Of a DNA stretch of 64,000 bases, positions 1 to 64,000 are shown one piece after another. The stretch comes from Angustibacter luteus. GTDB taxonomy: Bacteria; Actinomycetota; Actinomycetes; Actinomycetales; Angustibacteraceae. The translations under genes were made by a program, and so were the position numbers. Positions within the stretch are counted from its first letter, which is position 1. Each line of letters opens with the position of its first letter. Below the pieces are notes generated by a model. It made no database searches. It was not told where the DNA came from and saw only the letters and a list, made by a program, of their open reading frames with translations. Location of the stretch: contig NZ_BAABFP010000002.1 in the NCBI RefSeq assembly GCF_039541115.1, forward strand, positions 310,001 to 374,000, read 5' to 3'.

Positions 1-271
1 GCAGGCTGAGCGAGAAGAACACCACGACGAGGGCGGCGCCCAGCGCGGCCGACCAGGCGGCCTTGCTGCCGCCGAGGATCCCGGCGAGGACGACGGCCCC
101 GACCCCCGTCACGAGGGTCGGCACGAGCGCGGTGCGAAGCATCGCGGCGAACTGGGCACGGGTCTGCGCAGCCTCCGCCTCGGAGACCTCAGGAATGCGG
201 GCGCCCTCGTCCACGGGACGAGCATCCTCGGTTACGAGGCTCGTGGCGAGTGGACGGTCGTCCTTGGCCAT
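1..271 (-). CDS. atpI: ATP synthase protein I-like (AtpI), 3' end outside window
   Basis: The first 90 codons are present; the gene runs off the left edge. The protein starts MAKDDRPLATSLV, has an acidic soluble stretch of about 40 residues and then hydrophobic segments (VPTLVTGVGAVVLAGIL and AAWSAALGAALVVFFSLSL), as in the small AtpI membrane protein that precedes the F0F1 ATP synthase operon. The upstream order rpmE-prfA-prmC-sua5-glyA-wecA matches the usual actinobacterial run into atpI-atpB, which is the main support. AtpI is thought to assist c-ring assembly or Mg2+ supply. A CRP-type palindrome lies about 70 bases upstream. The identification is from context and hydropathy; no catalytic motif exists to check. 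Confidence 0.75.
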   Translation of the reverse strand, partial: MAKDDRPLATSLVTEDARPVDEGARIPEVSEAEAAQTRAQFAAMLRTALVPTLVTGVGAVVLAGILGGSKAAWSAALGAALVVVFFSLSL

Positions 272-339
272 CACGGGGGCCTGCCTTTCGGCGGCTCGAG
301 GGGTGGTCGTCGGGCAGAAGCTGGGGCGTTGCCGTGCTG

Positions 340-359
340 CTTGTGAATGCTATCACAAG
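340..359. promoter_or_regulatory. CRP/GlxR-type operator upstream of atpI
   Basis: The sequence CTTGTGAATGCTATCACAAG is a perfect 7-bp-arm palindrome that fits the CRP-family consensus TGTGA-N6-TCACA exactly. On the minus strand the six central bases read TAGCAT, which also fits a TANNNT -10 box, so a bound regulator could sit on the promoter itself. It lies 69 bases before the atpI start codon. CRP-family (GlxR) control of ATP synthase genes has been reported in Corynebacterium (from memory). The site is seen; the regulator is inferred. Confidence 0.65.
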
Positions 360-383
360 CGTCTTCACACGTTGTTCACACGG

Positions 384-412
384 GGGCGGGCGCTGGGACC
401 CCGCGCCCGCCC
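384..412 (-). terminator. GC-rich hairpin after the secreted-protein gene
   Basis: A perfect 10-bp stem (GGGCGGGCGC at 384-393 with GCGCCCGCCC at 403-412) and a 9-base loop lie 15 bases past the stop codon of the minus-strand gene at 427-813. There is no clear U-run, so it may be a Rho-assisted or L-shaped terminator. It separates that gene from the atp promoter region. Confidence 0.5.
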
Positions 413-426
413 GCGTGCTGACGGCC

Positions 427-813
427 TCAGCGGATGGTGACCCAACCACCTTCCTGGGAGGCCAGGGTGGACTTCAGCAGCTCCTCCACGCGGATCCCGG
501 AGGTGGTGCTCGCCGTGCTGAACGTGAACGGCACGCTGGTGTTGTTCCCGTTCTTGTTGTCCACGACGAGCGCGCAGCAGTCCTTCTTGAAGTGGACGTA
601 CAACCGCACCCACTTGTTGTCGCCCGCGGTGTCGTAGAGCCGCCCGGTCACGTACAGCCGACCGCCGCTCACGTACCAGGTGCCGCTCGCCTGCACCCCG
701 GTCAGACCACTACTGCTCCACGACGTCGACGCCGCCTGTGCGCCGCTGGGGGCTACCAGCAACGTCGTGGCTGCCAGCCCGACCGTCGCCAACCCCATGA
801 CTGCCTTGCGCAT
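427..813 (-). CDS. small secreted protein of unknown function
   Basis: A 128-residue protein. The start at 813 was chosen over the longer frame because GGGAGG lies just upstream and because it begins a classic signal peptide: MRKAV, a hydrophobic core (LATVGLAATTLLVA) and a cleavage site near AQA-AST at about residue 27. The mature part is rich in Ser, Thr and Trp and looks like an extracellular beta-rich domain; it carries an adjacent cysteine pair in KKDCCAL. I do not recognise a family. It interrupts the usual wecA-atpI neighbourhood, so it is probably a lineage-specific insertion. It has its own hairpin terminator downstream. Confidence 0.75.
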   Translation of the reverse strand: MRKAVMGLATVGLAATTLLVAPSGAQAASTSWSSSGLTGVQASGTWYVSGGRLYVTGRLYDTAGDNKWVRLYVHFKKDCCALVVDNKNGNNTSVPFTFSTASTTSGIRVEELLKSTLASQEGGWVTIR

Positions 814-897
814 GTGCACCTCCCGTTCCGCCCGGCACCGTTGCCGGGTCGGGCGCACACGCTAGGGGAACATTGGGGACGAAAGGGACCTTTTCGA

Positions 898-2034
898 CTA
901 ATTCGACGTGTCCGATTCCGCGGACTGGCGCACGGCGCTGAGGCGCCGGCTGACCGGCCCCGAGATCGTCATCGCGACCGCCACCAGGAAGAGCGCCACG
1001 ATCACCACGACCGCCCAGTGCAGCGGCAGCAGCGCCAACGCGGCCATGCCGAACGCCACCAGCGCGGCCCACAGGTAGAGCGAGAGCACCGCCCCCGCGT
1101 GCGAGTGGCCGAGGGCCAGCATCTGGTGGTGCAGGTGCTGGGCGTCCGGTTGCCACGGCAGGCGGCCGGCCCTCGTGCGTCGCACGATCGCCAGGACGAG
1201 GTCGAGCAGCGGCACCACGAGCACCGCGATGGGCATCAGCAACGGGAACAGGTAGAGCAGCTCCGGCGGCAGGTCCCCCGCGCTGAGCGCCGCCGGGTCG
1301 ATGTTGCCGGTCAGCGAGATCGTCGCGGCCGACAGCAGCAGCCCGAGCAGCATGGCCCCGGTGTCGCCCATGAAGATCTTCGCCGGGTTGAAGTTGAACG
1401 GCAGGAAGCCCAGGCAGCACCCGATCAGCACCGCGGCGATCAGCGAGGCGACCGAGAAGACGTTGGTCGCGTAGTCCTTCGAGATCGAGTACGCGTAGGC
1501 GAAGAACCCGATCGCCGCGATGCAGGTGATGCCCGCCGCCAGCCCGTCCAGGCCGTCCACGAAGTTCACCGCGTTCATCGTGGTCACCACGACCAGCACC
1601 GTGATCGCGACCAGGGCGGTCGTCGGCAGGTACGTCACCCCGAAGACGGGCAGCGACAGCATCTGCACGCCCTGAAACGCCATCACCCCGGCTGCCAGCA
1701 GCTGGCCGGCGAACTTCGTCCACGCCTCCAGACCCCAGATGTCGTCGGCGATGCCCAGCGCGACGACGAGCGTGGCGCCCAGCAGGACCGCCTGCAGGTC
1801 GCTGTTGTCCTGCGTCACGGTGTGCAGGAACGGCAGGTGGCTGGCCACCAGCAGCGCGACGACGAAGCCGGCGAAGATCGCCAGCCCACCCAGGCGCGGC
1901 ATCGGCACCGCGTGCACGTCCCGGTCCCGGACGGCGGTCACCCAGCCCCGCCGGACGGCCAGCGTCCGCACGACCGGGGTCAGCACGTACGTCACGGCGG
2001 CCGCGACCAGGAGGACGAAGAGGTACTCGCGCAC
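898..2034 (-). CDS. wecA: undecaprenyl-phosphate GlcNAc-1-phosphate transferase, WecA/TagO type
   Basis: A 378-residue polytopic membrane enzyme of the MraY/WecA family. It joins a sugar-1-phosphate from a UDP-sugar to undecaprenyl (or decaprenyl) phosphate, the first lipid-linked step of teichoic acid, arabinogalactan-type or other wall polymer synthesis. Visible family motifs are the Asp pair in GIADDIWGLEAW, the cytoplasmic-loop signature NAVNFVDGLDGLAAG and MGDTGAMLLG; about 10-11 hydrophobic segments run through the chain. Length is normal for the family. The gene lies between glyA and the atp region, as rfe/wecA does in other actinobacteria. The exact sugar donor cannot be read from sequence. 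Confidence 0.93.
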   Translation of the reverse strand: MREYLFVLLVAAAVTYVLTPVVRTLAVRRGWVTAVRDRDVHAVPMPRLGGLAIFAGFVVALLVASHLPFLHTVTQDNSDLQAVLLGATLVVALGIADDIWGLEAWTKFAGQLLAAGVMAFQGVQMLSLPVFGVTYLPTTALVAITVLVVVTTMNAVNFVDGLDGLAAGITCIAAIGFFAYAYSISKDYATNVFSVASLIAAVLIGCCLGFLPFNFNPAKIFMGDTGAMLLGLLLSAATISLTGNIDPAALSAGDLPPELLYLFPLLMPIAVLVVPLLDLVLAIVRRTRAGRLPWQPDAQHLHHQMLALGHSHAGAVLSLYLWAALVAFGMAALALLPLHWAVVVIVALFLVAVAMTISGPVSRRLSAVRQSAESDTSN

Positions 2035-2068
2035 TCAGCGCCCCCCGGCCGCCTGACGGGTCACCGGG

Positions 2069-3346
2069 TCAGCTCCGGGGGTACGCCGGGAAGGCCGTCA
2101 CCAGGTCGCTGACGTCGGCGCGGACCTCGCGGGCCACCGCGTGCTGCGGGTCGCCGTCCGTCTCCTTCACCGCGCGGGCGATCAGCCCGGCGATCGCCGT
2201 CATCTGCTCCTCGCCCATGCCCTGCGTGGTCACGGACGGGCTGCCGACCCGGATGCCCGAGGCGATGCTCGGCGGCTGCGGGTCGTTGGGGATGGCGTTC
2301 TTGTTCAGCACGATGCCCGCCGCGTCGCAGCGGGCCTCGGCGTCCTTGCCGGTCACGCCGGTCTCCGCCAGGTCGAGCAGCGCCAGGTGCGTGTCGGTGC
2401 CGCCGGTGACCGGGCGCATGCCGTGCTCGCCGAGCCCCTTGGTCAGGGCCTGCGCGTTCGCGATCACCTGGCGGGCGTAGGCCTGGTACTCCGGCGTCAT
2501 GCACTCCTTGAGGTTGACCGCCTTCGCCGCGACGGCGTGCATCAGCGGGCCACCCTGCATCATCGGGAAGACCGCCTTGTCGAGCTTGGCGGCGTGCTCG
2601 GCCTTGCAGACCAGCGCCCCACCCCGCGGCCCGCGTAGCACCTTGTGCGTGGTGAACGTGACGACGTCCGCGTACGGCACCGGGCTGGGGATGGCCTTGC
2701 CGGCCACCAGGCCGATGAAGTGCGCCGCGTCCACCATCAGGATCGCGCCGACCTCGTCGGCGATCTCGCGGAACGCCTTGAAGTCGATCAGCCGCGGGAT
2801 GGCCGAGCCGCCGCAGATGATCATCTTCGGCTTGTGCTCGCGGGCCAGGTCGCGCGCCTGGTCGTAGTCGATGTCCTCGGTCTTGGCGTCCACGCCGTAG
2901 TGCACGGCGTTGAACCACTTGCCGCTGAACGACACCTTGGTGCCGTGGGTCAGGTGGCCGCCGTGAGGCAGGCTCATCGCCAGCACGGTGTCACCCGGCT
3001 GGCAGAAGGCGCCGTAGGCGGCGATGTTCGCGTTGGCGCCCGAGTGCGGCTGCAGGTTCGCGTGCTCGGCGCCGAACAGCTCCTTGGCCCGCTCGATGCC
3101 CAGCTCCTCGGCCCGGTCGACGACCTCGCAGCCGCCGTAGTAGCGCCGCCCGGGGTAGCCCTCGGCGTACTTGTTGCTGAGCGTGGAGCCCAGCGCGGCC
3201 AGCACCGCCGGCGACGTGAAGTTCTCGCTCGCGATGAGCTGCAGGCCGGACCGCAACCGGTCCAGCTCGTCGACCACCACGGCCGCGATCTCGGGATCCT
3301 GGGCGCTGAGGGCGTCGAAGTCGGGACCCCAGAACGTCTCGCTCAT
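2069..3346 (-). CDS. glyA: serine hydroxymethyltransferase
   Basis: A 425-residue PLP enzyme that interconverts serine and glycine while loading one-carbon units on tetrahydrofolate. The PLP lysine lies in TTHKVLRGPRGG, and the family signature region VVTFTTHK is intact, as is the substrate-site region SGANANIAAYGAF. The ATG at 3346 is preceded by AGGAG at a good distance. Only 63 bases separate it from sua5 upstream, so there is no room for a glycine riboswitch, and none is seen. Its place between sua5 and wecA matches Streptomyces-type gene order. Confidence 0.97.
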   Translation of the reverse strand: MSETFWGPDFDALSAQDPEIAAVVVDELDRLRSGLQLIASENFTSPAVLAALGSTLSNKYAEGYPGRRYYGGCEVVDRAEELGIERAKELFGAEHANLQPHSGANANIAAYGAFCQPGDTVLAMSLPHGGHLTHGTKVSFSGKWFNAVHYGVDAKTEDIDYDQARDLAREHKPKMIICGGSAIPRLIDFKAFREIADEVGAILMVDAAHFIGLVAGKAIPSPVPYADVVTFTTHKVLRGPRGGALVCKAEHAAKLDKAVFPMMQGGPLMHAVAAKAVNLKECMTPEYQAYARQVIANAQALTKGLGEHGMRPVTGGTDTHLALLDLAETGVTGKDAEARCDAAGIVLNKNAIPNDPQPPSIASGIRVGSPSVTTQGMGEEQMTAIAGLIARAVKETDGDPQHAVAREVRADVSDLVTAFPAYPRS

Positions 3347-3409
3347 GATGGCTTCTCCTGTGATGGGGAGGGTGCGGTGGACGTGGCGCAGCGGGTGGCC
3401 GCGATCACT

Positions 3410-4078
3410 CTATTGGGCCGCGGGCGGCAGATCGGACTCGACCTGCCCGGCGACCGCTCGCAACCGCTCGAGCGGGATCGGGCCGGCCCGCAGCACGCGG
3501 GGCACCGCTCCGGTGACGTCCACGATGGTCGACGCGGTGCCGGTCGGGCTCGGGCCGCCGTCCAGGTAGATGCTGACCGCCTCGCCGAGCTGGGCCTGCG
3601 CCTCGTCGACGGTCGTGGCCGGCGGCTCGCCGGTCCGGTTCGCACTGGTCACGGCCATCGGGCCGGTCAGCTCGAGCACCGCGAGCGCCACCCGGTGCAG
3701 CGGCATGCGCAGCGCGACGGTGCCGTTCGTCTCCCCCAGGTCCCAGTCCAGCGACGGTACGGCCCGGCAGACGATGGTGAGCGGGCCGGGCCAGAACGCG
3801 GCGACCAGCTCGCGGGCGGCGTCGCTGACGCCGGTGGCCAGCCCGTCCAACGTGCGGGGGTTCGGCACCAGCACCGGCGGCGGGACGTCACGCCCACGGC
3901 CCTTCGCGGCGAGCACAGCGGCCACGGCGTTGCGGTCGAAGGCGTCCGCCCCCACGCCGTACACGGTGTCGGTGGGCATCACGATGACCTCGCCGCGCTG
4001 AACGGCGTCCGCGGCGAGCTTGGCGCCGGTCGTGCGCCCGGTGTCGGTCTTGGCGTCCATACGGTTCACGAGCGACAT
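3410..4078 (-). CDS. sua5: L-threonylcarbamoyladenylate synthase (Sua5/YwlC/YrdC family)
   Basis: A 222-residue protein that makes threonylcarbamoyl-AMP from threonine, bicarbonate and ATP for the universal t6A37 tRNA modification. The nucleotide-binding signature PTDTVYGVGADAF is near residue 36, followed by KGRGRDVPPPVLV (a variant of the usual KxR region) and TSANRTGEPP. The protein has the single YrdC domain without a C-terminal Sua5 domain. The N-terminal 15 residues are poorly conserved, and ATG at position 4057 (MDAKTDTG) is a possible alternative start. It lies downstream of prmC in the conserved translation-factor cluster. Confidence 0.93.
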   Translation of the reverse strand: MSLVNRMDAKTDTGRTTGAKLAADAVQRGEVIVMPTDTVYGVGADAFDRNAVAAVLAAKGRGRDVPPPVLVPNPRTLDGLATGVSDAARELVAAFWPGPLTIVCRAVPSLDWDLGETNGTVALRMPLHRVALAVLELTGPMAVTSANRTGEPPATTVDEAQAQLGEAVSIYLDGGPSPTGTASTIVDVTGAVPRVLRAGPIPLERLRAVAGQVESDLPPAAQ

Positions 4079-4165
4079 CCTGGCAGGCTGCCTACCGTGA
4101 CGTCCGAAGGCGTCGCGGCAACAGGTGCGATCCGTTCGGACGTCAGCGGCGCGCGGCGGTGCCGG

Positions 4166-5035
4166 TCAGGCGCGGCGGGCCGAGACGAGCCGCGGGGTGC
4201 CGGTGAGGTCCGGATGCCCCGCGGCCTCCCGCCAGAGCCCGGACGACGTCAGCGTCCGCAGCAGCGCGACCTGCTGGACGTCGGCGTGCTCGACCACCAG
4301 CAGCCCGCCGGGGCGCAGGAGGCGCGCGGCGGCGACCACGACCGCCCGCGGCACCTGCAGGCCGTCGGCCCCGAGCCCGTACAGCGCGACCTCGGGGTCG
4401 TGGTCGCGCACCTCGGGGTCCACCGGCACCTGGTCCGGCGGGATGTACGGCGGGTTGCTCACCACGACGTCGACCGCGCCGTCCAGGTCGTCGAAGGCGG
4501 ACGACGCGTCGCCGGTCCGCAGGTCGACCGCCGGGGCGAGCCGCGCCACGTTCACCGCGGCCCAGGCGACCGCCTGCTCGGACAGCTCGACGGCGTGCAC
4601 CTGCGCACCCGGCACCTCGGTCGCCACGGCGAGCGCGATGGCGCCGGACCCGGTGCACAGGTCGACCACCACCGGACGACGCCCCGCCCCGACCAGCGCC
4701 CGGGCCTCGTCGATCGCCGGCTGGGCCACCGACTCCGTCTCCGGGCGCGGCACGAAGACCCCCGGCCCGACGGCCAGCTCCAGGTCGCGGAAAGGTGCCG
4801 TCCCGGTCAGGTGCTGCAGCGGGACGCGCCGCGCCCGCTCGTCGACGAGGTCGTCGAACCGCTCGTCGAGCCGGACGTCGTCCCCGCGCAAGGCCGCCAC
4901 GGCCACGTCGGCGCGGCTCAGGCCCAGCACGTGCCCGGCCAGCACCTCGGCGTCGTGCCGGGCGCTGGGCACGCCGGCCACGGTCAGCCGCGCGGTGGCC
5001 GCCCGCAGCTGGTCGGCGAGGCTGGTGGGGCTCAC
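4166..5035 (-). CDS. prmC: peptide chain release factor N5-glutamine methyltransferase
   Basis: A 289-residue SAM-dependent methyltransferase (HemK/PrmC) that methylates the GGQ glutamine of release factors. It has an N-terminal helical substrate-binding domain, the SAM motif [16 protein letters not shown] and the catalytic motif [10 protein letters not shown]. The start is the GTG at 5035, which overlaps the prfA stop by 4 bases (GTGA); the frame is open further upstream only as an antisense artefact of prfA. Coupling to its own substrate gene prfA fits the role. Confidence 0.95.
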
Positions 5036-6108
5036 TCGGCCATCGCGGCGAGCTGGGCGGCCTCGTCGGCGTCCACCGCGGACTGCACGACCGCGTCCAG
5101 GTCGCCGTCCAGCACGGTGTCCAGGTTGTAGGACTTGTAGCCGGTGCGGTGGTCGCTGATCCGGTTCTCGGGGAAGTTGTAGGTGCGGATCCGCTCCGAG
5201 CGGTCGACGGTGCGCACCTGGCTGCGCCGCACCGCGGACGCCTCCGCCTCGGCCTGCTCCTGGGCCAGCGCGTGCAGCCGGGCCCGCAGGATGCGCATCG
5301 CGCTCTCGCGGTTCTGCAGCTGGCTCTTCTCGTTCTGGCACGACACGACCAGACCGGTCGGCAGGTGGGTGATCCGCACGGCCGAGTCGGTGGTGTTCAC
5401 GCTCTGGCCGCCGGGCCCGGAGGAGCGGAAGACGTCGATCCGGACGTCGTTCGGGCCGATCTCGAGCGCGACCTCCTCGTCCGGCTCCGGCACCACCAGG
5501 ACACCGGCCGCCGAGGTGTGGATCCGTCCCTGCGACTCGGTCACCGGCACCCGCTGGACCCGGTGCACGCCGCCCTCGTACTTCAGCCGCGACCACACGC
5601 CATGGCCCGGCTCGGGGGTGCCCTTGGCCTTCACCGCGACCGACACGTCCTTGTAGCCGCCGAGGTCGGACTCGGTCGCGTCCAGCAGCTGGGTGCTCCA
5701 GCCGGACCGCTCGGCGAAGCGCAGGTACATCCGCAGCAGGTCCGCGGCGAACAGGGCCGACTCCTCGCCGCCCTCACCCGCCTTGACCTCGAGGATCACG
5801 TCGCGGTCGTCGTCCGGGTCGCGCGGCACGAGCAGGCGGCGCAGGTGGTCGGCGGTGGACTGCTCGACCTCGGTCAGCGCGGGCAGCTCGTCGGCGAACG
5901 AGTGGTCGTCGGCGGCCAGCTCACGAGCCGCCTGGACGTCGTCGCGCGCGCTCAGCCAGGCCGCCCGTGCCGCGACCACCGGGGTCAGCTCGGCGTACCG
6001 GCGGGCGAGCCGGCGGGCCAGCGGCTGGTCCGTGTGCACCTCCGGGTCGGCGAGCCGGCGCTCGAGCTCGGCGTGCTCGGCGAGGAGGGCGTCGACGGCG
6101 TCCTGCAC
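5032..6108 (-). CDS. prfA: peptide chain release factor 1
   Basis: A 358-residue RF1, which terminates translation at UAA and UAG. The stop-codon-reading tripeptide appears as PVT in [10 protein letters not shown], and the peptidyl-hydrolysis motif GGQ lies in [16 protein letters not shown] at about residue 230. Length matches RF1 and no programmed frameshift is present, which excludes RF2. The gene is followed with a 4-base overlap by prmC, which modifies its GGQ glutamine, and is preceded by rpmE behind a strong terminator. Confidence 0.97.
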
Positions 6109-6124
6109 CTGGGGCTCCTCAGCT

Positions 6125-6145
6125 GGGGCGAACGTGCATGATCAC
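6125..6145. repeat. copy 1 of a recurring intergenic motif
   Basis: The core GGGCGAACGTGCATGATCAC (6126-6145) occurs here between rpmE and prfA and again at 53333-53352 and 54632-54651. This copy lacks the second inverted arm that the 53303-53354 copy has. It contains the palindrome TGATCA and lies in the gap between genes in each case. Confidence 0.75.
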
Positions 6146-6163
6146 GAGGGGGCGCAAAAGCGA

Positions 6164-6195
6164 CGGTGCCGGCGCCCCGAGGGGCACCGGCACCG
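6164..6195 (-). terminator. rpmE transcription terminator
   Basis: A 15-bp stem with one mismatch (6164-6178 with 6181-6195) and a 2-base nominal loop lies 9 bases past the rpmE stop. On the minus strand it is followed by TCGCTTTTGCG, giving a short U-run. This fits an intrinsic terminator separating rpmE from prfA. Confidence 0.75.
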
Positions 6196-6203
6196 CGGAA
6201 GAG

Positions 6204-6431
6204 CTACTTGGCCTCGGCCTTGTCGTCCTTCTTGCCGTAGCGAGCCTGGAACCGGGCGACGCGACCGCCGGTGTCCATGAGCTTCTGCTTGCCGGTGTAG
6301 AACGGGTGGCACTGGCTGCACACGTCGGCGTGCATCGTGCCGGACGGCAGCGTGCTGCGCGTGGTGAACTCGGCGCCACAGGTGCAGGTGACCTTGGTGT
6401 CGATGTACTCGGGGTGGATGTCCTTCTTCAC
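6204..6431 (-). CDS. rpmE: 50S ribosomal protein L31 (zinc-binding form)
   Basis: A 75-residue bL31. It starts [16 protein letters not shown] and keeps the zinc ligands: Cys16 and Cys18 in CTCGAEF and the [14 protein letters not shown] motif, so it is the C+ (zinc-containing) paralogue. The GTG start at 6431 is preceded by AAGGAG. It is the first gene of the rpmE-prfA-prmC cluster and has its own terminator. Confidence 0.97.
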
Positions 6432-6577
6432 GATGCTCCTTGACGTTGACGGTCGCCGGGTCGCCCGAGGCGGAGTGCACGAGGGCGTGAGCCGGAACCA
6501 ACGGTCCAGTGTGCCAGACCTGGCACGTGAGTCATAACCAGCGAGCAGGGGTGGACATTCCTGCTCGACTCCCCCAC

Positions 6578-8674
6578 TCAGACCCGCAGGACGTACCCGT
6601 TCGTGCCCGGCACCGCGTCGGCGTCCCAGCGCGGCAGCCGCACGGTGAACGTGGTGCCGCGGCCCTCCACGGAGTCGACGTCCACGTCACCGCCGTGCGC
6701 CGCGACGATGCCCGAGATGATCGCCAGGCCGAGGCCGGTGCCCGGGATCTGCCGCTGGGTCGCGTTGGACGCCCGGTAGAACCGGGTGAACAACGAGTCG
6801 ATCTCGGCCTTGGGGATGCCGATGCCGGTGTCCTGCACGCGCAGCAGGACGTCGTCCTGGGCGATCTCCACGCTGACCGTGACCCGCCCACGCCGTGGGG
6901 TGAACTTGACCGCGTTGCCCACGAGGTTGAGCAGCATCCGCTCGATCTGGCCCGGGTCGGCCATCAGCAGCGCGTCCACCGGCACCGGGTAGGTGTCGAT
7001 GAGGACGCCGGCCGCCTCGGCCTGGGGTCGCAGTGAGTCCACCGCGTGCTCCACCACACCGGCCAGCGCGACCGGCAGCCGCTCGCTGCGCACCGCCCCG
7101 GACTCGACCCTGGAGATGGTGAGCACGTCCTCGATGAGGTCACGCAGGCGCTGGGTGTTGCGGGCCACGATCTCGAGCATGTTGTCCTGCATCGGCTGCA
7201 GCTCACCGGCGTCACCGTCGCGCATCATCTCGACGTACCCGGCGATGCTGGTCAGCGGCGTCCGCAGCTCGTGGCTGATGGTGGACAGGAAGTCCGACTT
7301 GGTCCGGTCGAGCTCGCGCAGCTGGCCCACCACGGAGGTCTGCTGCTCGAACAGCCGCGCGTGGTGGACCGCGCGGGCCAGGTCGCTGGCCACGCTCTCC
7401 ACCAGTCCGGCGTCCGCGGCGTCGAACCGGCGCCGGCCCTCGGCGCGGGCGCAGACCAGCACGCCGATCCGCTCGTTGCCGACCATCACGGGCGCCACGA
7501 TCATCGACCCCACGCCGGCGTAGGCCCGGGCCGTGCTCAGGGCGGCGCTCGCCTGGCTGCCGCCCTGCAGGTACAGCGCGATGTCGTCCACCACGATCGA
7601 CTGGTGCCCCCGGGCGCTGACCGCGACGGCCGACTCCAGCGGGTGGGTCGGGCCGGGCGGCTCCGGGGGCAGGGTGTCCAGGGCGGGCGTCGTCCACTGT
7701 GCGGTGACGGCCCCCATCCGGCTGCCGTCGACGAACCGGACGTGCACCCGGTCCGCCTGGGCCATCGGCCCGAGACCGCAGACCACCTCCTCCGCGACCG
7801 CGTCCCCGTGCAGGTGCGCACGCATCCGGCGGTCCAGGTCGCGGGTCAGCCCGCGCACCTGCGCGCGGACGAACTCGGCGTCCCGCAGCCGCAGGCTCTG
7901 CTCAGCGAGCCGGTTGATGCTGGTCGCCACCGCGCGCATCTCCTGCGGACCACGCTGCTCGACGCGTGCCTCCAGGTCGCCCGCCGCCAGCCGGCTGAGC
8001 ACGACGCGCAGCCGGGTCAGGGCCGGCACGACCTGGTGCACGGTCAGCCAGGCCAGCAGGACGAGCCCCACGCCGGCCAGCAGCGTGGTGGCCACCAGCA
8101 CCCACAGGCTCATCCCCCAGCGCCGGTCGGCGTGCCGCAGCGAGTCGTCGATCCGGCGGTCCACCTGGTCGGCCAGCGCGTCGTTGACGTCGTAGAAGGA
8201 GAGCAGCACCGACCGGTTGGCGCGGTAGCGCTGGTCGGCCTTGGCGCGGCTGACCTTGCCCTGCGCCACCGGGTCGGCGATGGTCGAGAACCACGTGCGG
8301 ACGTCGTCGTCCTGGGCCCGGACCAGTGCACAGGACGCCGGTGCCGCCGGGCACACCTGCTCGGCGTCGGCGAGCGCCTGCCGGTACGCGCTGCGGTTGG
8401 TGGCCAGCGACGTGAGGCTCGCCTGGTCCCCGGTGATGATGTACGCCCGCAGGTCCGAGGCCGCACGCACCACGGAGTCCCGCATCTGGCTGTTCGCGCG
8501 CTGCAGCGGCAGCTCCGCCGCGGCAACCTCACGCAGCGCCCCGGACGAGGAACGGCTCAGCAGGAGGCCGCCGACTCCGGAGCCGACCACCACCAGGCCC
8601 ACCACGGCGAACCCGGCGAGCAGCCGGCGGCGGATGCTCCAGGACGGGGTGGTGACGTCGTGCTGGCTGCTCAC
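6578..8674 (-). CDS. membrane sensor histidine kinase (CHASE3-like, HAMP, GAF)
   Basis: A 698-residue kinase. Order: transmembrane helix at about 18-40; an extracellular helical region to about 187 with the CHASE3-like signature [12 protein letters not shown]; a second helix 188-210; HAMP about 212-265; GAF about 285-445; HisKA with His468 in [12 protein letters not shown]; HATPase with [16 protein letters not shown] and GTGLGLAI. The GTG at 8674 overlaps the glycosyltransferase stop by 4 bases; the open frame further upstream is antisense. It is the last gene of the coupled REC-HEAT-GT2-kinase operon. All catalytic kinase motifs are present. The likely partner is the REC protein that opens the operon, since no DNA-binding output is encoded. 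Confidence 0.92.
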
Positions 8675-10158
8675 GAGCCCACCCGCTCGGGCTGCTCGCT
8701 CGGGTCGGACTGCTCGGGCTTGGCCGCCTGGGTGAAGCCCACCCGGGTCATGACGCCCCACTCGTACCCGCTGCCCCGCAGCTCGTCCCACAGTCCCTGC
8801 AGCCGCCAGTAGGCGGTCAGCTGGCGGTAGCCGATGTTCTCCGCCACGGCGGCCGCGACCGTCCACAGCAGGTCGCGCCAGCGGCGGTAGCGGTGGAAGG
8901 AGAACTCCTCCAGCGCGGCCGAGGCCACGGTGAGCAGGAACGCGTAGCCGAAGGCGACCAGCGTGAACAGCACCGCGAACCGGATGTTCACGGCGCCCAC
9001 GGCCAGGCCGGCGACCATCGCGAGCAGGCCGAACAGCTCGATCACCGGTGCGATGAGCTCGAAGACCACGTAGTAGGGCAGCGTGACGAGCCCGATCCGG
9101 CCGTAGCGCGGGTTGCCGATCATGTCCCGGTGCCGCCACAGCGTCTGGGCCAGCCCCCGGTGCCAGCGGCGGCGCTGGCGGCCCAGCACGCTGCGGGTCG
9201 GCGGCACCTCCGTCCAGACGACGGGCTCGGGCACGAACACGACGCGGTAGTCCTTGCGGGCCAGCCGCATGTGCTGGTGGATCCGGGTGACCAGGTCGAA
9301 GTCCTCACCGAGGTTGGTCACATCGAGGCCACCGACACTGACCACGACGTCGCGCCGGAACATGCCGAACGCGCCGGAGATGATGGCCAGCGCCCCCAGC
9401 CGGGACCAGCCGGTGCGGCCCATCAGGAACGCCCGCAGGTACTCGACGGCCTGGATCCGGGGCAACCACGAGTTCGGCATCTGCACGTCGACCACCCGGC
9501 CCGAGGCCACGGTGCAGTCGTTGACCGCGCGCACCACTCCCCCGGTGGCCACCACCCGCGCCGGGTCGTCCGCGAAGGGCTTGCTGACCAGCAGGAGCGC
9601 GTCCGTGTCCAGCAGCGAGTCGGCGTCGACGAAGCAGACCAGCGGGTAGCGGGCCGCGTTCACGCCCATGTTGAGGGAGTCCGACCGGCCGCCGTTCTCC
9701 TTGCGCACCACCACGAGCGGGTAGGTCGCCGACACGTGCACGTCGATGAGCGCGCCGCTGGTGTGCACGTCGGTCGGCACCTCTCGCGGGACGGGGCGCA
9801 GGTCGAACGCAGCGTCCAGCGCGGCGAAGGTGTCGTCGGTGCTGCCGTCGTCGACGACCACGACCTCGAACTCCGGGTAGCGCAACGAGAGCATGCCGCG
9901 GATCGACTCGACGATGCCGACCGACTCGTTCCAGGCCGGCACGATCACCGAGACCGGCATGGTCAGCGGGCTGGCGTGCGCCTCGTCGTACCCGGCGAAG
10001 GGCACCCGCCGCAGCTGGCGGGCGAACTCCAGCGACGCCAGCACGAGCAGCAGCAGGTACGAGCTGTTGATGGCCAGGAAGTAGATGAGCACGGCGACGT
10101 CCATCACGGACAGGAGCTGGACGATCCCGGGTCTCAGCGCGTCCAGGAAGCCGCTCAT
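8671..10158 (-). CDS. membrane family 2 glycosyltransferase, polysaccharide synthase type
   Basis: A 495-residue processive-type glycosyltransferase resembling IcaA/PgaC, cellulose or hyaluronan synthases. Order: membrane helices at about 15-45; GT-A domain with PVSVIVPAWNES and DDG at 103-105, the metal-binding DxD as DAD at 178-180, the catalytic-base region GED at 284-286 and the acceptor motif QRRRW at 328-332; then membrane helices from about 355 to 450. The full D,D,D,QxxRW set predicts an active enzyme, probably making and exporting a beta-linked polymer. No PilZ domain is present. It overlaps the HEAT gene upstream and the kinase gene downstream by 4 bases each. The sugar is unknown. 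Confidence 0.9.
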   Translation of the reverse strand: MSGFLDALRPGIVQLLSVMDVAVLIYFLAINSSYLLLLVLASLEFARQLRRVPFAGYDEAHASPLTMPVSVIVPAWNESVGIVESIRGMLSLRYPEFEVVVVDDGSTDDTFAALDAAFDLRPVPREVPTDVHTSGALIDVHVSATYPLVVVRKENGGRSDSLNMGVNAARYPLVCFVDADSLLDTDALLLVSKPFADDPARVVATGGVVRAVNDCTVASGRVVDVQMPNSWLPRIQAVEYLRAFLMGRTGWSRLGALAIISGAFGMFRRDVVVSVGGLDVTNLGEDFDLVTRIHQHMRLARKDYRVVFVPEPVVWTEVPPTRSVLGRQRRRWHRGLAQTLWRHRDMIGNPRYGRIGLVTLPYYVVFELIAPVIELFGLLAMVAGLAVGAVNIRFAVLFTLVAFGYAFLLTVASAALEEFSFHRYRRWRDLLWTVAAAVAENIGYRQLTAYWRLQGLWDELRGSGYEWGVMTRVGFTQAAKPEQSDPSEQPERVGS

Positions 10159-11312
10159 CGGACTGCCTCCGAGGCCATCGCGGCCGCGATCGCCTGGACC
10201 TGCGCCGGCACGACCGGCGTCGGGCGGTCGGCCGGTGCACGGGGCGGCTCGGTGGCGTTGAGCTCGTTCATGGCCAGCGCCTCGGCCGCGTAGATCGCAC
10301 CGGGGCCGCCGCGGGCGGCGACCTCACGCAAGCGCTCCACCGCGCGGTCACCCAGCCGGCCCAGGGCGCGGGCGGCGTTGCTGGCGACCAGGTGGGCGTC
10401 GTCCAGCAGCAGCGGCTCGAGCATCTCGACGGCCTGCCGGCCCCCGATGTCGCCGATCGCCCGGGCCGCGACGGCCCGCAGGGCGAACGGCTCCGCCGGG
10501 TCGAGGCAGCGCCCGAGCACGGTCAGACCACTCGGCACGCCGATCCGGCCGAGGGCACGGGCGCAGCGGATCCGTACGTCGTCGTCCGGGTCGTGCATCG
10601 CGTGGCTGGCCAGCACCCCCACGGCCGTGACCGCGCCGCCCAGCCCGAGGATCTCGGCGGCCACCGCACGGGCGGCGGGGTCGTGCGCGCTCATGGCGGT
10701 GACCAGGATCGGGGTCGCACCCGGGCCGAGCCGGGCCAGGCTGCGCGCCACGATCCGCATCGGCACGGGGTGCGGCCCGGCGACGGAGCGCACGAGGATC
10801 TTCGTGGACGCCGGATCGCCGATCTCACCGAGAGCGCGGGCCGCCACGATGCGGACCTCCGGGTCCCGGTCGTGCTCCAGCAGGTGCTCGAGCTCCTCCC
10901 GGGGGGCGTGGGCGCCGAGCAGGCCCAGGAGCTCAGCCGAGCGGGCCCTACCGACGGCGCCGGCTCCGTGCAGCCGCTTGACCAGCCGGTCGATCGTGCC
11001 GCGCCGCTCCAGCAGCTCGACCAGGGCCGTGCGAGCACCGCCGCGCAGCTTGCGGACCATGGACACCACCACCGGCTCGAGGGCTCGCCAGACCTGGTCG
11101 TCCAGGGCGAGCAGGCGCTCGACGTACACCGGGTCCTGTCCCTCGTCGGCGACGAGGGCGACCAGCAGGGGGCGGTAGGGATCGGCCAGGGCGATGCGGC
11201 GACGCACCGAGCGCTGACGCAGCCCGCGGCGCAGCACGATCGCCACGGCGAGGGCGACGCAGAGCAGGGCGATCGCCAGTCCACCGACAGCGAAGGCCGC
11301 CGCCGCGTTCAC
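10155..11312 (-). CDS. membrane-anchored HEAT-repeat protein
   Basis: A 385-residue protein. One N-terminal helix (AAFAVGGLAIALLCVALAVAIVL) is followed by a basic stretch and then a run of HEAT/armadillo-like repeats from about residue 75 to 350; recurring units include ARALGEIGDP, ARALGRIGVPSG, ARAIGDIGG and ARALGRLGDRA. The C-terminal tail is Pro/Ala-rich. Such solenoids act as protein-binding scaffolds. It overlaps the REC gene (ATGA) before it and the glycosyltransferase gene after it by 4 bases, which suggests a stoichiometric complex with the synthase or the receiver at the membrane. The function is inferred only from the repeats and context. Confidence 0.85.
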   Translation of the reverse strand: MNAAAAFAVGGLAIALLCVALAVAIVLRRGLRQRSVRRRIALADPYRPLLVALVADEGQDPVYVERLLALDDQVWRALEPVVVSMVRKLRGGARTALVELLERRGTIDRLVKRLHGAGAVGRARSAELLGLLGAHAPREELEHLLEHDRDPEVRIVAARALGEIGDPASTKILVRSVAGPHPVPMRIVARSLARLGPGATPILVTAMSAHDPAARAVAAEILGLGGAVTAVGVLASHAMHDPDDDVRIRCARALGRIGVPSGLTVLGRCLDPAEPFALRAVAARAIGDIGGRQAVEMLEPLLLDDAHLVASNAARALGRLGDRAVERLREVAARGGPGAIYAAEALAMNELNATEPPRAPADRPTPVVPAQVQAIAAAMASEAVR

Positions 11313-11683
11313 GCCGAGCTGCGAGCCAGCACCGCCTGCACCCGGCTCAACAGCTCGCGGGGGCTGAACGGTTTGACCACGTAGTCGTCAGCGCCCATCG
11401 AGAAGCCGGACTCGACGTCCGCCTCCTGCGCCTTCGCGGTGAGCAGGATGACCCGGGTCGAGCCCATCTCGGGGTGGCTGCGCAGCCGCTGCAGCACCTG
11501 CAGGCCGCTCAACCCGGGCATCATCACGTCCAGCACGGCGACGTCCGGCCGGTGCTGGACCGCGCTCGCGTAGGCGTCGTCCCCGTCGCCGGAGACCAGG
11601 ACGTCGAAACCGGCGGCCTCGAGCTTGAAGGCCACGAGGTCGCGAATGTCCCGGTCGTCGTCCGCAACGAGCACGGTGGTCAC
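11309..11683 (-). CDS. single-domain response regulator (REC only)
   Basis: A 124-residue receiver with no output domain. The acidic pocket ADDDRD, the phosphoacceptor Asp in VAVLDVMMPG (about residue 52), the Thr in ILLTAKA and the Lys in YVVKPFSPREL are all intact. It opens the four-gene coupled operon with the HEAT protein, glycosyltransferase and kinase. With no DNA-binding domain, its output is probably a protein contact, the HEAT scaffold being the obvious candidate (inference). The 166 bases upstream of it hold the rho terminator and presumably its promoter. Confidence 0.93.
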   Translation of the reverse strand: MTTVLVADDDRDIRDLVAFKLEAAGFDVLVSGDGDDAYASAVQHRPDVAVLDVMMPGLSGLQVLQRLRSHPEMGSTRVILLTAKAQEADVESGFSMGADDYVVKPFSPRELLSRVQAVLARSSA

Positions 11684-11793
11684 GAGGGGGCCTCCAGGGC
11701 GAGGTGGGGCGGCCGCGGCAGCGACCGTCCTGCTCTATCTCGGCAGCCAGACCTCGACCTTGAGCCGAACGGGTGAACACGTGCGCGCAGACG

Positions 11794-11835
11794 GCAGCAG
11801 GCCCCGCGCACCCATGGGTGCGCGGGGCCTGCTGC
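11794..11835 (-). terminator. rho transcription terminator
   Basis: A perfect 20-bp stem (11794-11813 with 11816-11835) around CCCATGGG lies 15 bases past the rho stop. No U-run follows, but the stem is one of the most stable in the window. It isolates rho from the REC-HEAT-GT2-kinase operon downstream. Confidence 0.75.
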
Positions 11836-11849
11836 GTGCTTGCGACGGG

Positions 11850-13769
11850 TCAGTCGTCGTCGCCGCCCTTGCCGGGCACCGGCGTCGTCTTCTGCACCTG
11901 CATCAGGAACTCGGTGTTGCTCCTGGTCTCCTTCAGCTTGGACAGCAGCAGCTCGAGTGCCTGCTGGGAGTCCAGGCCCGACAGCACGCGGCGCAGCTTC
12001 CAGCTGACCTGGAGCTCCTCACGGCCGAGCAGGATCTCTTCGCGCCGGGTGCTGGACGGGTTGACGTCCACCGCCGGGAACAGTCTCTTGTCAGCGAGGC
12101 GCCGGTCGAGCCGCAGCTCCATGTTCCCGGTGCCCTTGAACTCCTCGAAGATGACCTCGTCCATCTTGGAGCCGGTCTCGACGAGCGCGGTGGCCAGGAT
12201 GGTCAGCGAACCGCCGTCCTCGATGTTGCGCGCGGCACCGAAGAAGCGCTTCGGCGGGTACAGCGCGCTGGAGTCCACGCCACCGGACAGGATGCGCCCG
12301 CTGGCGGGTGCAGCCAGGTTGTACGCGCGACCGAGGCGGGTGATCGAGTCGAGCAGGACGACCACGTCGTTGCCCATCTCGACCAGGCGCTTGGCCCGCT
12401 CGATGGCCAGCTCGGCAACGGTCGTGTGGTCCTCGGCCGGACGGTCGAACGTCGAGGCGATGACCTCGCCCTTGACCGTGCGCTGCATGTCCGTGACCTC
12501 TTCGGGGCGCTCGTCGACGAGCACGACCATGAGGTGGGCCTCGGGGTTGTTCGTGGCCACGGCGTTGGCGATCGCCTGCAGGATCAGCGTCTTGCCGGCC
12601 TTCGGCGGCGAGACGATGAGGCCGCGCTGGCCCTTGCCGATCGGCGACACCAGGTCGATGATCCGCGTCGTCAGGATGCCCGGCTCGGTCTCCAGCCGGA
12701 GTCGCTCCTGCGGGTACAGCGGGGTCAGCTTGCCGAACTCGACCCGCGTCTTGGCCTGGTCCGGCGTCATGCCGTTCACGGTGTCCAGGCGGACCAGCGC
12801 GTTGAACTTGCTGCGGTTGCCCTGCCCGCCCTGCTGCTCGCCCTCGCGGGGCTGGCGGACGGCGCCGGTGACCGCGTCGCCCTTGCGCAGGCCGTTCTTC
12901 TTGACCTGGCCGAGCGAGACGTAGACGTCGTTCGGACCCGGCAGGTAGCCGGACGTCCGGATGAAGGCGTAGCTGTCCAGGACGTCGACGATGCCGGCGA
13001 CCGGCAGCAGCACGTCGTCCTCGGTGAGCTCCGGCTCCTCGTAGCCCTGGCCGAGCTCGCCGGGGCGGCCACCGCGGCGCTTGCGGTCGCGGTACCGCCC
13101 ACGGCGACGGCGACCGCCGCCCTCTTCGTCGTCGTCGAACCGGTTCTGACCGGCCGGGTTCTGGGTGCCCTGGGTGTTCTGGGCGCCCTGGGTGTTCTGG
13201 GTGCCCTGGGTGCTCTGGGCGTTCTGGCCGGCCTGGGCCGGCTGGCTGGCCTGGCCCTGCGGCTGGCCACCCTGGCGGTTCTGACGCTCGCCCTGCTGAC
13301 GCTCGCCCTGCTGACGCTCGCCCTGCTGACGCTCGCCCTGCTGACGCTCGCCCTGCTGACGCGGCTGACGCTGACGGTCGCTGCGCTGGCGCTCGCCCTG
13401 CTGACGCTCCTGGCCGGACTCGGCGGACGCCTGCTCACGGCCCGCGTCGGCCGGGGCGCTGGTCTGGTCGGACGGCTGGCGCTGGGCCGACTGCTCACGC
13501 TGGGCCGGCTGCTCACGCTGCGTCGGCTGCTCGTCCCGGGCCGGGCGGGTCTCACGCTCGGAGCTGGCGTCACGGGCGGCTGGGGCGCTCGCGCCACTGG
13601 CACTGGGGGGGCGGCTGCCGCCGGAGCGACGCTCGCCGATCGCGGCGATCAGGTCGCTCTTGCGCATCTTGCCGGTGCCGGTGATGCCCAGCTCGGCGGC
13701 CATGGCCTGCAGCTCGGGCAGCCGCTTGCCGGTCAGGCCGCTAGCCGGACGGGTGGTGGTCTCGGTCAC
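11850..13769 (-). CDS. rho: transcription termination factor Rho, with actinobacterial insertion
   Basis: A 639-residue RNA-dependent hexameric ATPase. The N-terminal Rho-N helix-loop (LPELQAMAAELGI) is followed by a long low-complexity, Gln/Arg/Gly-rich insertion (about residues 45-250), then the RNA-binding domain and the ATPase with Walker A PPKAGKT near residue 386 and LLDSITRLGRAYN. Such insertions are typical of high-GC Gram-positives and add RNA-binding surface. Within it are repeated GERQQ units coded by a 15-bp tandem repeat. The GTG start at 13769 has AGAAGGA upstream. A perfect hairpin terminator follows. Confidence 0.97.
   Translation of the reverse strand: MTETTTRPASGLTGKRLPELQAMAAELGITGTGKMRKSDLIAAIGERRSGGSRPPSASGASAPAARDASSERETRPARDEQPTQREQPAQREQSAQRQPSDQTSAPADAGREQASAESGQERQQGERQRSDRQRQPRQQGERQQGERQQGERQQGERQQGERQNRQGGQPQGQASQPAQAGQNAQSTQGTQNTQGAQNTQGTQNPAGQNRFDDDEEGGGRRRRGRYRDRKRRGGRPGELGQGYEEPELTEDDVLLPVAGIVDVLDSYAFIRTSGYLPGPNDVYVSLGQVKKNGLRKGDAVTGAVRQPREGEQQGGQGNRSKFNALVRLDTVNGMTPDQAKTRVEFGKLTPLYPQERLRLETEPGILTTRIIDLVSPIGKGQRGLIVSPPKAGKTLILQAIANAVATNNPEAHLMVVLVDERPEEVTDMQRTVKGEVIASTFDRPAEDHTTVAELAIERAKRLVEMGNDVVVLLDSITRLGRAYNLAAPASGRILSGGVDSSALYPPKRFFGAARNIEDGGSLTILATALVETGSKMDEVIFEEFKGTGNMELRLDRRLADKRLFPAVDVNPSSTRREEILLGREELQVSWKLRRVLSGLDSQQALELLLSKLKETRSNTEFLMQVQKTTPVPGKGGDDD
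13281..13361. repeat. 15-bp tandem repeat inside rho
   Basis: Five exact copies of CTGACGCTCGCCCTG (plus strand) and a partial sixth lie head to tail from 13281 to 13361. They encode repeated GERQQ pentapeptides in the Rho insertion. A looser NTQG repeat lies next to it at about 13145-13220. Exact DNA identity, not only protein similarity, suggests recent slippage and possible strain-to-strain length variation. Confidence 0.85.
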
Positions 13770-14070
13770 GAAGTTCCTTCTCCCCTCGTTCGCCCCCGGT
13801 CTGTGGCGGGTAGCGAGTTCAATGAGCCGGCTTTGCTTGCCAGAGCTCAGGTGTCGTCATCCGTGCGGGAACGGCGGACCCGTCAGGTTCGGGACCGCGG
13901 TATTTCGGATTCGCCTCAGCCGTCCCTCGACGGGAGTGGCGTGGATGGCGACTGCGTCGGCTTCCGGAAGGCGGGGAGCGTGCCGGAGCGGGGACGCGCA
14001 GTCAGAGTAACACCATCACCTGCTGAATGTGTTCCTTCCCACGCCCCCGCCACGCCGCGCCGCCACCCGA
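13770..14070 (-). promoter_or_regulatory. rho upstream region, no gene
   Basis: This 301-base gap between thrB and rho holds no plausible gene. It should contain the rho promoter and leader; a strong Shine-Dalgarno AGAAGGA sits just before the GTG. rho genes are commonly autoregulated through their leader, but I see no clear hairpin or leader peptide that would prove this here. Confidence 0.4.
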
Positions 14071-15042
14071 TCAGGCGAGCCGATCCGAGGGCCCTGCAAC
14101 CGCCTCGTCACCGACAGCAACGACGGTCGCGCCGTGCGCCACCAGGGCCGGCGCGAGGGCCCGCCAGTGGGCTGCTGCCGTTGCGGCACAGCGGGTCCGC
14201 AGCGCCTCGGCGTCACCGACCCCGAGCACCAGAACGCTCGGCCCGGCTCCCGACACCACCGCGGCGAGTCCGCGCGCTCGCAGCTCCTCGACGACCTCGA
14301 TGGTCTGCGGCATCGCTGCGGCCCGCTGCCGCTGGTGCAGCCGGTCCTCGGTCGCAGGCAGCAGGAGGTCGGGGTCCTGCGTCATGGCGTGCACGAGCAA
14401 CGCGGCACGAGCGCTGTTCGCCGCCGCGTCCGCGTGCGCGACGCTCGTGGGCAGGACGGACCGCGCGTGGTGGGTGGCCAGCCGGCTGGTCGGCACCAAC
14501 AGCACCGCGACGACGTCCGGCCGCGGCTCGAGCCGGACCGCCCGCGGGCCGGCCGGTTCCGTCCACGCGAGGGTCAGCCCACCCAGCAGCGCGGCGGCTG
14601 CGTTGTCCGGGTGACCCTCGAACTCGGTGGCCAGGCAGAGCAGCTGCTCGTCGTCCAGCCCGCCCGAGCCGGCGCCCGGTCCGGCCAGCGCCCGGGCCGC
14701 GACCAGGCCGGCGACGACGGCCGCCGCCGAGGACCCCAGCCCGCGCCCGTGCGGGATCGTGTTGCGGCAGACGAGCTCCAGCGAGTCCGGCTGCGTCCAG
14801 CCGGCCGCGTCGAGACCACGTCGCAGGGCGCGCACGACCAGGTGGTCCTCACCGTCGGAGACCTCGCCGACGCCCTCGCCGTGCACCGTGACGCGGACGC
14901 CGGGCTCGCCGCCGACCCGCACCTCGACCTGGTCGAACACCCCGAGGGCAAGGCCGAGGCTGTCGAAGCCCGGGCCGAGGTTCGCGCTGGTGGCGCACAC
15001 CTGCACCCGCACGCTCACCGGCTCATCCAGCGGCCCGCTCAC
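14071..15042 (-). CDS. thrB: homoserine kinase
   Basis: A 323-residue GHMP-family kinase that phosphorylates L-homoserine. The N-terminal substrate motif CATSANLGPGFDSLG, the ATP-binding glycine loop IPHGRGLGSSAAAV and the C-terminal GAGPSVLVLG are all intact. It follows thrC by 4 bases and hom before that, giving the hom-thrC-thrB threonine operon. Length is standard. Confidence 0.96.
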   Translation of the reverse strand: MSGPLDEPVSVRVQVCATSANLGPGFDSLGLALGVFDQVEVRVGGEPGVRVTVHGEGVGEVSDGEDHLVVRALRRGLDAAGWTQPDSLELVCRNTIPHGRGLGSSAAAVVAGLVAARALAGPGAGSGGLDDEQLLCLATEFEGHPDNAAAALLGGLTLAWTEPAGPRAVRLEPRPDVVAVLLVPTSRLATHHARSVLPTSVAHADAAANSARAALLVHAMTQDPDLLLPATEDRLHQRQRAAAMPQTIEVVEELRARGLAAVVSGAGPSVLVLGVGDAEALRTRCAATAAAHWRALAPALVAHGATVVAVGDEAVAGPSDRLA

Positions 15043-15046
15043 CCGC

Positions 15047-16132
15047 TCACTCCTCCAGGCCGAGGGCCGTCGCGACCGAGACGGTGTCGACCGGGACGCG
15101 GACCGGCGTCACCTCTGACCCGTCCTCGGTGCGCAGCGCCCACTGCGGGTCCTTCAGGCCGTGACCGGTGACCGTGCACACGATGCGTTGCCCGGGCTCC
15201 AGCCCACCGGCCGCGTGCACGGCCAGCAGGCCGGCGACCCCGGCGGCCGAGCCCGGCTCGACGAAGACACCCTCCCGGCTGGACAGCCAGCGGTGCGCGG
15301 CCAGGATCTGCTCGTCGGTGACGGCGTCGATCCGGCCGCCGCTGTCGTCGCGGGCCTGCTCGGCCTGCCGCCAGGACGCGGGGTTGCCGATCCGGATGGC
15401 GGTGGCGATCGTCTCGGGCTCGTCGATCGGGTGACCGGCCACGATGGGCGCCGCGCCGGCGGCCTGGAACCCCCACATCCGTGGGGTGCGGGTCGCCGGT
15501 CCGGGCTGCGCCGACGCCGATGTGTACTCCCCGTAGCCCTTCCAGTACGCCGTGATGTTGCCGGCGTTGCCCACCGGCAGGCAGTGCACGTCGGGGGCGT
15601 CGCCCAGTGCGTCGACGACCTCGAAGGCCGCGGTCTTCTGCCCCTCGATCCGGTACGGGTTGACCGAGTTCACCAGCTCGACCGGGTAGGCCTCGGCGAG
15701 CTTGCGGGCCACCGTGAGGCAGTCGTCGAAGTTGCCGTCGACCTGCAGGAGCGTCGCGCCGTGCGCGATGGCCTGGCTGAGCTTGCCCATCGCGATCTTG
15801 CCGTCCGGCACCAGCACCGCGCAGGTCATCCCGGCCGCCGTCGCGTAGGCCGCTGCGGACGCCGAGGTGTTGCCGGTCGACGCGCAGATGACCACCCGGG
15901 CGCCGGCCTGAGCGGCCTTCGAGATGGCCATCGTCATGCCGCGGTCCTTGAAGGACGCGGTCGGGTTCATGCCCTCGACCTTCAGCCACACCTCACAGCC
16001 GGTGGTCTGCGACAGGTGCCGGGCGCGCACCAACGGGGTGCCACCCTCGCCGAGGGTCACCACGGGGGTGTCCGTGTCGACCGGCAGCCGGTCCCGGTAC
16101 TCCTCGATGACGCCGCGCCACTGGTGTGCCAC
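15047..16132 (-). CDS. thrC: threonine synthase
   Basis: A 361-residue PLP enzyme that turns O-phosphohomoserine into threonine. The PLP lysine lies in [11 protein letters not shown] near residue 59, and the phosphate-binding Gly/Asn loop appears as [12 protein letters not shown]. It is the short class of threonine synthase usual in actinobacteria. Its start codon overlaps the last base of the hom stop, so expression is coupled. Confidence 0.96.
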
Positions 16133-17466
16133 TACTCGCCCTCCACCCGCATCACGCTCGCCACCGCCTGGACGACGTCCAGCTTGGCCAGGTCGTCCAC
16201 CGTCGCCGCGAGCGCCTCGTCGGTCGCCTGGTGGGTGACCACGACCAGCGCGGCGCGCGGCGGGGCGTCACCCTCACCGGGGGTGAGCTGCTGGCGGACG
16301 GTCTCGATGGACACCTCGTGGTCGGCGAACACCAGCGCGACCTGGGCGAGCACCCCCGGCCGGTCGGCCACGTCGAGGCTCACGTGGTAGCGGGTGCGGG
16401 TGCTCCCCATCGGCAGCAGCGACAGCTCGGCGTACGACGACTCGCCCGGCCCGCGGCCACCCTGCACGCGGTGCCGCGCCACGGACACGACGTCGCCGAG
16501 CACCGCGCTCGCGGTCGGCTCGCCGCCGGCGCCCGGCCCGTAGAACATCAGCTCGCCAGCGGCCTCGGCCTCGACGAAGACGGCGTTGAACGCCCCACGG
16601 ACGCCGGCCAGGGGGTGCGTGCGCGGCAGCATCGCCGGGTGCACCCGCACCGCGACGCCCTCACCGCCTGCCGGGTCCGCCGTCCGCTCGCAGATCGCCA
16701 GCAGCTTGACCACGCAGCCCATCTCGCGGGCCGCGGCGACGTCGGCCGCGCTGACGTCGGTGATGCCCTCGCGGTACACCGCCGAGGCGGGCACCCGGGT
16801 GTGGAACGCGAGCGAGGCGAGGATCGCGGCCTTGGCGGCGGCGTCGAAGCCCTCGACGTCCGCGGTCGGGTCGGCCTCGGCGTAGCCGAGCGCCTGCGCC
16901 TGCTCGACGGCCTCGGCGAACCCGGCTCCGGTGGTGTCCATCTGGTCCAGAACGTAGTTGGTGGTGCCGTTGACGATGCCCAGCACCCGCTTGATCCGGT
17001 CGCCGGCCAGCGACTCGCGCACCGGACGGACCAGCGGGATGGCCCCGGCGACAGCGGCCTCGAAGTACAGGTCGACCGCGTGCTCGTCGGCGGCCGCGTA
17101 CAGCGTCGGGCCGTCCTGGGCGAGCAGCGCCTTGTTCGCCGTGACGACCGAAGCGCCGTGCGCCATCGCGGACAGGATCAGCGTGCGGGCCGGCTCGATG
17201 CCGCCGATCACCTCGATGACGATGTCGGCCCGGGTGACGAGCTCCTCGGCGTCCGTGGTGAACAGCTCGGGCGCGACGCCGGTGGCGGCGCGGTCCCGGC
17301 CGGTGCGGCGGACGGCGATGCCGACGATCTCGAGCGGGCGACCGGAGCGGGCGGCCAGCTCGCCGGCGTGCTCGGTGAGCAACCGGGCCACCTGGGTGCC
17401 GACGACGCCGCAGCCGAGCATCGCGACGCGCAGAGGGGCGGTACTCACGGCGCCATCATGACTCAC
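16132..17466 (-). CDS. hom: homoserine dehydrogenase
   Basis: A 444-residue NAD(P)-dependent reductase that makes homoserine from aspartate semialdehyde. An N-terminal Rossmann motif [15 protein letters not shown], the catalytic-domain segment [12 protein letters not shown] and a C-terminal ACT domain (about residues 355-435, [20 protein letters not shown]) are present; the ACT domain usually gives threonine feedback inhibition. The start lies in an exact 18-bp tandem duplication, so GTG at 17466 and GTG at 17448 are in the same frame and equally placed. It lies 55 bases after lysA. Confidence 0.96.
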
Positions 17467-17478
17467 GGCGCCATCATG
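17443..17478. repeat. 18-bp tandem duplication over the hom start
   Basis: ACTCACGGCGCCATCATG occurs twice head to tail (17443-17460 and 17461-17478, plus strand). Each copy supplies one in-frame GTG for hom, adding six codons. It lies in the lysA-hom gap. It is a perfect copy, so probably a recent slippage event. Confidence 0.9.
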
Positions 17479-17521
17479 CCGGGTGCGCCCACCTGGTGAG
17501 AACGACGTCCGTGATCCGGAC

Positions 17522-18943
17522 TCACCCGAGGTCCAGGGCGAGCAGGTCGTCCTCGGTCTCGCGCCGCACCAGCACCCGCACCTGGCCGTCGCGGGCCGCG
17601 AGCACCGGGGGCCGCGGCACGTGGTTGTACTGGCTGGCCATGCTCCGGCAGTAGGCGCCGGTGCCGGGCACGGCGAGCAGGTCGCCGGGCCCGACGTCCG
17701 AGGGCAGAAACTCGTCCTTGACCACGATGTCGCCGCTCTCGCAGTGCTTGCCGACCACCCGGGAGAGCACGGGCTCGGCGTCCGAGCGGCGGTTCGCCAG
17801 GGTCGCCGAGTAGTCGGCGTCGTACAGGGCGGTGCGGATGTTGTCGCTCATCCCGCCGTCCACGGCGACGTACCGGCGCCGGCCGCCGCCGTCCAGGTCG
17901 ACGTCCTTGACGGTGCCGACCGAGTACAGGGTGAAGGTGCTCGGACCGGCGATGGCCCGACCGGGCTCCACCGAGATCCGCGGGACGTCGACCCCGAGGT
18001 CCGCGCACTCCTTGCCGACGATCTCGGCGAGTCCCCCGGCCAGGTCGGTCGGCGCCAACGGGTCGTGCTGGGTCGTGTAGGCGATGCCGAACCCGCCACC
18101 GAGGTCGAGCTCGGGCAGAACGACCCCGTGCTCGGTCGCCACCTTCGCGTGCAGCCCCAGCACCCGTCGGGCCGCGATCTCGAAACCCTGGACGTCGAAG
18201 ATCTGCGAGCCGATGTGCGAGTGCAGGCCGCGCAGCTCGAGCTCGGGCCGGGCCAGCACCTGCGCGACGGCCGCCCGGGCCTGGCCGCCGCTGAGCGACA
18301 GACCGAACTTCTGGTCCTCGTGAGCGGTGGCGATGTAGGAGTGGGTGTGCGCCTCGACCCCGACGGTCACCCGCAGCAGCACCGGCGCCCGCACGCCGCG
18401 CTCGCGCGCGAGGTCGGCGACCCGGTCGATCTCGGACGGTGCGTCGACGACGATCCGGCCGATGCCGGCGTCCAGCGCCCGGCCGATCTCGGCGTCGCTC
18501 TTGTTGTTGCCGTGCAGCCCGATCCGGGACGGCGGCACCTGCGCCCGCAGGGCTACGGCGAGCTCGCCCCCGGTGCAGGTATCCAGGCTCAGGCCCTCCT
18601 GCACCACCCAGCGGGCGACCTCGGTGCACAGGAACGCCTTGCCCGCGTAGTACACGTCGGCACCGCCGCAGAGGTCGGCGAAGGCGGCGTCGAAGGCGGT
18701 GGCGAATGCGCGGGCGCGGGCCCGGAAGTCCGCTTCGTCCACCACGTACGCGGGGGTGCCGTGCTGGGCCGCGATCGCGACCACGTCGACGTCCGCGACC
18801 TTGAGCCGGCCGCAGCTGCTGCCCCGCCGGACCGTGCGCGACCACAGGGGCGCCACCAGCTCGTTGACGTCGACCGGCGGGCGCAGCCACGACGGGCCGA
18901 AGTACCCGTCGGCGTGCAGCGCACCGGCCTCGTGCGCGCGCAC
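17522..18943 (-). CDS. lysA: diaminopimelate decarboxylase
   Basis: A 473-residue fold III PLP enzyme, last step of lysine synthesis. The PLP lysine is in VYYAGKAFLC, with HIGSQIFD, ELDLGGGFGIAY and the substrate motif KHCESGDIV. The GTG at 18943 was chosen because it immediately follows the argS stop (overlap TAGTG), has the conserved opening HEAGALHADGYFGP soon after, and avoids an upstream antisense extension. It precedes hom, as in Streptomyces. Confidence 0.96.
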   Translation of the reverse strand: MRAHEAGALHADGYFGPSWLRPPVDVNELVAPLWSRTVRRGSSCGRLKVADVDVVAIAAQHGTPAYVVDEADFRARARAFATAFDAAFADLCGGADVYYAGKAFLCTEVARWVVQEGLSLDTCTGGELAVALRAQVPPSRIGLHGNNKSDAEIGRALDAGIGRIVVDAPSEIDRVADLARERGVRAPVLLRVTVGVEAHTHSYIATAHEDQKFGLSLSGGQARAAVAQVLARPELELRGLHSHIGSQIFDVQGFEIAARRVLGLHAKVATEHGVVLPELDLGGGFGIAYTTQHDPLAPTDLAGGLAEIVGKECADLGVDVPRISVEPGRAIAGPSTFTLYSVGTVKDVDLDGGGRRRYVAVDGGMSDNIRTALYDADYSATLANRRSDAEPVLSRVVGKHCESGDIVVKDEFLPSDVGPGDLLAVPGTGAYCRSMASQYNHVPRPPVLAARDGQVRVLVRRETEDDLLALDLG

Positions 18944-20589
18944 TACATCTGCTCCGGCGCGGACACACCCAGCAGGTCCAGGCCGCGGGCCAGCACGGTT
19001 CGGGTGGCCTCGTTGACCCAGAGCCGGGTGCGGTGCAGGTCGGTGATCTCCTCGTCCGCGCTCTCGGGCCGGACCCGGCACTCGTCGTACCACTTGTGGT
19101 ACTTGCCGGCGAGCTCCTCGAGGTAGCGGGCCACCCGGTGCGGCTCACGCAGCTCCGCGGCCTGACCGACGACCCGCGGGAACTCGCCCAGGGTAGCCAG
19201 CAGCACGGACTCGGTCTCGTGGTCCAGCAGCGTCGGGTCGAAGCCGTCCTCGCGCCGTACGCCGTCCTCGGCCGCCAGCCGGGACATCCGGCTGATCCGG
19301 GCGTGCGCGTACTGGACGTAGAACACGGGGTTGTCGTTGCTGCGCTGGCGCAGCTGCTCGCCGTCCAGGTTGAGCGGCGAGTCAGCCGGGTACCGGGCCA
19401 GGGAGTACCGGACGGCGTCGCTGCCGATCCAGTCGATCAGGTCGCGCATCTCGATCATGTTCCCGGCGCGCTTGGACAGCTTCGCGCCGTTGAGGTTGAT
19501 CAGCTGGCCGATCAGCACCTCGATGTTGACGCTCGGGTCGTCACCGGCGCAGGCCGCGATGGCCTTGAGCCGCCCGACGTAGCCGTGGTGGTCCGCGCCG
19601 AGCATGTAGACCTTCTCGGGGAAGCCGCGGTCCTTCTTGCTGAGGTAGTACGCCGCGTCCGCGGCGAAGTAGGTCGGCACGCCGTCCTGCCGGACCATCA
19701 CCCGGTCCCGGTCGTCGCCGAAGTCGGTGGTACGCAGCCACACCGCACCATCGGCGTCGAAGACGTGCCCCTGCTCACGCAGCCGGGCCACGGCCTGCTC
19801 CACCGCGCCGCCGTCGTGCAGCGTGCGCTCGCTGAACCAGACGTCGAAGTGCACGTCGAACGAGGCGAGCACCTGCTGGATCTCGGCCAGCTGGGCCTGG
19901 TAGCCCAGGTCGCGGGCGACGACCAGCGCCTCGTCGTCGGGCAGCTCGAGCAGGTCCGGCCGCTGCTCGAGCACGACCTTCGCGAGACCGTCGACGTACT
20001 CGCCGGGGTAGCCGTTCTCGGGCACCGCCTCGCCGCGCGCACGGGCCAGCACGGACGCCGCGAAGTTCTCCATCTGGGCACCGGCGTCGTTGACGTAGTA
20101 CTCGCTGGTCACCGTCGCGCCGCTGGCGGCCAGCAGCCGGCGCAGGGAGTCGCCGAGCGCCGCCCACCGGGTGTGCCCGATGTGCAGCGGACCGGTCGGG
20201 TTCGCCGACACGAACTCCAGGTTCACCACGTGACCGGCGAGCGTGGTGTTCTCGCCGTAGGCGGTCCCGGCCTCCACGATGGTGCGGGCCAGCTCACCGG
20301 CGGCGCCGGCGTCCAGCGAGATGTTCAGGAAGCCGGGGCCGGCGACGTCGACCTTGCGGACGCCCTCGACCTCCTGCAGCCGGCGGGCCAGCACCTCGGC
20401 CAGCTGCCGCGGCGGGATCCCGGCCCCCTTGGCCAGCTGGAGCGCCAGGTTCGTCGACCAGTCGCCGTGCTCACGCGAACGCGGGCGCTCCACCCGGACC
20501 TCGTCGGGGACGGCGGCACTGAGCTCGCCGGAGGTGACGGCGTCGGCCAGGACACCACGGATGGCCAGGGAGAGCTGCTCGGGGGTCAC
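18943..20589 (-). CDS. argS: arginyl-tRNA synthetase
   Basis: A 548-residue class I synthetase. The N-terminal Add1 domain is followed by the HIGH signature in NPTGPLHIGHTRW (about residue 120), the KMSKS-like segment GAKLSKRAGN and the anticodon-binding DALR domain at the C-terminus (VQYAHARISRM onward). It opens the argS-lysA-hom-thrC-thrB run. A tRNA-Arg gene lies 0.6 kb upstream. Confidence 0.97.
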   Translation of the reverse strand: MTPEQLSLAIRGVLADAVTSGELSAAVPDEVRVERPRSREHGDWSTNLALQLAKGAGIPPRQLAEVLARRLQEVEGVRKVDVAGPGFLNISLDAGAAGELARTIVEAGTAYGENTTLAGHVVNLEFVSANPTGPLHIGHTRWAALGDSLRRLLAASGATVTSEYYVNDAGAQMENFAASVLARARGEAVPENGYPGEYVDGLAKVVLEQRPDLLELPDDEALVVARDLGYQAQLAEIQQVLASFDVHFDVWFSERTLHDGGAVEQAVARLREQGHVFDADGAVWLRTTDFGDDRDRVMVRQDGVPTYFAADAAYYLSKKDRGFPEKVYMLGADHHGYVGRLKAIAACAGDDPSVNIEVLIGQLINLNGAKLSKRAGNMIEMRDLIDWIGSDAVRYSLARYPADSPLNLDGEQLRQRSNDNPVFYVQYAHARISRMSRLAAEDGVRREDGFDPTLLDHETESVLLATLGEFPRVVGQAAELREPHRVARYLEELAGKYHKWYDECRVRPESADEEITDLHRTRLWVNEATRTVLARGLDLLGVSAPEQM

Positions 20590-20636
20590 CGTGGAAGGTT
20601 ACCGACTCACGCAGCCCGCTGACTCAGCCCACTGGT

Positions 20637-21074
20637 TCAACCCACGCGGCCCGCGGAGGCCAGCACGCCGACGATGGCGACGAGCTCGTCGGGGTCGAAG
20701 GGCTTGGCGATGAAGGCGTCCACCGTGGCCTGCTCGGCCTGGGCCCGGTGGTGGCTCTGCACGGACGCGGTCACCATGACGACCGGGAGGTGCTCCAGGC
20801 GCGGGTCGCTGCGGATCATGGAGACCGTCCACCAGCCGTCCCGGCGGGGCATCAGCGCGTCGACCGTGACGACGTCCGGCAGCACGTTCGTCGGGTCGCT
20901 CAGCAGGTCGAGCGCCTCCTGGCCGTCGTGCGCCTCCATGACGTCATAGCCCTCGAGCTCGAGGTTCATCACGATCAGCGAGCGCACGGAGTCGGTGTCG
21001 TCGCAGACCAGCACCCGCGGGGAGGACAGCGAGCTGACCGAGCGCCTGCGCCGGCCCCTCCCCTGCTGCATCAT
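20637..21074 (-). CDS. single-domain response regulator, orphan
   Basis: A 145-residue receiver with a basic N-terminal tail (GRGRRRRS). The acidic pair is in VLVCDDTDSVR, the phosphoacceptor in VVTVDALMPRRDG, the Thr in VVMVTASVQ and the Lys in FIAKPFDPDEL; all are present. No kinase or output domain is nearby. It lies 47 bases upstream of argS in the same direction and may be co-transcribed with it, which is unexplained. A second ATG three bases in (21071) is better spaced from GAGGGA. Confidence 0.9.
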   Translation of the reverse strand: MMQQGRGRRRRSVSSLSSPRVLVCDDTDSVRSLIVMNLELEGYDVMEAHDGQEALDLLSDPTNVLPDVVTVDALMPRRDGWWTVSMIRSDPRLEHLPVVMVTASVQSHHRAQAEQATVDAFIAKPFDPDELVAIVGVLASAGRVG

Positions 21075-21205
21075 TCCCTCAGACTAGGCCGACATCGTGA
21101 TCAAGCCAGGCGAGTTGCAGCATCCCGGTCCTGAGAGGGGCAAAATGCAGAATCCCGAGCCGCGGGTGGTGGCTCGGGACGTCGGTCCTTCTCGCGATCT
21201 GAAAG

Positions 21206-21277
21206 CGCCCCCGGCAGGATTCGAACCTGCGCCCCCGCCTCCGGAGGGCGGTGCTCTATCCCCTGAGCTACGGGGGC
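21206..21277 (-). tRNA. tRNA-Arg, anticodon CCG
   Basis: A full cloverleaf can be drawn on the minus strand: acceptor GCCCCCG with CGGGGGC, D arm GCTC/GAGC, anticodon stem CCGCC/GGCGG with loop CTCCGGA, variable loop of 4, T arm GCAGG-TTCGAAT-CCTGC. The anticodon CCG reads CGG arginine codons. Discriminator is G; CCA is not encoded. Length 72. Confidence 0.97.
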
Positions 21278-21335
21278 TCGGGCTCAACGAGGTTACCAGC
21301 CACCGCGAGCGAGTCCGAACCGGGCTGCTGCCCTG

Positions 21336-22475
21336 CTAGTCCTGCCCGGACTGCGTCTTGGACTCGCCCTCGACGAACTCCCAGTGCCATGGCTCGGGCC
21401 GGCTGCCGGTGCCCGGGCGGGCCCACGCGGGGTTGTCCCAGCCGAACTTCGGCGCGTTCGCGAGGAACCAGGTGCGGCGTGCGCTGCTGGTCTGGTCCGG
21501 ACCGTCGCAGACGTCGATCGCCAGCCCCCAGCCGTGCTCGCTGGTGCCCGGTCGCGCTGCCAGCCCCGGCTTGCGGGCGGCGACGCTGTATTGCGAGGCG
21601 AGCGAGCGGTAGGAGTCCGTGAGGCACAGGTCCTCGCCGAACGTGCCGCGGTACACCTCGTTCAGCCGGATCAGCCGGACCGCCGCGTCGGCCCGCAGCC
21701 GGTGCCGGGACGCCCACGGCAGCACGCACAGGATGGACGTCGGGAGCTGGCCGTTCGAGTACGACTGGGTCGGCGTCCTGCCGCTGCAGCCGGCAATGGC
21801 ACCGCGCTCCTGCGAGCGAGAGACGGCGGTCATCCGGAACGCGTTGTCCAGCGTCCCGCCGGCCAGTCGGGACGACGACTGCTGGGTGCTCAGCTGGGTG
21901 CTCAGCTGGCTGCTGTCGGACAGCACGCCACCGGAGGCCGAGGTCGTGGCACCCAGCGAGGCGGCGGCCTGACCGGCAGCCTCGGAGGGCAGTGCTCCTG
22001 CGGCGACCGCGAGACCGCCGAGCCCGGCGACGGCAGCCAGGGCGCCGACCACGGCGAGCCCGCGGTGGCGAGACGTCCGCGGGGCCGGCTGCTCGCGGCT
22101 GTGCGGCGCGCGCCGGACGTTGGGTGAGGGTCGCGACGCTGGCTGCGGGGCGGCGGGCGGTGCGGCGACCGAGCGCCGTGAGCGTGTCGCGGGCAGCACC
22201 GTGGTGGTCGGCCGCGCCTCCGCCAGCCGGGCCGCCTTCGCCTCGGCGCGGGTCCGGTACTGCGGCGCGGCAGGTGCGGAAGGCTCCGGGTGCACCAGCG
22301 TCGTCCGGTCGATGACGTCGGTGACCTCGACGTCCGCCGTCCGGTCAGTCTCCGGGGTCGGCTCGGGTGCTGCACCCGGGGCGCGACGCCGTCCGCGGTA
22401 CTCGCTCGCGGGCTCCTGCGACGTCCAGTCGACGAACAGACGGTCACCCGTCGTCGATCGAGTGGCAGGGGGCAC
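21336..22475 (-). CDS. membrane-anchored M15-type D,D-carboxypeptidase
   Basis: A 379-residue protein. A long Pro/Ala/Arg-rich cytoplasmic N-terminus (to about 140) is followed by one membrane helix (GLAVVGALAAVAGLGGLAVA), a Ser/Gln-rich linker with LSTQLSTQQSSS, and a C-terminal peptidase domain with the M15 (VanY) motifs: SYRSLASQ, the zinc motif GTSEHGWGLAID and EPWHWEF. It should trim D-Ala from peptidoglycan stem peptides at the wall. The GTG at 22475 has GGAG 7 bases upstream. A CRP-like site lies about 230 bases upstream. Confidence 0.85.
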   Translation of the reverse strand: MPPATRSTTGDRLFVDWTSQEPASEYRGRRRAPGAAPEPTPETDRTADVEVTDVIDRTTLVHPEPSAPAAPQYRTRAEAKAARLAEARPTTTVLPATRSRRSVAAPPAAPQPASRPSPNVRRAPHSREQPAPRTSRHRGLAVVGALAAVAGLGGLAVAAGALPSEAAGQAAASLGATTSASGGVLSDSSQLSTQLSTQQSSSRLAGGTLDNAFRMTAVSRSQERGAIAGCSGRTPTQSYSNGQLPTSILCVLPWASRHRLRADAAVRLIRLNEVYRGTFGEDLCLTDSYRSLASQYSVAARKPGLAARPGTSEHGWGLAIDVCDGPDQTSSARRTWFLANAPKFGWDNPAWARPGTGSRPEPWHWEFVEGESKTQSGQD

Positions 22476-22744
22476 GCGGGAACTCCAGCTCGTCGGCGTC
22501 AGGACGCGTCGAGACGCGCCACTGGTCAGTGGTCGAGGTGTCAGGGTCGGGCATCAGGGCTTGCATCAGGATCGATCGGCGGTGCAGCGCGTCCACGGAC
22601 CCGGAGGGGGCCAGGCGGTTGTCGGGGCGGACAACTGCCCGGGACGCCCGACCGACCATAGGCGATTTGGGTGAATCACAACAGGGGCACTCGCAGGGAA
22701 TGTGACGCAGACCACATCACTCTTGGTGATGGAAACCAGATGAC
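22476..22744 (-). promoter_or_regulatory. upstream region of the M15 peptidase gene
   Basis: The 269-base gap is the leader of the M15 gene. A possible -10 box TATGGT lies on the minus strand near 22658. Apart from the CRP-like site near its right end I see no structured RNA; in particular I could not recognise a ydaO (c-di-AMP) riboswitch, which often precedes wall hydrolases in actinobacteria. A 71-codon frame here was rejected as a gene. Confidence 0.35.
22701..22716. promoter_or_regulatory. CRP-like site upstream of the M15 peptidase
   Basis: TGTGACGCAGACCACA matches TGTGA-N6-TCACA with a single mismatch. Sites of this type control wall-lytic genes such as rpf in several actinobacteria (from memory). 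It lies about 230 bases before the M15 start and 29 bases past the next gene's end, so which promoter it serves is not certain. Confidence 0.4.
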
Positions 22745-23782
22745 CTAGGCCTGGCGGCGCGTCTCGTCCCGGACCTCACCCACCAGCTCCTCCAGCACGT
22801 CCTCCAGGAAGACCACGCCGGTGACCTCGTCGTCCTCGACGACCCGGGCGAGGTGCGCGCCCGAGCGCTGCATCGTGGCGAGCACGTCCTCCACCTCGTC
22901 CGCGGAGGAGACCGTGACCAGCGAACGGACCCGCTTCGCGGGCACCGGCTGGTCGTAGCGCTCGTCGTCCGCGTACAGCACGTCCTTCAGGTGCAGGTAC
23001 CCGACCACGGCGCCGGACCCGTCCACCACCGCGAACCGGGAGAAGCCGGTGCGCGCAACCAGCCGCTCCACGTCCGCGGGGGTCGCACCGCCACTCACGG
23101 TGACCAGCTCGTCGAGCGGCACCGCCACGTCCCGGGCGCAGCGCTGGCTGAACTCCAGGGCACCGGTGACCAGGTCGTGGGCGTCCCCGAGCAGCCCCTC
23201 GCGCTGGCTCTCGGCGACGATGGAGGAGACCTCCTGGGCGGTGAACGTCGACGTCACCTCGTCCTTCGGCTCGACGCCCACGAGCCGCAGGCACCCGTTG
23301 GCGAGGCCGTTGAGCAGCCGGATCACCGGTGCCAGCGCGCGCGAGAGCGCGACCAGCGGCGGCGCCAGCACCAGGGCCGCGCGGTCCGGCCCGGCGATGG
23401 CCAGGTTCTTCGGCACCATCTCGCCGATCACCACGTGCAGGTACACCACGATCGCGAGCGAGATCGCGAACGCCACGGTGTGCACGGCCGCCGGCGAGGC
23501 ACCCAGCGCCTCCAACGGCTCGGCGATGAGGTGCGCCAGCGCCGGTTCGGCCACCGCCCCCAGGCTCAACGAGCAGACGGTCACGCCGAGCTGGGCGCAG
23601 GCGAGCATCACCGACACGTGCTCCATGGCCCACAAGGTGCTGCGCGCCCGGCGCGACCCCCCCGCCGCGAGCACCTCGATCTGGCTGCGCCGGGCCGCCA
23701 TGACGGCGAACTCGGCGCCGACGAAGAACGCGTTGGCCAGCAGCAGGGCGACCGCGACCAGCAGCGCCGTCCCGGAGCTCAT
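22745..23782 (-). CDS. CNNM/HlyC-CorC family membrane protein, short form
   Basis: A 345-residue protein. An N-terminal CNNM membrane domain (about 1-190, with EFAVMAARRSQIEVLAAGG and IGEMVPKNLAIAGP) is followed by a CBS pair (about 205-335). It stops after the second CBS (VFLEDVLEELVGEV) and has no C-terminal CorC domain. Family members are linked to Mg2+ or other divalent metal efflux. It overlaps the longer paralogue by 4 bases, so the two may work as a heteromeric unit. Confidence 0.9.
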   Translation of the reverse strand: MSSGTALLVAVALLLANAFFVGAEFAVMAARRSQIEVLAAGGSRRARSTLWAMEHVSVMLACAQLGVTVCSLSLGAVAEPALAHLIAEPLEALGASPAAVHTVAFAISLAIVVYLHVVIGEMVPKNLAIAGPDRAALVLAPPLVALSRALAPVIRLLNGLANGCLRLVGVEPKDEVTSTFTAQEVSSIVAESQREGLLGDAHDLVTGALEFSQRCARDVAVPLDELVTVSGGATPADVERLVARTGFSRFAVVDGSGAVVGYLHLKDVLYADDERYDQPVPAKRVRSLVTVSSADEVEDVLATMQRSGAHLARVVEDDEVTGVVFLEDVLEELVGEVRDETRRQA

Positions 23783-25122
23783 GAAGCACCCCCGGAGTCC
23801 GCGGACGCCTCGTCGGACGACGAGTCCGCCGGCGCCGGGATCACCCGCAGGCGATCCACCCGGCGTCCGTCCATCCGGCTGACCGACAGCCGCCAGCCCG
23901 CGACCGTGACCACGTCACCGACGTCCGGGACGCGCCCGACGGCGGCCATCACGAAACCGCCCACGGTCTCGTACGCACCGTCGTCCGGCACCGGTGCGCC
24001 GATGCGGTCACGGACCTCGTCGGGCCGCCACAGCCCCGGCACCACCCAGGAGCCGTCGGAGAGCCGGCGCCCCGCCGTCCGCCCGCGGTCGTGCTCGTCG
24101 GCCACCTCGCCGACGATCTCCTCCACGACGTCCTCGAGGGTGACCACGCCGGAGGTGCCGCCGTACTCGTCCACCACGACGGCCAGCTGCAGGCCCTGCT
24201 CGCGCAGCTGGCCGAGGAGGGGGTCCAGCCGGACCGTCTCCGGCACCATCAGGGGCTCGGACATCAACGCCGCGGCCGGTACCTCCGCCCGGCGTTCGAG
24301 CGGCACGGCGACCGCCCGCTTGATGTGCACGACGCCGACGACGTCGTCCAGCCCGTCGTCCACCACGGGGAAGCGCGAGTGCCCGGTCGTGCGGGCGAGC
24401 CGGACGACGTCGGCGGCCGAGTCCTCGCGCTGGACGACGACGCAGCGCAGCCGCGGCGTCATCACGTCCTCCGCGGTGCGTTCACCGAAGCCCAGCGAGC
24501 GGGTGAGCAGCCGCGCGGTCGAGGCGTCCAGGGTGCCGGCCTCGGCCGAGCGCCGCACGAGCGAGGCGAGCTCCTGCGGCGTGCGCGCGCTGGACAGCTC
24601 CTCCTTGGGCTCGACGCCGACCCGCCGCAGCAGGGCGTTGGCGCTGCCGTTGAGCACCGTGATCAGCGGCCCGGCGACCAGCGCGAAGACCCGCATGGGC
24701 ATGGCGATCAGCTGCGCCGTGCCCAGCGGGCGGGCGATCGCCAGGTTCTTGGGGACGAGCTCGCCCAGCACCATCGAGAACCCGGTCGCCAGCACCAGGG
24801 CGATCCCCACGGCCACCGGCTCGACCGCCCCCTCGGGCAACCCGATCGCCTCGAGCGGACCGTGCAGGAGCGCGGCGATGCTCGGTTCGGCGAGGTAGCC
24901 GACGAGCAGCGTGGTCAGCGTGATGCCGACCTGGCACGCGGACAGCTGGGTCGAGAGCTTGCGCAGGGCGGTGAGGACGCCGACCGAGCGGGTGTCGCCG
25001 TCCGCGACCGAGCGCTCGACGAAGGACCGGTCGAGGGTCACCAGGGAGAACTCGGCGGCGACGAACACCGCGGTGCCGATCGTCAGCACCACGGCCGCCA
25101 GCAGCAGCAACCACTCGGTCAC
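23779..25122 (-). CDS. CNNM/HlyC-CorC family membrane protein, long form
   Basis: A 447-residue paralogue of the gene after it. Order: CNNM membrane domain (about 1-200, LGELVPKNLAIARP), CBS pair (about 215-345, VTLEDVVEEIVGEVADEHD), and C-terminal CorC/HlyC transporter-associated domain (about 350-430, DGAYETVGGFVMAAVGRVP). It is predicted to take part in divalent-cation (Mg2+/Co2+) export or sensing. It begins with GTG at 25122 inside the stop of a possible 29-codon leader ORF. Confidence 0.92.
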   Translation of the reverse strand: MTEWLLLLAAVVLTIGTAVFVAAEFSLVTLDRSFVERSVADGDTRSVGVLTALRKLSTQLSACQVGITLTTLLVGYLAEPSIAALLHGPLEAIGLPEGAVEPVAVGIALVLATGFSMVLGELVPKNLAIARPLGTAQLIAMPMRVFALVAGPLITVLNGSANALLRRVGVEPKEELSSARTPQELASLVRRSAEAGTLDASTARLLTRSLGFGERTAEDVMTPRLRCVVVQREDSAADVVRLARTTGHSRFPVVDDGLDDVVGVVHIKRAVAVPLERRAEVPAAALMSEPLMVPETVRLDPLLGQLREQGLQLAVVVDEYGGTSGVVTLEDVVEEIVGEVADEHDRGRTAGRRLSDGSWVVPGLWRPDEVRDRIGAPVPDDGAYETVGGFVMAAVGRVPDVGDVVTVAGWRLSVSRMDGRRVDRLRVIPAPADSSSDEASADSGGAS

Positions 25123-25208
25123 GAGGCAGCTACCCGAGGAGCACGTGCTCCCGGATGGTGAGGCTCGTCGTCCGGGTCGTCCGGCAGCTGGTCCGGCACG
25201 GTCGTCAT
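25119..25208 (-). CDS. possible 29-residue leader ORF before the CNNM pair
   Basis: An ATG at 25208 opens 29 codons beginning MTTVPDQLPDDPDDEPHH, ending in a TGA that overlaps the GTG of the next gene by 4 bases. The peptide is acidic, with Asp/Pro/His runs. The same overlap style joins real genes here, which favours translation, but the Shine-Dalgarno is weak and the codon bias uninformative at this length. It could be a metal-sensing leader peptide or chance. Confidence 0.35.
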   Translation of the reverse strand: MTTVPDQLPDDPDDEPHHPGARAPRVAAS

Positions 25209-25234
25209 CCCAGAGAGCGTAGACGGCGAGGTGC

Positions 25235-28530
<3,296 letters not shown>

Positions 28531-28578
28531 CCCCCTGAGACGAGCGCGGCGGGCGCCTTAAGGCATGAAATCCACTTG

Positions 28579-28604
28579 TGAGTGAGTGCTCACTCATCTA
28601 TTGT
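28579..28604 (+). promoter_or_regulatory. TetR-type operator and -10 box
   Basis: TGAGTGAGTGCTCACTCA (28579-28596) has 8-bp arms around TG. It abuts a -10 candidate TATTGT at 28599-28604, which lies eight bases before the ATG of the TetR-type gene. Binding there would block the promoter of the TetR-exporter operon, giving autoregulation; the mRNA would have almost no leader. Confidence 0.65.
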
Positions 28605-28612
28605 CTTCGTCC

Positions 28613-29221
28613 ATGAGTCCACGCGCCCCCGCACTGCCGCCCGACCAGCGCCGCGCCGCGCTGATCGAGGCCACGCTGCCGCTGCTGCGGGCCAAGGGCG
28701 CCGCCGTCAGCACCCGTGAGATCGCCGAGGCGGCGGGCATCGCCGAGGGCACGATCTTCCGCGTCTACGGCTCGAAGGACGAGCTGATCGCAGACTGCAT
28801 CCAGCGGGCGTTCGACAGCGAGATGCTGCGCGCCGCGCTGCGCGACGTCGACCGGGCACTGCCGCTGGCGATGCGGCTCGTCGCCGCGGTCGACCTGCTG
28901 CAGGCGCACATGAGCGGGGTGTTCTCGCTGATGATCACCCTGCGCACCAGCGGGCAGTCGATGCCCTCCTCGCCCGCCGGGCCGTCGTCCGACTACGCCG
29001 AGCGCCGACGCGAGGACAGCCAGCTCATCGACGCCGAGATGACGGACCTCATCGGTGCCGACCGCTCGGCGCTGCGGGTGCCGGTGCCGCAGGCACTGAC
29101 CGTCCTGCGGATGCTCACGCTCTCCAGCGTGCACCCGTTCATGCACCAGCAGCCGACCACGACCACGGCGACGGAGATCGTCGACGTCGCCCTGCACGGC
29201 CTGTTGAAGAGGGGGAACTGA
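28613..29221 (+). CDS. TetR/AcrR-family repressor
   Basis: A 202-residue regulator. The helix-turn-helix region is STREIAEAAGIAEGTIFRVYGSKDELI (described by its ends: STREIAEAAG and FRVYGSKDEL) at about 40-70, followed by an all-helical ligand domain. The ATG at 28613 was chosen over an upstream in-frame start because the latter lies inside the operator. It sits 0 bases before the ABC exporter gene, which it very likely controls through the palindrome at 28579-28596. The ligand is unknown; drugs or toxic metabolites are usual. Confidence 0.92.
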   Translation: MSPRAPALPPDQRRAALIEATLPLLRAKGAAVSTREIAEAAGIAEGTIFRVYGSKDELIADCIQRAFDSEMLRAALRDVDRALPLAMRLVAAVDLLQAHMSGVFSLMITLRTSGQSMPSSPAGPSSDYAERRREDSQLIDAEMTDLIGADRSALRVPVPQALTVLRMLTLSSVHPFMHQQPTTTTATEIVDVALHGLLKRGN

Positions 29222-30958
29222 ATGCTCGCCAACCTCACCCGCGCCTACCTGGCGCCCTACCGGCGCTGGCTGACCGCGATCGTGCTGCTGCAGCTGGTCG
29301 CCACCATGGCGTCCCTGTACCTGCCCAGCCTCAACGGCAAGATCATCGACGACGGGGTGGCCAAGGGCGACACGGCGTTCATCCTGAAGGCCGGCGGCAT
29401 GATGCTGATGGTCTCGCTGGTGCAGATCGTGGCCACCATCTGCGCCACCTGGTTCGGCGCGCGGACGGCCGCCGGCCTCGGCCGCGACCTGCGGGCGTCG
29501 GTGTTCTCCCGGGTCGGCTCCTTCTCGGCGCAGGAGGTCTCGCGCTTCGGGGCGCCGACGCTGATCTCGCGCAGCACCAACGACGTCACGCAGGTGCAGA
29601 CCGTGACCTTCATGGGCTTCACGATGATGGTCTCGGCGCCGATCATGATGGTCGGCGGCATCTTCATGGCCCTGCGCGAGGACGTCGGGCTGTCCTGGCT
29701 GGTCGCTGTCGCCGTCCCGTTCCTCGGGCTCTCGGTCGCCCTCGTGATCCGCCGGATGATCCCGCAGTTCCGGCTGATGCAGGAGTCCGTGGACTGGGTG
29801 AACCGGGTGCTGCGCGAGCAGATCACCGGCATCCGGGTCGTCCGCGCGTTCGTCCGCGAGGACCACGAGCGCTCCCGCTTCGCCGAGGCCAACACCCAGT
29901 ACACCGGCACCGCGGTCGCCGTCGGCCGGCTGATGGCCCTCGTCTTCCCCATCGTGATGCTGACCTTCAACGCCTCGACCGTCGCGGTGCTGTGGTTCGG
30001 CTCCCACCGGGTGGCCAGCGGCGCCATGCAGATCGGCGAGCTGACGGCGTTCATGTCCTACCTGATGCAGATCCTGATGTCGGTGATGATGGCGACCTTC
30101 ATGTCGATGATGATCCCGCGGGCGTCGGTGTCGGCCGGTCGCATCACCGAGGTGCTGGAGACCGACTCCACGGTCGTCCCGCCGACCACCCCGACCGCCA
30201 TCCCGGACGGCGCGACCCGGGTCGAGCTGGACGACGTCGAGTTCCACTACCCGGGCGCGCAGAACGCTGTGCTGCAAGGGATCTCGCTGGTCGCCGAGCC
30301 CGGCAGCACCACGGCGATCATCGGCAGCACCGGGTCCGGGAAGTCGACCCTGCTCTCGCTGATCCCCCGGCTGTACGACGTGACCGGCGGCAGCGTGCGG
30401 ATCGGCGGTGTCGACGTCCGGGGGGCAGCGCTCACCGACGTGTGGTCCCGGATCGGGCTGGTGCCGCAGAAGCCGTACCTGTTCACCGGGACCATCGCGA
30501 GCAACCTGCGCTACGGCGACCGCGACGCGAGCGACGAGGACCTCTGGGCGGCCCTGCGGATCGCCCAGGCCGACGGGTTCGTGCGGGCCATGCCGGACGG
30601 CCTCGACTCCGCCATCGCCCAAGGCGGGACCAACGTCTCCGGCGGCCAGCGCCAGCGTCTGGCCATTGCCCGTGCCCTGGTCGCCAAGCCGTCCATCTAC
30701 CTGTTCGACGACTCGTTCTCGGCCCTCGACCTGGCCACCGACGCACGGCTGCGGGCCGCGCTGCGGCCGGTGACCCAGGACGCGGCCGTGATCGTTGTCG
30801 CCCAACGGGTCTCCACGATCATCGACGCCGACCGGATCGTCGTCCTCGAGGACGGGCGGGTGGTCGGCACCGGCACCCACGACGAGCTGATGCAGACCTG
30901 TCCGACGTACCAGGAGATCGCGCAGTCGCAGCGCGCCGCGCAGGAGGTGGCGGCATGA
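29222..30958 (+). CDS. ABC exporter half-transporter, degenerate-site subunit
   Basis: A 578-residue type I exporter half: six membrane helices (to about 320) then an ATPase domain. Walker A is GSTGSGKST near 367, the signature VSGGQRQR near 471 and Walker B YLFDDSFSALD near 492, where Asp replaces the catalytic Glu. That, with the deviant signature of the partner, marks one dead ATP site, as in heterodimeric exporters of the TM287/288, BmrCD and LmrCD type. It overlaps its partner gene by 4 bases (ATGA). Confidence 0.95.
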   Translation: MLANLTRAYLAPYRRWLTAIVLLQLVATMASLYLPSLNGKIIDDGVAKGDTAFILKAGGMMLMVSLVQIVATICATWFGARTAAGLGRDLRASVFSRVGSFSAQEVSRFGAPTLISRSTNDVTQVQTVTFMGFTMMVSAPIMMVGGIFMALREDVGLSWLVAVAVPFLGLSVALVIRRMIPQFRLMQESVDWVNRVLREQITGIRVVRAFVREDHERSRFAEANTQYTGTAVAVGRLMALVFPIVMLTFNASTVAVLWFGSHRVASGAMQIGELTAFMSYLMQILMSVMMATFMSMMIPRASVSAGRITEVLETDSTVVPPTTPTAIPDGATRVELDDVEFHYPGAQNAVLQGISLVAEPGSTTAIIGSTGSGKSTLLSLIPRLYDVTGGSVRIGGVDVRGAALTDVWSRIGLVPQKPYLFTGTIASNLRYGDRDASDEDLWAALRIAQADGFVRAMPDGLDSAIAQGGTNVSGGQRQRLAIARALVAKPSIYLFDDSFSALDLATDARLRAALRPVTQDAAVIVVAQRVSTIIDADRIVVLEDGRVVGTGTHDELMQTCPTYQEIAQSQRAAQEVAA

Positions 30959-32980
30959 GCGAGGGCGTGAAGACCGAGGAGGAGAAGGCCGCCGAGGCCC
31001 GTCGCGGCCCCGGGTTGCAGGCGCGTCGCGGCCCCGGCATGCAGATGGGTATCCCGACCGAGAAGTCGAAGGACTTCGGCACCTCGGCGCGGCGGTTGCT
31101 CGGCCTGCTCGGCCCGCAGCGCGCCGCGCTCACCGCGGTGCTGGCCCTTGCTATCGGCAGCGTGAGCCTGTCCGCGATCGGCCCGAAGATCCTCGGCCAC
31201 GCGACCGACCTGATCTTCGCGGGAGCCATCGGCAGCCAGCTGCCCGAGGAAGCCACCAAGGACCAGGTCGTCGCCGGCCTGCGCGCCGACGGCCAGGACA
31301 CCTTCGCCGACCTGGTCGCCAACATGAAGGACCTCGTGCCGGGCCAGGGCATCGACTTCCACCGGCTCGGTCAGGTGCTGTTGTTCGTCCTGGCGCTCTA
31401 CCTCGTGGCGTCCGTGCTGCAGTGGCTGCAGGGCTGGATCCTGACCGGCGCCGTGAACCGCACGATCTACCGGTTGCGCAGCGACGTCGAGGACAAGCTG
31501 GGCCGGCTGCCGCTGCCCTACTTCGACAACCAGCCGCGCGGCGAGCTGCTCAGCCGGGTCACCAACGACATCGACAACCTCGCCCAGGGCCTGCAGCAGA
31601 CGCTCAGCCAGCTGCTGACCTCGCTGCTCACCGTCGTCGCGATGGTGGCGATGATGATCTGGATCTCTCCCCTGCTGGCGGTCCTCGCCCTGATCACGAT
31701 CCCGATCACCATGGTCGTCACCGCCGCCATCGGCAAGCGCTCCCAGAAGCACTTCCTGCAGCAGTGGAAGAGCACGGGCGAGCTCAACGGCATCGTCGAG
31801 GAGACGTTCACCGGCCACAGCCTGGTGAAGGTGTTCGGCCGGCAGGAGCAGACCGAGCAGGAGTTCGAGGTCAAGAACACCGAGCTGCACGACGCGGGCT
31901 TCGGCGCGCAGTTCGTGTCCGGCATCATCATGCCGACGATGATGTTCATCGGGAACCTGAACTACGTCGTGATCGCCGTCGTCGGCGGCCTGCGGGTCGC
32001 GACCGGGGCAATGAGCCTGGGCGACGTGCAGGCGTTCATCCAGTACTCGCGGCAGTTCACCCAGCCGCTGACCCAGGTGGCCTCGATGGCCAACGTCATG
32101 CAGTCCGCCGCCGCCTCCGCAGAACGCGTCTTCGAGCTGCTGGACGCCGACGAGCAGGAGCCCGAGCACGCCGAGCCGGTCACGCTGACCGACCCGCACG
32201 GCCGGGTCGAGTTCCAGGACGTCGCGTTCTCCTACTCCCCCGACCGCCCGCTGATCGAGGACCTCTCACTGTCGGTGGAGCCGGGCCAGACGGTCGCGAT
32301 CGTCGGCCCCACGGGCGCCGGCAAGACGACGCTGGTCAACCTGATCATGCGCTTCTACGAGCTCGACTCCGGACGGATCACGCTGGACGGCGTGGACATC
32401 ACCCACCTGACCCGCAACGCCCTGCGATCCGAGCTGGGCATGGTGCTGCAGGACACGTGGCTGTTCTCCGGCACCATCCGGGAGAACATCGCCTACGGGC
32501 GTCCCGACGCGAGCGAGGACGAGGTGCTGGACGCCGCCCGGGCCACGTTCGTCGACCGCTTCGTGCACTCGCTGCCCGACGGCTACGACACCGTGCTGGA
32601 CGCCGAGGCCAGCAACATCAGCGCCGGCGAGAAGCAGCTCGTCACCATCGCCCGGGCGTTCCTGGCCGATCCCGCCCTGCTGATCCTGGACGAGGCGACC
32701 AGCTCCGTCGACACCCGTACCGAGCTGCTGGTGCAGCAGGCGATGGCCGCCCTGCGCACCGACCGGACGAGCTTCGTCATCGCGCACCGGCTGTCCACGA
32801 TCCGCGACGCCGACGTGATCCTGGTGATGGAGCAGGGACGCATCGTGGAGCAGGGCGATCACGAGCAGCTGCTCGCGCTGGGTGGTTCCTACGCCGCCCT
32901 GTACGCGGCACAATTCAGCGGCGCGGCGGTTGACGCCGACAACGAGCTCGGCGTGCCGGTACCGGCCGTCCCCGCTGGAG

Positions 32981-33006
<26 letters not shown>
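30955..33006 (+). CDS. ABC exporter half-transporter, catalytic subunit
   Basis: A 683-residue half-transporter. A charged N-terminus with a repeated ARRGPG unit precedes the membrane domain, which has an enlarged first extracellular loop (about 80-125). Walker A GPTGAGKTT is near 451, the signature is deviant (ISAGEKQL, near 554) and Walker B ILDEATSSVD has the catalytic Glu. With the preceding gene it forms a heterodimer in which only one site hydrolyses ATP, likely exporting lipids, drugs or peptides. The start is the ATG at 30955 overlapping the first subunit; earlier codons are antisense-frame artefact. Confidence 0.95.
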
Positions 33007-33927
<921 letters not shown>

Positions 33928-33931
<4 letters not shown>

Positions 33932-34710
33932 ACCGCGCACTGTCCGCCGAGCTGGTCAAGCTGCGCACCACCCGGATGTGGTGGGGGCTGCTGGTCGCCC
34001 TGGTGGCGCTGGTCGCCCTCCAGGTCGCGTTCACCGCCTCGTTCGCGGGGCGCTACGCCGACGCCGGTGGCCCCGTCCTGCCCGCGCTCGACACCCCCGA
34101 GGGCCTGCGCACCGCCCTGTCCGCGGGCTACCAGTACGGCTACCTGATGGCGCTGGTCCTCGGCGCGATCGTCGGGTCGGTCGACTTCCGGCACCGGACG
34201 GCGACCCAGACCTTCCTGGCCTCGCCGCACCGGGGGTACGTGGTCACGGCCAAGTGCCTGGCCTGCGCCGTGGCCGGCCTGGTCTACGCCGTCGTGACCC
34301 AGGTGCTGTCGCTGGCGATCGTGCTGGTGGTCGCCGCCGTCCGCGGCATCGACGTCGACCTCGGCGGTGACGGCGTGCTGCGCTCGCTGCTGCTCGGGGT
34401 GCCCGGCATCGTGCTCTGGTGCGTGGTCGGGGTCAGCCTCGGCGTGCTGCTGCGCAACCAGGTCGCCGCCGTCCTGGTGGCGGTGGGCTACGTGCTGCTG
34501 ATCGACCCGCTCGCCGCTCTGGCCATCCGCCAGCTCGACGCGTCGCCGGTCGACCAGTACACCCTGGGCAGCGCGTCCAGCGCGCTGGTCGGGGCGTCCA
34601 CCGGCGCCGACGTCCTGTCCTGGTGGGCCGGCGGGCTGGTGATGCTCGCCTACGCCGTGGTGATCGCCGTGGCCGGCTGGCTGGTGACGACCCACCGCGA
34701 CGTCACCTGA
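33928..34710 (+). CDS. ABC-2 type permease
   Basis: A 260-residue membrane protein with six helices and the ABC-2 opening NRALSAELVKLRTTRMWW. Its GTG overlaps the ATPase gene stop by 4 bases (GTGA), so the two form one transporter, probably an efflux or immunity pump. The pair may be co-transcribed with the TetR-exporter operon upstream. Confidence 0.9.
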
Positions 34711-34892
34711 GCGGCCCCTGGCGCTCTCCCCGAGGCCCCGCGTGCCAGACGCCACGACGCGCTCAGGCATCGATCGGTGGAGGCGGTCGGCGGCGACGAT
34801 CGTGAAGCACTAGCCTGGACCGTGTCGGTCGCCTGCCGGTGACCGGAGCAGTGCACCACGCGATCGAGGAAACGGAAGAGGCGATCACCGCC

Positions 34893-37800
34893 GTGTCGCA
34901 GGAGTCCGCGAACAGCGACCCGATGGCGGCCTTCGGGCCCAACGAATGGCTGGTGGACGAGCTCTACCAGCAGTACCTGAAGGACCGGTCCAACGTCGAC
35001 CGGGCGTGGTGGGGGTTCTTCGAGGACTACAACCCGCTCGACCCCGCGACCAACGGCCAGCGTCCGTCCGTCGAGGACACCGACCCCGGCGGGATCGCAC
35101 CTGCCACCGCGGCCACCGCGGCCGCCGCGGCCACCCCCGCCGTCCAGCCTCCGCCTGCTCCCCCGGCACCTGCCGCCCCCGCCGCCCCCGCACCGGAGAA
35201 GGAATCCGTGCAGCAGCCCATCCCGGCGGAGCCCGCCGCCAAGCCAGACGCCAAGCCCGCCGCCAAGCCGGCCCCCGCGGCCAAGCCGGCCCCCGCCGCC
35301 AGGCCCACCGCTGCGGCGGACGACGGCCCCGACGTCCGGCCGCTGCGGGGCGCGTCGGCCCGGGTCGTGACGAACATGGAGGCCAGCCTCCAGGTGCCGA
35401 CGGCGACCAGCGTGCGCGCCATCCCGGCCAAGCTGCTCATCGACAACCGCATCGTGATCAACAGCCACCTCAAGCGCAGTCGCGGCGGCAAGGTCTCGTT
35501 CACCCACCTCATCGGGTTCGCCGTGGTCAAGGCGCTCGCCGCGATGCCGGAGATGAACCACAGCTACGCGGAGCGGGACGGCAAGCCCGTCCTGGTGGCG
35601 ACCGACGCCGTCAACCTCGGCCTCGCGATCGACCTGGCGAAGCCGGACGGCACCCGCCAGCTCCTGGTGCCCAGCATCAAGGGCGCGGAGTCGATGGACT
35701 TCGCCCAGTTCTGGACCGGCTACGAGGACGTCGTGCGGCGGGCGCGCGCCCAGAAGCTGACCGCCGACGACTTCGCCGGGACGACGATCAGCCTGACCAA
35801 CCCGGGGACCATCGGCACCAACCACTCCGTGCCGCGGCTCATGAGCGGGCAGGGCACCATCGTGGGCGTCGGCTCGCTGGAGTACCCGGCCGAGTGGCAG
35901 GGCGCCAGCGAGGAGACGCTGAACCGCAGCGCCATCTCCAAGATCGTCACGCTCACCTCGACGTACGACCACCGGATCATCCAGGGCGCCCAGTCCGGTG
36001 ACTTCCTGCGCCGGATCCACCAGCTGCTGCTGGGCGAGGACGGCTTCTACGACGAGATCTTCCGCTCCCTGCGCATCCCGTACGAGCCGATCCGCTGGAT
36101 CCAGGACATCTCGACCAGCCATGACGACGACATCACCAAGACCGCACGGGTGCAGGAGCTGATCCACGCCTACCGGGTGCGCGGGCACCTGATGGCCGAC
36201 ACCGACCCGCTGGAGTACCGCCAGCGCCGCCACCCCGACCTCGACGTGATCACCCACGGGCTGAGTCTGTGGGACCTCGACCGCGAGTTCCCGACCGGCG
36301 GCTTCGGCGGCAAGCCGTTCATGAAGCTGCGGCACATCCTCGGCGTGCTGCGCGACTCCTACTGCCGCACCGTCGGCATCGAGTACATGCACATCCAGGA
36401 CCCCGAGCAGCGGGCGTGGATCCAGAGCAAGGTCGAGCGGCCCTACGACCGCACCTCCGCCGAGGAGCAGCTGCGCATCCTGCGCCGACTGAACTCCGCC
36501 GAGGCCTTCGAGACCTTCCTGCAGACCAAGTACGTGGGGCAGAAGCGGTTCAGCCTCGAGGGCGGCGAGTCCGTCATCGCGCTGCTGGACCGCATCCTGT
36601 CCCGCGCAGCCAACGAGCGCATGGACGAGGTCTGCATCGGCATGCCGCACCGCGGCCGGCTGAACGTGCTGGCCAACATCGCGGGCAAGTCCTACGGGCA
36701 GATCTTCCGCGAGTTCGAGGGCACCCAGGACCCGCGCAGCGTGCAGGGCTCGGGTGACGTCAAGTACCACCTGGGCACCGAGGGCAAGTTCACCTCCGAG
36801 GAGGGCGAGAACACCAAGGTCTACCTGGCGGCGAACCCCAGCCACCTGGAGGCCGTCAACCCGGTGCTCGAGGGCATCGTCCGGGCCAAGCAGGACCGGC
36901 TCGACCTCGGCGGCGAGGCGTTCAGCGTGCTACCGGTGCTGATGCACGGCGACGCGGCCTTCGCCGGCCAGGGCGTGGTGGCCGAGACGCTGAACCTCTC
37001 GCAGCTGCGCGGCTACCGCACCGGCGGCACGATCCACATCGTCGTGAACAACCAGGTGGGCTTCACCACCTCGCCGTCCGCGTCCCGCTCGTCGTTCTAC
37101 TCGACCGACGTGGCCCGGATGATCCAGGCGCCGATCTTCCACGTGAACGGCGACGACCCGGAGGCCTGCGTGCGGGTCGCCGAGCTGGCGTTCGAGTTCC
37201 GCCAGGAGTTCGGCAAGGACGTCGTCATCGACATGGTCTGCTACCGCCGTCGCGGGCACAACGAGGGCGACGACCCGTCCATGACCCAGCCGCTGATGTA
37301 CCGGCTGATCGAGAACAAGCGCAGCGTGCGCAAGCTCTACACCGAGTCGCTGATCGGCCGTGGCGACATCACGGTCGAGGATGCCGAGGCCGCGCTGCGC
37401 GACTACCAGCAGCAGCTGGAGCGGGTCTTCACCGAGACCCGGGAGGCCTCGCGGTCGACCGGTGACGGCGACTCGCGCGGCGGCCTGGAGCGCCCGCAGG
37501 CGCAGGTGGACGACGACGTGTTCTCGGTGTCGCGCCCGTCCGCCATCAGCACCGAGGTGCTGCACCACATCGGCGACGCGTTCAGCTCGGCTCCCGAGGG
37601 CTTCAGCGTGCACCCCAAGCTGCAGCAGCTGATGGCCAAGCGCACGCAGATGACCCGCGAAGGTGGCGTCGACTGGGCGATGGGCGAGCTGCTCGCCTTC
37701 GGCTCGCTGCTCATGGAGCAGACGCCGGTGCGGCTGGCCGGCCAGGACTCCCGCCGCGGCACCTTCGTGCAGCGGCACTCGGTGCTGATCGACAAGGTCA

Positions 37801-38687
37801 CCGCCGAGGAGTGGACGCCGCTGCTCTACCTGACCGACGACCAGGCCCGGTTCTGGGTCTACGACTCGTTGCTGTCCGAGTTCGCGGCCATGGGCTTCGA
37901 GTACGGCTACTCCGTGGAGCGGCCGGACGCGCTGGTGCTGTGGGAGGCCCAGTTCGGCGACTTCGTCAACGGCGCGCAGACGATCATGGACGAGTTCATC
38001 TCCTCCTCGGAGCAGAAGTGGGGCCAGCACTCGTCCGTCGTGCTGCTGCTGCCGCACGGCTACGAGGGGCAGGGCCCGGACCACTCCTCGGCGCGCATCG
38101 AGCGCTTCCTCCAGATGTGCGCGGAAGACAACATGACCGTCGCGATGCCCAGCACCCCGGCGTCCTACTTCCACCTGCTGCGCCGTCAGGCGTACGCCCG
38201 GCCCCGTCGTCCGCTGATCGTCTTCACCCCGAAGTCGATGCTCCGGTTGAAGGCCGCGGTCAGCAGCCCCGAGGAGTTCACCTCCGGACACTTCCTGCCG
38301 GTGATCGGGGACGCGTCGGTCGATGCGGCGAACGTCGACCGGGTGCTGCTGTGCGCGGGCAAGATCTACTGGGACCTGGTGGCCGAGCGCAGCAAGCGCG
38401 AGGACACCAGCACCGCGATCATTCGGGTCGAGCAGCTCGCGCCGCTGCCCGTCGACGAGATCCTGACCGAGATCGACAAGTACCCGGGTGCGCAGCTGGT
38501 CTGGGCGCAGCAGGAGCCGGCGAACATGGGGCCGTGGCCGCACGTCGCGCTGAACCTGCCGGAGTTCCTCGGCGGGCGGGCGCTGCACCGGGCCTCGCGC
38601 CCGGCGTCCGCGTCGCCGGCGAGCGGGTCGTCGAAGCGGCACGAGGAGGAGCTCGTCGCGCTGCTCGAGCAGGCCCTGGGCCGCTGA
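34893..38687 (+). CDS. kgd: multifunctional 2-oxoglutarate metabolism enzyme (Kgd/OdhA type)
   Basis: A 1264-residue fused enzyme. Residues 1-40 carry the conserved opening [16 protein letters not shown]; a Pro/Ala/Lys linker (about 55-145) follows; then an E2-like succinyltransferase domain (to about 390, with the catalytic His in [16 protein letters not shown]) and the ThDP-dependent E1 domain ([25 protein letters not shown]). It decarboxylates 2-oxoglutarate as part of the 2-oxoglutarate dehydrogenase complex or yields succinate semialdehyde or 2-hydroxy-3-oxoadipate, and in relatives is controlled by the FHA protein OdhI/GarA. The GTG at 34893 fits homologous N-termini; an in-frame GTG at 34839 is possible. 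A -10 candidate TAGCCT lies at 34811. Confidence 0.96.
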
Positions 38688-38696
38688 GGGACGCGC

Positions 38697-38873
38697 GTGT
38701 ACTTCACCGACCGCGGGATCGAGGAGCTCGAGGAGCGACGCGGGGACGAGCACGTCTCCTTGTCCTGGGTGGCCGAGCGGCTGCGCGAGTTCGTCGACCT
38801 GAACCCGGAGTTCGAGACACCGACGGAGCGGCTGGCCACCTGGCTGGCCCGCCTGGACGACGAGGACGAGTGA
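38697..38873 (+). CDS. DUF6104-type small protein downstream of kgd
   Basis: A 58-residue acidic protein opening MYFTDRGIEELEERRGDE and ending in LARLDDEDE. It starts with GTG ten bases after the kgd stop. From memory this matches the DUF6104 family, which is conserved next to kgd in actinobacteria. The sequence is predicted mostly helical with no membrane segment. The tight linkage suggests a partner or regulator of Kgd, which is inference. Confidence 0.85.
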   Translation: MYFTDRGIEELEERRGDEHVSLSWVAERLREFVDLNPEFETPTERLATWLARLDDEDE

Positions 38874-38880
38874 GCTGCCC

Positions 38881-39501
38881 GTGAGCGCTGTTGCGAGCGG
38901 CGCGCGCCGCGACGTCCGGATCTGCGTGGTGGGGTCGTCGATGGCCCTCGGCTACGGGGACCCCAAGGCCCTCGGCTGGGTGGGCCGGGTCGCCGCCCGC
39001 ACACCGGCGGAGGAGATCGACCTGACCGTGCACAACCTGGGCGTGCGCGGTGACACCACGGCCGGCGTGCTCGAGCGCTGGCGTGCGGAGGTGGGACGGC
39101 GGCTCGAGGACGGCGCGGACAACCGGCTCGTCGTCGCGGTCGGCGCGGGAGACGTCGACGCGGGCATCTCGCTGGCCCGCACGCGGCTGAACCTGGCCAA
39201 CGTCGTCGACGAGGCGGCCGCGGACGGGCTGCAGCCCTTCGTCGTCGGGCCGCCACCGCGGGCCGACCGCACGTTCAACGACCGGTTGCGGGCCGTCGTC
39301 GACGCCGAGCGCGATGTCTGCGAGCGCCGGTCGGTGCCGTTCGTGGACTGCTTCGAGCCGCTGCTCTCGCACGAGCAGTGGGCGGCGGACCTGTCCACCG
39401 GCGACGGCGTGCACCCGGGTCAGGCCGGCTACGGCCTGCTCGCGTGGCTGGTGCTGCACTGCGGCTGGCCGCAGTGGCTCGGCCTCGACCCCCTCCCCTG
39501 A
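38881..39501 (+). CDS. SGNH/GDSL-family hydrolase
   Basis: A 206-residue esterase/lipase-like protein. Block I is VVGSSMALGYGD with the nucleophile Ser, block II Gly in HNLGVRGDTT, block III appears as VGAGDVDAG and block V is DGVHPGQAGY with the Asp-His pair. No signal peptide is present, so it is cytoplasmic. The GTG start lies 7 bases after DUF6104, and the gene ends at a large palindrome. Confidence 0.9.
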   Translation: MSAVASGARRDVRICVVGSSMALGYGDPKALGWVGRVAARTPAEEIDLTVHNLGVRGDTTAGVLERWRAEVGRRLEDGADNRLVVAVGAGDVDAGISLARTRLNLANVVDEAAADGLQPFVVGPPPRADRTFNDRLRAVVDAERDVCERRSVPFVDCFEPLLSHEQWAADLSTGDGVHPGQAGYGLLAWLVLHCGWPQWLGLDPLP

Positions 39502-39519
39502 CCTTCGCGCCCCCTTCTC

Positions 39520-39580
39520 GCACCTATCGCGCTACCCGTGGTTTTCGAGGCTCCATAGCCACGGGTAGCGCGAATGGTGC
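39520..39580. terminator. large palindrome after the SGNH gene
   Basis: Perfect 15-bp arms TCGCGCTACCCGTGG (39527-39541) and its complement (39559-39573), extended by a further 5-bp pairing after a 2-base bulge, enclose a 17-base loop with a TTTT run. It lies 18 bases past the SGNH gene stop and before the DUF4097 promoter, so it probably ends transcription. Confidence 0.65.
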
Positions 39581-39610
39581 TCGAACTCGGGGTTGACGGG
39601 TTGCGACAGA

Positions 39611-39649
39611 CGCGATATATCTTGAGTTCCCAAGACGAGATATATCGCG
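39611..39649. promoter_or_regulatory. palindromic operator of the DUF4097-PadR operon
   Basis: Arms CGCGATATATCT (39611-39622) and AGATATATCGCG (39638-39649) are perfect complements 15 bases apart; a nested CTTG/CAAG pair lies within. The AT-rich core in a very GC-rich region, 14 bases before the DUF4097 ATG, and the PadR gene in the same operon make it the likely PadR autoregulation site. Confidence 0.75.
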
Positions 39650-39662
39650 AACGGAGCGTGAC

Positions 39663-40484
39663 ATGGCGGAGAGCTGGCAGGTCGACGGAGCGAAGGTCCT
39701 GGAGGTCGGCGGCGAGGGCGAGCCGGTGCGCGAGCTGCGCGTCGGCCTGGTCGCCGGGCGGGTGGACGTCGTCGCCCACTCCGACGACGAGCCGGGCGCT
39801 CGCATCGAGGTCACCCGGGTCAAGGGACGTCCCCTCGAGATCGAGTGGAAGGACGGCGCGCTGTCCGTGGCCCACCCGAAGGTCAAGTGGGACGGACTCC
39901 TCGACGGCCTGAAGAGCCTGGGCCGCAAGGACGACGAGGCCGAGCTGAGCATCGCCGTCCCCCGCGGCTGCTCGGTGAAGATCTCCACGGTGTCGGCGGA
40001 CGGCCTGCTGGCCGGGCTGCAGGCCGATGCCTCGGTCCGCACGGTCAGCGGCGAGCTCGCCGTCTCCGACGTCCGGGGCGAGGTCAACGCCCGCACCGTC
40101 TCCGGCCGGATCGACGTCCGCGAGCTGCGCGGCAGCCTCAGCGGCGAGTCGGTCAGCGGCTCGCTCGTGGTGCACGCGGTCGAGCTCGACAAGCTCGACG
40201 TCAAGACCGTGTCCGGCGAGCTCGTGCTCGACCTGCACTCCACGCCGAGCCGGGTGAACATGAAGAGCGTCTCCGGCGACCTCGTCGTCCGGATCCCCCC
40301 GGAGTCCGGGTTCCGGCTGGACGCCGCGACCATGTCCGGCCAGATCGTGGCCGACGGCCGCCGGCTCGGCAAGGGCCGCCCCGGCCCGCCCCAGGGCGAG
40401 ATCCGGGACGGCGACGAGTCGGTCCGGGTGTCCGCCAAGTCGGTCAGCGGCGACGTGACCCTGATCCGCACGGCCGCCTCGTGA
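39663..40484 (+). CDS. DUF4097-family beta-repeat protein
   Basis: A 273-residue soluble protein with repeated beta-strand units carrying the VSG signature: VRTVSGELAV, ARTVSGRIDV, GESVSGSLVV, VKTVSGELVL, MKSVSGDLVV, AKSVSGDVTL. This is the DUF4097 (adhesin-like) right-handed beta-helix type. No signal peptide or membrane segment is seen. It is coupled by a 4-base overlap to a PadR regulator. Such pairs respond to envelope or membrane stress in other bacteria; the exact role is unknown. Confidence 0.9.
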   Translation: MAESWQVDGAKVLEVGGEGEPVRELRVGLVAGRVDVVAHSDDEPGARIEVTRVKGRPLEIEWKDGALSVAHPKVKWDGLLDGLKSLGRKDDEAELSIAVPRGCSVKISTVSADGLLAGLQADASVRTVSGELAVSDVRGEVNARTVSGRIDVRELRGSLSGESVSGSLVVHAVELDKLDVKTVSGELVLDLHSTPSRVNMKSVSGDLVVRIPPESGFRLDAATMSGQIVADGRRLGKGRPGPPQGEIRDGDESVRVSAKSVSGDVTLIRTAAS

Positions 40485-41098
40485 GTCCGGTCTTCGCGCA
40501 CGGCCAGCTGCGCCTGTACATGCTGATCTCGCTGGCCGACGGCCCGAAGCACGGCTACGAGATCATCCGTGACCTCGAGGAGCGCTTCGACGGGCTCTAC
40601 GCGCCGAGCGCGGGCACCGTCTACCCGCGGCTCTCGCGGCTGGAGGAGGAGGGCCTGGTCGTCCGCGAGGACGACGGCCGCAAGGCGGTGTACCGGATCA
40701 CCGACGCTGGGCGGGCCGAGCTCGCACACCGCTCGGACGACGTCCAGGACCTCGAGGTCGACCTCGACCGCACCGTGCGCCAGCTGGCCGAGGAGGTCCG
40801 CGCCCAGGTGCGCGGCGGCGCCAAGGACCTGCGCGCCGAGCTCATGGACGCCGCTCGGACCGCCCGCCGGCACGCCCGCGACGAGCCGGCGGACAAGGCC
40901 GCCCGGGAGGCGTCGTACGGCCGCCACCCGCAGGTCGAGAACGCCGTCGAGGAGCTGCGTCGCGGCCTGCGGTCAGCCACCCGTCGGCAGTGGATCGACC
41001 AGGAGTCGTTGAACGAGATCACGTCCATCATCGAGCGCGCCCGCGACGACGTCATCGCCGTCGTGGAGCGCGCCGTCAAGCAAGGGAGGCAGCCATGA
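40481..41098 (+). CDS. PadR-family transcriptional regulator
   Basis: A 205-residue regulator. The winged-helix domain holds DGPKHGYEIIRDLEERF and APSAGTVYPRLSRLEEEGLV (quoted to 20 residues), about residues 5-80, followed by a long charged helical C-terminus (to 205) that is larger than in the basic PadR-s1 form. The GTG at 40481 overlaps the DUF4097 stop (GTGA); the longer frame is antisense. It probably represses its own operon through the palindrome at 39611-39649. Confidence 0.93.
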   Translation: MSPVFAHGQLRLYMLISLADGPKHGYEIIRDLEERFDGLYAPSAGTVYPRLSRLEEEGLVVREDDGRKAVYRITDAGRAELAHRSDDVQDLEVDLDRTVRQLAEEVRAQVRGGAKDLRAELMDAARTARRHARDEPADKAAREASYGRHPQVENAVEELRRGLRSATRRQWIDQESLNEITSIIERARDDVIAVVERAVKQGRQP

Positions 41099-41214
41099 TG
41101 GCTGGAGCAAGCAAGGAGCTCGTCACCTACGTGCAGGACGAGCGGGTCCGGGCCGCGGCCCGTTGGCACCGGCCCGAACCGCGCGGCTCGATGCGTCGCA
41201 CCCTGGCCGACTGA
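41095..41214 (+). CDS. 39-residue small protein coupled to padR
   Basis: Starts at the ATG that overlaps the padR stop (ATGATG), with an excellent Shine-Dalgarno AAGGGAGG just upstream. The peptide opens MMAGASKELVTYVQDERVRA and is strongly basic at its end (RRTLAD). I know no family. The SD and coupling make translation likely; it could be a regulator or partner of PadR or DUF4097. Confidence 0.65.
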   Translation: MMAGASKELVTYVQDERVRAAARWHRPEPRGSMRRTLAD

Positions 41215-41291
41215 GGTGTGGCTGGTCGCCCAGGCGCAGATCGGTTGCGCTGCAACGCGTGCGGCCGAGGCGAGGCGCTCGACGACCACCG

Positions 41292-42260
41292 TCAGGGTCG
41301 GGTGAACACGACCTTGCCGAACAGGTCCGCGTCGAGCATCCGCTCGAATCCCTCGCGGGCCCGCTCGAGCGGGAGCACCCGGTCGACCTGCGGGCGCACC
41401 CCGGTCACCGCGCAGAACCGCATCAGCCGGTCAAGCTCGTCCCGGGTGCCCATGGTCGACCCGACCACCCGCAGCTGGAGGAAGAACACCCGGGTGAGCT
41501 CGGCCGGCGGCGCGTCGCCGCTGGTCGCCCCGCAGGTGACGATCACGCCACCGGGTTTGAGCGCCTTCACCGAGTGCGACCAGGTCGCCTGGCCGACGGT
41601 CTCCATCACGCCGTCCACCCGCTCGGGCAGCCGCTCACCCGACGCGAAGGCCCGGTCCGCGCCCAGCTCGAGGGCCCGCGCCCCCTTCGCCTCCTCCCGG
41701 CTGGTCACCCACATCCGGTAGCCCGCGGCGGACCCGAGCGCGACCAGCGCCGTCGCCACCCCGCCGCCGGCACCCTGCACGAGCACCGTCGAGCCGGGCG
41801 CCAGGTCGCTGCGGGTGAACAGCATCCGGTACGCCGTCAACCACGCCGTGGGCAGGCAGGCGGCCTCCTCGAAGCTGAGCTCGGCCGGCTTGGGCACCAG
41901 GTTGCGCCGCGGCACCACGACCTCGTCCGCGAAGGTGCCCTGGTGCCGTTCGGACAGGAGGGAGCGCTTGGGGTCGAGGGTCTCGTCGCCGCTCCAGTCC
42001 GGTGAGCTGATCACCGCGTGCACCACGACCTCGTTGCCGTCGTCGTCCACCCCGGCGCCGTCGCAGCCGAGGATCATCGGCAGCCGGTCGGCCGGAAGGC
42101 CGACCCCACGCAGGCTCCACAGGTCGTGGTGGTTCAGGCTCGCCGCCCGCAGGCGCACCCGCGCCCAACCGTCGGGCACCTCCGGCGACGGCCGCTCCCC
42201 CAGGGACAGGCCGGTCAGGGGGTCGTCGTTCGAGCTTCCGGACGCGAAGACAGCAAACAT
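41292..42260 (-). CDS. zinc-free MDR oxidoreductase (quinone reductase-like)
   Basis: A 322-residue medium-chain dehydrogenase/reductase. The GroES-like N-terminal domain has ASLNHHDLWSLRG and ILGCDGAG; the cofactor domain has VLVQGAGGGVATALVALG with the glycine motif. The catalytic-zinc and structural-zinc Cys clusters are missing, so it belongs to the quinone oxidoreductase branch, using NADPH on quinones or enoyl substrates. A TAGGGT box lies six bases before its ATG, so the mRNA is probably leaderless. It is divergent from the phosphatase gene. Confidence 0.88.
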   Translation of the reverse strand: MFAVFASGSSNDDPLTGLSLGERPSPEVPDGWARVRLRAASLNHHDLWSLRGVGLPADRLPMILGCDGAGVDDDGNEVVVHAVISSPDWSGDETLDPKRSLLSERHQGTFADEVVVPRRNLVPKPAELSFEEAACLPTAWLTAYRMLFTRSDLAPGSTVLVQGAGGGVATALVALGSAAGYRMWVTSREEAKGARALELGADRAFASGERLPERVDGVMETVGQATWSHSVKALKPGGVIVTCGATSGDAPPAELTRVFFLQLRVVGSTMGTRDELDRLMRFCAVTGVRPQVDRVLPLERAREGFERMLDADLFGKVVFTRP

Positions 42261-42266
42261 GATGCG

Positions 42267-42272
42267 ACCCTA
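42267..42272 (-). promoter_or_regulatory. -10 box of the leaderless MDR oxidoreductase gene
   Basis: TAGGGT on the minus strand fits TANNNT and is separated from the ATG at 42260 by six bases. Only 18 bases lie between this start codon and the divergent GTG at 42279, so the two genes share one regulatory site. Confidence 0.55.
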
Positions 42273-42278
42273 ACGTCC

Positions 42279-44000
42279 GTGAACCCAGCCGCCACCCCAG
42301 CCACCACCCCAGCCGAGACCGCCGCCCAGCGCGCCGAGATCGTCGTCGGACCCGTCCTGCGCTACGTCGACCAGACCACCGCCACCGTCTGGGTGGAGAC
42401 CGACCGGGCCTGCGAGGTCGAGGTGCTCGGGCACCGGACGACCACCTGGGACCTGTACGGCCACCACTTCGCGATCGTCGTGGTCGAGGGCCTCGAGCCC
42501 GCCAGCCGCACGCCGTACGAGGTCCGCCTGGACGGCGACCTGGCCTGGCCCGAGCCCGGCTCCCCGCACCCGCCGAGCATCATCCGCACGCTCGGGGCGG
42601 AGCACCTGGCGCGGATCGCCTTCGGCTCCTGCCGCCGCGCCGCGCCCTTCGACCGCCAGGCGCTCAAGGCGGTGGGCGCCGACGCCCTGGTCGCGCTGTC
42701 CGAGCGGATGATGGGAGACGACTCGCGGCACGCCCCCGACCTGCTGCTGCTGGTCGGCGACCAGGTCTACGCCGACGACCCGTCGCCGGCGCTGAAGAAG
42801 CGGCTGCGGGAGCTGCACGACCACGGCCAGCGCGAAGCCACGGCCGAGGGTCCGGACAGCGGCGACGTCCGCGAGGAGATCGTCGACTTCGAGGAGTACA
42901 CCTGGCTGTACCACGAGTCGTGGCGCACCCCGGCGGTGCGCTGGCTGCTGTCCACGGTCCCGACGTGCATGATCCTGGACGACCACGACCTGCGCGACGA
43001 CTGGAACAGCTCGTGGTCGTGGCGGCAGGAGATGACCCAGAAGGACTGGTGGCACGACCGGGTGGTCGGGGCGTTCTCGTCGTACTGGGTCTACCAGCAC
43101 CTGGGCAACCTGTCCCCCGGCGAGCTGGCGCAGGACGAGGTGTACGACGCGCTCCGCGGCGCGCCCGACGGCCCCACCCGCGAACGGCTCCTGGCGGACT
43201 TCGTGGTGCGCGCCGACGAGAACCCCGACACCGCACGCTGGAGCTTCCACCGCGACCTCGGCCGCACCCGGCTGGTCGTGCTCGACTCCCGCTGCTCGCG
43301 CCGGCTGACCCCGGGCGACCGAGCCATCGTGGACGACAAGGAGTGGGCGTGGTTCGAGGAGGTCACCGACGCGGACGTCGACCACCTGCTGATCGGGACG
43401 TCGCTGCCGGTGCTCCTGCTGCACGGGGTGCACGCGCTGGAGGGCTGGAGCGAGGCCGTCGCCGAGGGGGCATGGGGGGCCTGGGGCGAGAAGCTCGGCG
43501 AGCAGGTCCGGCTCAAGGTCGACCTGGAGCACTGGGCCGCGTTCCGGAACTCCTTCGACGCGATGGTGACCCGGGTCCGTGAGATCGGCACGCGCGCCGA
43601 GCCGCCGGCCAGCGTGCTGTGGCTGTCCGGCGACGTGCACTGCTCCTACCTGGCGACGGCCGACGTGGCCGGCGTCGACCCCGCTGGCACCACCGTCCGG
43701 CAGCTCACCATGTCGCCCTTCCGCAACCCGCTCGGGCCGATGATCCGGACGGCCAACTCGTGGCTGGACCGCGGCGCGGCTCGCTCGCTGCTCGGCTGGC
43801 TGGCCCGGCGGGCCGGGGTCCGCGAGCCCGCGATGACCTGGGACGTCGACCACGGGCCGTGGTTCGACAACGGCGTCATGACGGTCGTGCTGGACGGGCG
43901 GTCGGCCGCCGTGGAGGTCGAGCACGCGCGCGTCGTCTCCGGCCGCCAGGTGCTGGACCGCACGGCGACCCTGCCGCTGACGACGGCCCGCCCGGCCTGA
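42279..44000 (+). CDS. PhoD-like alkaline phosphatase/phosphodiesterase
   Basis: A 573-residue metallophosphatase of the PhoD family. An N-terminal Ig-like domain (about 15-95) precedes the catalytic domain with FGSCRR, VGDQVYADD, LDDHDLRDDW and WLSGDVHCSY, which hold the metal ligands. It has no Tat or Sec signal peptide, unlike secreted PhoD, so it probably acts in the cytoplasm on phosphodiesters or a phospholipid. The GTG at 42279 is the only start in the region; the frame open beyond it overlaps the divergent gene. Confidence 0.87.
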   Translation: MNPAATPATTPAETAAQRAEIVVGPVLRYVDQTTATVWVETDRACEVEVLGHRTTTWDLYGHHFAIVVVEGLEPASRTPYEVRLDGDLAWPEPGSPHPPSIIRTLGAEHLARIAFGSCRRAAPFDRQALKAVGADALVALSERMMGDDSRHAPDLLLLVGDQVYADDPSPALKKRLRELHDHGQREATAEGPDSGDVREEIVDFEEYTWLYHESWRTPAVRWLLSTVPTCMILDDHDLRDDWNSSWSWRQEMTQKDWWHDRVVGAFSSYWVYQHLGNLSPGELAQDEVYDALRGAPDGPTRERLLADFVVRADENPDTARWSFHRDLGRTRLVVLDSRCSRRLTPGDRAIVDDKEWAWFEEVTDADVDHLLIGTSLPVLLLHGVHALEGWSEAVAEGAWGAWGEKLGEQVRLKVDLEHWAAFRNSFDAMVTRVREIGTRAEPPASVLWLSGDVHCSYLATADVAGVDPAGTTVRQLTMSPFRNPLGPMIRTANSWLDRGAARSLLGWLARRAGVREPAMTWDVDHGPWFDNGVMTVVLDGRSAAVEVEHARVVSGRQVLDRTATLPLTTARPA

Positions 44001-44006
44001 CGCCAG

Positions 44007-44052
44007 GATCGTGGCAACCTCGCATCGCGGGTGATGCGAGGTTGCCACGATC
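44007..44052. terminator. bidirectional terminator between converging genes
   Basis: A perfect 20-bp stem (44007-44026 with 44033-44052) and a 6-base loop lie between the phosphatase gene, which ends at 44000 on the plus strand, and the malic enzyme gene, which ends at 44071 on the minus strand. Symmetry and position fit termination in both directions. The stem is not U-tailed. Confidence 0.75.
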
Positions 44053-44070
44053 TGCTGGTCGGCGGGTGGG

Positions 44071-45282
44071 CTAGCTCCGGGCGAGGCCCTCGCGGCGCGC
44101 GGTGGCCGAGACGGCCGCCGACACCGCCGGGACGACGCGCTCGTCGAACACGCTCGGCACGATCTCCACCGCCGTCGGCGAGTCGACGAGGTCGGCGATC
44201 GCCCACGCCGCGGCCAGCTTCATCGCCTCGCTGACCCGGCCGGCCCGCACGTCCAGCGCCCCGCGGAACACCCCGGGGAAGGCGAGCACGTTGTTGATCT
44301 GGTTCGGGAAGTCGCTGCGACCCGTCGCCACGACTGCGGCATACCGGCGGGCGACGTCCGGGTGCACCTCCGGGTCGGGGTTGGCCAGGCCGAAGACGAT
44401 CGCGGACGGCGCCATCGCGGCCAGCGCGACCTCGGGCACCGTGCCACCGCTGACCCCGACGTACGCATCGGCGCCGCGCAGCGCGTCGCCGAGCGCGCCC
44501 TGGACGCCGCGCGGGTTGGTCCCGAGTGCGAGCCGGCGCTTGTGCGGGGCCAGGTCGGGCCGTCCCACGTGCAGGACGCCGCGCGAGTCGCACACCACCA
44601 CGTCCGCCACCCCGGCGCGGCCGAGGATCCGGCTCACCGCGACGCCCGCCGCCCCGGCACCGCCGACCACCACCCGCAGGTCGGCCAGCGGCTTGCCGAC
44701 CACCCGCGCGGCGTTGCGCAGCGCGGCGAGCACCACGATCGCCGTCCCGTGCTGGTCGTCGTGGAAGACCGGGATGTCCAGCAGGTCCTGCAACCGGCGC
44801 TCGACCTCGAAGCAGCGCGGGGCCGAGATGTCCTCCAGGTTGATCCCGCCGTACGTCGGGGCGAGCCGCACCACGGTCTCGACGAGCTCGTCGACGTCCG
44901 TGGTGGCCAGGCAGATCGGCACGGCGTCGACGTCCGCGAAGTGCTTGAAGAGCAGGGCCTTGCCCTCCATCACCGGCAGCGCGGCGGCGGGTCCGATGTC
45001 ACCCAGGCCGAGCACCGCCGTCCCGTCGGTGACGACCGCGACCGTGTTCGCGCGGCTGGTGTAGACGTCGGCGAGCGTCGGATCGGCCGCGATGGCCCGC
45101 GACACCTCGGCCACGCCCGGGGTGTAGGCCAGGGACAGGTCGGCGCGACCGGTCAACGGACGGCGAGCGGTGACCGCGAGCTTGCCGCCGAGGTGGTGCT
45201 GGAAGACGGCCGAGCTCGGGTCGTAGGTGGGTTCGGGCAGGGCAGGACGATGCAACGGTTCGGCGGACACGGGTCCGTTCAC
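44071..45282 (-). CDS. NAD(P)-dependent malic enzyme
   Basis: A 403-residue enzyme converting malate to pyruvate and CO2. It has [14 protein letters not shown], the metal/substrate region [35 protein letters not shown] and the cofactor motif [16 protein letters not shown]. It is the short bacterial form without a phosphotransacetylase domain. Two starts are possible: GTG 45282 and GTG 45270; the second is better spaced from GAGG. NAD or NADP preference is not readable here. Confidence 0.93.
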
Positions 45283-45561
45283 CTCAATCAGGACATGGGC
45301 TGCGCAAGGGGGACCTCGAGGAACGCTCTACGACCGGGTATGGCCGGAATGTCCTCGCACGGGGGTCTCCCGCAAGGCGCTGCCCATGGTGCCACAGTGA
45401 CGACCGGATCACGAGGGGCGAGACCGGACAGAGACGTGCATCACGCAAAGATCGCCTGTCGTCACGGAAGATCACGAGAAGGTCCCGATCGACTCCGGGG
45501 TACCACCCGTACAGATGTCGGTGGCAGGATGCGGCCATCAGATGAGCCTGAGGAGGCCCTC
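45283..45561. promoter_or_regulatory. divergent control region, malic enzyme and amino-acid importer
   Basis: A 279-base gap without a plausible gene separates the divergent malic enzyme and substrate-binding-protein genes. It must hold both promoters. AGGAGG at 45551-45556 is the Shine-Dalgarno of the binding-protein gene. I see a loose GTAC-N5-GTAC element near 45519-45532 but no strong operator. Confidence 0.35.
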
Positions 45562-46473
45562 GTGTTGTTGCGTTCCCGTGGTCTGGCTGCCGCCGTCCTG
45601 TTCGGTGCAGGCGCCGCGCTGTCCCTGTCCGCCTGTGGTTCGGACTCGCTGTCCAAGGATTCTGGGAGCTCGAGCTCGCAGACCGTGGCGTCGGCGACCG
45701 TGGACTCAGCGCTGGTCGCGAAGCTGCCGGAGAAGGTCAAGACCGCCAAGAAGATCGTCGTGGGCACGGATGCCTCCTACGCGCCGAGCGAGTTCCTGGC
45801 GGCAGACGGCAAGACCGTCGAGGGCTTCGACGTCGACCTGTTCAAGGCGGTCGGCCAGAAGTTCGGGGTGGACGTCGAGTTCGTCCCCTCGTCCTTCGAC
45901 TCGATCATCGCCGGCACCAACACCGGCAAGTACGACGTCGGGGTCTCGTCGTTCACCATCAACGACAAGCGCAAGGAGCAGGCCAACATGGTCAGCTACT
46001 ACAGCGCGGGCACGCAGTGGGCGACGGCCAAGGGCAACCCCAAGAAGGTCTCGCCGGACAGCGCCTGCGGCCTGAAGGTCGCGGTCCAGACCGGCACCAC
46101 CCAGGAGCAGGACGACCTGCCGAAGAAGCAGGCTGCGTGCAAGTCCGCCGGCAAGCCGGCCATCGTCATCCAGTCCTACCAGGGCCAGGACGAGGCGACC
46201 GCGGCCGTGGCGACCGGAAAGGCTGACGCGATGCTCGCCGACTCCCCGGTCGGCGCGTACGCGGTGCAGAAGTCCGACGGTGCGCTGATGACCGTCGGCG
46301 ACATCTACGACTCGGCTCCGTACGGGTACGTCCTGCCCAAGACCGAGACGGACTTCGCCCAGGCGATCGCTGACGCCCTCAAGTCGCTCAAGGCAGACGG
46401 CACCTACGACAAGGTGCTGAGCAAGTGGGGCGTCCAGTCCGGCGGGATCAGCGACTTCGCCGTCAACCCGTGA
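45562..46473 (+). CDS. polar amino-acid ABC transporter, substrate-binding lipoprotein
   Basis: A 303-residue family 3 solute-binding protein. A lipoprotein signal peptide with lipobox LSAC (LSLSACGSD, Cys near residue 24) is followed by a Ser-rich linker and the two-lobe domain (IVVGTDASYAPSEF, VEGFDVDLFKAVG, KYDVGVSSFTINDKRK). It is lipid-anchored outside the membrane. The start GTG 45562 has AGGAGG at 5 bases; the frame upstream is intergenic. It overlaps the permease gene by 4 bases. Glutamine, glutamate or cystine are typical ligands. Confidence 0.94.
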   Translation: MLLRSRGLAAAVLFGAGAALSLSACGSDSLSKDSGSSSSQTVASATVDSALVAKLPEKVKTAKKIVVGTDASYAPSEFLAADGKTVEGFDVDLFKAVGQKFGVDVEFVPSSFDSIIAGTNTGKYDVGVSSFTINDKRKEQANMVSYYSAGTQWATAKGNPKKVSPDSACGLKVAVQTGTTQEQDDLPKKQAACKSAGKPAIVIQSYQGQDEATAAVATGKADAMLADSPVGAYAVQKSDGALMTVGDIYDSAPYGYVLPKTETDFAQAIADALKSLKADGTYDKVLSKWGVQSGGISDFAVNP

Positions 46474-47447
46474 CCGATCACGCTGCGTCGAGCCCCGGGA
46501 CGGGTGACCGTCCCGGGGCCATCGACGCGGTGCCGGTGCGCCACCCCGGCCGGATCGTGGCCATCGTCATCATCGCGATCCTGGCGGCGATGTTCGTCCA
46601 CCTGCTGACGAACCCCGCCTTCAAGTGGCACTTCGTCTTCGAGGCGATGATCCAGCAGCCGGTGATCAACGGCCTGGTCCGCGGCACGCTGCTGGTCACG
46701 GTCTGCTCGATGATCTTCGGCGTCGTGCTGGGGGTCATCCTGGCCGTGATGCGGTTGTCGCCCAACAAGATCCTCTCGTACACCGCGTGGACCTTCACCT
46801 GGTTCTTCCGGGCGATCCCGCGGTACGTGCTGCTCTTCATCATCGGCAACCTGGCGATCCTCCTGCCGCGCATCGAGATCGGCATCCCGTTCGACTGGGT
46901 CGCAACCAACCTGCTCGGCATCGACCAGAGCGTGCGGTTCTTCGGCTTCGGCACCACGGTGATCGGCGCGACGGTGATCGGCGGCATCCTCGGGCTGGGG
47001 CTGTCCGAGGCGGCCTACATGGCCGAGATCGCCCGAGCGGGGATCATGAGCGTCGACAAGGGGCAGAACGAGGCGGCCGAGGCGCTCGGCATGAGCCGGG
47101 GCAAGGCGATGCGCCGGGTCGTGCTTCCGCAGGCGATGCGGGTGATCGTCCCGCCCACCGGCAACGAGACGATCGCGATGCTGAAGGACACCTCGCTGCT
47201 GATCGCGCTGCCGCTGAACGCGGAGCTGTTCTTCCAGCTGCGCTCGATCGGCTCCCGGACGTTCCAGGTCTTCCCGGTCGCCATCGCCGCGACCCTCTGG
47301 TACCTGATCATGTGCAGCGTGCTGATGATCGGCCAGTACTTCCTGGAGCGCCGGTTTGGCCGAGGCTTCGGCAGCTCCCCCAAAGCCAATGCGCACCCCG
47401 GCGCCACGCCGACCGCCGCCGGCCTCACCGTGACCGGGAACAAGTGA
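46470..47447 (+). CDS. polar amino-acid ABC transporter permease
   Basis: A 325-residue HisM-type permease. A 40-residue soluble N-terminus leads to about five helices; the EAA loop, which docks the ATPase, reads [20 protein letters not shown] at about 205-225. The GTG at 46470 overlaps the binding-protein stop. Only one permease gene exists, so the channel is a homodimer. Confidence 0.94.
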
Positions 47448-48304
47448 TGACGACCACCGACCAGCCGCTGGTGCACGCGGTCAACGTGCACAAGGCCTTC
47501 CACGGCACCGACGTCCTCAAGGGCATCGACATGGACGTCGCCGCCGGCGAGGTCGTGACCCTGCTCGGACCGTCCGGCTCGGGCAAGACGACGTTCCTGC
47601 GCTGCATCAACCAGCTCGAGACGATCGACGGCGGCCGCATCTGGGTGGACGGCGACCTGATGGGCTACGCCGAGAAGGGCGGTCGGCTGCACACCCTGAA
47701 CGACAAGAAGATCGCTGCCCAGCGCCGCGAGATCGGCATGGTGTTCCAGCGGTTCAACCTGTTCCCGCACATGACCGCCACCGAGAACGTGATGGAGGCG
47801 CCGGTCCAGGTCAAGGGCGAGAGCAAGTCCGACGCCCGCAAGCGGGCCGGCGAGCTCCTCGAGCGCGTGGGCATGTCGGACCGGTCGCACGCCTATCCGG
47901 CGCAGCTGTCCGGCGGCCAGCAGCAGCGGGTCGCCATCGCGCGAGCGCTGGCCATGCAGCCCAAGCTGATGCTGTTCGACGAGCCGACCAGCGCGCTGGA
48001 CCCCGAGCTCGTCGGCGAGGTGCTCAACGTGATGCGGGAGCTGGCGAACGACGGCATGACGATGATCGTGGTCACGCACGAGATGAGCTTCGCCCGCGAG
48101 GTGGCCGACCGGGTGGTCTTCATGGACGGCGGCGTCGTCGTCGAGCAGGGCGACCCGCGCCAGGTCATCTCGAACCCGCAGCACGCCCGCACCAAGTCGT
48201 TCCTGCAGCGGATGCAGCGCGAGGAGGCCGAGGGCCATCACGGCGCCACGATCGAGGTGCCCGCGGACGCCGAGCTGGCGACGGACGACGCCCCGGAGGT
48301 CTGA
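47447..48304 (+). CDS. polar amino-acid ABC transporter ATP-binding protein
   Basis: A 285-residue GlnQ/HisP-type ATPase: Walker [12 protein letters not shown]-loop [16 protein letters not shown], signature [15 protein letters not shown], Walker [16 protein letters not shown] short insertion (about 65-85, [20 protein letters not shown]) precedes the Q-loop. Its ATG shares one base with the permease stop. It completes the three-gene importer. Confidence 0.95.
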
Positions 48305-48338
48305 CCTGGCCGCCCGTGCGCCGTCCCGGCGATGGGGC

Positions 48339-48656
48339 ATGGCCGTCGTCCGAGGTCGCTCGATGAGCCCGACGCTGTCGGACGGCGACCGGTTGCTGGT
48401 GCGCTGGGGGTCGCTCCCCCGCCCCGGCCAGCTGGTCGTCGTCCAGCTGCCGGACGGCCCGGACGGGCCGCGTCCGGTGTCGGTCAAGCGGGCGACCCGG
48501 CGCGACGGCGTCGGCTGGTGGGTCGAGCGGGACAACCCCGCCGAGGGCGTGGACTCCTGGCTCGTCGGGGCGATCCCGGACGACGACGTGCTGGCCGTCG
48601 TCCGGTGCCGGCTCTGGCCCCGACCTGGTCGCGCGAGCCCGCAGCCCCGCGTATAG
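48339..48656 (+). CDS. sodX: nickel-type superoxide dismutase maturation protease
   Basis: A 105-residue S26-family signal peptidase-like protein. The nucleophile Ser lies in GRSMSPTLSDGD (Ser8), the general-base Lys in SVKRATRR. It has no membrane anchor. It is followed 39 bases later by sodN, whose N-terminal propeptide it should remove so that His1 and the Cys of the nickel hook become available. This order (sodX-sodN) is known in actinobacteria. Confidence 0.9.
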   Translation: MAVVRGRSMSPTLSDGDRLLVRWGSLPRPGQLVVVQLPDGPDGPRPVSVKRATRRDGVGWWVERDNPAEGVDSWLVGAIPDDDVLAVVRCRLWPRPGRASPQPRV

Positions 48657-48695
48657 GTTGACGTCGTACGCGAGACGCGAAAGAAGGGACCATCC

Positions 48696-49100
48696 ATGCT
48701 TCCCCGCCTGTTCGCCCGCACCGTCGAGGTCAGCGCCCACTGCGACCTCCCCTGCGGCGTCTACGACCCCGCCCAGGCCAAGATCGAGGCCGAGTCGGTC
48801 AAGGCCATCATCGGCAAGATGAAGGACAACTCCGACCCGGAGTTCATCGCCCGCGCGGTGCTCATCAAGGAGCAGCGTTCCGAGCTGGTCAAGCACCACC
48901 TCTGGGTGCTGTGGACCGACTACTTCAAGCCCCCGCACTTCGAGAAGTACCCGCAGCTGCACACGCTGTTCAACGAGGCGACGAAGCTCGCGGGTGCCGC
49001 CGGCACCAAGGGCAGCTCGGACGCCGGCAAGGCCGACGAGCTGCTGGCCAAGATCGACGAGATCGCCGACATCTTCTGGGAGACCAAGAAGGCGGCGTGA
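48696..49100 (+). CDS. sodN: nickel superoxide dismutase
   Basis: A 134-residue Ni-SOD. A 14-residue propeptide (MLPRLFARTVEVSA) precedes the nickel-binding hook HCDLPCGVYDPAQA, in which His15, Cys16 and Cys20 become residues 1, 2 and 6 of the mature enzyme. The rest is a four-helix bundle that forms a hexamer. It removes superoxide in the cytoplasm. GAAGGGACC lies just upstream as ribosome site. In Streptomyces it is nickel-induced while Fe-SOD is repressed by Nur. Confidence 0.97.
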   Translation: MLPRLFARTVEVSAHCDLPCGVYDPAQAKIEAESVKAIIGKMKDNSDPEFIARAVLIKEQRSELVKHHLWVLWTDYFKPPHFEKYPQLHTLFNEATKLAGAAGTKGSSDAGKADELLAKIDEIADIFWETKKAA

Positions 49101-49777
49101 GCAAGGTCCCGCACGTGCCGGAGGCCGACCCCAGGACGTCGGGGCCGGCCTCCGGCACGCCTGGGCTGGTCGCCACGCAGGTGCGCAAGCTGTTCGGCGA
49201 GCGCGCCGTGGTCGACGGCATCAGCCTGCAGGTCGACCCCGGCGAGGTGCTCGCCCTGGTCGGCGGCAACGGGTCCGGCAAGACCACGCTGCTGCGCATC
49301 CTGACCGGCGCGATCGACCCGGACGACGGCGAGGTGACCTGGCAGGGCCGCTCGCTGGACGAGTCGGACCCCTGGGTGCGCCGCGAGGTCGCTGTGCTGC
49401 TGGACGACGCCGAGACCTTCCCCGACCTGTCGGTCCTCGAGCACGTCGAGCTGCTGGCCCGGGCGTTCGGCCTGGACGACGCCCGCCCGCACGCGCAGCA
49501 GGTGCTCGACGAGGTCGGCCTGACCCGGCAGGCCGGTCAGCTGCCGACGTCGCTGTCCAGCGGGCAGCGGCACCGCCTCGGGCTGGCCAGCGTGCTGGTC
49601 CGCCCGGCCGGGCTGGTCGTCCTGGACGAGCCCGAGCAGCGCCTGGACGACGCCGGCCGGACGTGGCTGAGCGAGCGGCTGCGCCGCCTGGCCGACGACG
49701 GCGCCGCGATCGTGCTGGCCAGCCACGACGAGCAGCTGGTCGAGGACGTCGCGCACCTCGTCCTCGAGCTCGGCTGA
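49097..49777 (+). CDS. ABC transporter ATP-binding protein
   Basis: A 226-residue ATPase. Walker A is GGNGSGKTTL, the signature is short and deviant (LSSGQRHRL), and Walker B is LVVLDEPEQRLDD. The GTG at 49097 overlaps the sodN stop (GTGA), but a strong hairpin lies at 49115-49158, just inside the frame, so the true start might be after it. The next gene, a DUF6297-like membrane protein, is its likely partner. Confidence 0.85.
   Translation: MSKVPHVPEADPRTSGPASGTPGLVATQVRKLFGERAVVDGISLQVDPGEVLALVGGNGSGKTTLLRILTGAIDPDDGEVTWQGRSLDESDPWVRREVAVLLDDAETFPDLSVLEHVELLARAFGLDDARPHAQQVLDEVGLTRQAGQLPTSLSSGQRHRLGLASVLVRPAGLVVLDEPEQRLDDAGRTWLSERLRRLADDGAAIVLASHDEQLVEDVAHLVLELG
49115..49158 (+). terminator. 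hairpin after sodN, inside the next frame
   Basis: A 12-bp perfect outer stem (49115-49126 with 49147-49158) and a 4-bp inner CCCC/GGGG stem enclose an 8-base loop. It lies 15 bases past the sodN stop and overlaps codons 7-21 of the ABC frame. It may end or attenuate the sodN transcript. No U-run follows. Confidence 0.55.
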
Positions 49778-49787
49778 GGATCCTGTC

Positions 49788-51257
49788 GTGGCCGTCGCGC
49801 TGAGCCCGGAGGTCCCGGCTCGCACCGTCCGCCAGCAGCTGCGCAAGGCCCGCCGGGCGTCGGTCGCCGCGCGACCGGTCACCGAGGTGCTGCAGGACCT
49901 CTACGTGACGGCGTTCGGCATCGTGCTGATCTCGGTGATGGTGGGCCCGCTGGCCCGCGACGCCCTGCAGGACGTCGTCGACCACGGCGGGGCGGGTCAG
50001 GCGCCGCACGCGCTCGTGCCCGCGCTGGGTATCGCGCTCGGCCTGGTGTTCGTGGGCACCGGCGTGCGCGCCCTCAACCTCGTCGGGCCGGTGGTCTGCG
50101 ACCCCGCCCGCGCCACCTGGCTGCTCGCCTCCCCCGTCTCGCGGGCCGGGCTGCTCGGCGCGGCGGCCGGCGCGGCCCTGGCCGGGACGGCCTTCGTCGG
50201 CGCCCTCGGTGGGCTCGCGGTGGGACTGCTGCTCTCGTGGCCGGGGGTGGCCTCGGCGGTGGTCGGCGGTTTCGCGGCGGCGTTGCTGGGGCTGCTCGCG
50301 ATCGGCCTGCAAGGACGGCGCACCGGTGGCCGGTGGATGCGCTGGGGCGGCGACGCGCTGGCGCTGCTGGCCGTCCCCGTCCTGGTCGCCGGGCTGCTCG
50401 GGGTGGACGCGCAGCCGGCGACGCCCAGCGCCCGCACCGCCGGTCTCGTCGCGCTGGCCCTCGGCCTGCTGCTGGTGCTCTGCGCGACCCGGCTGTCTCG
50501 CGTGCTGGCCCGGCTGCGGCGCACCGACATGGTCGCCGGCACCGGGCTGGCCACCGGGCTGCGGGCCACGGTCACCGCGCTCGACGGGTCGTTCGTCGCC
50601 GAGACGCTCCGGCTGCGACGGCTGCTCGAGCGCGGCGTCGTCGGCTCGAAACCCCTGCGCGGCAGTGGCTTCAACGCGCTGGTCGCGGCCGACGTCCGGC
50701 GGGTCTCACGGGCCTCGCGCGGGCCACTGGCTGCGCTCGGCGCCACCACCCTGGCGTGGGCGGCGGAGGACCTGTACGGGCGGCTCGGCAGTGTCGTCGT
50801 CCTGCTCGTGGTGTGCTGGGCCGGCGCGGGCGCCAGCGCCGCGGGCCTGCGCACGGTGACCCGCAGCCGCGGGCTGGCCCGCTCCCTGCCACTGGCCGAC
50901 CAGGACCTGCGCCAGGCCCACCTGGTCGTGCCGGCCCTGGTCGCCGCCGTCGTCGCCGAGGTGGGCTGCCTGCTCACCGGCCGCCCCTCGTGGTGGACCC
51001 TGGTGCTGACGCTGCTCGCCGCGGCCGGCGTGCTGCGCACCGCGGCCGGGCGCCCCGACATCAAGTGGGAGCTGCAGGCCACCTCACCGATGGGGGCGTT
51101 GCCGGTGGGGGCGTTCACCGCGTTCCTGGTCGGGCCGGACGTCGTGGTCGTCGCGGCGCTGCCGTTTCTGGTCGGCGCGACCCCGATGGTCTCGTTGCTG
51201 CTGCCGCTGCTGGCCGTGACCGTGCTGCTGCGCCGAAAGATCAAGCGCCCGTCGTGA
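49788..51257 (+). CDS. polytopic membrane protein, DUF6297-like, ABC permease partner
   Basis: A 489-residue protein with about 12 hydrophobic segments in two groups separated by a basic loop (about 240-310, RRTDMVAGTGLATG). From memory it fits DUF6297, an actinobacterial membrane family found next to ABC ATPases. With the ATPase 10 bases upstream it probably forms an exporter or envelope-maintenance transporter. GTG start with GAGGATCC upstream. Substrate unknown. Confidence 0.8.
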   Translation: MAVALSPEVPARTVRQQLRKARRASVAARPVTEVLQDLYVTAFGIVLISVMVGPLARDALQDVVDHGGAGQAPHALVPALGIALGLVFVGTGVRALNLVGPVVCDPARATWLLASPVSRAGLLGAAAGAALAGTAFVGALGGLAVGLLLSWPGVASAVVGGFAAALLGLLAIGLQGRRTGGRWMRWGGDALALLAVPVLVAGLLGVDAQPATPSARTAGLVALALGLLLVLCATRLSRVLARLRRTDMVAGTGLATGLRATVTALDGSFVAETLRLRRLLERGVVGSKPLRGSGFNALVAADVRRVSRASRGPLAALGATTLAWAAEDLYGRLGSVVVLLVVCWAGAGASAAGLRTVTRSRGLARSLPLADQDLRQAHLVVPALVAAVVAEVGCLLTGRPSWWTLVLTLLAAAGVLRTAAGRPDIKWELQATSPMGALPVGAFTAFLVGPDVVVVAALPFLVGATPMVSLLLPLLAVTVLLRRKIKRPS

Positions 51258-51292
51258 GTTGCCTCGTGCCGGTTTGGGAGTAACGTCCCGCC

Positions 51293-51320
51293 CTGCGGGT
51301 GCCACTGGAGCCACCCGCAG
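51293..51320 (+). terminator. hairpin between DUF6297-like gene and DUF3311 gene
   Basis: A 9-bp stem CTGCGGGTG/CACCCGCAG with a 10-base loop, flanked by CCC and GGG, lies 36 bases past the stop of the membrane-protein gene and 30 bases before the DUF3311 start. It could terminate the ABC transcript or attenuate the DUF3311-mctP transcript. Confidence 0.45.
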
Positions 51321-51349
51321 CAGGGGACCCCTCATCGGAGGCACGCACC

Positions 51350-51622
51350 GTGGCCACACCGGCAGAGCACGAGCCGAACGCACCCAGTCCAGCCCACCGC
51401 AACCTGCCCGTCGGGCTGATCGTCGTGGTCGGCGTCCTGCTGGCCCTGCCCGTCGTAGCGCTGCTCTGGGTAGCGAGCTACGCGAAGGAGACCCCGCGGC
51501 TGTGGGGCTTCCCCTTCTTCTACTGGTACCAGTTCCTCTGGGTGTTCCTGGCGGCGATCTGCACGTCGGTCGCCTACCGGATCGTGCACACCTTCCAGAG
51601 CCGTGAGCGGGGCGACCAGTGA
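51350..51622 (+). CDS. DUF3311 small membrane protein
   Basis: A 90-residue protein with two helices: LPVGLIVVVGVLLALPVVAL and FYWYQFLWVFLAAICTSV, with the typical PRLWGFPFFYWYQ between. DUF3311 proteins pair with a sodium:solute symporter, here mctP, which overlaps it by 4 bases. The GTG at 51350 has GGAGG upstream; an earlier in-frame ATG lies within the hairpin. Confidence 0.9.
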   Translation: MATPAEHEPNAPSPAHRNLPVGLIVVVGVLLALPVVALLWVASYAKETPRLWGFPFFYWYQFLWVFLAAICTSVAYRIVHTFQSRERGDQ

Positions 51623-53289
51623 GCGCCGCGGTGCCGGCGGCGGCCGCGGCGGGCAACACCGACATCAACTGGGTCGCCCTGACCATCGTCATCGTGCTGT
51701 TCTGCCTGGTGACCGTGATGGGTTTCATGGCCGCACGCTGGCGGCGCAAGGACGCCAGCATGGGCAGCCTGCAGGAGTGGGGGCTGGGCGGGCGCAGCTT
51801 CGGCACGTTCATCACGTGGTTCCTGCTCGGTGGTGACCTCTACACGGCGTACACGTTCGTCGCCGTGCCCGCGGCGATGTTCGCCACCGGAGCCGTGACG
51901 GGCTTCTTCGCCGTCCCCTACACGATCATCGTGTACCCGATCATCTTCGTCTTCATGTCCCGCCTGTGGTCGATCTCGCACACCCACGGGTACGTGACGC
52001 CGGCCGACTTCGTGAAGGGTCGCTACGGCTCCCGCGGCCTGTCGCTGGCCGTGGCGCTGACCGGCATCCTGGCGACGATGCCGTACATCGCGCTGCAGCT
52101 GGTGGGCATCCAGGCGGTGCTCGAGGTCATGGGCATCGGCGGGTCGCAGAACGCGCTGGCCCGCGACCTGCCGCTGCTGATCGCCTTCGCGGTGCTCGCC
52201 GCGTACACCTACTCCAGCGGGCTGCGCGCGCCGGCGATGATCGCGTTCGTCAAGGACGGCCTGATCTACCTGGTCATCCTGGTCGCGATCATCTACCTGC
52301 CGCAGCACGTCGGCGGCTGGGGCCACGTCTTCGACTCGGCCCAGGAGAAGATGGCCACCGTCAACCCGGTGACCAAGAAGCCGGTGGGCGCGTTCATCCC
52401 GAACACGCTGCAGTTCTGGCCCTACGCGACCCTCGCGCTGGGCTCGGCGATGGCGCTCTTCATGTACCCGCACTCCATCACGGCCGTGCTGTCGTCCAAG
52501 AACCGCAACGTGATCCGGCGCAACGCCTCGATCCTGCCGGCGTACTCGTTCCTGCTCGGCCTGCTGGCCCTGCTCGGCTTCATCGCCATCGCGGCGGGCA
52601 CCAAGCCGATCGGGCTGGACGGCCTGCCCAACCCGCAGCTCGTCGTCCCGCAGCTGTTCGAGGACGAGTTCCCGTCCTGGTTCGCCGGGATCGCGTTCGC
52701 GGCCATCGCGATCGGCGCGCTCGTGCCGGCGGCGATCATGTCGATCGCAGCGGCGAACCTGTTCACTCGCAACATCTACCGGGACTTCATCAACCCGGAC
52801 GCGACGCACGCGCAGGAGGCCAAGGTCTCCAAGATCGCGTCCCTGCTGGTCAAGGTCGGCGCGCTGCTGTTCGTGTTCACCCTGGACAAGACGCTGGCGC
52901 TGAACTTCCAGCTGCTCGGCGGCGTGTGGATCCTGCAGACGTTCCCGGCCATCGTGTTCGGGCTCTACACCCGCTGGTTCCACCGGTGGGCGCTGCTGGT
53001 CGGCTGGGCCGTGGCCATGGTCTACGGGTCCGTCACGGCGTACCAGCAGATCAACCCCGCGACCCACAAGCACTTCGGGTCGTCGCTGGCCAACATCGAC
53101 GTGATCGGCCAGACCGGCTACATCGCGCTCACCGCCTTCGTGATCAACGTCGTGGTGGCGGCGGTGCTCACCGTCGTCTTCCGGCTGGTGAAGGCACCCG
53201 CCGGCGAGGACGCCACGAAGCCCTCCGACTACAAGGCGGACGCCGGCGACCCGAGCGTGCACGACCTGCCGGAGCTCAGCGAGGCCTGA
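51619..53289 (+). CDS. mctP: sodium:solute symporter, MctP-type monocarboxylate permease
   Basis: A 556-residue SSS-family transporter with 13 helices. MGSLQEWGLGGRSFGTFITW and GYVTPADFVKGRYGS match the family. In rhizobia and actinobacteria the group takes up lactate, pyruvate, acetate or propionate with sodium or protons. DUF3311 is its small accessory. The gene ends at a perfect 23-bp palindrome. Confidence 0.9.
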   Translation: MSAAVPAAAAAGNTDINWVALTIVIVLFCLVTVMGFMAARWRRKDASMGSLQEWGLGGRSFGTFITWFLLGGDLYTAYTFVAVPAAMFATGAVTGFFAVPYTIIVYPIIFVFMSRLWSISHTHGYVTPADFVKGRYGSRGLSLAVALTGILATMPYIALQLVGIQAVLEVMGIGGSQNALARDLPLLIAFAVLAAYTYSSGLRAPAMIAFVKDGLIYLVILVAIIYLPQHVGGWGHVFDSAQEKMATVNPVTKKPVGAFIPNTLQFWPYATLALGSAMALFMYPHSITAVLSSKNRNVIRRNASILPAYSFLLGLLALLGFIAIAAGTKPIGLDGLPNPQLVVPQLFEDEFPSWFAGIAFAAIAIGALVPAAIMSIAAANLFTRNIYRDFINPDATHAQEAKVSKIASLLVKVGALLFVFTLDKTLALNFQLLGGVWILQTFPAIVFGLYTRWFHRWALLVGWAVAMVYGSVTAYQQINPATHKHFGSSLANIDVIGQTGYIALTAFVINVVVAAVLTVVFRLVKAPAGEDATKPSDYKADAGDPSVHDLPELSEA

Positions 53290-53302
53290 CCCCCACCCTC
53301 CC

Positions 53303-53354
53303 CGGTGATCATGCACGTTCGCCCCGTCGCGGGGGCGAACGTGCATGATCACCG
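53303..53354. terminator. full palindromic copy of the recurring motif; bidirectional terminator
   Basis: Two perfect 23-bp arms (53303-53325 and 53332-53354) and a 6-base loop lie between converging mctP and the YihY-like gene. The right arm holds the core GGGCGAACGTGCATGATCAC, also found at 6126 and 54632. Its position suits transcription termination in both directions. Confidence 0.8.
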
Positions 53355-53376
53355 CGGGTTGGCGGGACGGGTGGGG

Positions 53377-54225
53377 TTACGGGGTGCGGTGGCGCAGCAG
53401 GTGGGCCTGGCGGGTGGCGACCCAGCCGACCAGGACCACCAGGTGCAGCACCCACAACCACAGCAGGACGGCGATCGCGCCACCCACCGCGGACTCGCCG
53501 CCGAACGGCGCGCCCAGGTCCAGCGGCAGCGACAGGAACAGCACGAAGCCCTGCAGGAACCCGGACACGAACGCCCCCACGCACAGGCCCCCCACCACGC
53601 AGGTCGTCCAGGGCAGCCGGTCCGGCGCCACCACCCGGAACGTCCAGGCCAGCGGCAGCGCCACGACGAGCCAGTCGACGTTCAGCGCGAGGTAGACGCC
53701 CAGCACCCGCCCGCCCAGCCCCTCGCCGAACAGCTCACTGAGCAGCGGGGTCACCGCCAGCACGGCGAGCAGCAGCACCGGCGCGGCGACCAGCAGCGGC
53801 AGCACGGCAAGGCGCCCGCGCCAGCCGACCAGCCGGTCCCGGGCATCGGCCAGCGCGACGTACGCACGGCGCAGCCCCTCGCCGTACACGGTCGCGGGCA
53901 GCAGCGAGACCAGCACCGCGGTCCAGCCGATGCCCGCACCCAGGCGCAGCGCGCGGCCGGCGACCTGGTCCGCCCCCAGCTCCGACGGCAGGGCGTCGGA
54001 CAGGCTGTCCGCGAACCTGGACAGCGCGTCGCGGCCGAGCACCGCAGCGAGCAGCCGGGCGGCAATCAGCAGCCCCGGCACGAGCGCGATCGCCGCGTAG
54101 AACGTGACCCCCGCCGAGTACAGCATCAGGTCGTGGCCGCGCAGCGCCGCCGTGGTCGAGCGCGGCAGCGCCCGCAGGACGTCACGCCGGGGCAGCTGGT
54201 CTGCCCGCACCGTCGGCGCGCTCAC
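53377..54225 (-). CDS. YihY/BrkB-family membrane protein
   Basis: A 282-residue protein with six helices, of the YihY/virulence factor BrkB type. The opening helix MLYSAGVTFYAAIALVPGLL matches the family's N-terminal motif. Function in bacteria is not settled. It overlaps the hotdog gene by 4 bases and is transcribed after it. Confidence 0.85.
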   Translation of the reverse strand: MSAPTVRADQLPRRDVLRALPRSTTAALRGHDLMLYSAGVTFYAAIALVPGLLIAARLLAAVLGRDALSRFADSLSDALPSELGADQVAGRALRLGAGIGWTAVLVSLLPATVYGEGLRRAYVALADARDRLVGWRGRLAVLPLLVAAPVLLLAVLAVTPLLSELFGEGLGGRVLGVYLALNVDWLVVALPLAWTFRVVAPDRLPWTTCVVGGLCVGAFVSGFLQGFVLFLSLPLDLGAPFGGESAVGGAIAVLLWLWVLHLVVLVGWVATRQAHLLRHRTP

Positions 54226-54587
54226 CCGGGTAGGCGGTCGAGAAACCGCCGGACGTCGACGACGACCCGGGTGACCTGCCCGGTCGCGAGCAGCCGGCCG
54301 TCGCGACCCGTCGCGGTCACGGCGAACCGGCGCAGCCGGCCGTCGGTGTACGTCGGCTCGGCCCGGACCAGCACAGACTCGCCCACCGGGCTGGCTGCCA
54401 GGTGCTCCAGCTCGACCCGGGTGCCGACGCTCGTCGAGCCGTCAGGCAGCGGCTCGGCGGCGTCGCCCGTGACGGCCTCGCACCAGGCGAGCAGCCGAGG
54501 GGTGGCCAGCACGTCGAGAGTGCCGGAGCCGAGCGCGCGGGCGGTGTCGTCGTCCGAGACCTGGAACTGCCGGTGCGCGTCGCTCAC
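54222..54587 (-). CDS. hotdog-fold thioesterase-like protein
   Basis: A 121-residue protein of the FlK-like hotdog group: ARALGSGTLDVLATPRLLAW, SVGTRVELEHLAASPVGESV and the beta strands after it. It would be a small acyl-CoA thioesterase or a binding protein for acyl groups. The active-site set cannot be confirmed by eye. It is followed by the YihY-like gene with a 4-base overlap. Confidence 0.85.
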   Translation of the reverse strand: MSDAHRQFQVSDDDTARALGSGTLDVLATPRLLAWCEAVTGDAAEPLPDGSTSVGTRVELEHLAASPVGESVLVRAEPTYTDGRLRRFAVTATGRDGRLLATGQVTRVVVDVRRFLDRLPG

Positions 54588-54614
54588 CCCGCGACGCTAC
54601 CCCGCGCGGAGCAG

Positions 54615-54653
54615 GCACGTTCGTCCCCGGGGGCGAACGTGCATGATCACCGC
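54615..54653. repeat. copy 3 of the recurring motif, imperfect palindrome
   Basis: The core GGGCGAACGTGCATGATCAC is at 54632-54651. The left arm GCACGTTCGTCCCC (54615-54628) pairs with 54630-54642 except for one extra T. It lies between pilT and the hotdog gene, both on the minus strand. Confidence 0.75.
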
Positions 54654-54678
54654 GGAGGGAGGGGGCGGCCGAACCGGG

Positions 54679-55770
54679 TCAGGCGACCAGGCCGAGGCGA
54701 CGCAGCTCGACGGTGAGGTCGTGCGGGTTGCTCGCGGCGCTCATGGCGTCCTCGAGCGTCACCACCCCGTCGCGGATGAGCGTGGTCAGGTGCTGGTCGA
54801 AGGTCTGCATCCCGTAGAAGCCGCCCTCGGTGATGAGCTCGGTGAGGGTGCTGGTCTTCTCCGGGTCCGCGATGGCGTCGGCGACACGACCGGTGTTGAT
54901 CGCGATCTCCATCGCGACGCAGCGGCCCTGGCCGTCGGCCCGCGGCACCAGCCGCTGGCAGATGATGCCGCGCAGCGAGCCGGCCAGCGCGAGCCGGACC
55001 TGCTTCTGCTCGTGCGGGGGGAAGAAGTCGATGATGCGCGCGATGGTCTCCTGCGCGTTCGTGGTGTGCAGCGTCGACATGACGAAGTGCCCGGTCTCGG
55101 ACGCCGACAGGGCGGCCTTCACGGTCTCGACGTCCCGCATCTCGCCGACCAGGATGACGTCCGGGTCCTGGCGCATCGCGGCGCGCAGGGCGACGGCGAA
55201 GTCCTCGGTGTCCAGCCGGACCTCGCGCTGGTTGATCATCGAGAGCTGGTCGCGGTGCAGGACCTCGATCGGGTCCTCGATGGTCACGATGTGGCACTCG
55301 CGGTGGGTGTTGATGTGGTCCACCATGCCGGCCAGCGTCGTCGTCTTGCCCGAACCCGTGGGGCCGGTGACGAGCACTAGGCCGCGCGGCTCGAGGGACA
55401 GCTGGGCGATCACCGCGGGCACGCTGAGCTCGTCCAGCGGCAGGGCGCCGACCGAGACCCGGCGGAACACCAGGCCGATCGAGCCGCGGGACTTGAACGC
55501 GTTGACCCGGAAGCGGCCGACCCCGGCCAGCGAGTAGGCGAAGTCCGCCTCGTTGGTCCGCTTGAACACCTCGCGCAGGTCGTCGCGCATGACCTCGTCG
55601 GCGATGGCCGCGGTCTGCTCGGGCGTCAGCGCCGGCCCCTGCAGCTTGCGCAGGCGCCCGTCGATGCGCAGGCGCGCCGGAGAACCGACCTTGATGTGCA
55701 GGTCGGAGCCCCGCAGCTCGGAGAGAGCGCGGAGGTACGGCGACACGGAGATCACGGCAGACTCGTCCAC
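54679..55770 (-). CDS. pilT: type IV pilus retraction ATPase PilT
   Basis: A 363-residue hexameric ATPase: PAS-like N-domain (to about 105), Walker A GPTGSGKTTT near 136, the Asp box ECHIVTIEDPIE, Walker B VILVGEMRD near 205, the AIRNLIRE-type region here reading SLRGIICQRL, and HSTLHTTNA as VMSTLHTTNA. It powers pilus retraction. No other pilus gene is in the window. It lies 49 bases after the HD-domain gene on the same strand. Confidence 0.95.
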   Translation of the reverse strand: MDESAVISVSPYLRALSELRGSDLHIKVGSPARLRIDGRLRKLQGPALTPEQTAAIADEVMRDDLREVFKRTNEADFAYSLAGVGRFRVNAFKSRGSIGLVFRRVSVGALPLDELSVPAVIAQLSLEPRGLVLVTGPTGSGKTTTLAGMVDHINTHRECHIVTIEDPIEVLHRDQLSMINQREVRLDTEDFAVALRAAMRQDPDVILVGEMRDVETVKAALSASETGHFVMSTLHTTNAQETIARIIDFFPPHEQKQVRLALAGSLRGIICQRLVPRADGQGRCVAMEIAINTGRVADAIADPEKTSTLTELITEGGFYGMQTFDQHLTTLIRDGVVTLEDAMSAASNPHDLTVELRRLGLVA

Positions 55771-55819
55771 GACTGTCAGATCGGCCCGACCGGCGGGTGA
55801 CTTGAGGACCTGGGGGCCT

Positions 55820-57121
55820 CTACTCCACGCGGGTGACGACCCGGGTCAGCGCCGACACGACCCGAGGGTCGTACTCGTAGGCCAGTCCGAGGTGGATCCG
55901 CTCGAGCGCCTCGCGTCGCCGGCTCTCCGTGCCACCGTCCCCGACGAGGTCGTCGTAGGCGTTCGCGGCCTTGATGATCCGGCTGCCCAGCGGGACGGCG
56001 CGGTCATCGGTCTGGTGGTGACGGCGGTACGGCTCGCACTGGCGCTCGATCATGTCGGCGACGTCGTTCAGCACGCCGGTCCGGCGGACCACGTCGGCCC
56101 CCAGGTCGGCGATCCGGCGCTGCTCCATCGGGGCGGCCATCACGGTCGCCCCGCCGGGGATGGGCTCGCTGAGCGACAGCTGCCCGATGTCGTGCAGCAG
56201 CGCGGCGTACTCCAGGTCGCGCAGCGAGCGCTCGACCATGCCGAGGTCGCGGCCCATGGCCAGCGCCAGCGACGCCACCCGTCGCGAGTGCCCGGTCTCG
56301 GTGTAGCCGCCGAGCTCGGTGACCCGGGACAGCGACCGGATGGTCTGGTTGTAGGTCTCCTGGATCGTGGAGTACCGGCGGAACGCGAACTGGGTGAGCA
56401 GCAGCGGCGCCAGGAACACCGGCACGGCCAGCAGACCCATCGGCTCGGCGGCGAGGGCGATCAGCACCCCACCGCAGCCGATCGCGCTGCCCAGGGCGGA
56501 GTTGAACCGCAGCTCGTCGACCAGGACGGACTTGAGCCGGGCGTTCTCGTCGCCGGCGCGCATGGTGGCGGCCAGGATCGCGTCGAACGCCAACGAGACG
56601 GCCACCGCGAGCAGCATCAGCACCGCCAGGAACGACCGGTTGCCGACCCAGGCGCGACCGGCCTCGGCGACCGAGCCGTGCTCGGTGAACGGGATGACCC
56701 GCCAGATCACGGTGAGCAGCGTGATCGCCAGGAACCGGTGCACCAGCCCGGCCAGCTCCGGCGGCCGACCGGCGAGCAGGTGCGGCAGGATGCCCACGAC
56801 GGTGGCGAGGGCGACGACGGCGATCACGGTCGCCGGGTCCACGGACCCGCCGTGCGAGGGACCGACGTTGGTGGTCAGCACGAACGCCACGGCCGCGGCG
56901 GTGCCGATCGGCGCCGCCTCGCGGTCGCCCGGCAGCCACACCCGCAGCGCCTCCCCCAGCGCGATCGCTGCGGCGAAGACCACCACGACATCGACGTTGT
57001 GCGCGCCGCGCTGGGTCAGGCCGGCCGCGGACGCCCCGACCGCCGCGGCCGCGACCATGGCGGCCAGGCAGCTGAAGGCCCAGGTGAGGGACAGCCGCGG
57101 TCCGTTGGGTCCGAGGGTCAT
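55820..57121 (-). CDS. membrane HD-domain protein, degenerate HD-GYP
   Basis: A 433-residue protein: about eight helices (to 265), then an HD domain with HSRRVASLALAMG and HDIGQLSLSEP (His-Asp near 309-310). The later part reads IERQCEPYRRHHQ where HD-GYP proteins have HHExxDGxGYP, so the GYP signature is lost. It may have no c-di-GMP phosphodiesterase activity and instead sense a ligand. ATG at 57121 overlaps the HD-GYP gene before it (ATGA); the longer frame is antisense. Confidence 0.85.
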   Translation of the reverse strand: MTLGPNGPRLSLTWAFSCLAAMVAAAAVGASAAGLTQRGAHNVDVVVVFAAAIALGEALRVWLPGDREAAPIGTAAAVAFVLTTNVGPSHGGSVDPATVIAVVALATVVGILPHLLAGRPPELAGLVHRFLAITLLTVIWRVIPFTEHGSVAEAGRAWVGNRSFLAVLMLLAVAVSLAFDAILAATMRAGDENARLKSVLVDELRFNSALGSAIGCGGVLIALAAEPMGLLAVPVFLAPLLLTQFAFRRYSTIQETYNQTIRSLSRVTELGGYTETGHSRRVASLALAMGRDLGMVERSLRDLEYAALLHDIGQLSLSEPIPGGATVMAAPMEQRRIADLGADVVRRTGVLNDVADMIERQCEPYRRHHQTDDRAVPLGSRIIKAANAYDDLVGDGGTESRRREALERIHLGLAYEYDPRVVSALTRVVTRVE

Positions 57122-58554
57122 CCGCGCTCCCCCTGGGCCGGCTGGCCGTCCAGGTCCAGCGGGAGCCGACCCTCGACGGCGAAGCCCGGGTCGTCGTGGT
57201 CGCGCGAGTCCGGCGGCTCGGGACCGAACGCCCCGGGGACGTCGAGCCCGGCCAGCCGGGGGTCGGGTGCGTCGGCCTGCGGGTCGGCCGGCACCCACTG
57301 GGTCCGCTGCAGCCCGTCGGTGAGCGCCGCGACGAAGACCGCATCGAACTGTGTGCCGGTGCACTGCCGCAGCTCCTCGACCGCGTCCTCGACGCTGCGA
57401 GCCTGCCGGTAGGAACGGGTCGAGGTCATGGAGTCGAAGGCGTCCGCGACGGCGATGATGCGCGCGAACTCGGGAATCGCCGAACCGGCCAGACCCATCG
57501 GGTAGCCCCGGCCGTCAAGCCGCTCGTGGTGGTGCAGGATCCCCTCGAACGCCTCACCGAGGAACTCGATCTCGCGCACCATCTCGAGACCGCGCACCGG
57601 GTGCCGCGCGATCGTGGCGAACTCCTCGTCGGTGAGGGCACCGGTCTTCTGCAGCACCCGGGTGGGCACCCCCAGCTTGCCGACGTCGTGCAGCATGCCG
57701 GCGAAGTGCAGGGTCGACGTCCGCTGCTGGGACAGGCCCGAGGCCCGGGCGATGATCACGGACGCGCGAGCCACCCGCTCGCTGTGGCCCCGGGTGTAGT
57801 GGTCCTTGGCCTCCACGGCCTGCACGAGGGCGGCCACCGTGCGTTCGTGCGCAGCGTTCTGCTCGGCGTACTGGGCGAAGGCCCAGCGGGCGACGAAGAG
57901 CGGGGCGAGCACCAGGACGGCGGACAGCGGGCCGACGCCGGCGGCCTTCCAGAGCACCACCAGCAGGAGGCCGAACAGGCCGTAGCCGACGTACGCGACG
58001 CCGCCGCTGCGGAGCATGCCGGTCAGCACCTCGCGGAACGGGACGCGGTTGTTCACGCTGACGATGCCCGCGACCAGCACCGCGTTCGCCAGGCACATGA
58101 CGACGTCGGCCAGCACCAGCGGGAGGGCGAGCCGGGTGAGCAGGTCACCGGTCGCGCCCAGCCACGTCTCGGGATCGGTCGTGCCGCCGAGCACCGTGAA
58201 CGCGAGCCCGGCGGACCCGGCCAGCAGCACGTACAGGGCCGTGTTCATCGCCCAGCGGACCGGCGAGACGCGGCGGATCTCCGGCAGCCAGGACGCGATC
58301 CCGACGAGCATGGCGCCCGTGGTGCCGACCAGCACGACCGAGGCCAGCAGCACGATGGAGTTGGTGCCGAGGTCGGTCCGCTCGTAGACGCCACGGACCC
58401 GCGTGACGCTGCTGACCAGGCACAACAGCGCCAGGACGGCGATATCGGCCCAGTGCTCGGGCGGCGAGACCCGCCAGCTGACGGCCAGCGACGCGCAGGC
58501 GAGCAGGACCGACCCACCGACGTACAGTCGGACGCGGGCCTGACTGCGGTCCAC
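57118..58554 (-). CDS. membrane HD-GYP domain protein, probable c-di-GMP phosphodiesterase
   Basis: A 478-residue protein: about seven helices (to 225), then an HD-GYP domain with HSERVARASVI, HDVGKLGVP (near 289) and HHHERLDGRGYP (340-351), complete for a diiron or metal-dependent cyclic-dinucleotide hydrolase. The tail (after 430) is Pro/Asp-rich. It heads the HD-GYP, HD, pilT run, which ties second-messenger turnover to pilus function (inference). GTG start at 58554 with GGGAG at 5 bases. Confidence 0.9.
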   Translation of the reverse strand: MDRSQARVRLYVGGSVLLACASLAVSWRVSPPEHWADIAVLALLCLVSSVTRVRGVYERTDLGTNSIVLLASVVLVGTTGAMLVGIASWLPEIRRVSPVRWAMNTALYVLLAGSAGLAFTVLGGTTDPETWLGATGDLLTRLALPLVLADVVMCLANAVLVAGIVSVNNRVPFREVLTGMLRSGGVAYVGYGLFGLLLVVLWKAAGVGPLSAVLVLAPLFVARWAFAQYAEQNAAHERTVAALVQAVEAKDHYTRGHSERVARASVIIARASGLSQQRTSTLHFAGMLHDVGKLGVPTRVLQKTGALTDEEFATIARHPVRGLEMVREIEFLGEAFEGILHHHERLDGRGYPMGLAGSAIPEFARIIAVADAFDSMTSTRSYRQARSVEDAVEELRQCTGTQFDAVFVAALTDGLQRTQWVPADPQADAPDPRLAGLDVPGAFGPEPPDSRDHDDPGFAVEGRLPLDLDGQPAQGERG

Positions 58555-58629
58555 TTGGCTCCCTCGTGATGGGCCAGAGTGCGTGAGGGAGACCGGCGGC
58601 TGGGGCGAACGAGTCGTTTAGCTCGTCGG

Positions 58630-58701
58630 TCAGCCGTTCATCCAGGTCCAGCCGGGCTGGGAGGAAAGGAACTTCTCGACTGCGGACACGATCTTGCTCA
58701 C
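58630..58701 (-). CDS. 23-residue peptide ORF inside the inverted-repeat element
   Basis: A GTG at 58701 is preceded by AAGGAG at 9 bases and opens 23 codons. The peptide starts MSKIVSAVEKFLSSQ and ends PGWTWMNG. The first 14 residues would form an amphipathic helix; the end holds two Trp. The ORF lies 75 bases upstream of the HD-GYP gene on the same strand. I recognise no family. A signalling or membrane-active peptide is one possibility; the SD is the main evidence for translation. Confidence 0.55.
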   Translation of the reverse strand: MSKIVSAVEKFLSSQPGWTWMNG

Positions 58702-58778
58702 GGGACACCACTCCTTGATCGGGTCGTCACGAGGCCGCTATTCCCCGCGCGCACTCCGCTCCGCTCTGGAAATGGACC

Positions 58779-58815
58779 TACCGGACAAACATACAGGGGT
58801 GACGTTTGTCCGGTA
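58779..58815. promoter_or_regulatory. perfect 12-bp inverted repeat, probable operator
   Basis: TACCGGACAAAC (58779-58790) and GTTTGTCCGGTA (58804-58815) are exact complements around 13 bases. The site lies about 78 bases before the peptide ORF (minus strand) and 225 bases before the plus-strand gene at 59041, so it may control divergent transcription. The arm length suits a dimeric regulator. No regulator gene lies next to it. Confidence 0.6.
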
Positions 58816-59040
58816 AAGCACCGCCGGTCTCCTTCACGCACTCTGGAGTTGTTCTGGTCTCGCTCGGCGGATGCTATCCGCCGATCCGCTCCGGGAGCCG
58901 CATGTCGCGCGGTCCGTGGACGCGTCGTTGCTCCGTTCGAGTGAACCAGAGGCTCACCCTGAGCGACATTCGACCCAAGAGTCACGCTGCGCAGCCGGGT
59001 GCCGACTACGTTCTGTGGTGACCGACCCCGAGGGAGCGAG

Positions 59041-59694
59041 ATGACGTCGTTGCGGCTACGGCCCGAGTTGGAGGACGTCCTGCGCACGGTGCCGGGCATC
59101 CAGGCAGTCAGCGTGGTGACCACCCCGGACGGCGCGCCCATCGAGGTGCACGTGCTGGCCGACCAGGGCAAGCCCGCCAAGCAGGTGGTCCGCGACGTCC
59201 AGTCCATCGCCATGACCGCGTTCGACCTCGACCTCGACCGGAAGATCGTCAGCGTCGTCCAGGTGGGCGAGGCGCCCTCCGCCACCCCGCTGCAGCTCGT
59301 TCCCGAACCGCCGGAGCCGACGGTCCGGCCCGTCGTGCAGCGGGTGAGCGTGAGCACCGAGCCCGGCAGCTCGGCGGCGGCGGTGACGGTGCGGATCGGC
59401 GACGACGAGTTCAGCGGCGAGGTGACCGGCGCCCCCACCACCGCCGCGCGCTCGCGGATGGTCGCCGAGGCGACCGTCCAGGCGGTCGGTGAGCTGCTCG
59501 GCGCCGGCTGCGAGGTGGAGTCCGCCCAGCTGCTGCGGGCCGGTGCGCACGACGTCGCCGTCGTCGTCGTGGCGCTGCAGGTCCCCCGGGTCGGTGAGCA
59601 GCTGCTCACCGGCAGCGCCCTCGTGCGCACCTACCCGGACGACGCGGTCGTGCGGGCCGTGCTCGATGCGCTGAATCGGCACCTGGCGGGCTGA
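59041..59694 (+). CDS. hypothetical two-domain protein
   Basis: A 217-residue soluble protein. The N-terminal half (VLRTVPGIQAVSVVTTPDG, EVHVLADQGKPAKQVVRDVQ) looks like a small alpha/beta domain; after a Pro-rich linker (about 85-100) the second half (VRIGDDEFSGEVTG, SRMVAEATVQAVGELL) resembles another alpha/beta domain. It has no signal or membrane segment. ATG at 59041 has GGGAGCG upstream. I do not recognise it; homologues may be confined to actinobacteria. Confidence 0.8.
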   Translation: MTSLRLRPELEDVLRTVPGIQAVSVVTTPDGAPIEVHVLADQGKPAKQVVRDVQSIAMTAFDLDLDRKIVSVVQVGEAPSATPLQLVPEPPEPTVRPVVQRVSVSTEPGSSAAAVTVRIGDDEFSGEVTGAPTTAARSRMVAEATVQAVGELLGAGCEVESAQLLRAGAHDVAVVVVALQVPRVGEQLLTGSALVRTYPDDAVVRAVLDALNRHLAG

Positions 59695-59773
59695 TCGAAG
59701 CCCGGCTCACCCGAGTCCCGCGGTGTGGGACCATGGACCCGAGCACGCCGCGAGCACGACGAAAGGAGCAGCG

Positions 59774-59848
59774 ATGAGCAAGCGCGCCCGCAAGCGCCGC
59801 AGCCGCAAGGGCAACTCCGCCAACCACGGCAAGAAGCCCAACGCGTAG
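59774..59848 (+). CDS. ribosomal protein bL37-type small basic protein
   Basis: A 24-residue very basic peptide opening MSKRARKRRSRKG and ending ANHGKKPNA. It matches the bL37 protein seen in mycobacterial 50S ribosomes, which ends ANHGKRPNA (from memory). AAAGGAGC precedes the ATG, and a perfect terminator follows. It is often missed in annotation because of its size. Confidence 0.88.
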   Translation: MSKRARKRRSRKGNSANHGKKPNA

Positions 59849-59866
59849 GCATCGCCCACGACGTGA

Positions 59867-59900
59867 CGAGGGGCCCGAACCTGATGGTTCGGGCCCCTCG
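59867..59900. terminator. perfect hairpin between bL37 and rsrA
   Basis: CGAGGGGCCCGAACC (59867-59881) pairs fully with 59886-59900 around TGAT. It lies between the converging bL37 gene and rsrA, 18 bases after the first and 26 after the second, and suits termination in both directions. Confidence 0.8.
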
Positions 59901-59925
59901 CTCGTGTCAGCGTCGTGCTGCCGGT

Positions 59926-60192
59926 TCAGGCGTCGTACTGGATCCGCACCTGGGTGATCCGGGTGAGCACGCGGGTGCGCAGCTCGTCGGGCGCCGCCTC
60001 GCACGCGCAGCTGCGCCGGATCAGCGCCTTGAGCGCCTGGTCGAGGTCGTACTCCTGCAGGCAGGGCCCGCACTCCTCGAGGTGCTGCTTGATCTTCGCG
60101 CAGTCCAGCTCGGCCATCTCGTCGTCGAGGTACTCGAAGACGCGGTCGAGGACCTCACGGCAGTCCGTCTCGTGGTGGTTCCCGCAGCTCAC
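59926..60192 (-). CDS. rsrA: zinc-binding anti-sigma factor RsrA
   Basis: An 88-residue ZAS-family protein. It has Cys3, Cys11, Cys31, His37, Cys41 and Cys44, the last three in HLEECGPC; Cys11, His37, Cys41 and Cys44 match the numbering of the Streptomyces RsrA zinc/redox site. Under disulfide stress it loses zinc and frees SigR. It overlaps sigR by 4 bases. Confidence 0.95.
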
Positions 60193-60848
60193 GACTCGCC
60201 TCCGCCAGGCCTTCCGGCGGCCACCAGGCCGCGCTCACGTGCGTAGTCCGTCAGCAGCTCGCGCAGCTGTCGCCGCCCACGGTGCAGGCGAGACATCACG
60301 GTGCCGATCGGCGTACCCATGATCTCCGCGATCTCCTTGTAGGCAAAGCCCTCCACGTCGGCGTAGTACACCGCCATGCGGAAGTCCTCGGGGATCTGCT
60401 GCAGCGCGTCCTTGACGTCGCTGTCCGGCAGGTGGTCCAACGCCTCGGCCTCGGCCGAGCGCAGGCCACGCGAGGTGTGCGACTCGGCGCGCGCCAGCTG
60501 GTAGTCCTCGATGTTCTCGGCATCGGACTGCTGGGGCTCACGCTGCTTCTTGCGGTACGTGTTGATGTAGGTGTTCGTCAGGATCCGGTACAGCCACGCC
60601 TTGAGGTTCGTGCCCGGGCGGTACTGGTGGAACGCGGCGAACGCCTTGGCGAACGTCTCCTGCACGAGGTCCTCGGCGTCGGCCGGGTTGCGGGTCATCC
60701 GCAGGGCCGCCGAGTAGAGCTGGTCCAGGTACTGCATCGCGTCCCGCTCGAAGCGCTCGGTGCGGTCCTGGGCGCTCTCGGTCTCGGGCGCACGGGTGGT
60801 GTCGTCGGCGTCCTCGGCCCCGGCCGGGGTCTGGCTGGTCTCTGTCAT
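60189..60848 (-). CDS. sigR: ECF sigma factor SigR (thiol-oxidative stress)
   Basis: A 219-residue group IV sigma factor: region 2 [30 protein letters not shown] (ends quoted: [10 protein letters not shown] and [11 protein letters not shown]), region 2.4 [20 protein letters not shown], region 4 [20 protein letters not shown] and [20 protein letters not shown]. It drives thioredoxin, mycothiol and protease genes in relatives. ATG 60848 starts the conserved part but has a weak Shine-Dalgarno; TTG 61004, with GGGAGGA at 6 bases, adds 52 residues in frame. A GGAAT-N18-GTT promoter lies upstream. Confidence 0.95.
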
Positions 60849-61064
60849 CGCTGACCAGGGTATCGCCGTCTGGACCTCGGACCTGACCGTCGTCCGCTTG
60901 CGTGACGCGGTTGAGGCTGGGCCCGCGGCCGGGGTCGACGCCCCGGAAGTCCAACGGCCGAGCGCCGGTCCGTCCAGCGCGCGGTCAGCTGCAGCAGTGA
61001 GCAACGCGAATCCTCCCGATCGAGTGGGTGACGACCTGCCGGTCGTCGGCCCGTCGGTGGTGAG

Positions 61065-61090
61065 AACGCGCTCGGTGCGATGGTCATTCC
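61065..61090 (-). promoter_or_regulatory. SigR-type promoter of sigR
   Basis: On the minus strand GGAAT (61090-61086) is followed after exactly 18 bases by GTT (61067-61065), the SigR consensus. It overlaps the 3' end of the hydrolase gene and lies about 55 bases before the TTG start at 61004. It predicts positive autoregulation of sigR. Confidence 0.8.
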
Positions 61091-61734
61091 GTCAGCTGCG
61101 CGAGCAGCTCACGGACGGCGGCCACGACCGCCGGCAGGTCGCCGGACAGTCCGTGGTCGCCGGCCACGGCCACGACCCGACCGGACGACGGCAGCACGGG
61201 CTCGACGTCCTGCGGGCCGCCGAACGGGTCCCGTCGGCCCTGCACGACGAGCAGCGGTAGGCCCCCGACCAGCGCGAGCTCGTCCGCCCGGCTGCGTTCA
61301 GGCTTGCCGGGCGGGTGCAGCGGGAAGGCCAGGGCCAGCACGGCGTCCGCCGCCAGCGCGGTGGCCGTCCGGCAGGCCACCCGAGCCCCCGCGCTCCGAC
61401 CCCCCACCACGAGCGGACCAGGCAGCGCTCCTCGACCGGAGCGCAGCTCGCGCACCGCGGGCAGCCAGGCCTCATCCAACCTCGGCGGTGGGGCCGCGAC
61501 CCGCTTACCGGCCACCAGCCACGGCTGCTCCACCAGGGCGACGGCCCAGCCGTCGTCCACGGCGGCCCGGGCGGCCGCGGTCAGGTCCTTGGCGCCGAAC
61601 CCGCCGCCGGCGCCGTGGCCGAGCACGAGGGTGCCGACCGCGCGCACCGGCCGCCGGACGTGCACCCGGGCCGGACCCACCGGCGTCTCGACGTCGCGCA
61701 CCTGCGGGGCGGGCGGGCGAGCCGCGGCCGCCAT
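61084..61734 (-). CDS. alpha/beta hydrolase, KANL3/Tex30-like
   Basis: A 216-residue hydrolase. The oxyanion region is [16 protein letters not shown], the nucleophile elbow [14 protein letters not shown] (GRSAG), the acid is in QGRRDPFGG and the His in VAGDHGL. Its ATG shares one base with the SRAP stop (TGATG). The promoter of sigR lies in its end. Substrate unknown. Confidence 0.9.
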
Positions 61735-62525
61735 CAGCCCAGCACCTCCCCGGTCATCGGGTCGACGACGCCCACGAGCTCCTCGCGCCGCGCCGGCTCG
61801 AGCAGCGTCGGGCCCTCGTTGCGAACGTCACCGACCCGGCGAGACACCGGGTAGGCCTCGAATCGGCCGGGTGGCGGCGGGTCGAGCAGCGGGCGGACGT
61901 CGTCCGGATCGGTGCGAGCGGGGTCGAGCCAGGCGTCCCAGCGCTCGCGCGGCACCACGAACGGCATCCGGTCGTGCAGCCGGTCCAGCCCCGGCTCGGC
62001 CGGCCCGGTGACGATGGTGAACGTGGTCAGCCAGGCGTCCGGGTCGTCGTCCGGCACGGCGTCGTTGCGCCAGAACTCGTACAGGCCGCCGAAGACCAGC
62101 CGGTCACCGCCGGCGAGGTGGGTGAAGAACGGCTGCTTGCGCGGTTTGCCCTTCACGTCCAGCGCGGTCGGGCTGGTCTGCCACTCGTACCAGCCGTCCG
62201 CGGGCACCAGGCAGCGCCGGGCTGCCGCCGCCCGCTTGAAGCCCGGCTTGTCGAACAGCGACTCGACCCGCGCGTTGATCATCCGGCTGCCGATCTTCGG
62301 GTCCTTGGCCCAGGACGGCACCAGGCCCCAGGTCAGCAGCCGCAGCTGGCGCACCGGTGGCGCGGAGCGGTCCGACCGCGGCGGACGCTCGAGCACGACC
62401 GGCACCTGGTGCGTCGGCGCCACGTTGTAGTCGGGCAGCACCGCTCCACCCGTCTCGTCGGACTCGATCTCGAGCTCCTCGACGAGGTCGTCCGGGTTGG
62501 CGCTCGCCGCGTACCTGCCGCACAT
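61734..62525 (-). CDS. SRAP-family protein (HMCES/YedK), abasic-site DNA crosslinker
   Basis: A 263-residue SOS response-associated peptidase. After Met removal the Cys2 of MCGRY becomes the catalytic N-terminus that forms a thiazolidine with abasic sites in single-stranded DNA. Also seen: NVAPTHQVPVV, GLVPSWAKDPKIG, INARVES, CLVPADGWYEW and HDRMPFVV. The ATG at 62525 is fixed by MCGRY; the upstream frame is antisense to DoxX and aroA. It is coupled to the hydrolase gene. Confidence 0.95.
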   Translation of the reverse strand: MCGRYAASANPDDLVEELEIESDETGGAVLPDYNVAPTHQVPVVLERPPRSDRSAPPVRQLRLLTWGLVPSWAKDPKIGSRMINARVESLFDKPGFKRAAAARRCLVPADGWYEWQTSPTALDVKGKPRKQPFFTHLAGGDRLVFGGLYEFWRNDAVPDDDPDAWLTTFTIVTGPAEPGLDRLHDRMPFVVPRERWDAWLDPARTDPDDVRPLLDPPPPGRFEAYPVSRRVGDVRNEGPTLLEPARREELVGVVDPMTGEVLG

Positions 62526-62619
62526 GGGGCCAGCCTGCCACCACCCGCCGACACCCCCGGGTCGCGCCGACCGGCCCGGCTGGGCAGGATGGGACCCGTC
62601 CGCGACCCGGGGAGGCCCC

Positions 62620-63189
62620 ATGTCCGTCGTTCGCCGCATCGCCCGCCCACTGCTGGCCCTGACGTTCGTCGACGGCGGCTGGGACAGCTTCCGGCACCCG
62701 GCGGAGAAGGCCAAGAAGGCCGCCCCCGTGCTCGAGAAGGTCGCGCCGGTGCTCGGCCTGCCGAACGACCCGGAGATGCTGGTCCGGGCGAACGGGCTGG
62801 CCATGATGGGCGCCGGCGTCCTGTTCGCCACCAACCGCGCCCCGCGCACGAGCGCGCTCGTGCTGGCGGCGACGCTGGTGCCGACGACCGTGGCCGGGCA
62901 CCCGTTCTGGGAGGCCGACGACCCGGCCACCAAGCGGCAGCAGCGGCTGCACTTCTTCAAGAACCTCGGCATGCTCGGCGGTCTGCTCCTGGCGATCGTG
63001 GACACCGAGGGCAAGCCCGGCCTGAGCTGGCGCGCGCAGCGGGCCGCCAAGGATGCCAAGCGCGCCGCGGGAGCCGCGAAGAAGGACGCCCGACACGCCG
63101 CGCACGACGCCCGCCGGGAGGCCAAGCTCGCCAAGGCGCGGGCCAAGGCGCAGGTCGCCGATGTGCTGCCGGACCTGCCCGGCAGCTGA
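62620..63189 (+). CDS. DoxX-family membrane protein
   Basis: A 189-residue protein with three to four helices (RPLLALTFVDGGWDSF, ANGLAMMGAGVLFATN, SALVLAATLVPTTVAGHPFW, FFKNLGMLGGLLLAIV) and a Lys/Ala-rich charged tail (about 140-185). DoxX proteins in mycobacteria work with thiol-redox complexes at the membrane. ATG 62620 has GGGGAGG upstream. It is divergent from the SRAP gene. Confidence 0.88.
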   Translation: MSVVRRIARPLLALTFVDGGWDSFRHPAEKAKKAAPVLEKVAPVLGLPNDPEMLVRANGLAMMGAGVLFATNRAPRTSALVLAATLVPTTVAGHPFWEADDPATKRQQRLHFFKNLGMLGGLLLAIVDTEGKPGLSWRAQRAAKDAKRAAGAAKKDARHAAHDARREAKLAKARAKAQVADVLPDLPGS

Positions 63190-63278
63190 CCGCGGCACCT
63201 GACCCCGGCACTGACCCAGGCCCGACCTCGGCGGGACCGGGTTAGACGCGGTCCGCTCGACCCGCGAGACTGTCGGGC

Positions 63279-64000
63279 ATGAGCGCCGACGCCGTGACCA
63301 CGCCCGTGCGCGACTGGACGGCCCCCGCCGCCACGACCCCGGTGGACAGCGTCGTGGTGGTGCCCGGCAGCAAGTCCCTGACCAACCGGCTGCTCGTGCT
63401 CGCCGCCGTCGCGGAGGGCCCCAGCCGGCTGCGCCGTCCCCTGCGCTCGCGCGACACCCAGCTGATGGCCGACAGCCTGCGCGCGCTCGGTGCCGACGTC
63501 CAGGACGTGCCCGGGACGGACGGTCTCGACTGGCTGATCACGCCCGGGCCGCTGCGCGGCGGCATCCAGGTGGACGCCGGGCTGGCCGGCACCGTGATGC
63601 GCTTCCTGCCTGCGGTCGCGGCGCTCGCCGACGGACCGGTGACGATCGATGGCGACCCCCGGGCCCGCGAACGCCCCATGGCTCCGGTGCTGGATGCGCT
63701 GCGCGCGCTCGGGGTCGAGGTGGACGACGGTGGGCGCGGCGCGCTGCCCTTCACCGTGCGCGGCGCCGGGTCGGTGCCCGGCGGCTCGGTGACCCTGGAC
63801 GCCTCCGCGTCCAGCCAGTTCGTGTCCGGCCTGCTGCTGGCCGCGGCCCGCTTCGAGCGCGGCGTCGTCGTCCACCACGACGGCAAGCCGGTGCCCAGCC
63901 AGCCGCACATCTCGATGACCGTCGAGGTGCTGCGCGACCGGGGCGTCGTCGTGGACGACAGCGAGCCGAACACCTGGCGGGTCGAGCCCGGCACGGTGAG
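63279..64000 (+). CDS. aroA: 3-phosphoshikimate 1-carboxyvinyltransferase, 3' end outside window
   Basis: The first 240 codons of EPSP synthase. It has the substrate-binding motif [20 protein letters not shown] (residues 25-44), [14 protein letters not shown] and [18 protein letters not shown], and the region [14 protein letters not shown]. It joins shikimate-3-phosphate and PEP. It carries SLTNR and AGTVMRF, as in other actinobacteria. It follows the DoxX gene by 89 bases. Confidence 0.95.

Follow-up and report, generated by a model that had tools for sequence, protein, structure and literature searches.

The window analysed here, a stretch of 64,000 nucleotides from Angustibacter luteus, comprises on its minus strand two adjacent genes for membrane proteins of the HD-GYP type and, in front of them, a compact leader element (Table 1). 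HdgA consists of an N-terminal membrane domain and a cytoplasmic, C-terminal HD-GYP domain of the c-di-GMP phosphodiesterase type, in which the HD and HHExxDGxGYP motifs are present, while the start of hdgB overlaps the end of hdgA by ATGA. Both genes are homologues of Streptomyces hdgA-hdgB (vnz24090-vnz24095), which encode a 6TM-HD-GYP protein and a 6TM protein with a degenerate HD-GYP domain (PMC6205966); HdgA is homologous by sequence, and in both cases the second of the two genes encodes a degenerate protein. Read along the minus strand, the leader comprises a 5' arm that is preceded by a conserved ACAACT, followed by an inner hairpin, a micropeptide gene of 23 codons (MSKIVSAVEKFLSSQPGWTWMNG) located between the arms, and a 3' arm shortly before hdgA. 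The 3' arm contains CTCCCTC, which is complementary to the Shine-Dalgarno sequence of hdgA. A scan for sigma-70 promoters and terminators found nothing; candidate -10 boxes ahead of the 5' arm were seen by eye only. On the other side, the leader is adjoined by a divergent gene for a protein of 217 aa without Pfam match. A gene that appears similar by eye occupies the same place in a second genus of the family (G002) and in G004, not in the sister species (G001).

Table 1. Features of the hdgA locus and its surroundings, in window coordinates, with the basis of each assignment.
Feature	Position	Strand	Basis
hdgB, second membrane HD protein, degenerate HD-GYP	55820..57121	-	ORF; Pfam HD_5 4.9e-11
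hdgA, membrane HD-GYP protein, 478 aa	57118..58554	-	Pfam HD_5 1.3e-40
hdgA Shine-Dalgarno sequence GAGGGAG	58559..58565	-	read from sequence
3' arm of the long-range RNA stem, CCGCCGGTCTCCCTCACGCACTCTGG	58574..58599	-	25/26 complementary to 5' arm
Micropeptide gene, 23 aa, GTG start, VSKIVSAVEKFLSSQPGWTWMNG*	58630..58701	-	translation and conservation
R1 hairpin motif, AGCGGAGCGGA - stem - loop AGCGG - stem - GUGAC	58706..58769	-	covariance model
Inner hairpin, 12-bp perfect arms TACCGGACAAAC/GTTTGTCCGGTA (halves 58779-58790 and 58804-58815)	58779..58815	-	inverted-repeat match
5' arm of the long-range RNA stem, CCAGAGTGCGTGAAGGAGACCGGCGG	58821..58846	-	25/26 complementary to 3' arm
Divergent 217-aa gene	59041..59694	+	
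SigR/RsrA-like pair	59926..61004	-	
Separate 26-nt inverted repeat, 25/26, arms 6 nt apart	53300..53357		

An initial annotation had described a 273-bp element whose 26-nt ends, 221 nt apart, are reverse complements of each other at 25 of 26 bases, far beyond chance. The ends were found as described. Inverted repeats of 26 nt that match at 25 or more positions within 300 nt were absent from three Markov resamplings of the window; the window itself contains two, the arms discussed here and a short-spaced one at 53300, which is probably a terminator hairpin. A short ORF with a Shine-Dalgarno sequence, its strand not stated, and a perfect 12-bp inverted repeat had been placed inside the element, and both are there, the ORF on the minus strand with AAGGAG upstream. 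The inner hairpin belongs to the variable, unconserved part of the leader, as one of its halves is altered in the sister species. Three origins had been considered for the element. The first, a miniature inverted-repeat element (MITE) that brought in a promoter and the peptide gene, would suit the terminal inverted ends, yet a copy search of the genome returned a single copy, and in many families the element is found at the corresponding site in front of hdgA. Its single copy, its orthologous position and arms that differ between species yet stay complementary refute the MITE, to which we give practically no probability.

The second origin, a folded leader of the HD-GYP operon, was strongly borne out by comparison. 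Orthologues of hdgA were gathered from the order, from named genomes and, at the level of the class, from 122 of 395 genomes, and their upstream regions were read. The arms, for which independent drift in relatives had been considered, differ in sequence between species and keep their complementarity. In the second genus of the family, arms of another sequence than those of the window (CCAGATCGCGTGACGGGGACCGGCGA and TCGCCGGTCCCCGTCACGTGATCTGG) pair at 26 of 26 positions with one G-U pair, while the stem of the sister species is less regular and bulged, judged by eye and by duplex prediction. Gapless arm pairs were located in 33 leaders, 31 of them distinct; their consensus is about GCAGAGNGCGNGANCGGGATCGGCAGC with its partner, and ACAACT precedes the 5' arm in most leaders. 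The long stem was scored by gapless arm matching and pair counts in place of duplex-energy z-scores, which are noisy because duplexfold extends over everything. Over the 31 distinct leaders 90.8% of the cells are paired, a percentage that is inflated because the arms were chosen for best pairing; as a control for this choice, arms pair at 23.5 of 26 positions within a locus and at 19.4 of 26 across loci. Compensatory, double-sided changes were detected at 21 of the 26 pairs of the same leaders, and the 134 cells with such changes compare with 44 in shuffles, none of 500 shuffles reaching the observed value. If the arm alignment is slid, the pairing signal collapses. Folding of whole putative leaders placed the long-range stem in the minimum-energy structure of the window genome and of the second genus, and imperfectly in that of G004. 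Judged from this covariation across many families, the arms are shown to be the two halves of one long-range RNA stem, which has the peptide gene inside it and stops shortly upstream of the hdgA start.

The same data bear on the third origin, a pair of regulator-bound sites that forms a DNA loop, and on the related idea of an invertible DNA switch for phase variation. Long inverted arms about 220 bp apart on either side of a gene would suit both. However, the peptide gene has one and the same orientation in every genome examined, and the frequent mismatch retained at columns 14-15 of the stem, the G-U pairs and the covariation fit RNA pairing rather than recombination or a fixed protein site. 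Compensatory changes between arms at such a distance are not predicted by a pair of regulator sites either, and we consider switch and loop alike very improbable.

Beyond the initial annotation, the comparison revealed a second hairpin, the conservation of the peptide and a phylum-wide distribution. Leaders with peptides of what we call class A carry, between the 5' arm and the Shine-Dalgarno sequence of the peptide, the motif R1 (AGCGGAGCGGA, a GC-stem, AGCGG, and the closing stem with GUGAC), which ends at that Shine-Dalgarno sequence. Its 7-bp stem is paired to 98% in 35 sequences, with double-sided changes at six of the seven pairs and a covariation score matched by none of 500 shuffles. 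A covariance model built from these 35 sequences, the window genome among them, found the window locus with an E value of 1.9e-10 in its own genome and of 1.2e-11 over the set of loci. The model matches 45 of the 395 genomes of the class, nearly always once per genome. The strong matches are the hdgA loci already read, and wherever checked, R1 lies at hdgA with one weak exception, a match in G332 within an apparent coding region where no HD-GYP gene was seen nearby; the few weak extra matches of this kind look like chance. Four more distant genomes of the phylum carry R1, then a short gene with a Trp tail, then an hdgA-like membrane-protein gene. R1 thus shows up, on comparative grounds, as a second conserved hairpin motif in the loop of the long stem, directly before the ribosome-binding site of the peptide. 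The sister species, in which stem and peptide are kept, gave no match to the R1 model. Rfam yielded no match above chance in the leader of the window and none at E<=1 in eight relatives. A covarying structured domain in a 5' leader, as expected of a riboswitch, is present without correspondence to a known Rfam class, and this strongly covarying leader RNA seems to represent a family not described before.

The micropeptide is conserved before hdgA within the genus, the family and other families. It precedes the same HD-GYP gene in the sister species (MSKIVSAVEKFLSAQPHWTWEG) and in the second genus of the family (MSTIVSAVEKFLAPQAGWTWGKP). If all upstream regions are considered, two classes of short genes emerge. 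Class A, to which the window peptide belongs, comprises about 20-25 codons (e.g., MKKIVTAVEQFLQSGANWKW, MKKITAAVERMLSAEAAWSWR, MSKLVSAVERFLSSGAGWSWH), while in class B the N-terminal part is hydrophobic or absent and the peptide ends in a short Trp-containing tail such as PPGVSWT (Nonomuraea), PGISWT (Streptosporangium), NGWSWW (Nocardiopsis) or TGWTWW (Thermobifida fusca). In Acrocarpospora the entire peptide is MSTAHPGISWT, and tail-only forms of 9-16 aa without a helix occur in Streptosporangium, Acrocarpospora and Sporichthya. An ORF led by a Shine-Dalgarno sequence and with Trp among its last five residues was found in 71 of the 74 hdgA upstream regions outside the Streptomyces-like genomes, compared to 15.8% of dinucleotide shuffles and 7 of 74 regions on the reverse strand. 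Codons that differ by a single change among class-A relatives comprise 117 synonymous and 88 nonsynonymous changes against 60.3 and 144.7 expected (ratio about 0.31, from pairs that are not independent), so that the peptide is, as far as codon changes tell, under purifying selection. Nearly all lineages keep the Trp-containing tail, the conserved short C-terminal part that would be expected of a pheromone. These comparisons show that the peptide gene is real and conserved, and that this short tail varies least. Pfam and NCBIfam searches with the peptides gave nothing above curated cut-offs, the sub-threshold matches being chance-like (SP_0009 family, E 0.09), and a search of an open-access library found no paper that describes the peptide or the leader RNA. 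Taken together, we are almost certain that the locus holds a conserved folded leader and a real micropeptide gene.

The forms of the peptide vary considerably. Most possess a hydrophobic or amphipathic N-terminal helix, and signal-like N-termini occur in G502, G510, G816, G167, G065 and Nonomuraea; in the first three, which are distant R1-bearing genomes, the peptides resemble signal peptides (e.g., MKKSFVRVTLLVSSAAALLLSGGAGMGWK). In class-A peptides such as that of the window no signal sequence is evident, as their hydrophobicity peaks at about 1. In three genomes (G019, G107, UBA4719) the tail occurs in tandem, reading RGWGWGG, RGWEWRG or TWHWNP, each twice. Peptides of 50-53 aa with tandem Trp tails are present at the loci L017, L018 and L044. 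Three Sporichthya-like loci (L132, L135, L138) carry a pair of short ORFs in a row ahead of hdgA, first MGKLRSVxEQFLSAGSTAKWE and then the 9-codon MREENWKWG, and lack the R1 hairpin.

The protein encoded downstream offers a candidate partner. In comparisons by Foldseek and VIA-align, an AlphaFold2 model of HdgA (pLDDT 84) matches HD-GYP structures and, over residues 4-210, the S-components of ECF transporters from several ligand families, with Z 10-14 and an rmsd of about 3-4 A. The membrane domain of HdgA is therefore predicted to adopt an ECF S-component fold, a likeness of fold only because it concerns a helical bundle. S-components bind small ligands from outside, a property that does not follow for HdgA from the fold alone. 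In contrast to the ECF S-components that it resembles in predicted fold (NikM, RibU, BioY, ThiT, FolT), the HdgA domain is fused to an HD-GYP domain and shares with them a sequence identity of only about 9-18%.

These observations are best explained by an operon of micropeptide, hdgA and hdgB of which the element is the folded leader RNA. The Trp-containing tail would be the active part of the peptide; exported or presented at the membrane, it would bind the membrane domain of HdgA as a ligand and adjust the breakdown of c-di-GMP, so that a peptide signal and its receptor would be encoded side by side. The leader RNA would couple the translation of peptide and hdgA, with the R1 hairpin acting on the ribosome-binding site of the peptide and the long stem controlling whether that of hdgA is exposed or hidden. 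A peptide that serves as ligand of HdgA is the best reading because of the signal-like and tandem forms, the constant short tail and the receptor-like neighbour, and we put the probability of the full mechanism slightly below one half (about 0.48). For the action of the stem there is weak support in silico: the long stem raises the accessibility of the hdgA Shine-Dalgarno sequence in 12 of 15 leaders, with a reversed effect in the second genus of the family and in L144, a tie in one leader and a slight effect in the window (0.61 vs 0.57). As class-A peptides show no evident signal sequence and peptides of 9-16 aa consist of the tail without a leader part, export would not be general, and no exporter or protease gene was identified for the peptide. 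Short Trp-containing pheromones are known from the ComS/XIP system of streptococci, in which XIP acts on a cytoplasmic Rgg regulator. The locus shares with it a small precursor, a conserved C-terminal Trp tail and an adjoining gene for a presumed receptor, but the protein encoded next to it is membrane-bound and joins an S-component-like domain to an HD-GYP domain.

The main rival of this peptide-ligand reading is attenuation by a leader peptide, Trp-dependent or by an arrest peptide: the progress or stalling of the ribosome at the Trp end would switch the leader RNA and with it hdgA translation, and the peptide would have no function afterwards. Sensory leader peptides such as SpeFL and TnaC are encoded by short ORFs in structured leaders and control the downstream operon. 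The locus resembles them in that a short upstream ORF sits within structured RNA of the inferred transcript, its conserved residues adjoin the stop codon, and its length of 20-23 aa is one often seen in leader peptides, with minimal forms of 9-16 aa; moreover, the S-component-like domain of HdgA could sense a metabolite instead of the peptide. It differs from SpeFL and TnaC in its signal-like and tandem forms, its loose downstream spacing and the long-range stem around the ORF. The distance from the peptide stop codon to the 3' arm ranges from 6 to 73 nt across leaders, not the fixed spacing of stop and helix expected from attenuation, while the 3' arm is kept 18-36 nt from the hdgA start in 14 of 15 measured leaders (9 nt in the second genus). 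The spacing behind the stop codon is too loose for a switch operated by the ribosome footprint. Furthermore, many peptides contain a single Trp codon, attenuation has no need for tandem tails or signal-like N-termini, and the tail persists in class-B peptides even though the class-B leaders searched gave no R1 match. On balance we consider attenuation rather unlikely. Another possibility is that the peptide acts within the cell, as a microprotein at the membrane that binds to HdgA or HdgB as subunit or inhibitor, without any intercellular signal. The N-terminal helix of most forms and the strict linkage to a membrane-protein gene would fit this, but the tail-only forms have no helix, and the tandem repeats of the tail argue against it as well; it seems less probable than attenuation.

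The peptide-ligand reading might be extended to a phylum-wide system, in which a gene-encoded Trp-tailed peptide is sensed by an S-component-like receptor fused directly to a c-di-GMP phosphodiesterase, and the production of both is coupled by a new class of structured leader RNA whose long-range stem is wrapped around the peptide gene; this generalisation is tentative, and we hold it possible rather than probable. The micropeptide is a concrete, testable candidate for an input signal of actinobacterial membrane c-di-GMP phosphodiesterases. The system would have gone unseen because its peptides fall below the usual length limits of annotation.

Some lineages possess hdgA without the peptide, which counts against the peptide-ligand reading. 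At four Herbidospora loci (L051, L057, L089, L093) hdgA is kept and the peptide gene lost, apparently via a small deletion near the gene start. Streptomyces-like genomes differ from the window locus in that 9 of 10 hdgA upstream regions lack an ORF with a Trp tail (one has it) and the covariance-model search gave no R1 match. A comparison of whether the HdgA membrane domain relaxes once the peptide is lost gave no uniform picture: it has lost N104, N157 and other residues in Streptomyces-like proteins, but in peptide losses of the Herbidospora type 97% was kept. Streptomyces HdgA and HdgB are membrane-bound and their mutants show no developmental phenotype, for which the authors suspect missing activating signals (PMC6205966); poor expression and again no phenotype were reported in 2026 (PMC13232838). 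The locus of these phenotype-less mutants seems to have lost the peptide. As to the wider surroundings, the SigR/RsrA-like pair of the window comprises an ECF sigma factor and a zinc-finger anti-sigma factor; hdgA follows such a pair in several genomes and stands directly after rsrA in Streptomyces-like genomes.

Follow-up and report, generated by a model that had tools for sequence, protein, structure and literature searches.

Does the short open reading frame (ORF) ahead of an HD-GYP gene encode a genuine peptide, and would such a peptide act on the enzyme? We know of no input signal for most HD-GYP enzymes. The window analyzed here, a 64,000-nucleotide stretch of a 4.16 Mb genome (G000), carries a 23-codon candidate that the first-pass annotation had placed at 58630-58701 without giving a strand. 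The ORF is real and is located on the minus strand (58701..58630), whereas no ORF of this kind is found when the interval is read on the plus strand. As had been described, AAGGAG (58716-58711) stands 9 bases ahead of the GTG, and the stop codon is followed, after a 75-base gap, by the start of the HD-GYP gene (58554) on the same strand. The features of the locus are collected in Table 1.

Table 1. Coordinates of the micropeptide locus in the window
Feature	Position	Strand	Evidence
hdgA, 6TM HD-GYP c-di-GMP phosphodiesterase (predicted), putative partner of the peptide	57118..58554	minus	Pfam HD_5 1.3e-40; AF2 model, fold matches
hdgB, second, degenerate HD-GYP-like membrane protein, overlaps the end of hdgA	55820..57121	minus	Pfam HD_5 3e-11; conserved after hdgA
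Micropeptide gene, 23 codons, GTG start, MSKIVSAVEKFLSSQPGWTWMNG	58630..58701	minus	ORF; conserved in relatives; selection on protein
Micropeptide Shine-Dalgarno sequence AAGGAG	58711..58716	minus	Read from sequence
P2 leader RNA domain, ends at the micropeptide start	58698..58781	minus	R1 match G000:C2:368698-368781, E 5.4e-12; covariation
P1 stem, 5' arm	58821..58846	minus	Inverted repeat, 26 nt, 96%; pairing conserved in relatives
P1 stem, 3' arm, between micropeptide stop and hdgA start	58574..58599	minus	Inverted repeat; conserved pairing

Conservation of the micropeptide

Counterparts of the peptide precede the orthologous HD-GYP gene in G001, G002, and G004, which represent the same genus, the same family, and one other family of the order. 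These peptides (MSKIVSAVEKFLSAQPHWTWEG, MSTIVSAVEKFLAPQAGWTWGKP, and MKIIVAAVERMLSAEAVWAWEGR) are 86%, 79%, and 45% identical to that of the window, and none of the three contains a frameshift or an internal stop. Since the ORF is found ahead of the orthologous gene in relatives, the earlier suspicion that it exceeds chance is borne out. In an order-wide search of 297 genomes, the peptide was clear in G000, G001, G002, and G004 only; 12 further matches (E ≤ 0.05, best 1.2e-3) lie mostly within long frames and were taken as chance (L052 and L053 were read). With four of 297 order genomes clear, the near relatives sample this peptide family poorly; it is in the wider class that the family is common. 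A profile built from seven peptides matched 32 of 394 class genomes (E ≤ 1e-3). In 31 of these, an hdgA-type HD-GYP gene is located directly downstream on the same contig, and in the 32nd (G303) a contig end cuts the locus. These profile matches and the adjacency of hdgA strongly support the proposal of the first-pass annotation that a small conserved peptide is linked with a c-di-GMP enzyme. Judged by sequence, relatives of the peptide lie directly before the same HD-GYP enzyme across much of Actinomycetota.

The codon comparison indicates that the micropeptide is under selection as a protein. For codons 2-12 in frame, dN/dS was 0.08 in f27 (n = 6), 0.14 in f43 (n = 4), 0.33 in f1 and f2 together (n = 4), and 0.35 in f54 (n = 9). 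Across all 31 sequences, the in-frame value was 0.38, against 1.26 and 1.59 in the two shifted frames. Constraint is weaker in codons 13-20 (0.83 in f54 and 0.61 overall). Additionally, the serine of WSWW-type peptides is retained across TCC, TCA, TCT, and AGC codons. The micropeptide has no Pfam or NCBIfam match. Collectively, the codon patterns indicate that this overlooked tiny gene is a genuine micropeptide ORF, conserved as protein.

The tryptophan end and the leader RNA

Other families carry unrelated small ORFs in the same place, with a C-terminal Trp motif (WxW-x, SW-x, or WSWW). Of the 121 class genomes in which HdgA has a match, we surveyed 116, omitting G360, G381, G430, G511, and G631 as partial hits, and counted small ORFs that have a Shine-Dalgarno-like stretch ahead and Trp within the last two residues. 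Such ORFs occur in 73 of 86 hdgA upstream regions outside f37, compared with one of 86 when the reverse strand is read. Family f37, by contrast, has them in none of its 30 upstream regions (two of 30 on the reverse strand). Ten of the 13 exceptions outside f37 (G000, G001, G004, G019, G107, G396, G408, G416, G573, and G627) have Trp further from the end or a Shine-Dalgarno sequence below the filter. The f35 genomes G517, G547, and G616 show no recognizable Trp peptide upstream of hdgA.

Of 89 catalogued peptides, 79 have Trp as the last or penultimate residue, 54 have WxW close to the end, and 35 have only one Trp near the C-terminus. Conserved C-terminal signal residues within a short ORF, as expected of pheromone precursors, are thus present. 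The N-termini are of several unrelated kinds: an amphipathic helix (MKKIVSAVERFL...), a hydrophobic or signal-like segment (MKKIAAVFGGLVALFVSAGAGFGWS, MFVSMFSAMMAAVLVASTFTGWSWW), and very short forms (MSKETVGRGHSGISWT, MFKMLLEPGVSWR, MREENWKWG, and MQINSNWKWA), with forms of 9-10 residues in f26 and f31. By a simple hydropathy rule, the N-terminus is hydrophobic in 31 of the 89 peptides; the window's own peptide, which is amphipathic and weakly hydrophobic, is not among them. With many family members hydrophobic or signal-peptide-like in sequence, it is plausible that the micropeptide is membrane-active or secreted. In f17 (L096, L129; G019, G107), a 53-aa version carries two GWGWGG or GWEWRG repeats in place of the single WxW end. 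In f31 (L099, L101, L097) and f26 (L139), the peptide is apparently divided between two consecutive ORFs, the first encoding a helix that ends in KWE or RWQ and the second encoding 9 aa that end in NWKWG or HWRWD.

In many families, as the covariation in alignments indicates, the ORF sits inside an undescribed leader RNA. The 341-nt leader region of the window folds better than its shuffles (z -3.5). The arms of P1 covary, with mean duplex energies of -61.0 kcal/mol for native pairs, -44.8 kcal/mol for cross-member pairs, and -37.6 kcal/mol for shuffled 5' arms. In 17 of the 32 members, the native partner pairs better than any of the others; this comparison covers 32 of 37 leaders, five without an exact anchor being omitted. 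P1 pairing is weak in f49, where G334, G351, and G367 have 8, 6, and 15 equally good foreign partners, respectively. P2 is located between the 5' arm of P1 and the ORF and comprises a near-invariant AGCGGAGCGGA, a hairpin with an AGCGG loop, and GUGAC (alignment A3, 36 sequences). Its helix has 11 pairs, nine of them with changes on both sides, and 91.9% of cells are paired, compared with 24-46% for slid partners. Within the P1 loop of the window, a perfect 12-bp hairpin (TACCGGACAAAC / GTTTGTCCGGTA) lies at 58779-58815, which is absent there in the other leaders read.

At E ≤ 0.01, the RNA model R1 matches 43 of 394 class genomes, and in 41 of these the match reaches E ≤ 5e-11. The strong matches mark a single hdgA leader per genome, except in G337, which has a second match on a contig end, and in G303 and G375, whose contigs stop before hdgA. 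The matches in G435 and G506 are weak. Across the phylum, 16 of 396 genomes match. Outside the class, 11 of 13 matched loci were read (G742 and G785 were left out), and nine of the 13 (G658, G665, G670, G673, G684, G687, G719, G912, and G979) combine a small Trp-ended ORF with an HdgA homologue. The small ORF of G684 lacks a start codon (ATG, GTG, or TTG) where one would be expected, and the matches in G767 and G852 have no HdgA nearby and look like chance. The peptide is also found apart from R1: G001 carries it with no R1 match at E ≤ 0.01, and R1 likewise finds nothing in the peptide-bearing families f17, f26, f31, and f35. In f35 leaders (L137, L125, L118), a different conserved stretch (~GTGAAACCATGACnGT) follows the WSWW stop and is possibly another RNA element.

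Searches of Rfam 15 gave nothing at the gathering score in the window leader and no sensible match in eight relatives at E ≤ 5, which rules out a known Rfam riboswitch as the identity of the leader. Elsewhere in the window, an Rfam L31-Actinobacteria ribosomal protein leader is located at 6451-6501 on the minus strand. Neither a terminator-like site nor a sigma-70 promoter was found in the window leader. Pairing of the Shine-Dalgarno sequence, as possible masking by P2 would entail, exceeds the control only slightly (0.72 vs 0.65, 27 of 37 above). The leader RNA is probably a second layer, controlling expression of both the peptide and hdgA.

HdgA and possible roles of the peptide

HdgA is predicted to be an HD-GYP phosphodiesterase. 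The catalytic motifs HDxGK, HHER, and GYP are present and form invariant columns in alignment A4, Pfam HD_5 matches the protein, and the AlphaFold2 model (mean pLDDT 85.0, pTM 0.71) matches HD-GYP structures. Moreover, residues ~30-208 of the model match ECF S-components (Foldseek TmRibU, E 0.03; VIA Z 10.3-12.9, covering riboflavin, biotin, folate, pantothenate, and thiamin S-components). The transition-metal transporter chains 4m5b (13.9) and 4m58 (13.2) appear in the same VIA table. All S-component match pairs are below 20% identity, and Z below ~13 can be common for helical bundles. Because helical bundles can reach such Z by common arrangement, the matches are support, not proof, for a six-helix S-component-like fold of the HdgA membrane domain. 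HdgA would thus share its predicted fold with RibU, ThiT, BioY, and FolT but, unlike these, is fused to HD-GYP; no ECF module gene (EcfT/EcfA) was found among the window neighbors scanned with Pfam.

In Streptomyces venezuelae, the consulted part of one account (PMC6205966) describes HdgA (6TM-HD-GYP) and HdgB (6TM, degenerate), whose mutants have no developmental phenotype. The domain layout and tandem order are the same as in the window pair, and that part of the account mentions no small ORF or leader. Family f37, with one genus and genomes of 6-11 Mb, is probably Streptomyces and differs from the window both in lacking a Trp-ended ORF in all 30 upstream regions and in altered membrane residues of HdgA. 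N104 and N157 in the membrane domain are found in 70 of 70 HdgA sequences outside f37 but in none of 24 in f37. The 70 sequences include G517, which has no recognized peptide; similarly, G547 and G616 keep N104 and N157. F103, S63, G77, Y191, and R223 also shift in f37 and are less strictly conserved outside it. Both asparagines are absent from HdgB of the six genomes aligned. At an HD identity of 0.8-0.9, membrane-domain identity is 0.62 in f37 and 0.62 in f35 (L105 and L087 were left out of the comparison). With this identity equal and only specific positions different, a simple relaxation of constraint on the f37 membrane domain is disfavored.

The position of the peptide directly before the HdgA enzyme, often in folded RNA, suggests that the peptide controls HdgA. 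We favor the view that the peptide product serves the HdgA sensor domain as ligand or subunit, a proposal whose chances we consider evenly balanced, because only the peptide end is common, because the linkage is to one membrane enzyme, and because the peptide and polar membrane residues are lost together. The conservation of the peptide, its linkage, the shared Trp end, the RNA covariation, and the joint loss in f37 are directly supported. The micropeptide would be co-transcribed with hdgA and translated, and its Trp-bearing C-terminus, serving as ligand or small subunit, would act on the HdgA membrane domain. This action would set the c-di-GMP phosphodiesterase activity of the HD-GYP domain, in a direction that may be either up or down. 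The recognized part would be the C-terminal W-x-W-x or S-W-x, whereas the N-terminal part, variously an amphipathic helix, a transmembrane or signal-like stretch, or hardly anything at all, would be interchangeable and would bring the peptide to or across the membrane. The signal-like forms suggest that the peptide may be exported and bind externally, but it might instead be retained in the membrane. The structured leader, with P1 around the ORF and P2 ahead of it, would add expression control. More tentatively, and with less than even confidence, we consider a phylum-wide module from peptide to c-di-GMP, in which an S-component-like membrane receptor, fused to an HD-GYP phosphodiesterase, would have as its dedicated ligand a Trp-ended micropeptide encoded by an ORF in a new leader RNA. 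If true, a vitamin-transporter fold would have turned into a peptide receptor controlling a second messenger. An encoded Trp-ended peptide beside one HD-GYP lineage across the phylum is a concrete, testable candidate ligand, the same locus adds a structured RNA leader with no match in Rfam 15, and the joint-loss pattern picks out the residues to mutate first.

Some observations stand against a peptide acting on HdgA. The f37 loss concerns a single clade and could reflect lineage drift, the three f35 genomes without a Trp peptide (G517, G547, and G616) nevertheless keep both asparagines, and the low identity and common Z range of the S-component matches also weigh here. In addition, a leader peptide acting in cis would also account for the conserved RNA and for the 9-10 residue forms of f26 and f31; in that model, arrest or slow termination at Trp-x-stop would alter leader folding and thereby hdgA translation, the product having no further role. 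This is rather unlikely in our estimate, though the main rival: the ORF always lies immediately ahead of hdgA, the 3' arm of the covarying stem around it comes after the stop codon, and Trp is fixed relative to the stop while the N-termini vary. Small ORFs in structured leaders directly before the main gene are likewise a feature of ilvB-II-type attenuators, and uORF attenuation is known in Actinomycetota, according to the consulted part of PMC10272879. The micropeptide differs from that type in having no terminator found, protein-level conservation, a helix or signal-like N-terminus, and no Trp-metabolism gene. The conserved N-terminal helix with its low dN/dS, the window leader without a terminator-like site, and the Shine-Dalgarno pairing barely over control also tell against a leader peptide, which moreover leaves the loss of N104 and N157 alongside the peptide unexplained. 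A chain of 20-28 residues is still within the ribosome tunnel at its stop codon, and the hydrophobic or signal-like N-termini of many families are for this reason hard to explain. A role as ligand of HdgA and a leader-peptide role in cis could also hold together.

Other explanations fare less well. Streptococcal ComS and SHP are short pheromone precursors with a C-terminal Trp motif, encoded beside the gene of their receptor, a cytosolic Rgg/ComR regulator; the micropeptide is alike in its short precursor and Trp end, but its neighbor is a membrane c-di-GMP phosphodiesterase. A peptide exported as a pheromone or antimicrobial to some receptor or target other than HdgA, and linked to hdgA by co-regulation only, would accord with the signal-like precursors with short Trp tails and with such precedents, as far as partial accounts describe them. 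It is nonetheless improbable, given the very strict linkage to hdgA and the lack of a pheromone receptor or exporter among sigR, rsrA, hdgA, and hdgB, the probed window genes that the ten neighborhoods share. Many members carry two or three Trp codons shortly before the stop, as would suit an attenuator in which ribosomes awaiting charged tRNA-Trp turn hdgA on, but the 35 catalogued peptides with a single Trp near the end, the conservation of the flanking residues as amino acids, a downstream gene that is not a tryptophan gene, and the missing terminator-like site make this quite improbable. We give very little credence to a RiPP precursor with a crosslinked WxW core: the WxW core and the f17 repeats fit, whereas many members have one Trp and no modifying-enzyme gene was found among the window neighbors scanned. 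Least credible of all is a chance ORF in high-GC DNA, or conservation of RNA only. The region does carry conserved RNA, but the same peptide end recurs in different DNA contexts, and frame-specific purifying selection together with the reverse-strand control rules out a chance ORF.

Pheromones, leader peptides, and small peptides that act on membrane proteins are all established classes. The peptide family, the RNA leader, and the pairing with HD-GYP are absent from the literature searched, from Pfam and NCBIfam (for the peptide), and from Rfam; within that literature, which covers few subscription journals, no peptide or RNA leader is reported for HdgA.

Gene neighborhood

The gene order sigR, rsrA, divergent gene, leader with peptide, hdgA, and hdgB is largely kept in the ten neighborhoods compared. 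Of the window genes used as probes, just four (sigR, rsrA, hdgA, and hdgB) occur in every one of the ten blocks, and the divergent gene is unmatched in G001, G364, and G446. The pilT gene follows hdgB in seven of the ten. A link of the peptide to pili, suggested by the first-pass annotation, turned out to be weak: G364, G446, and G520 have no pilT match and retain the Trp-ended peptide, and the pilus link is not supported as an essential one. The divergent gene (58999-59694) encodes 231 aa, with a start perhaps at 59042, and has no Pfam or NCBIfam match; it adjoins the leader in most actinomycete blocks examined, outside the class too. Between rsrA and the divergent gene, a small basic ORF (MSKRARKRRSRKGNSANHGKKPNA) is located at 59774-59848, and similar ORFs occur near the locus in some relatives.
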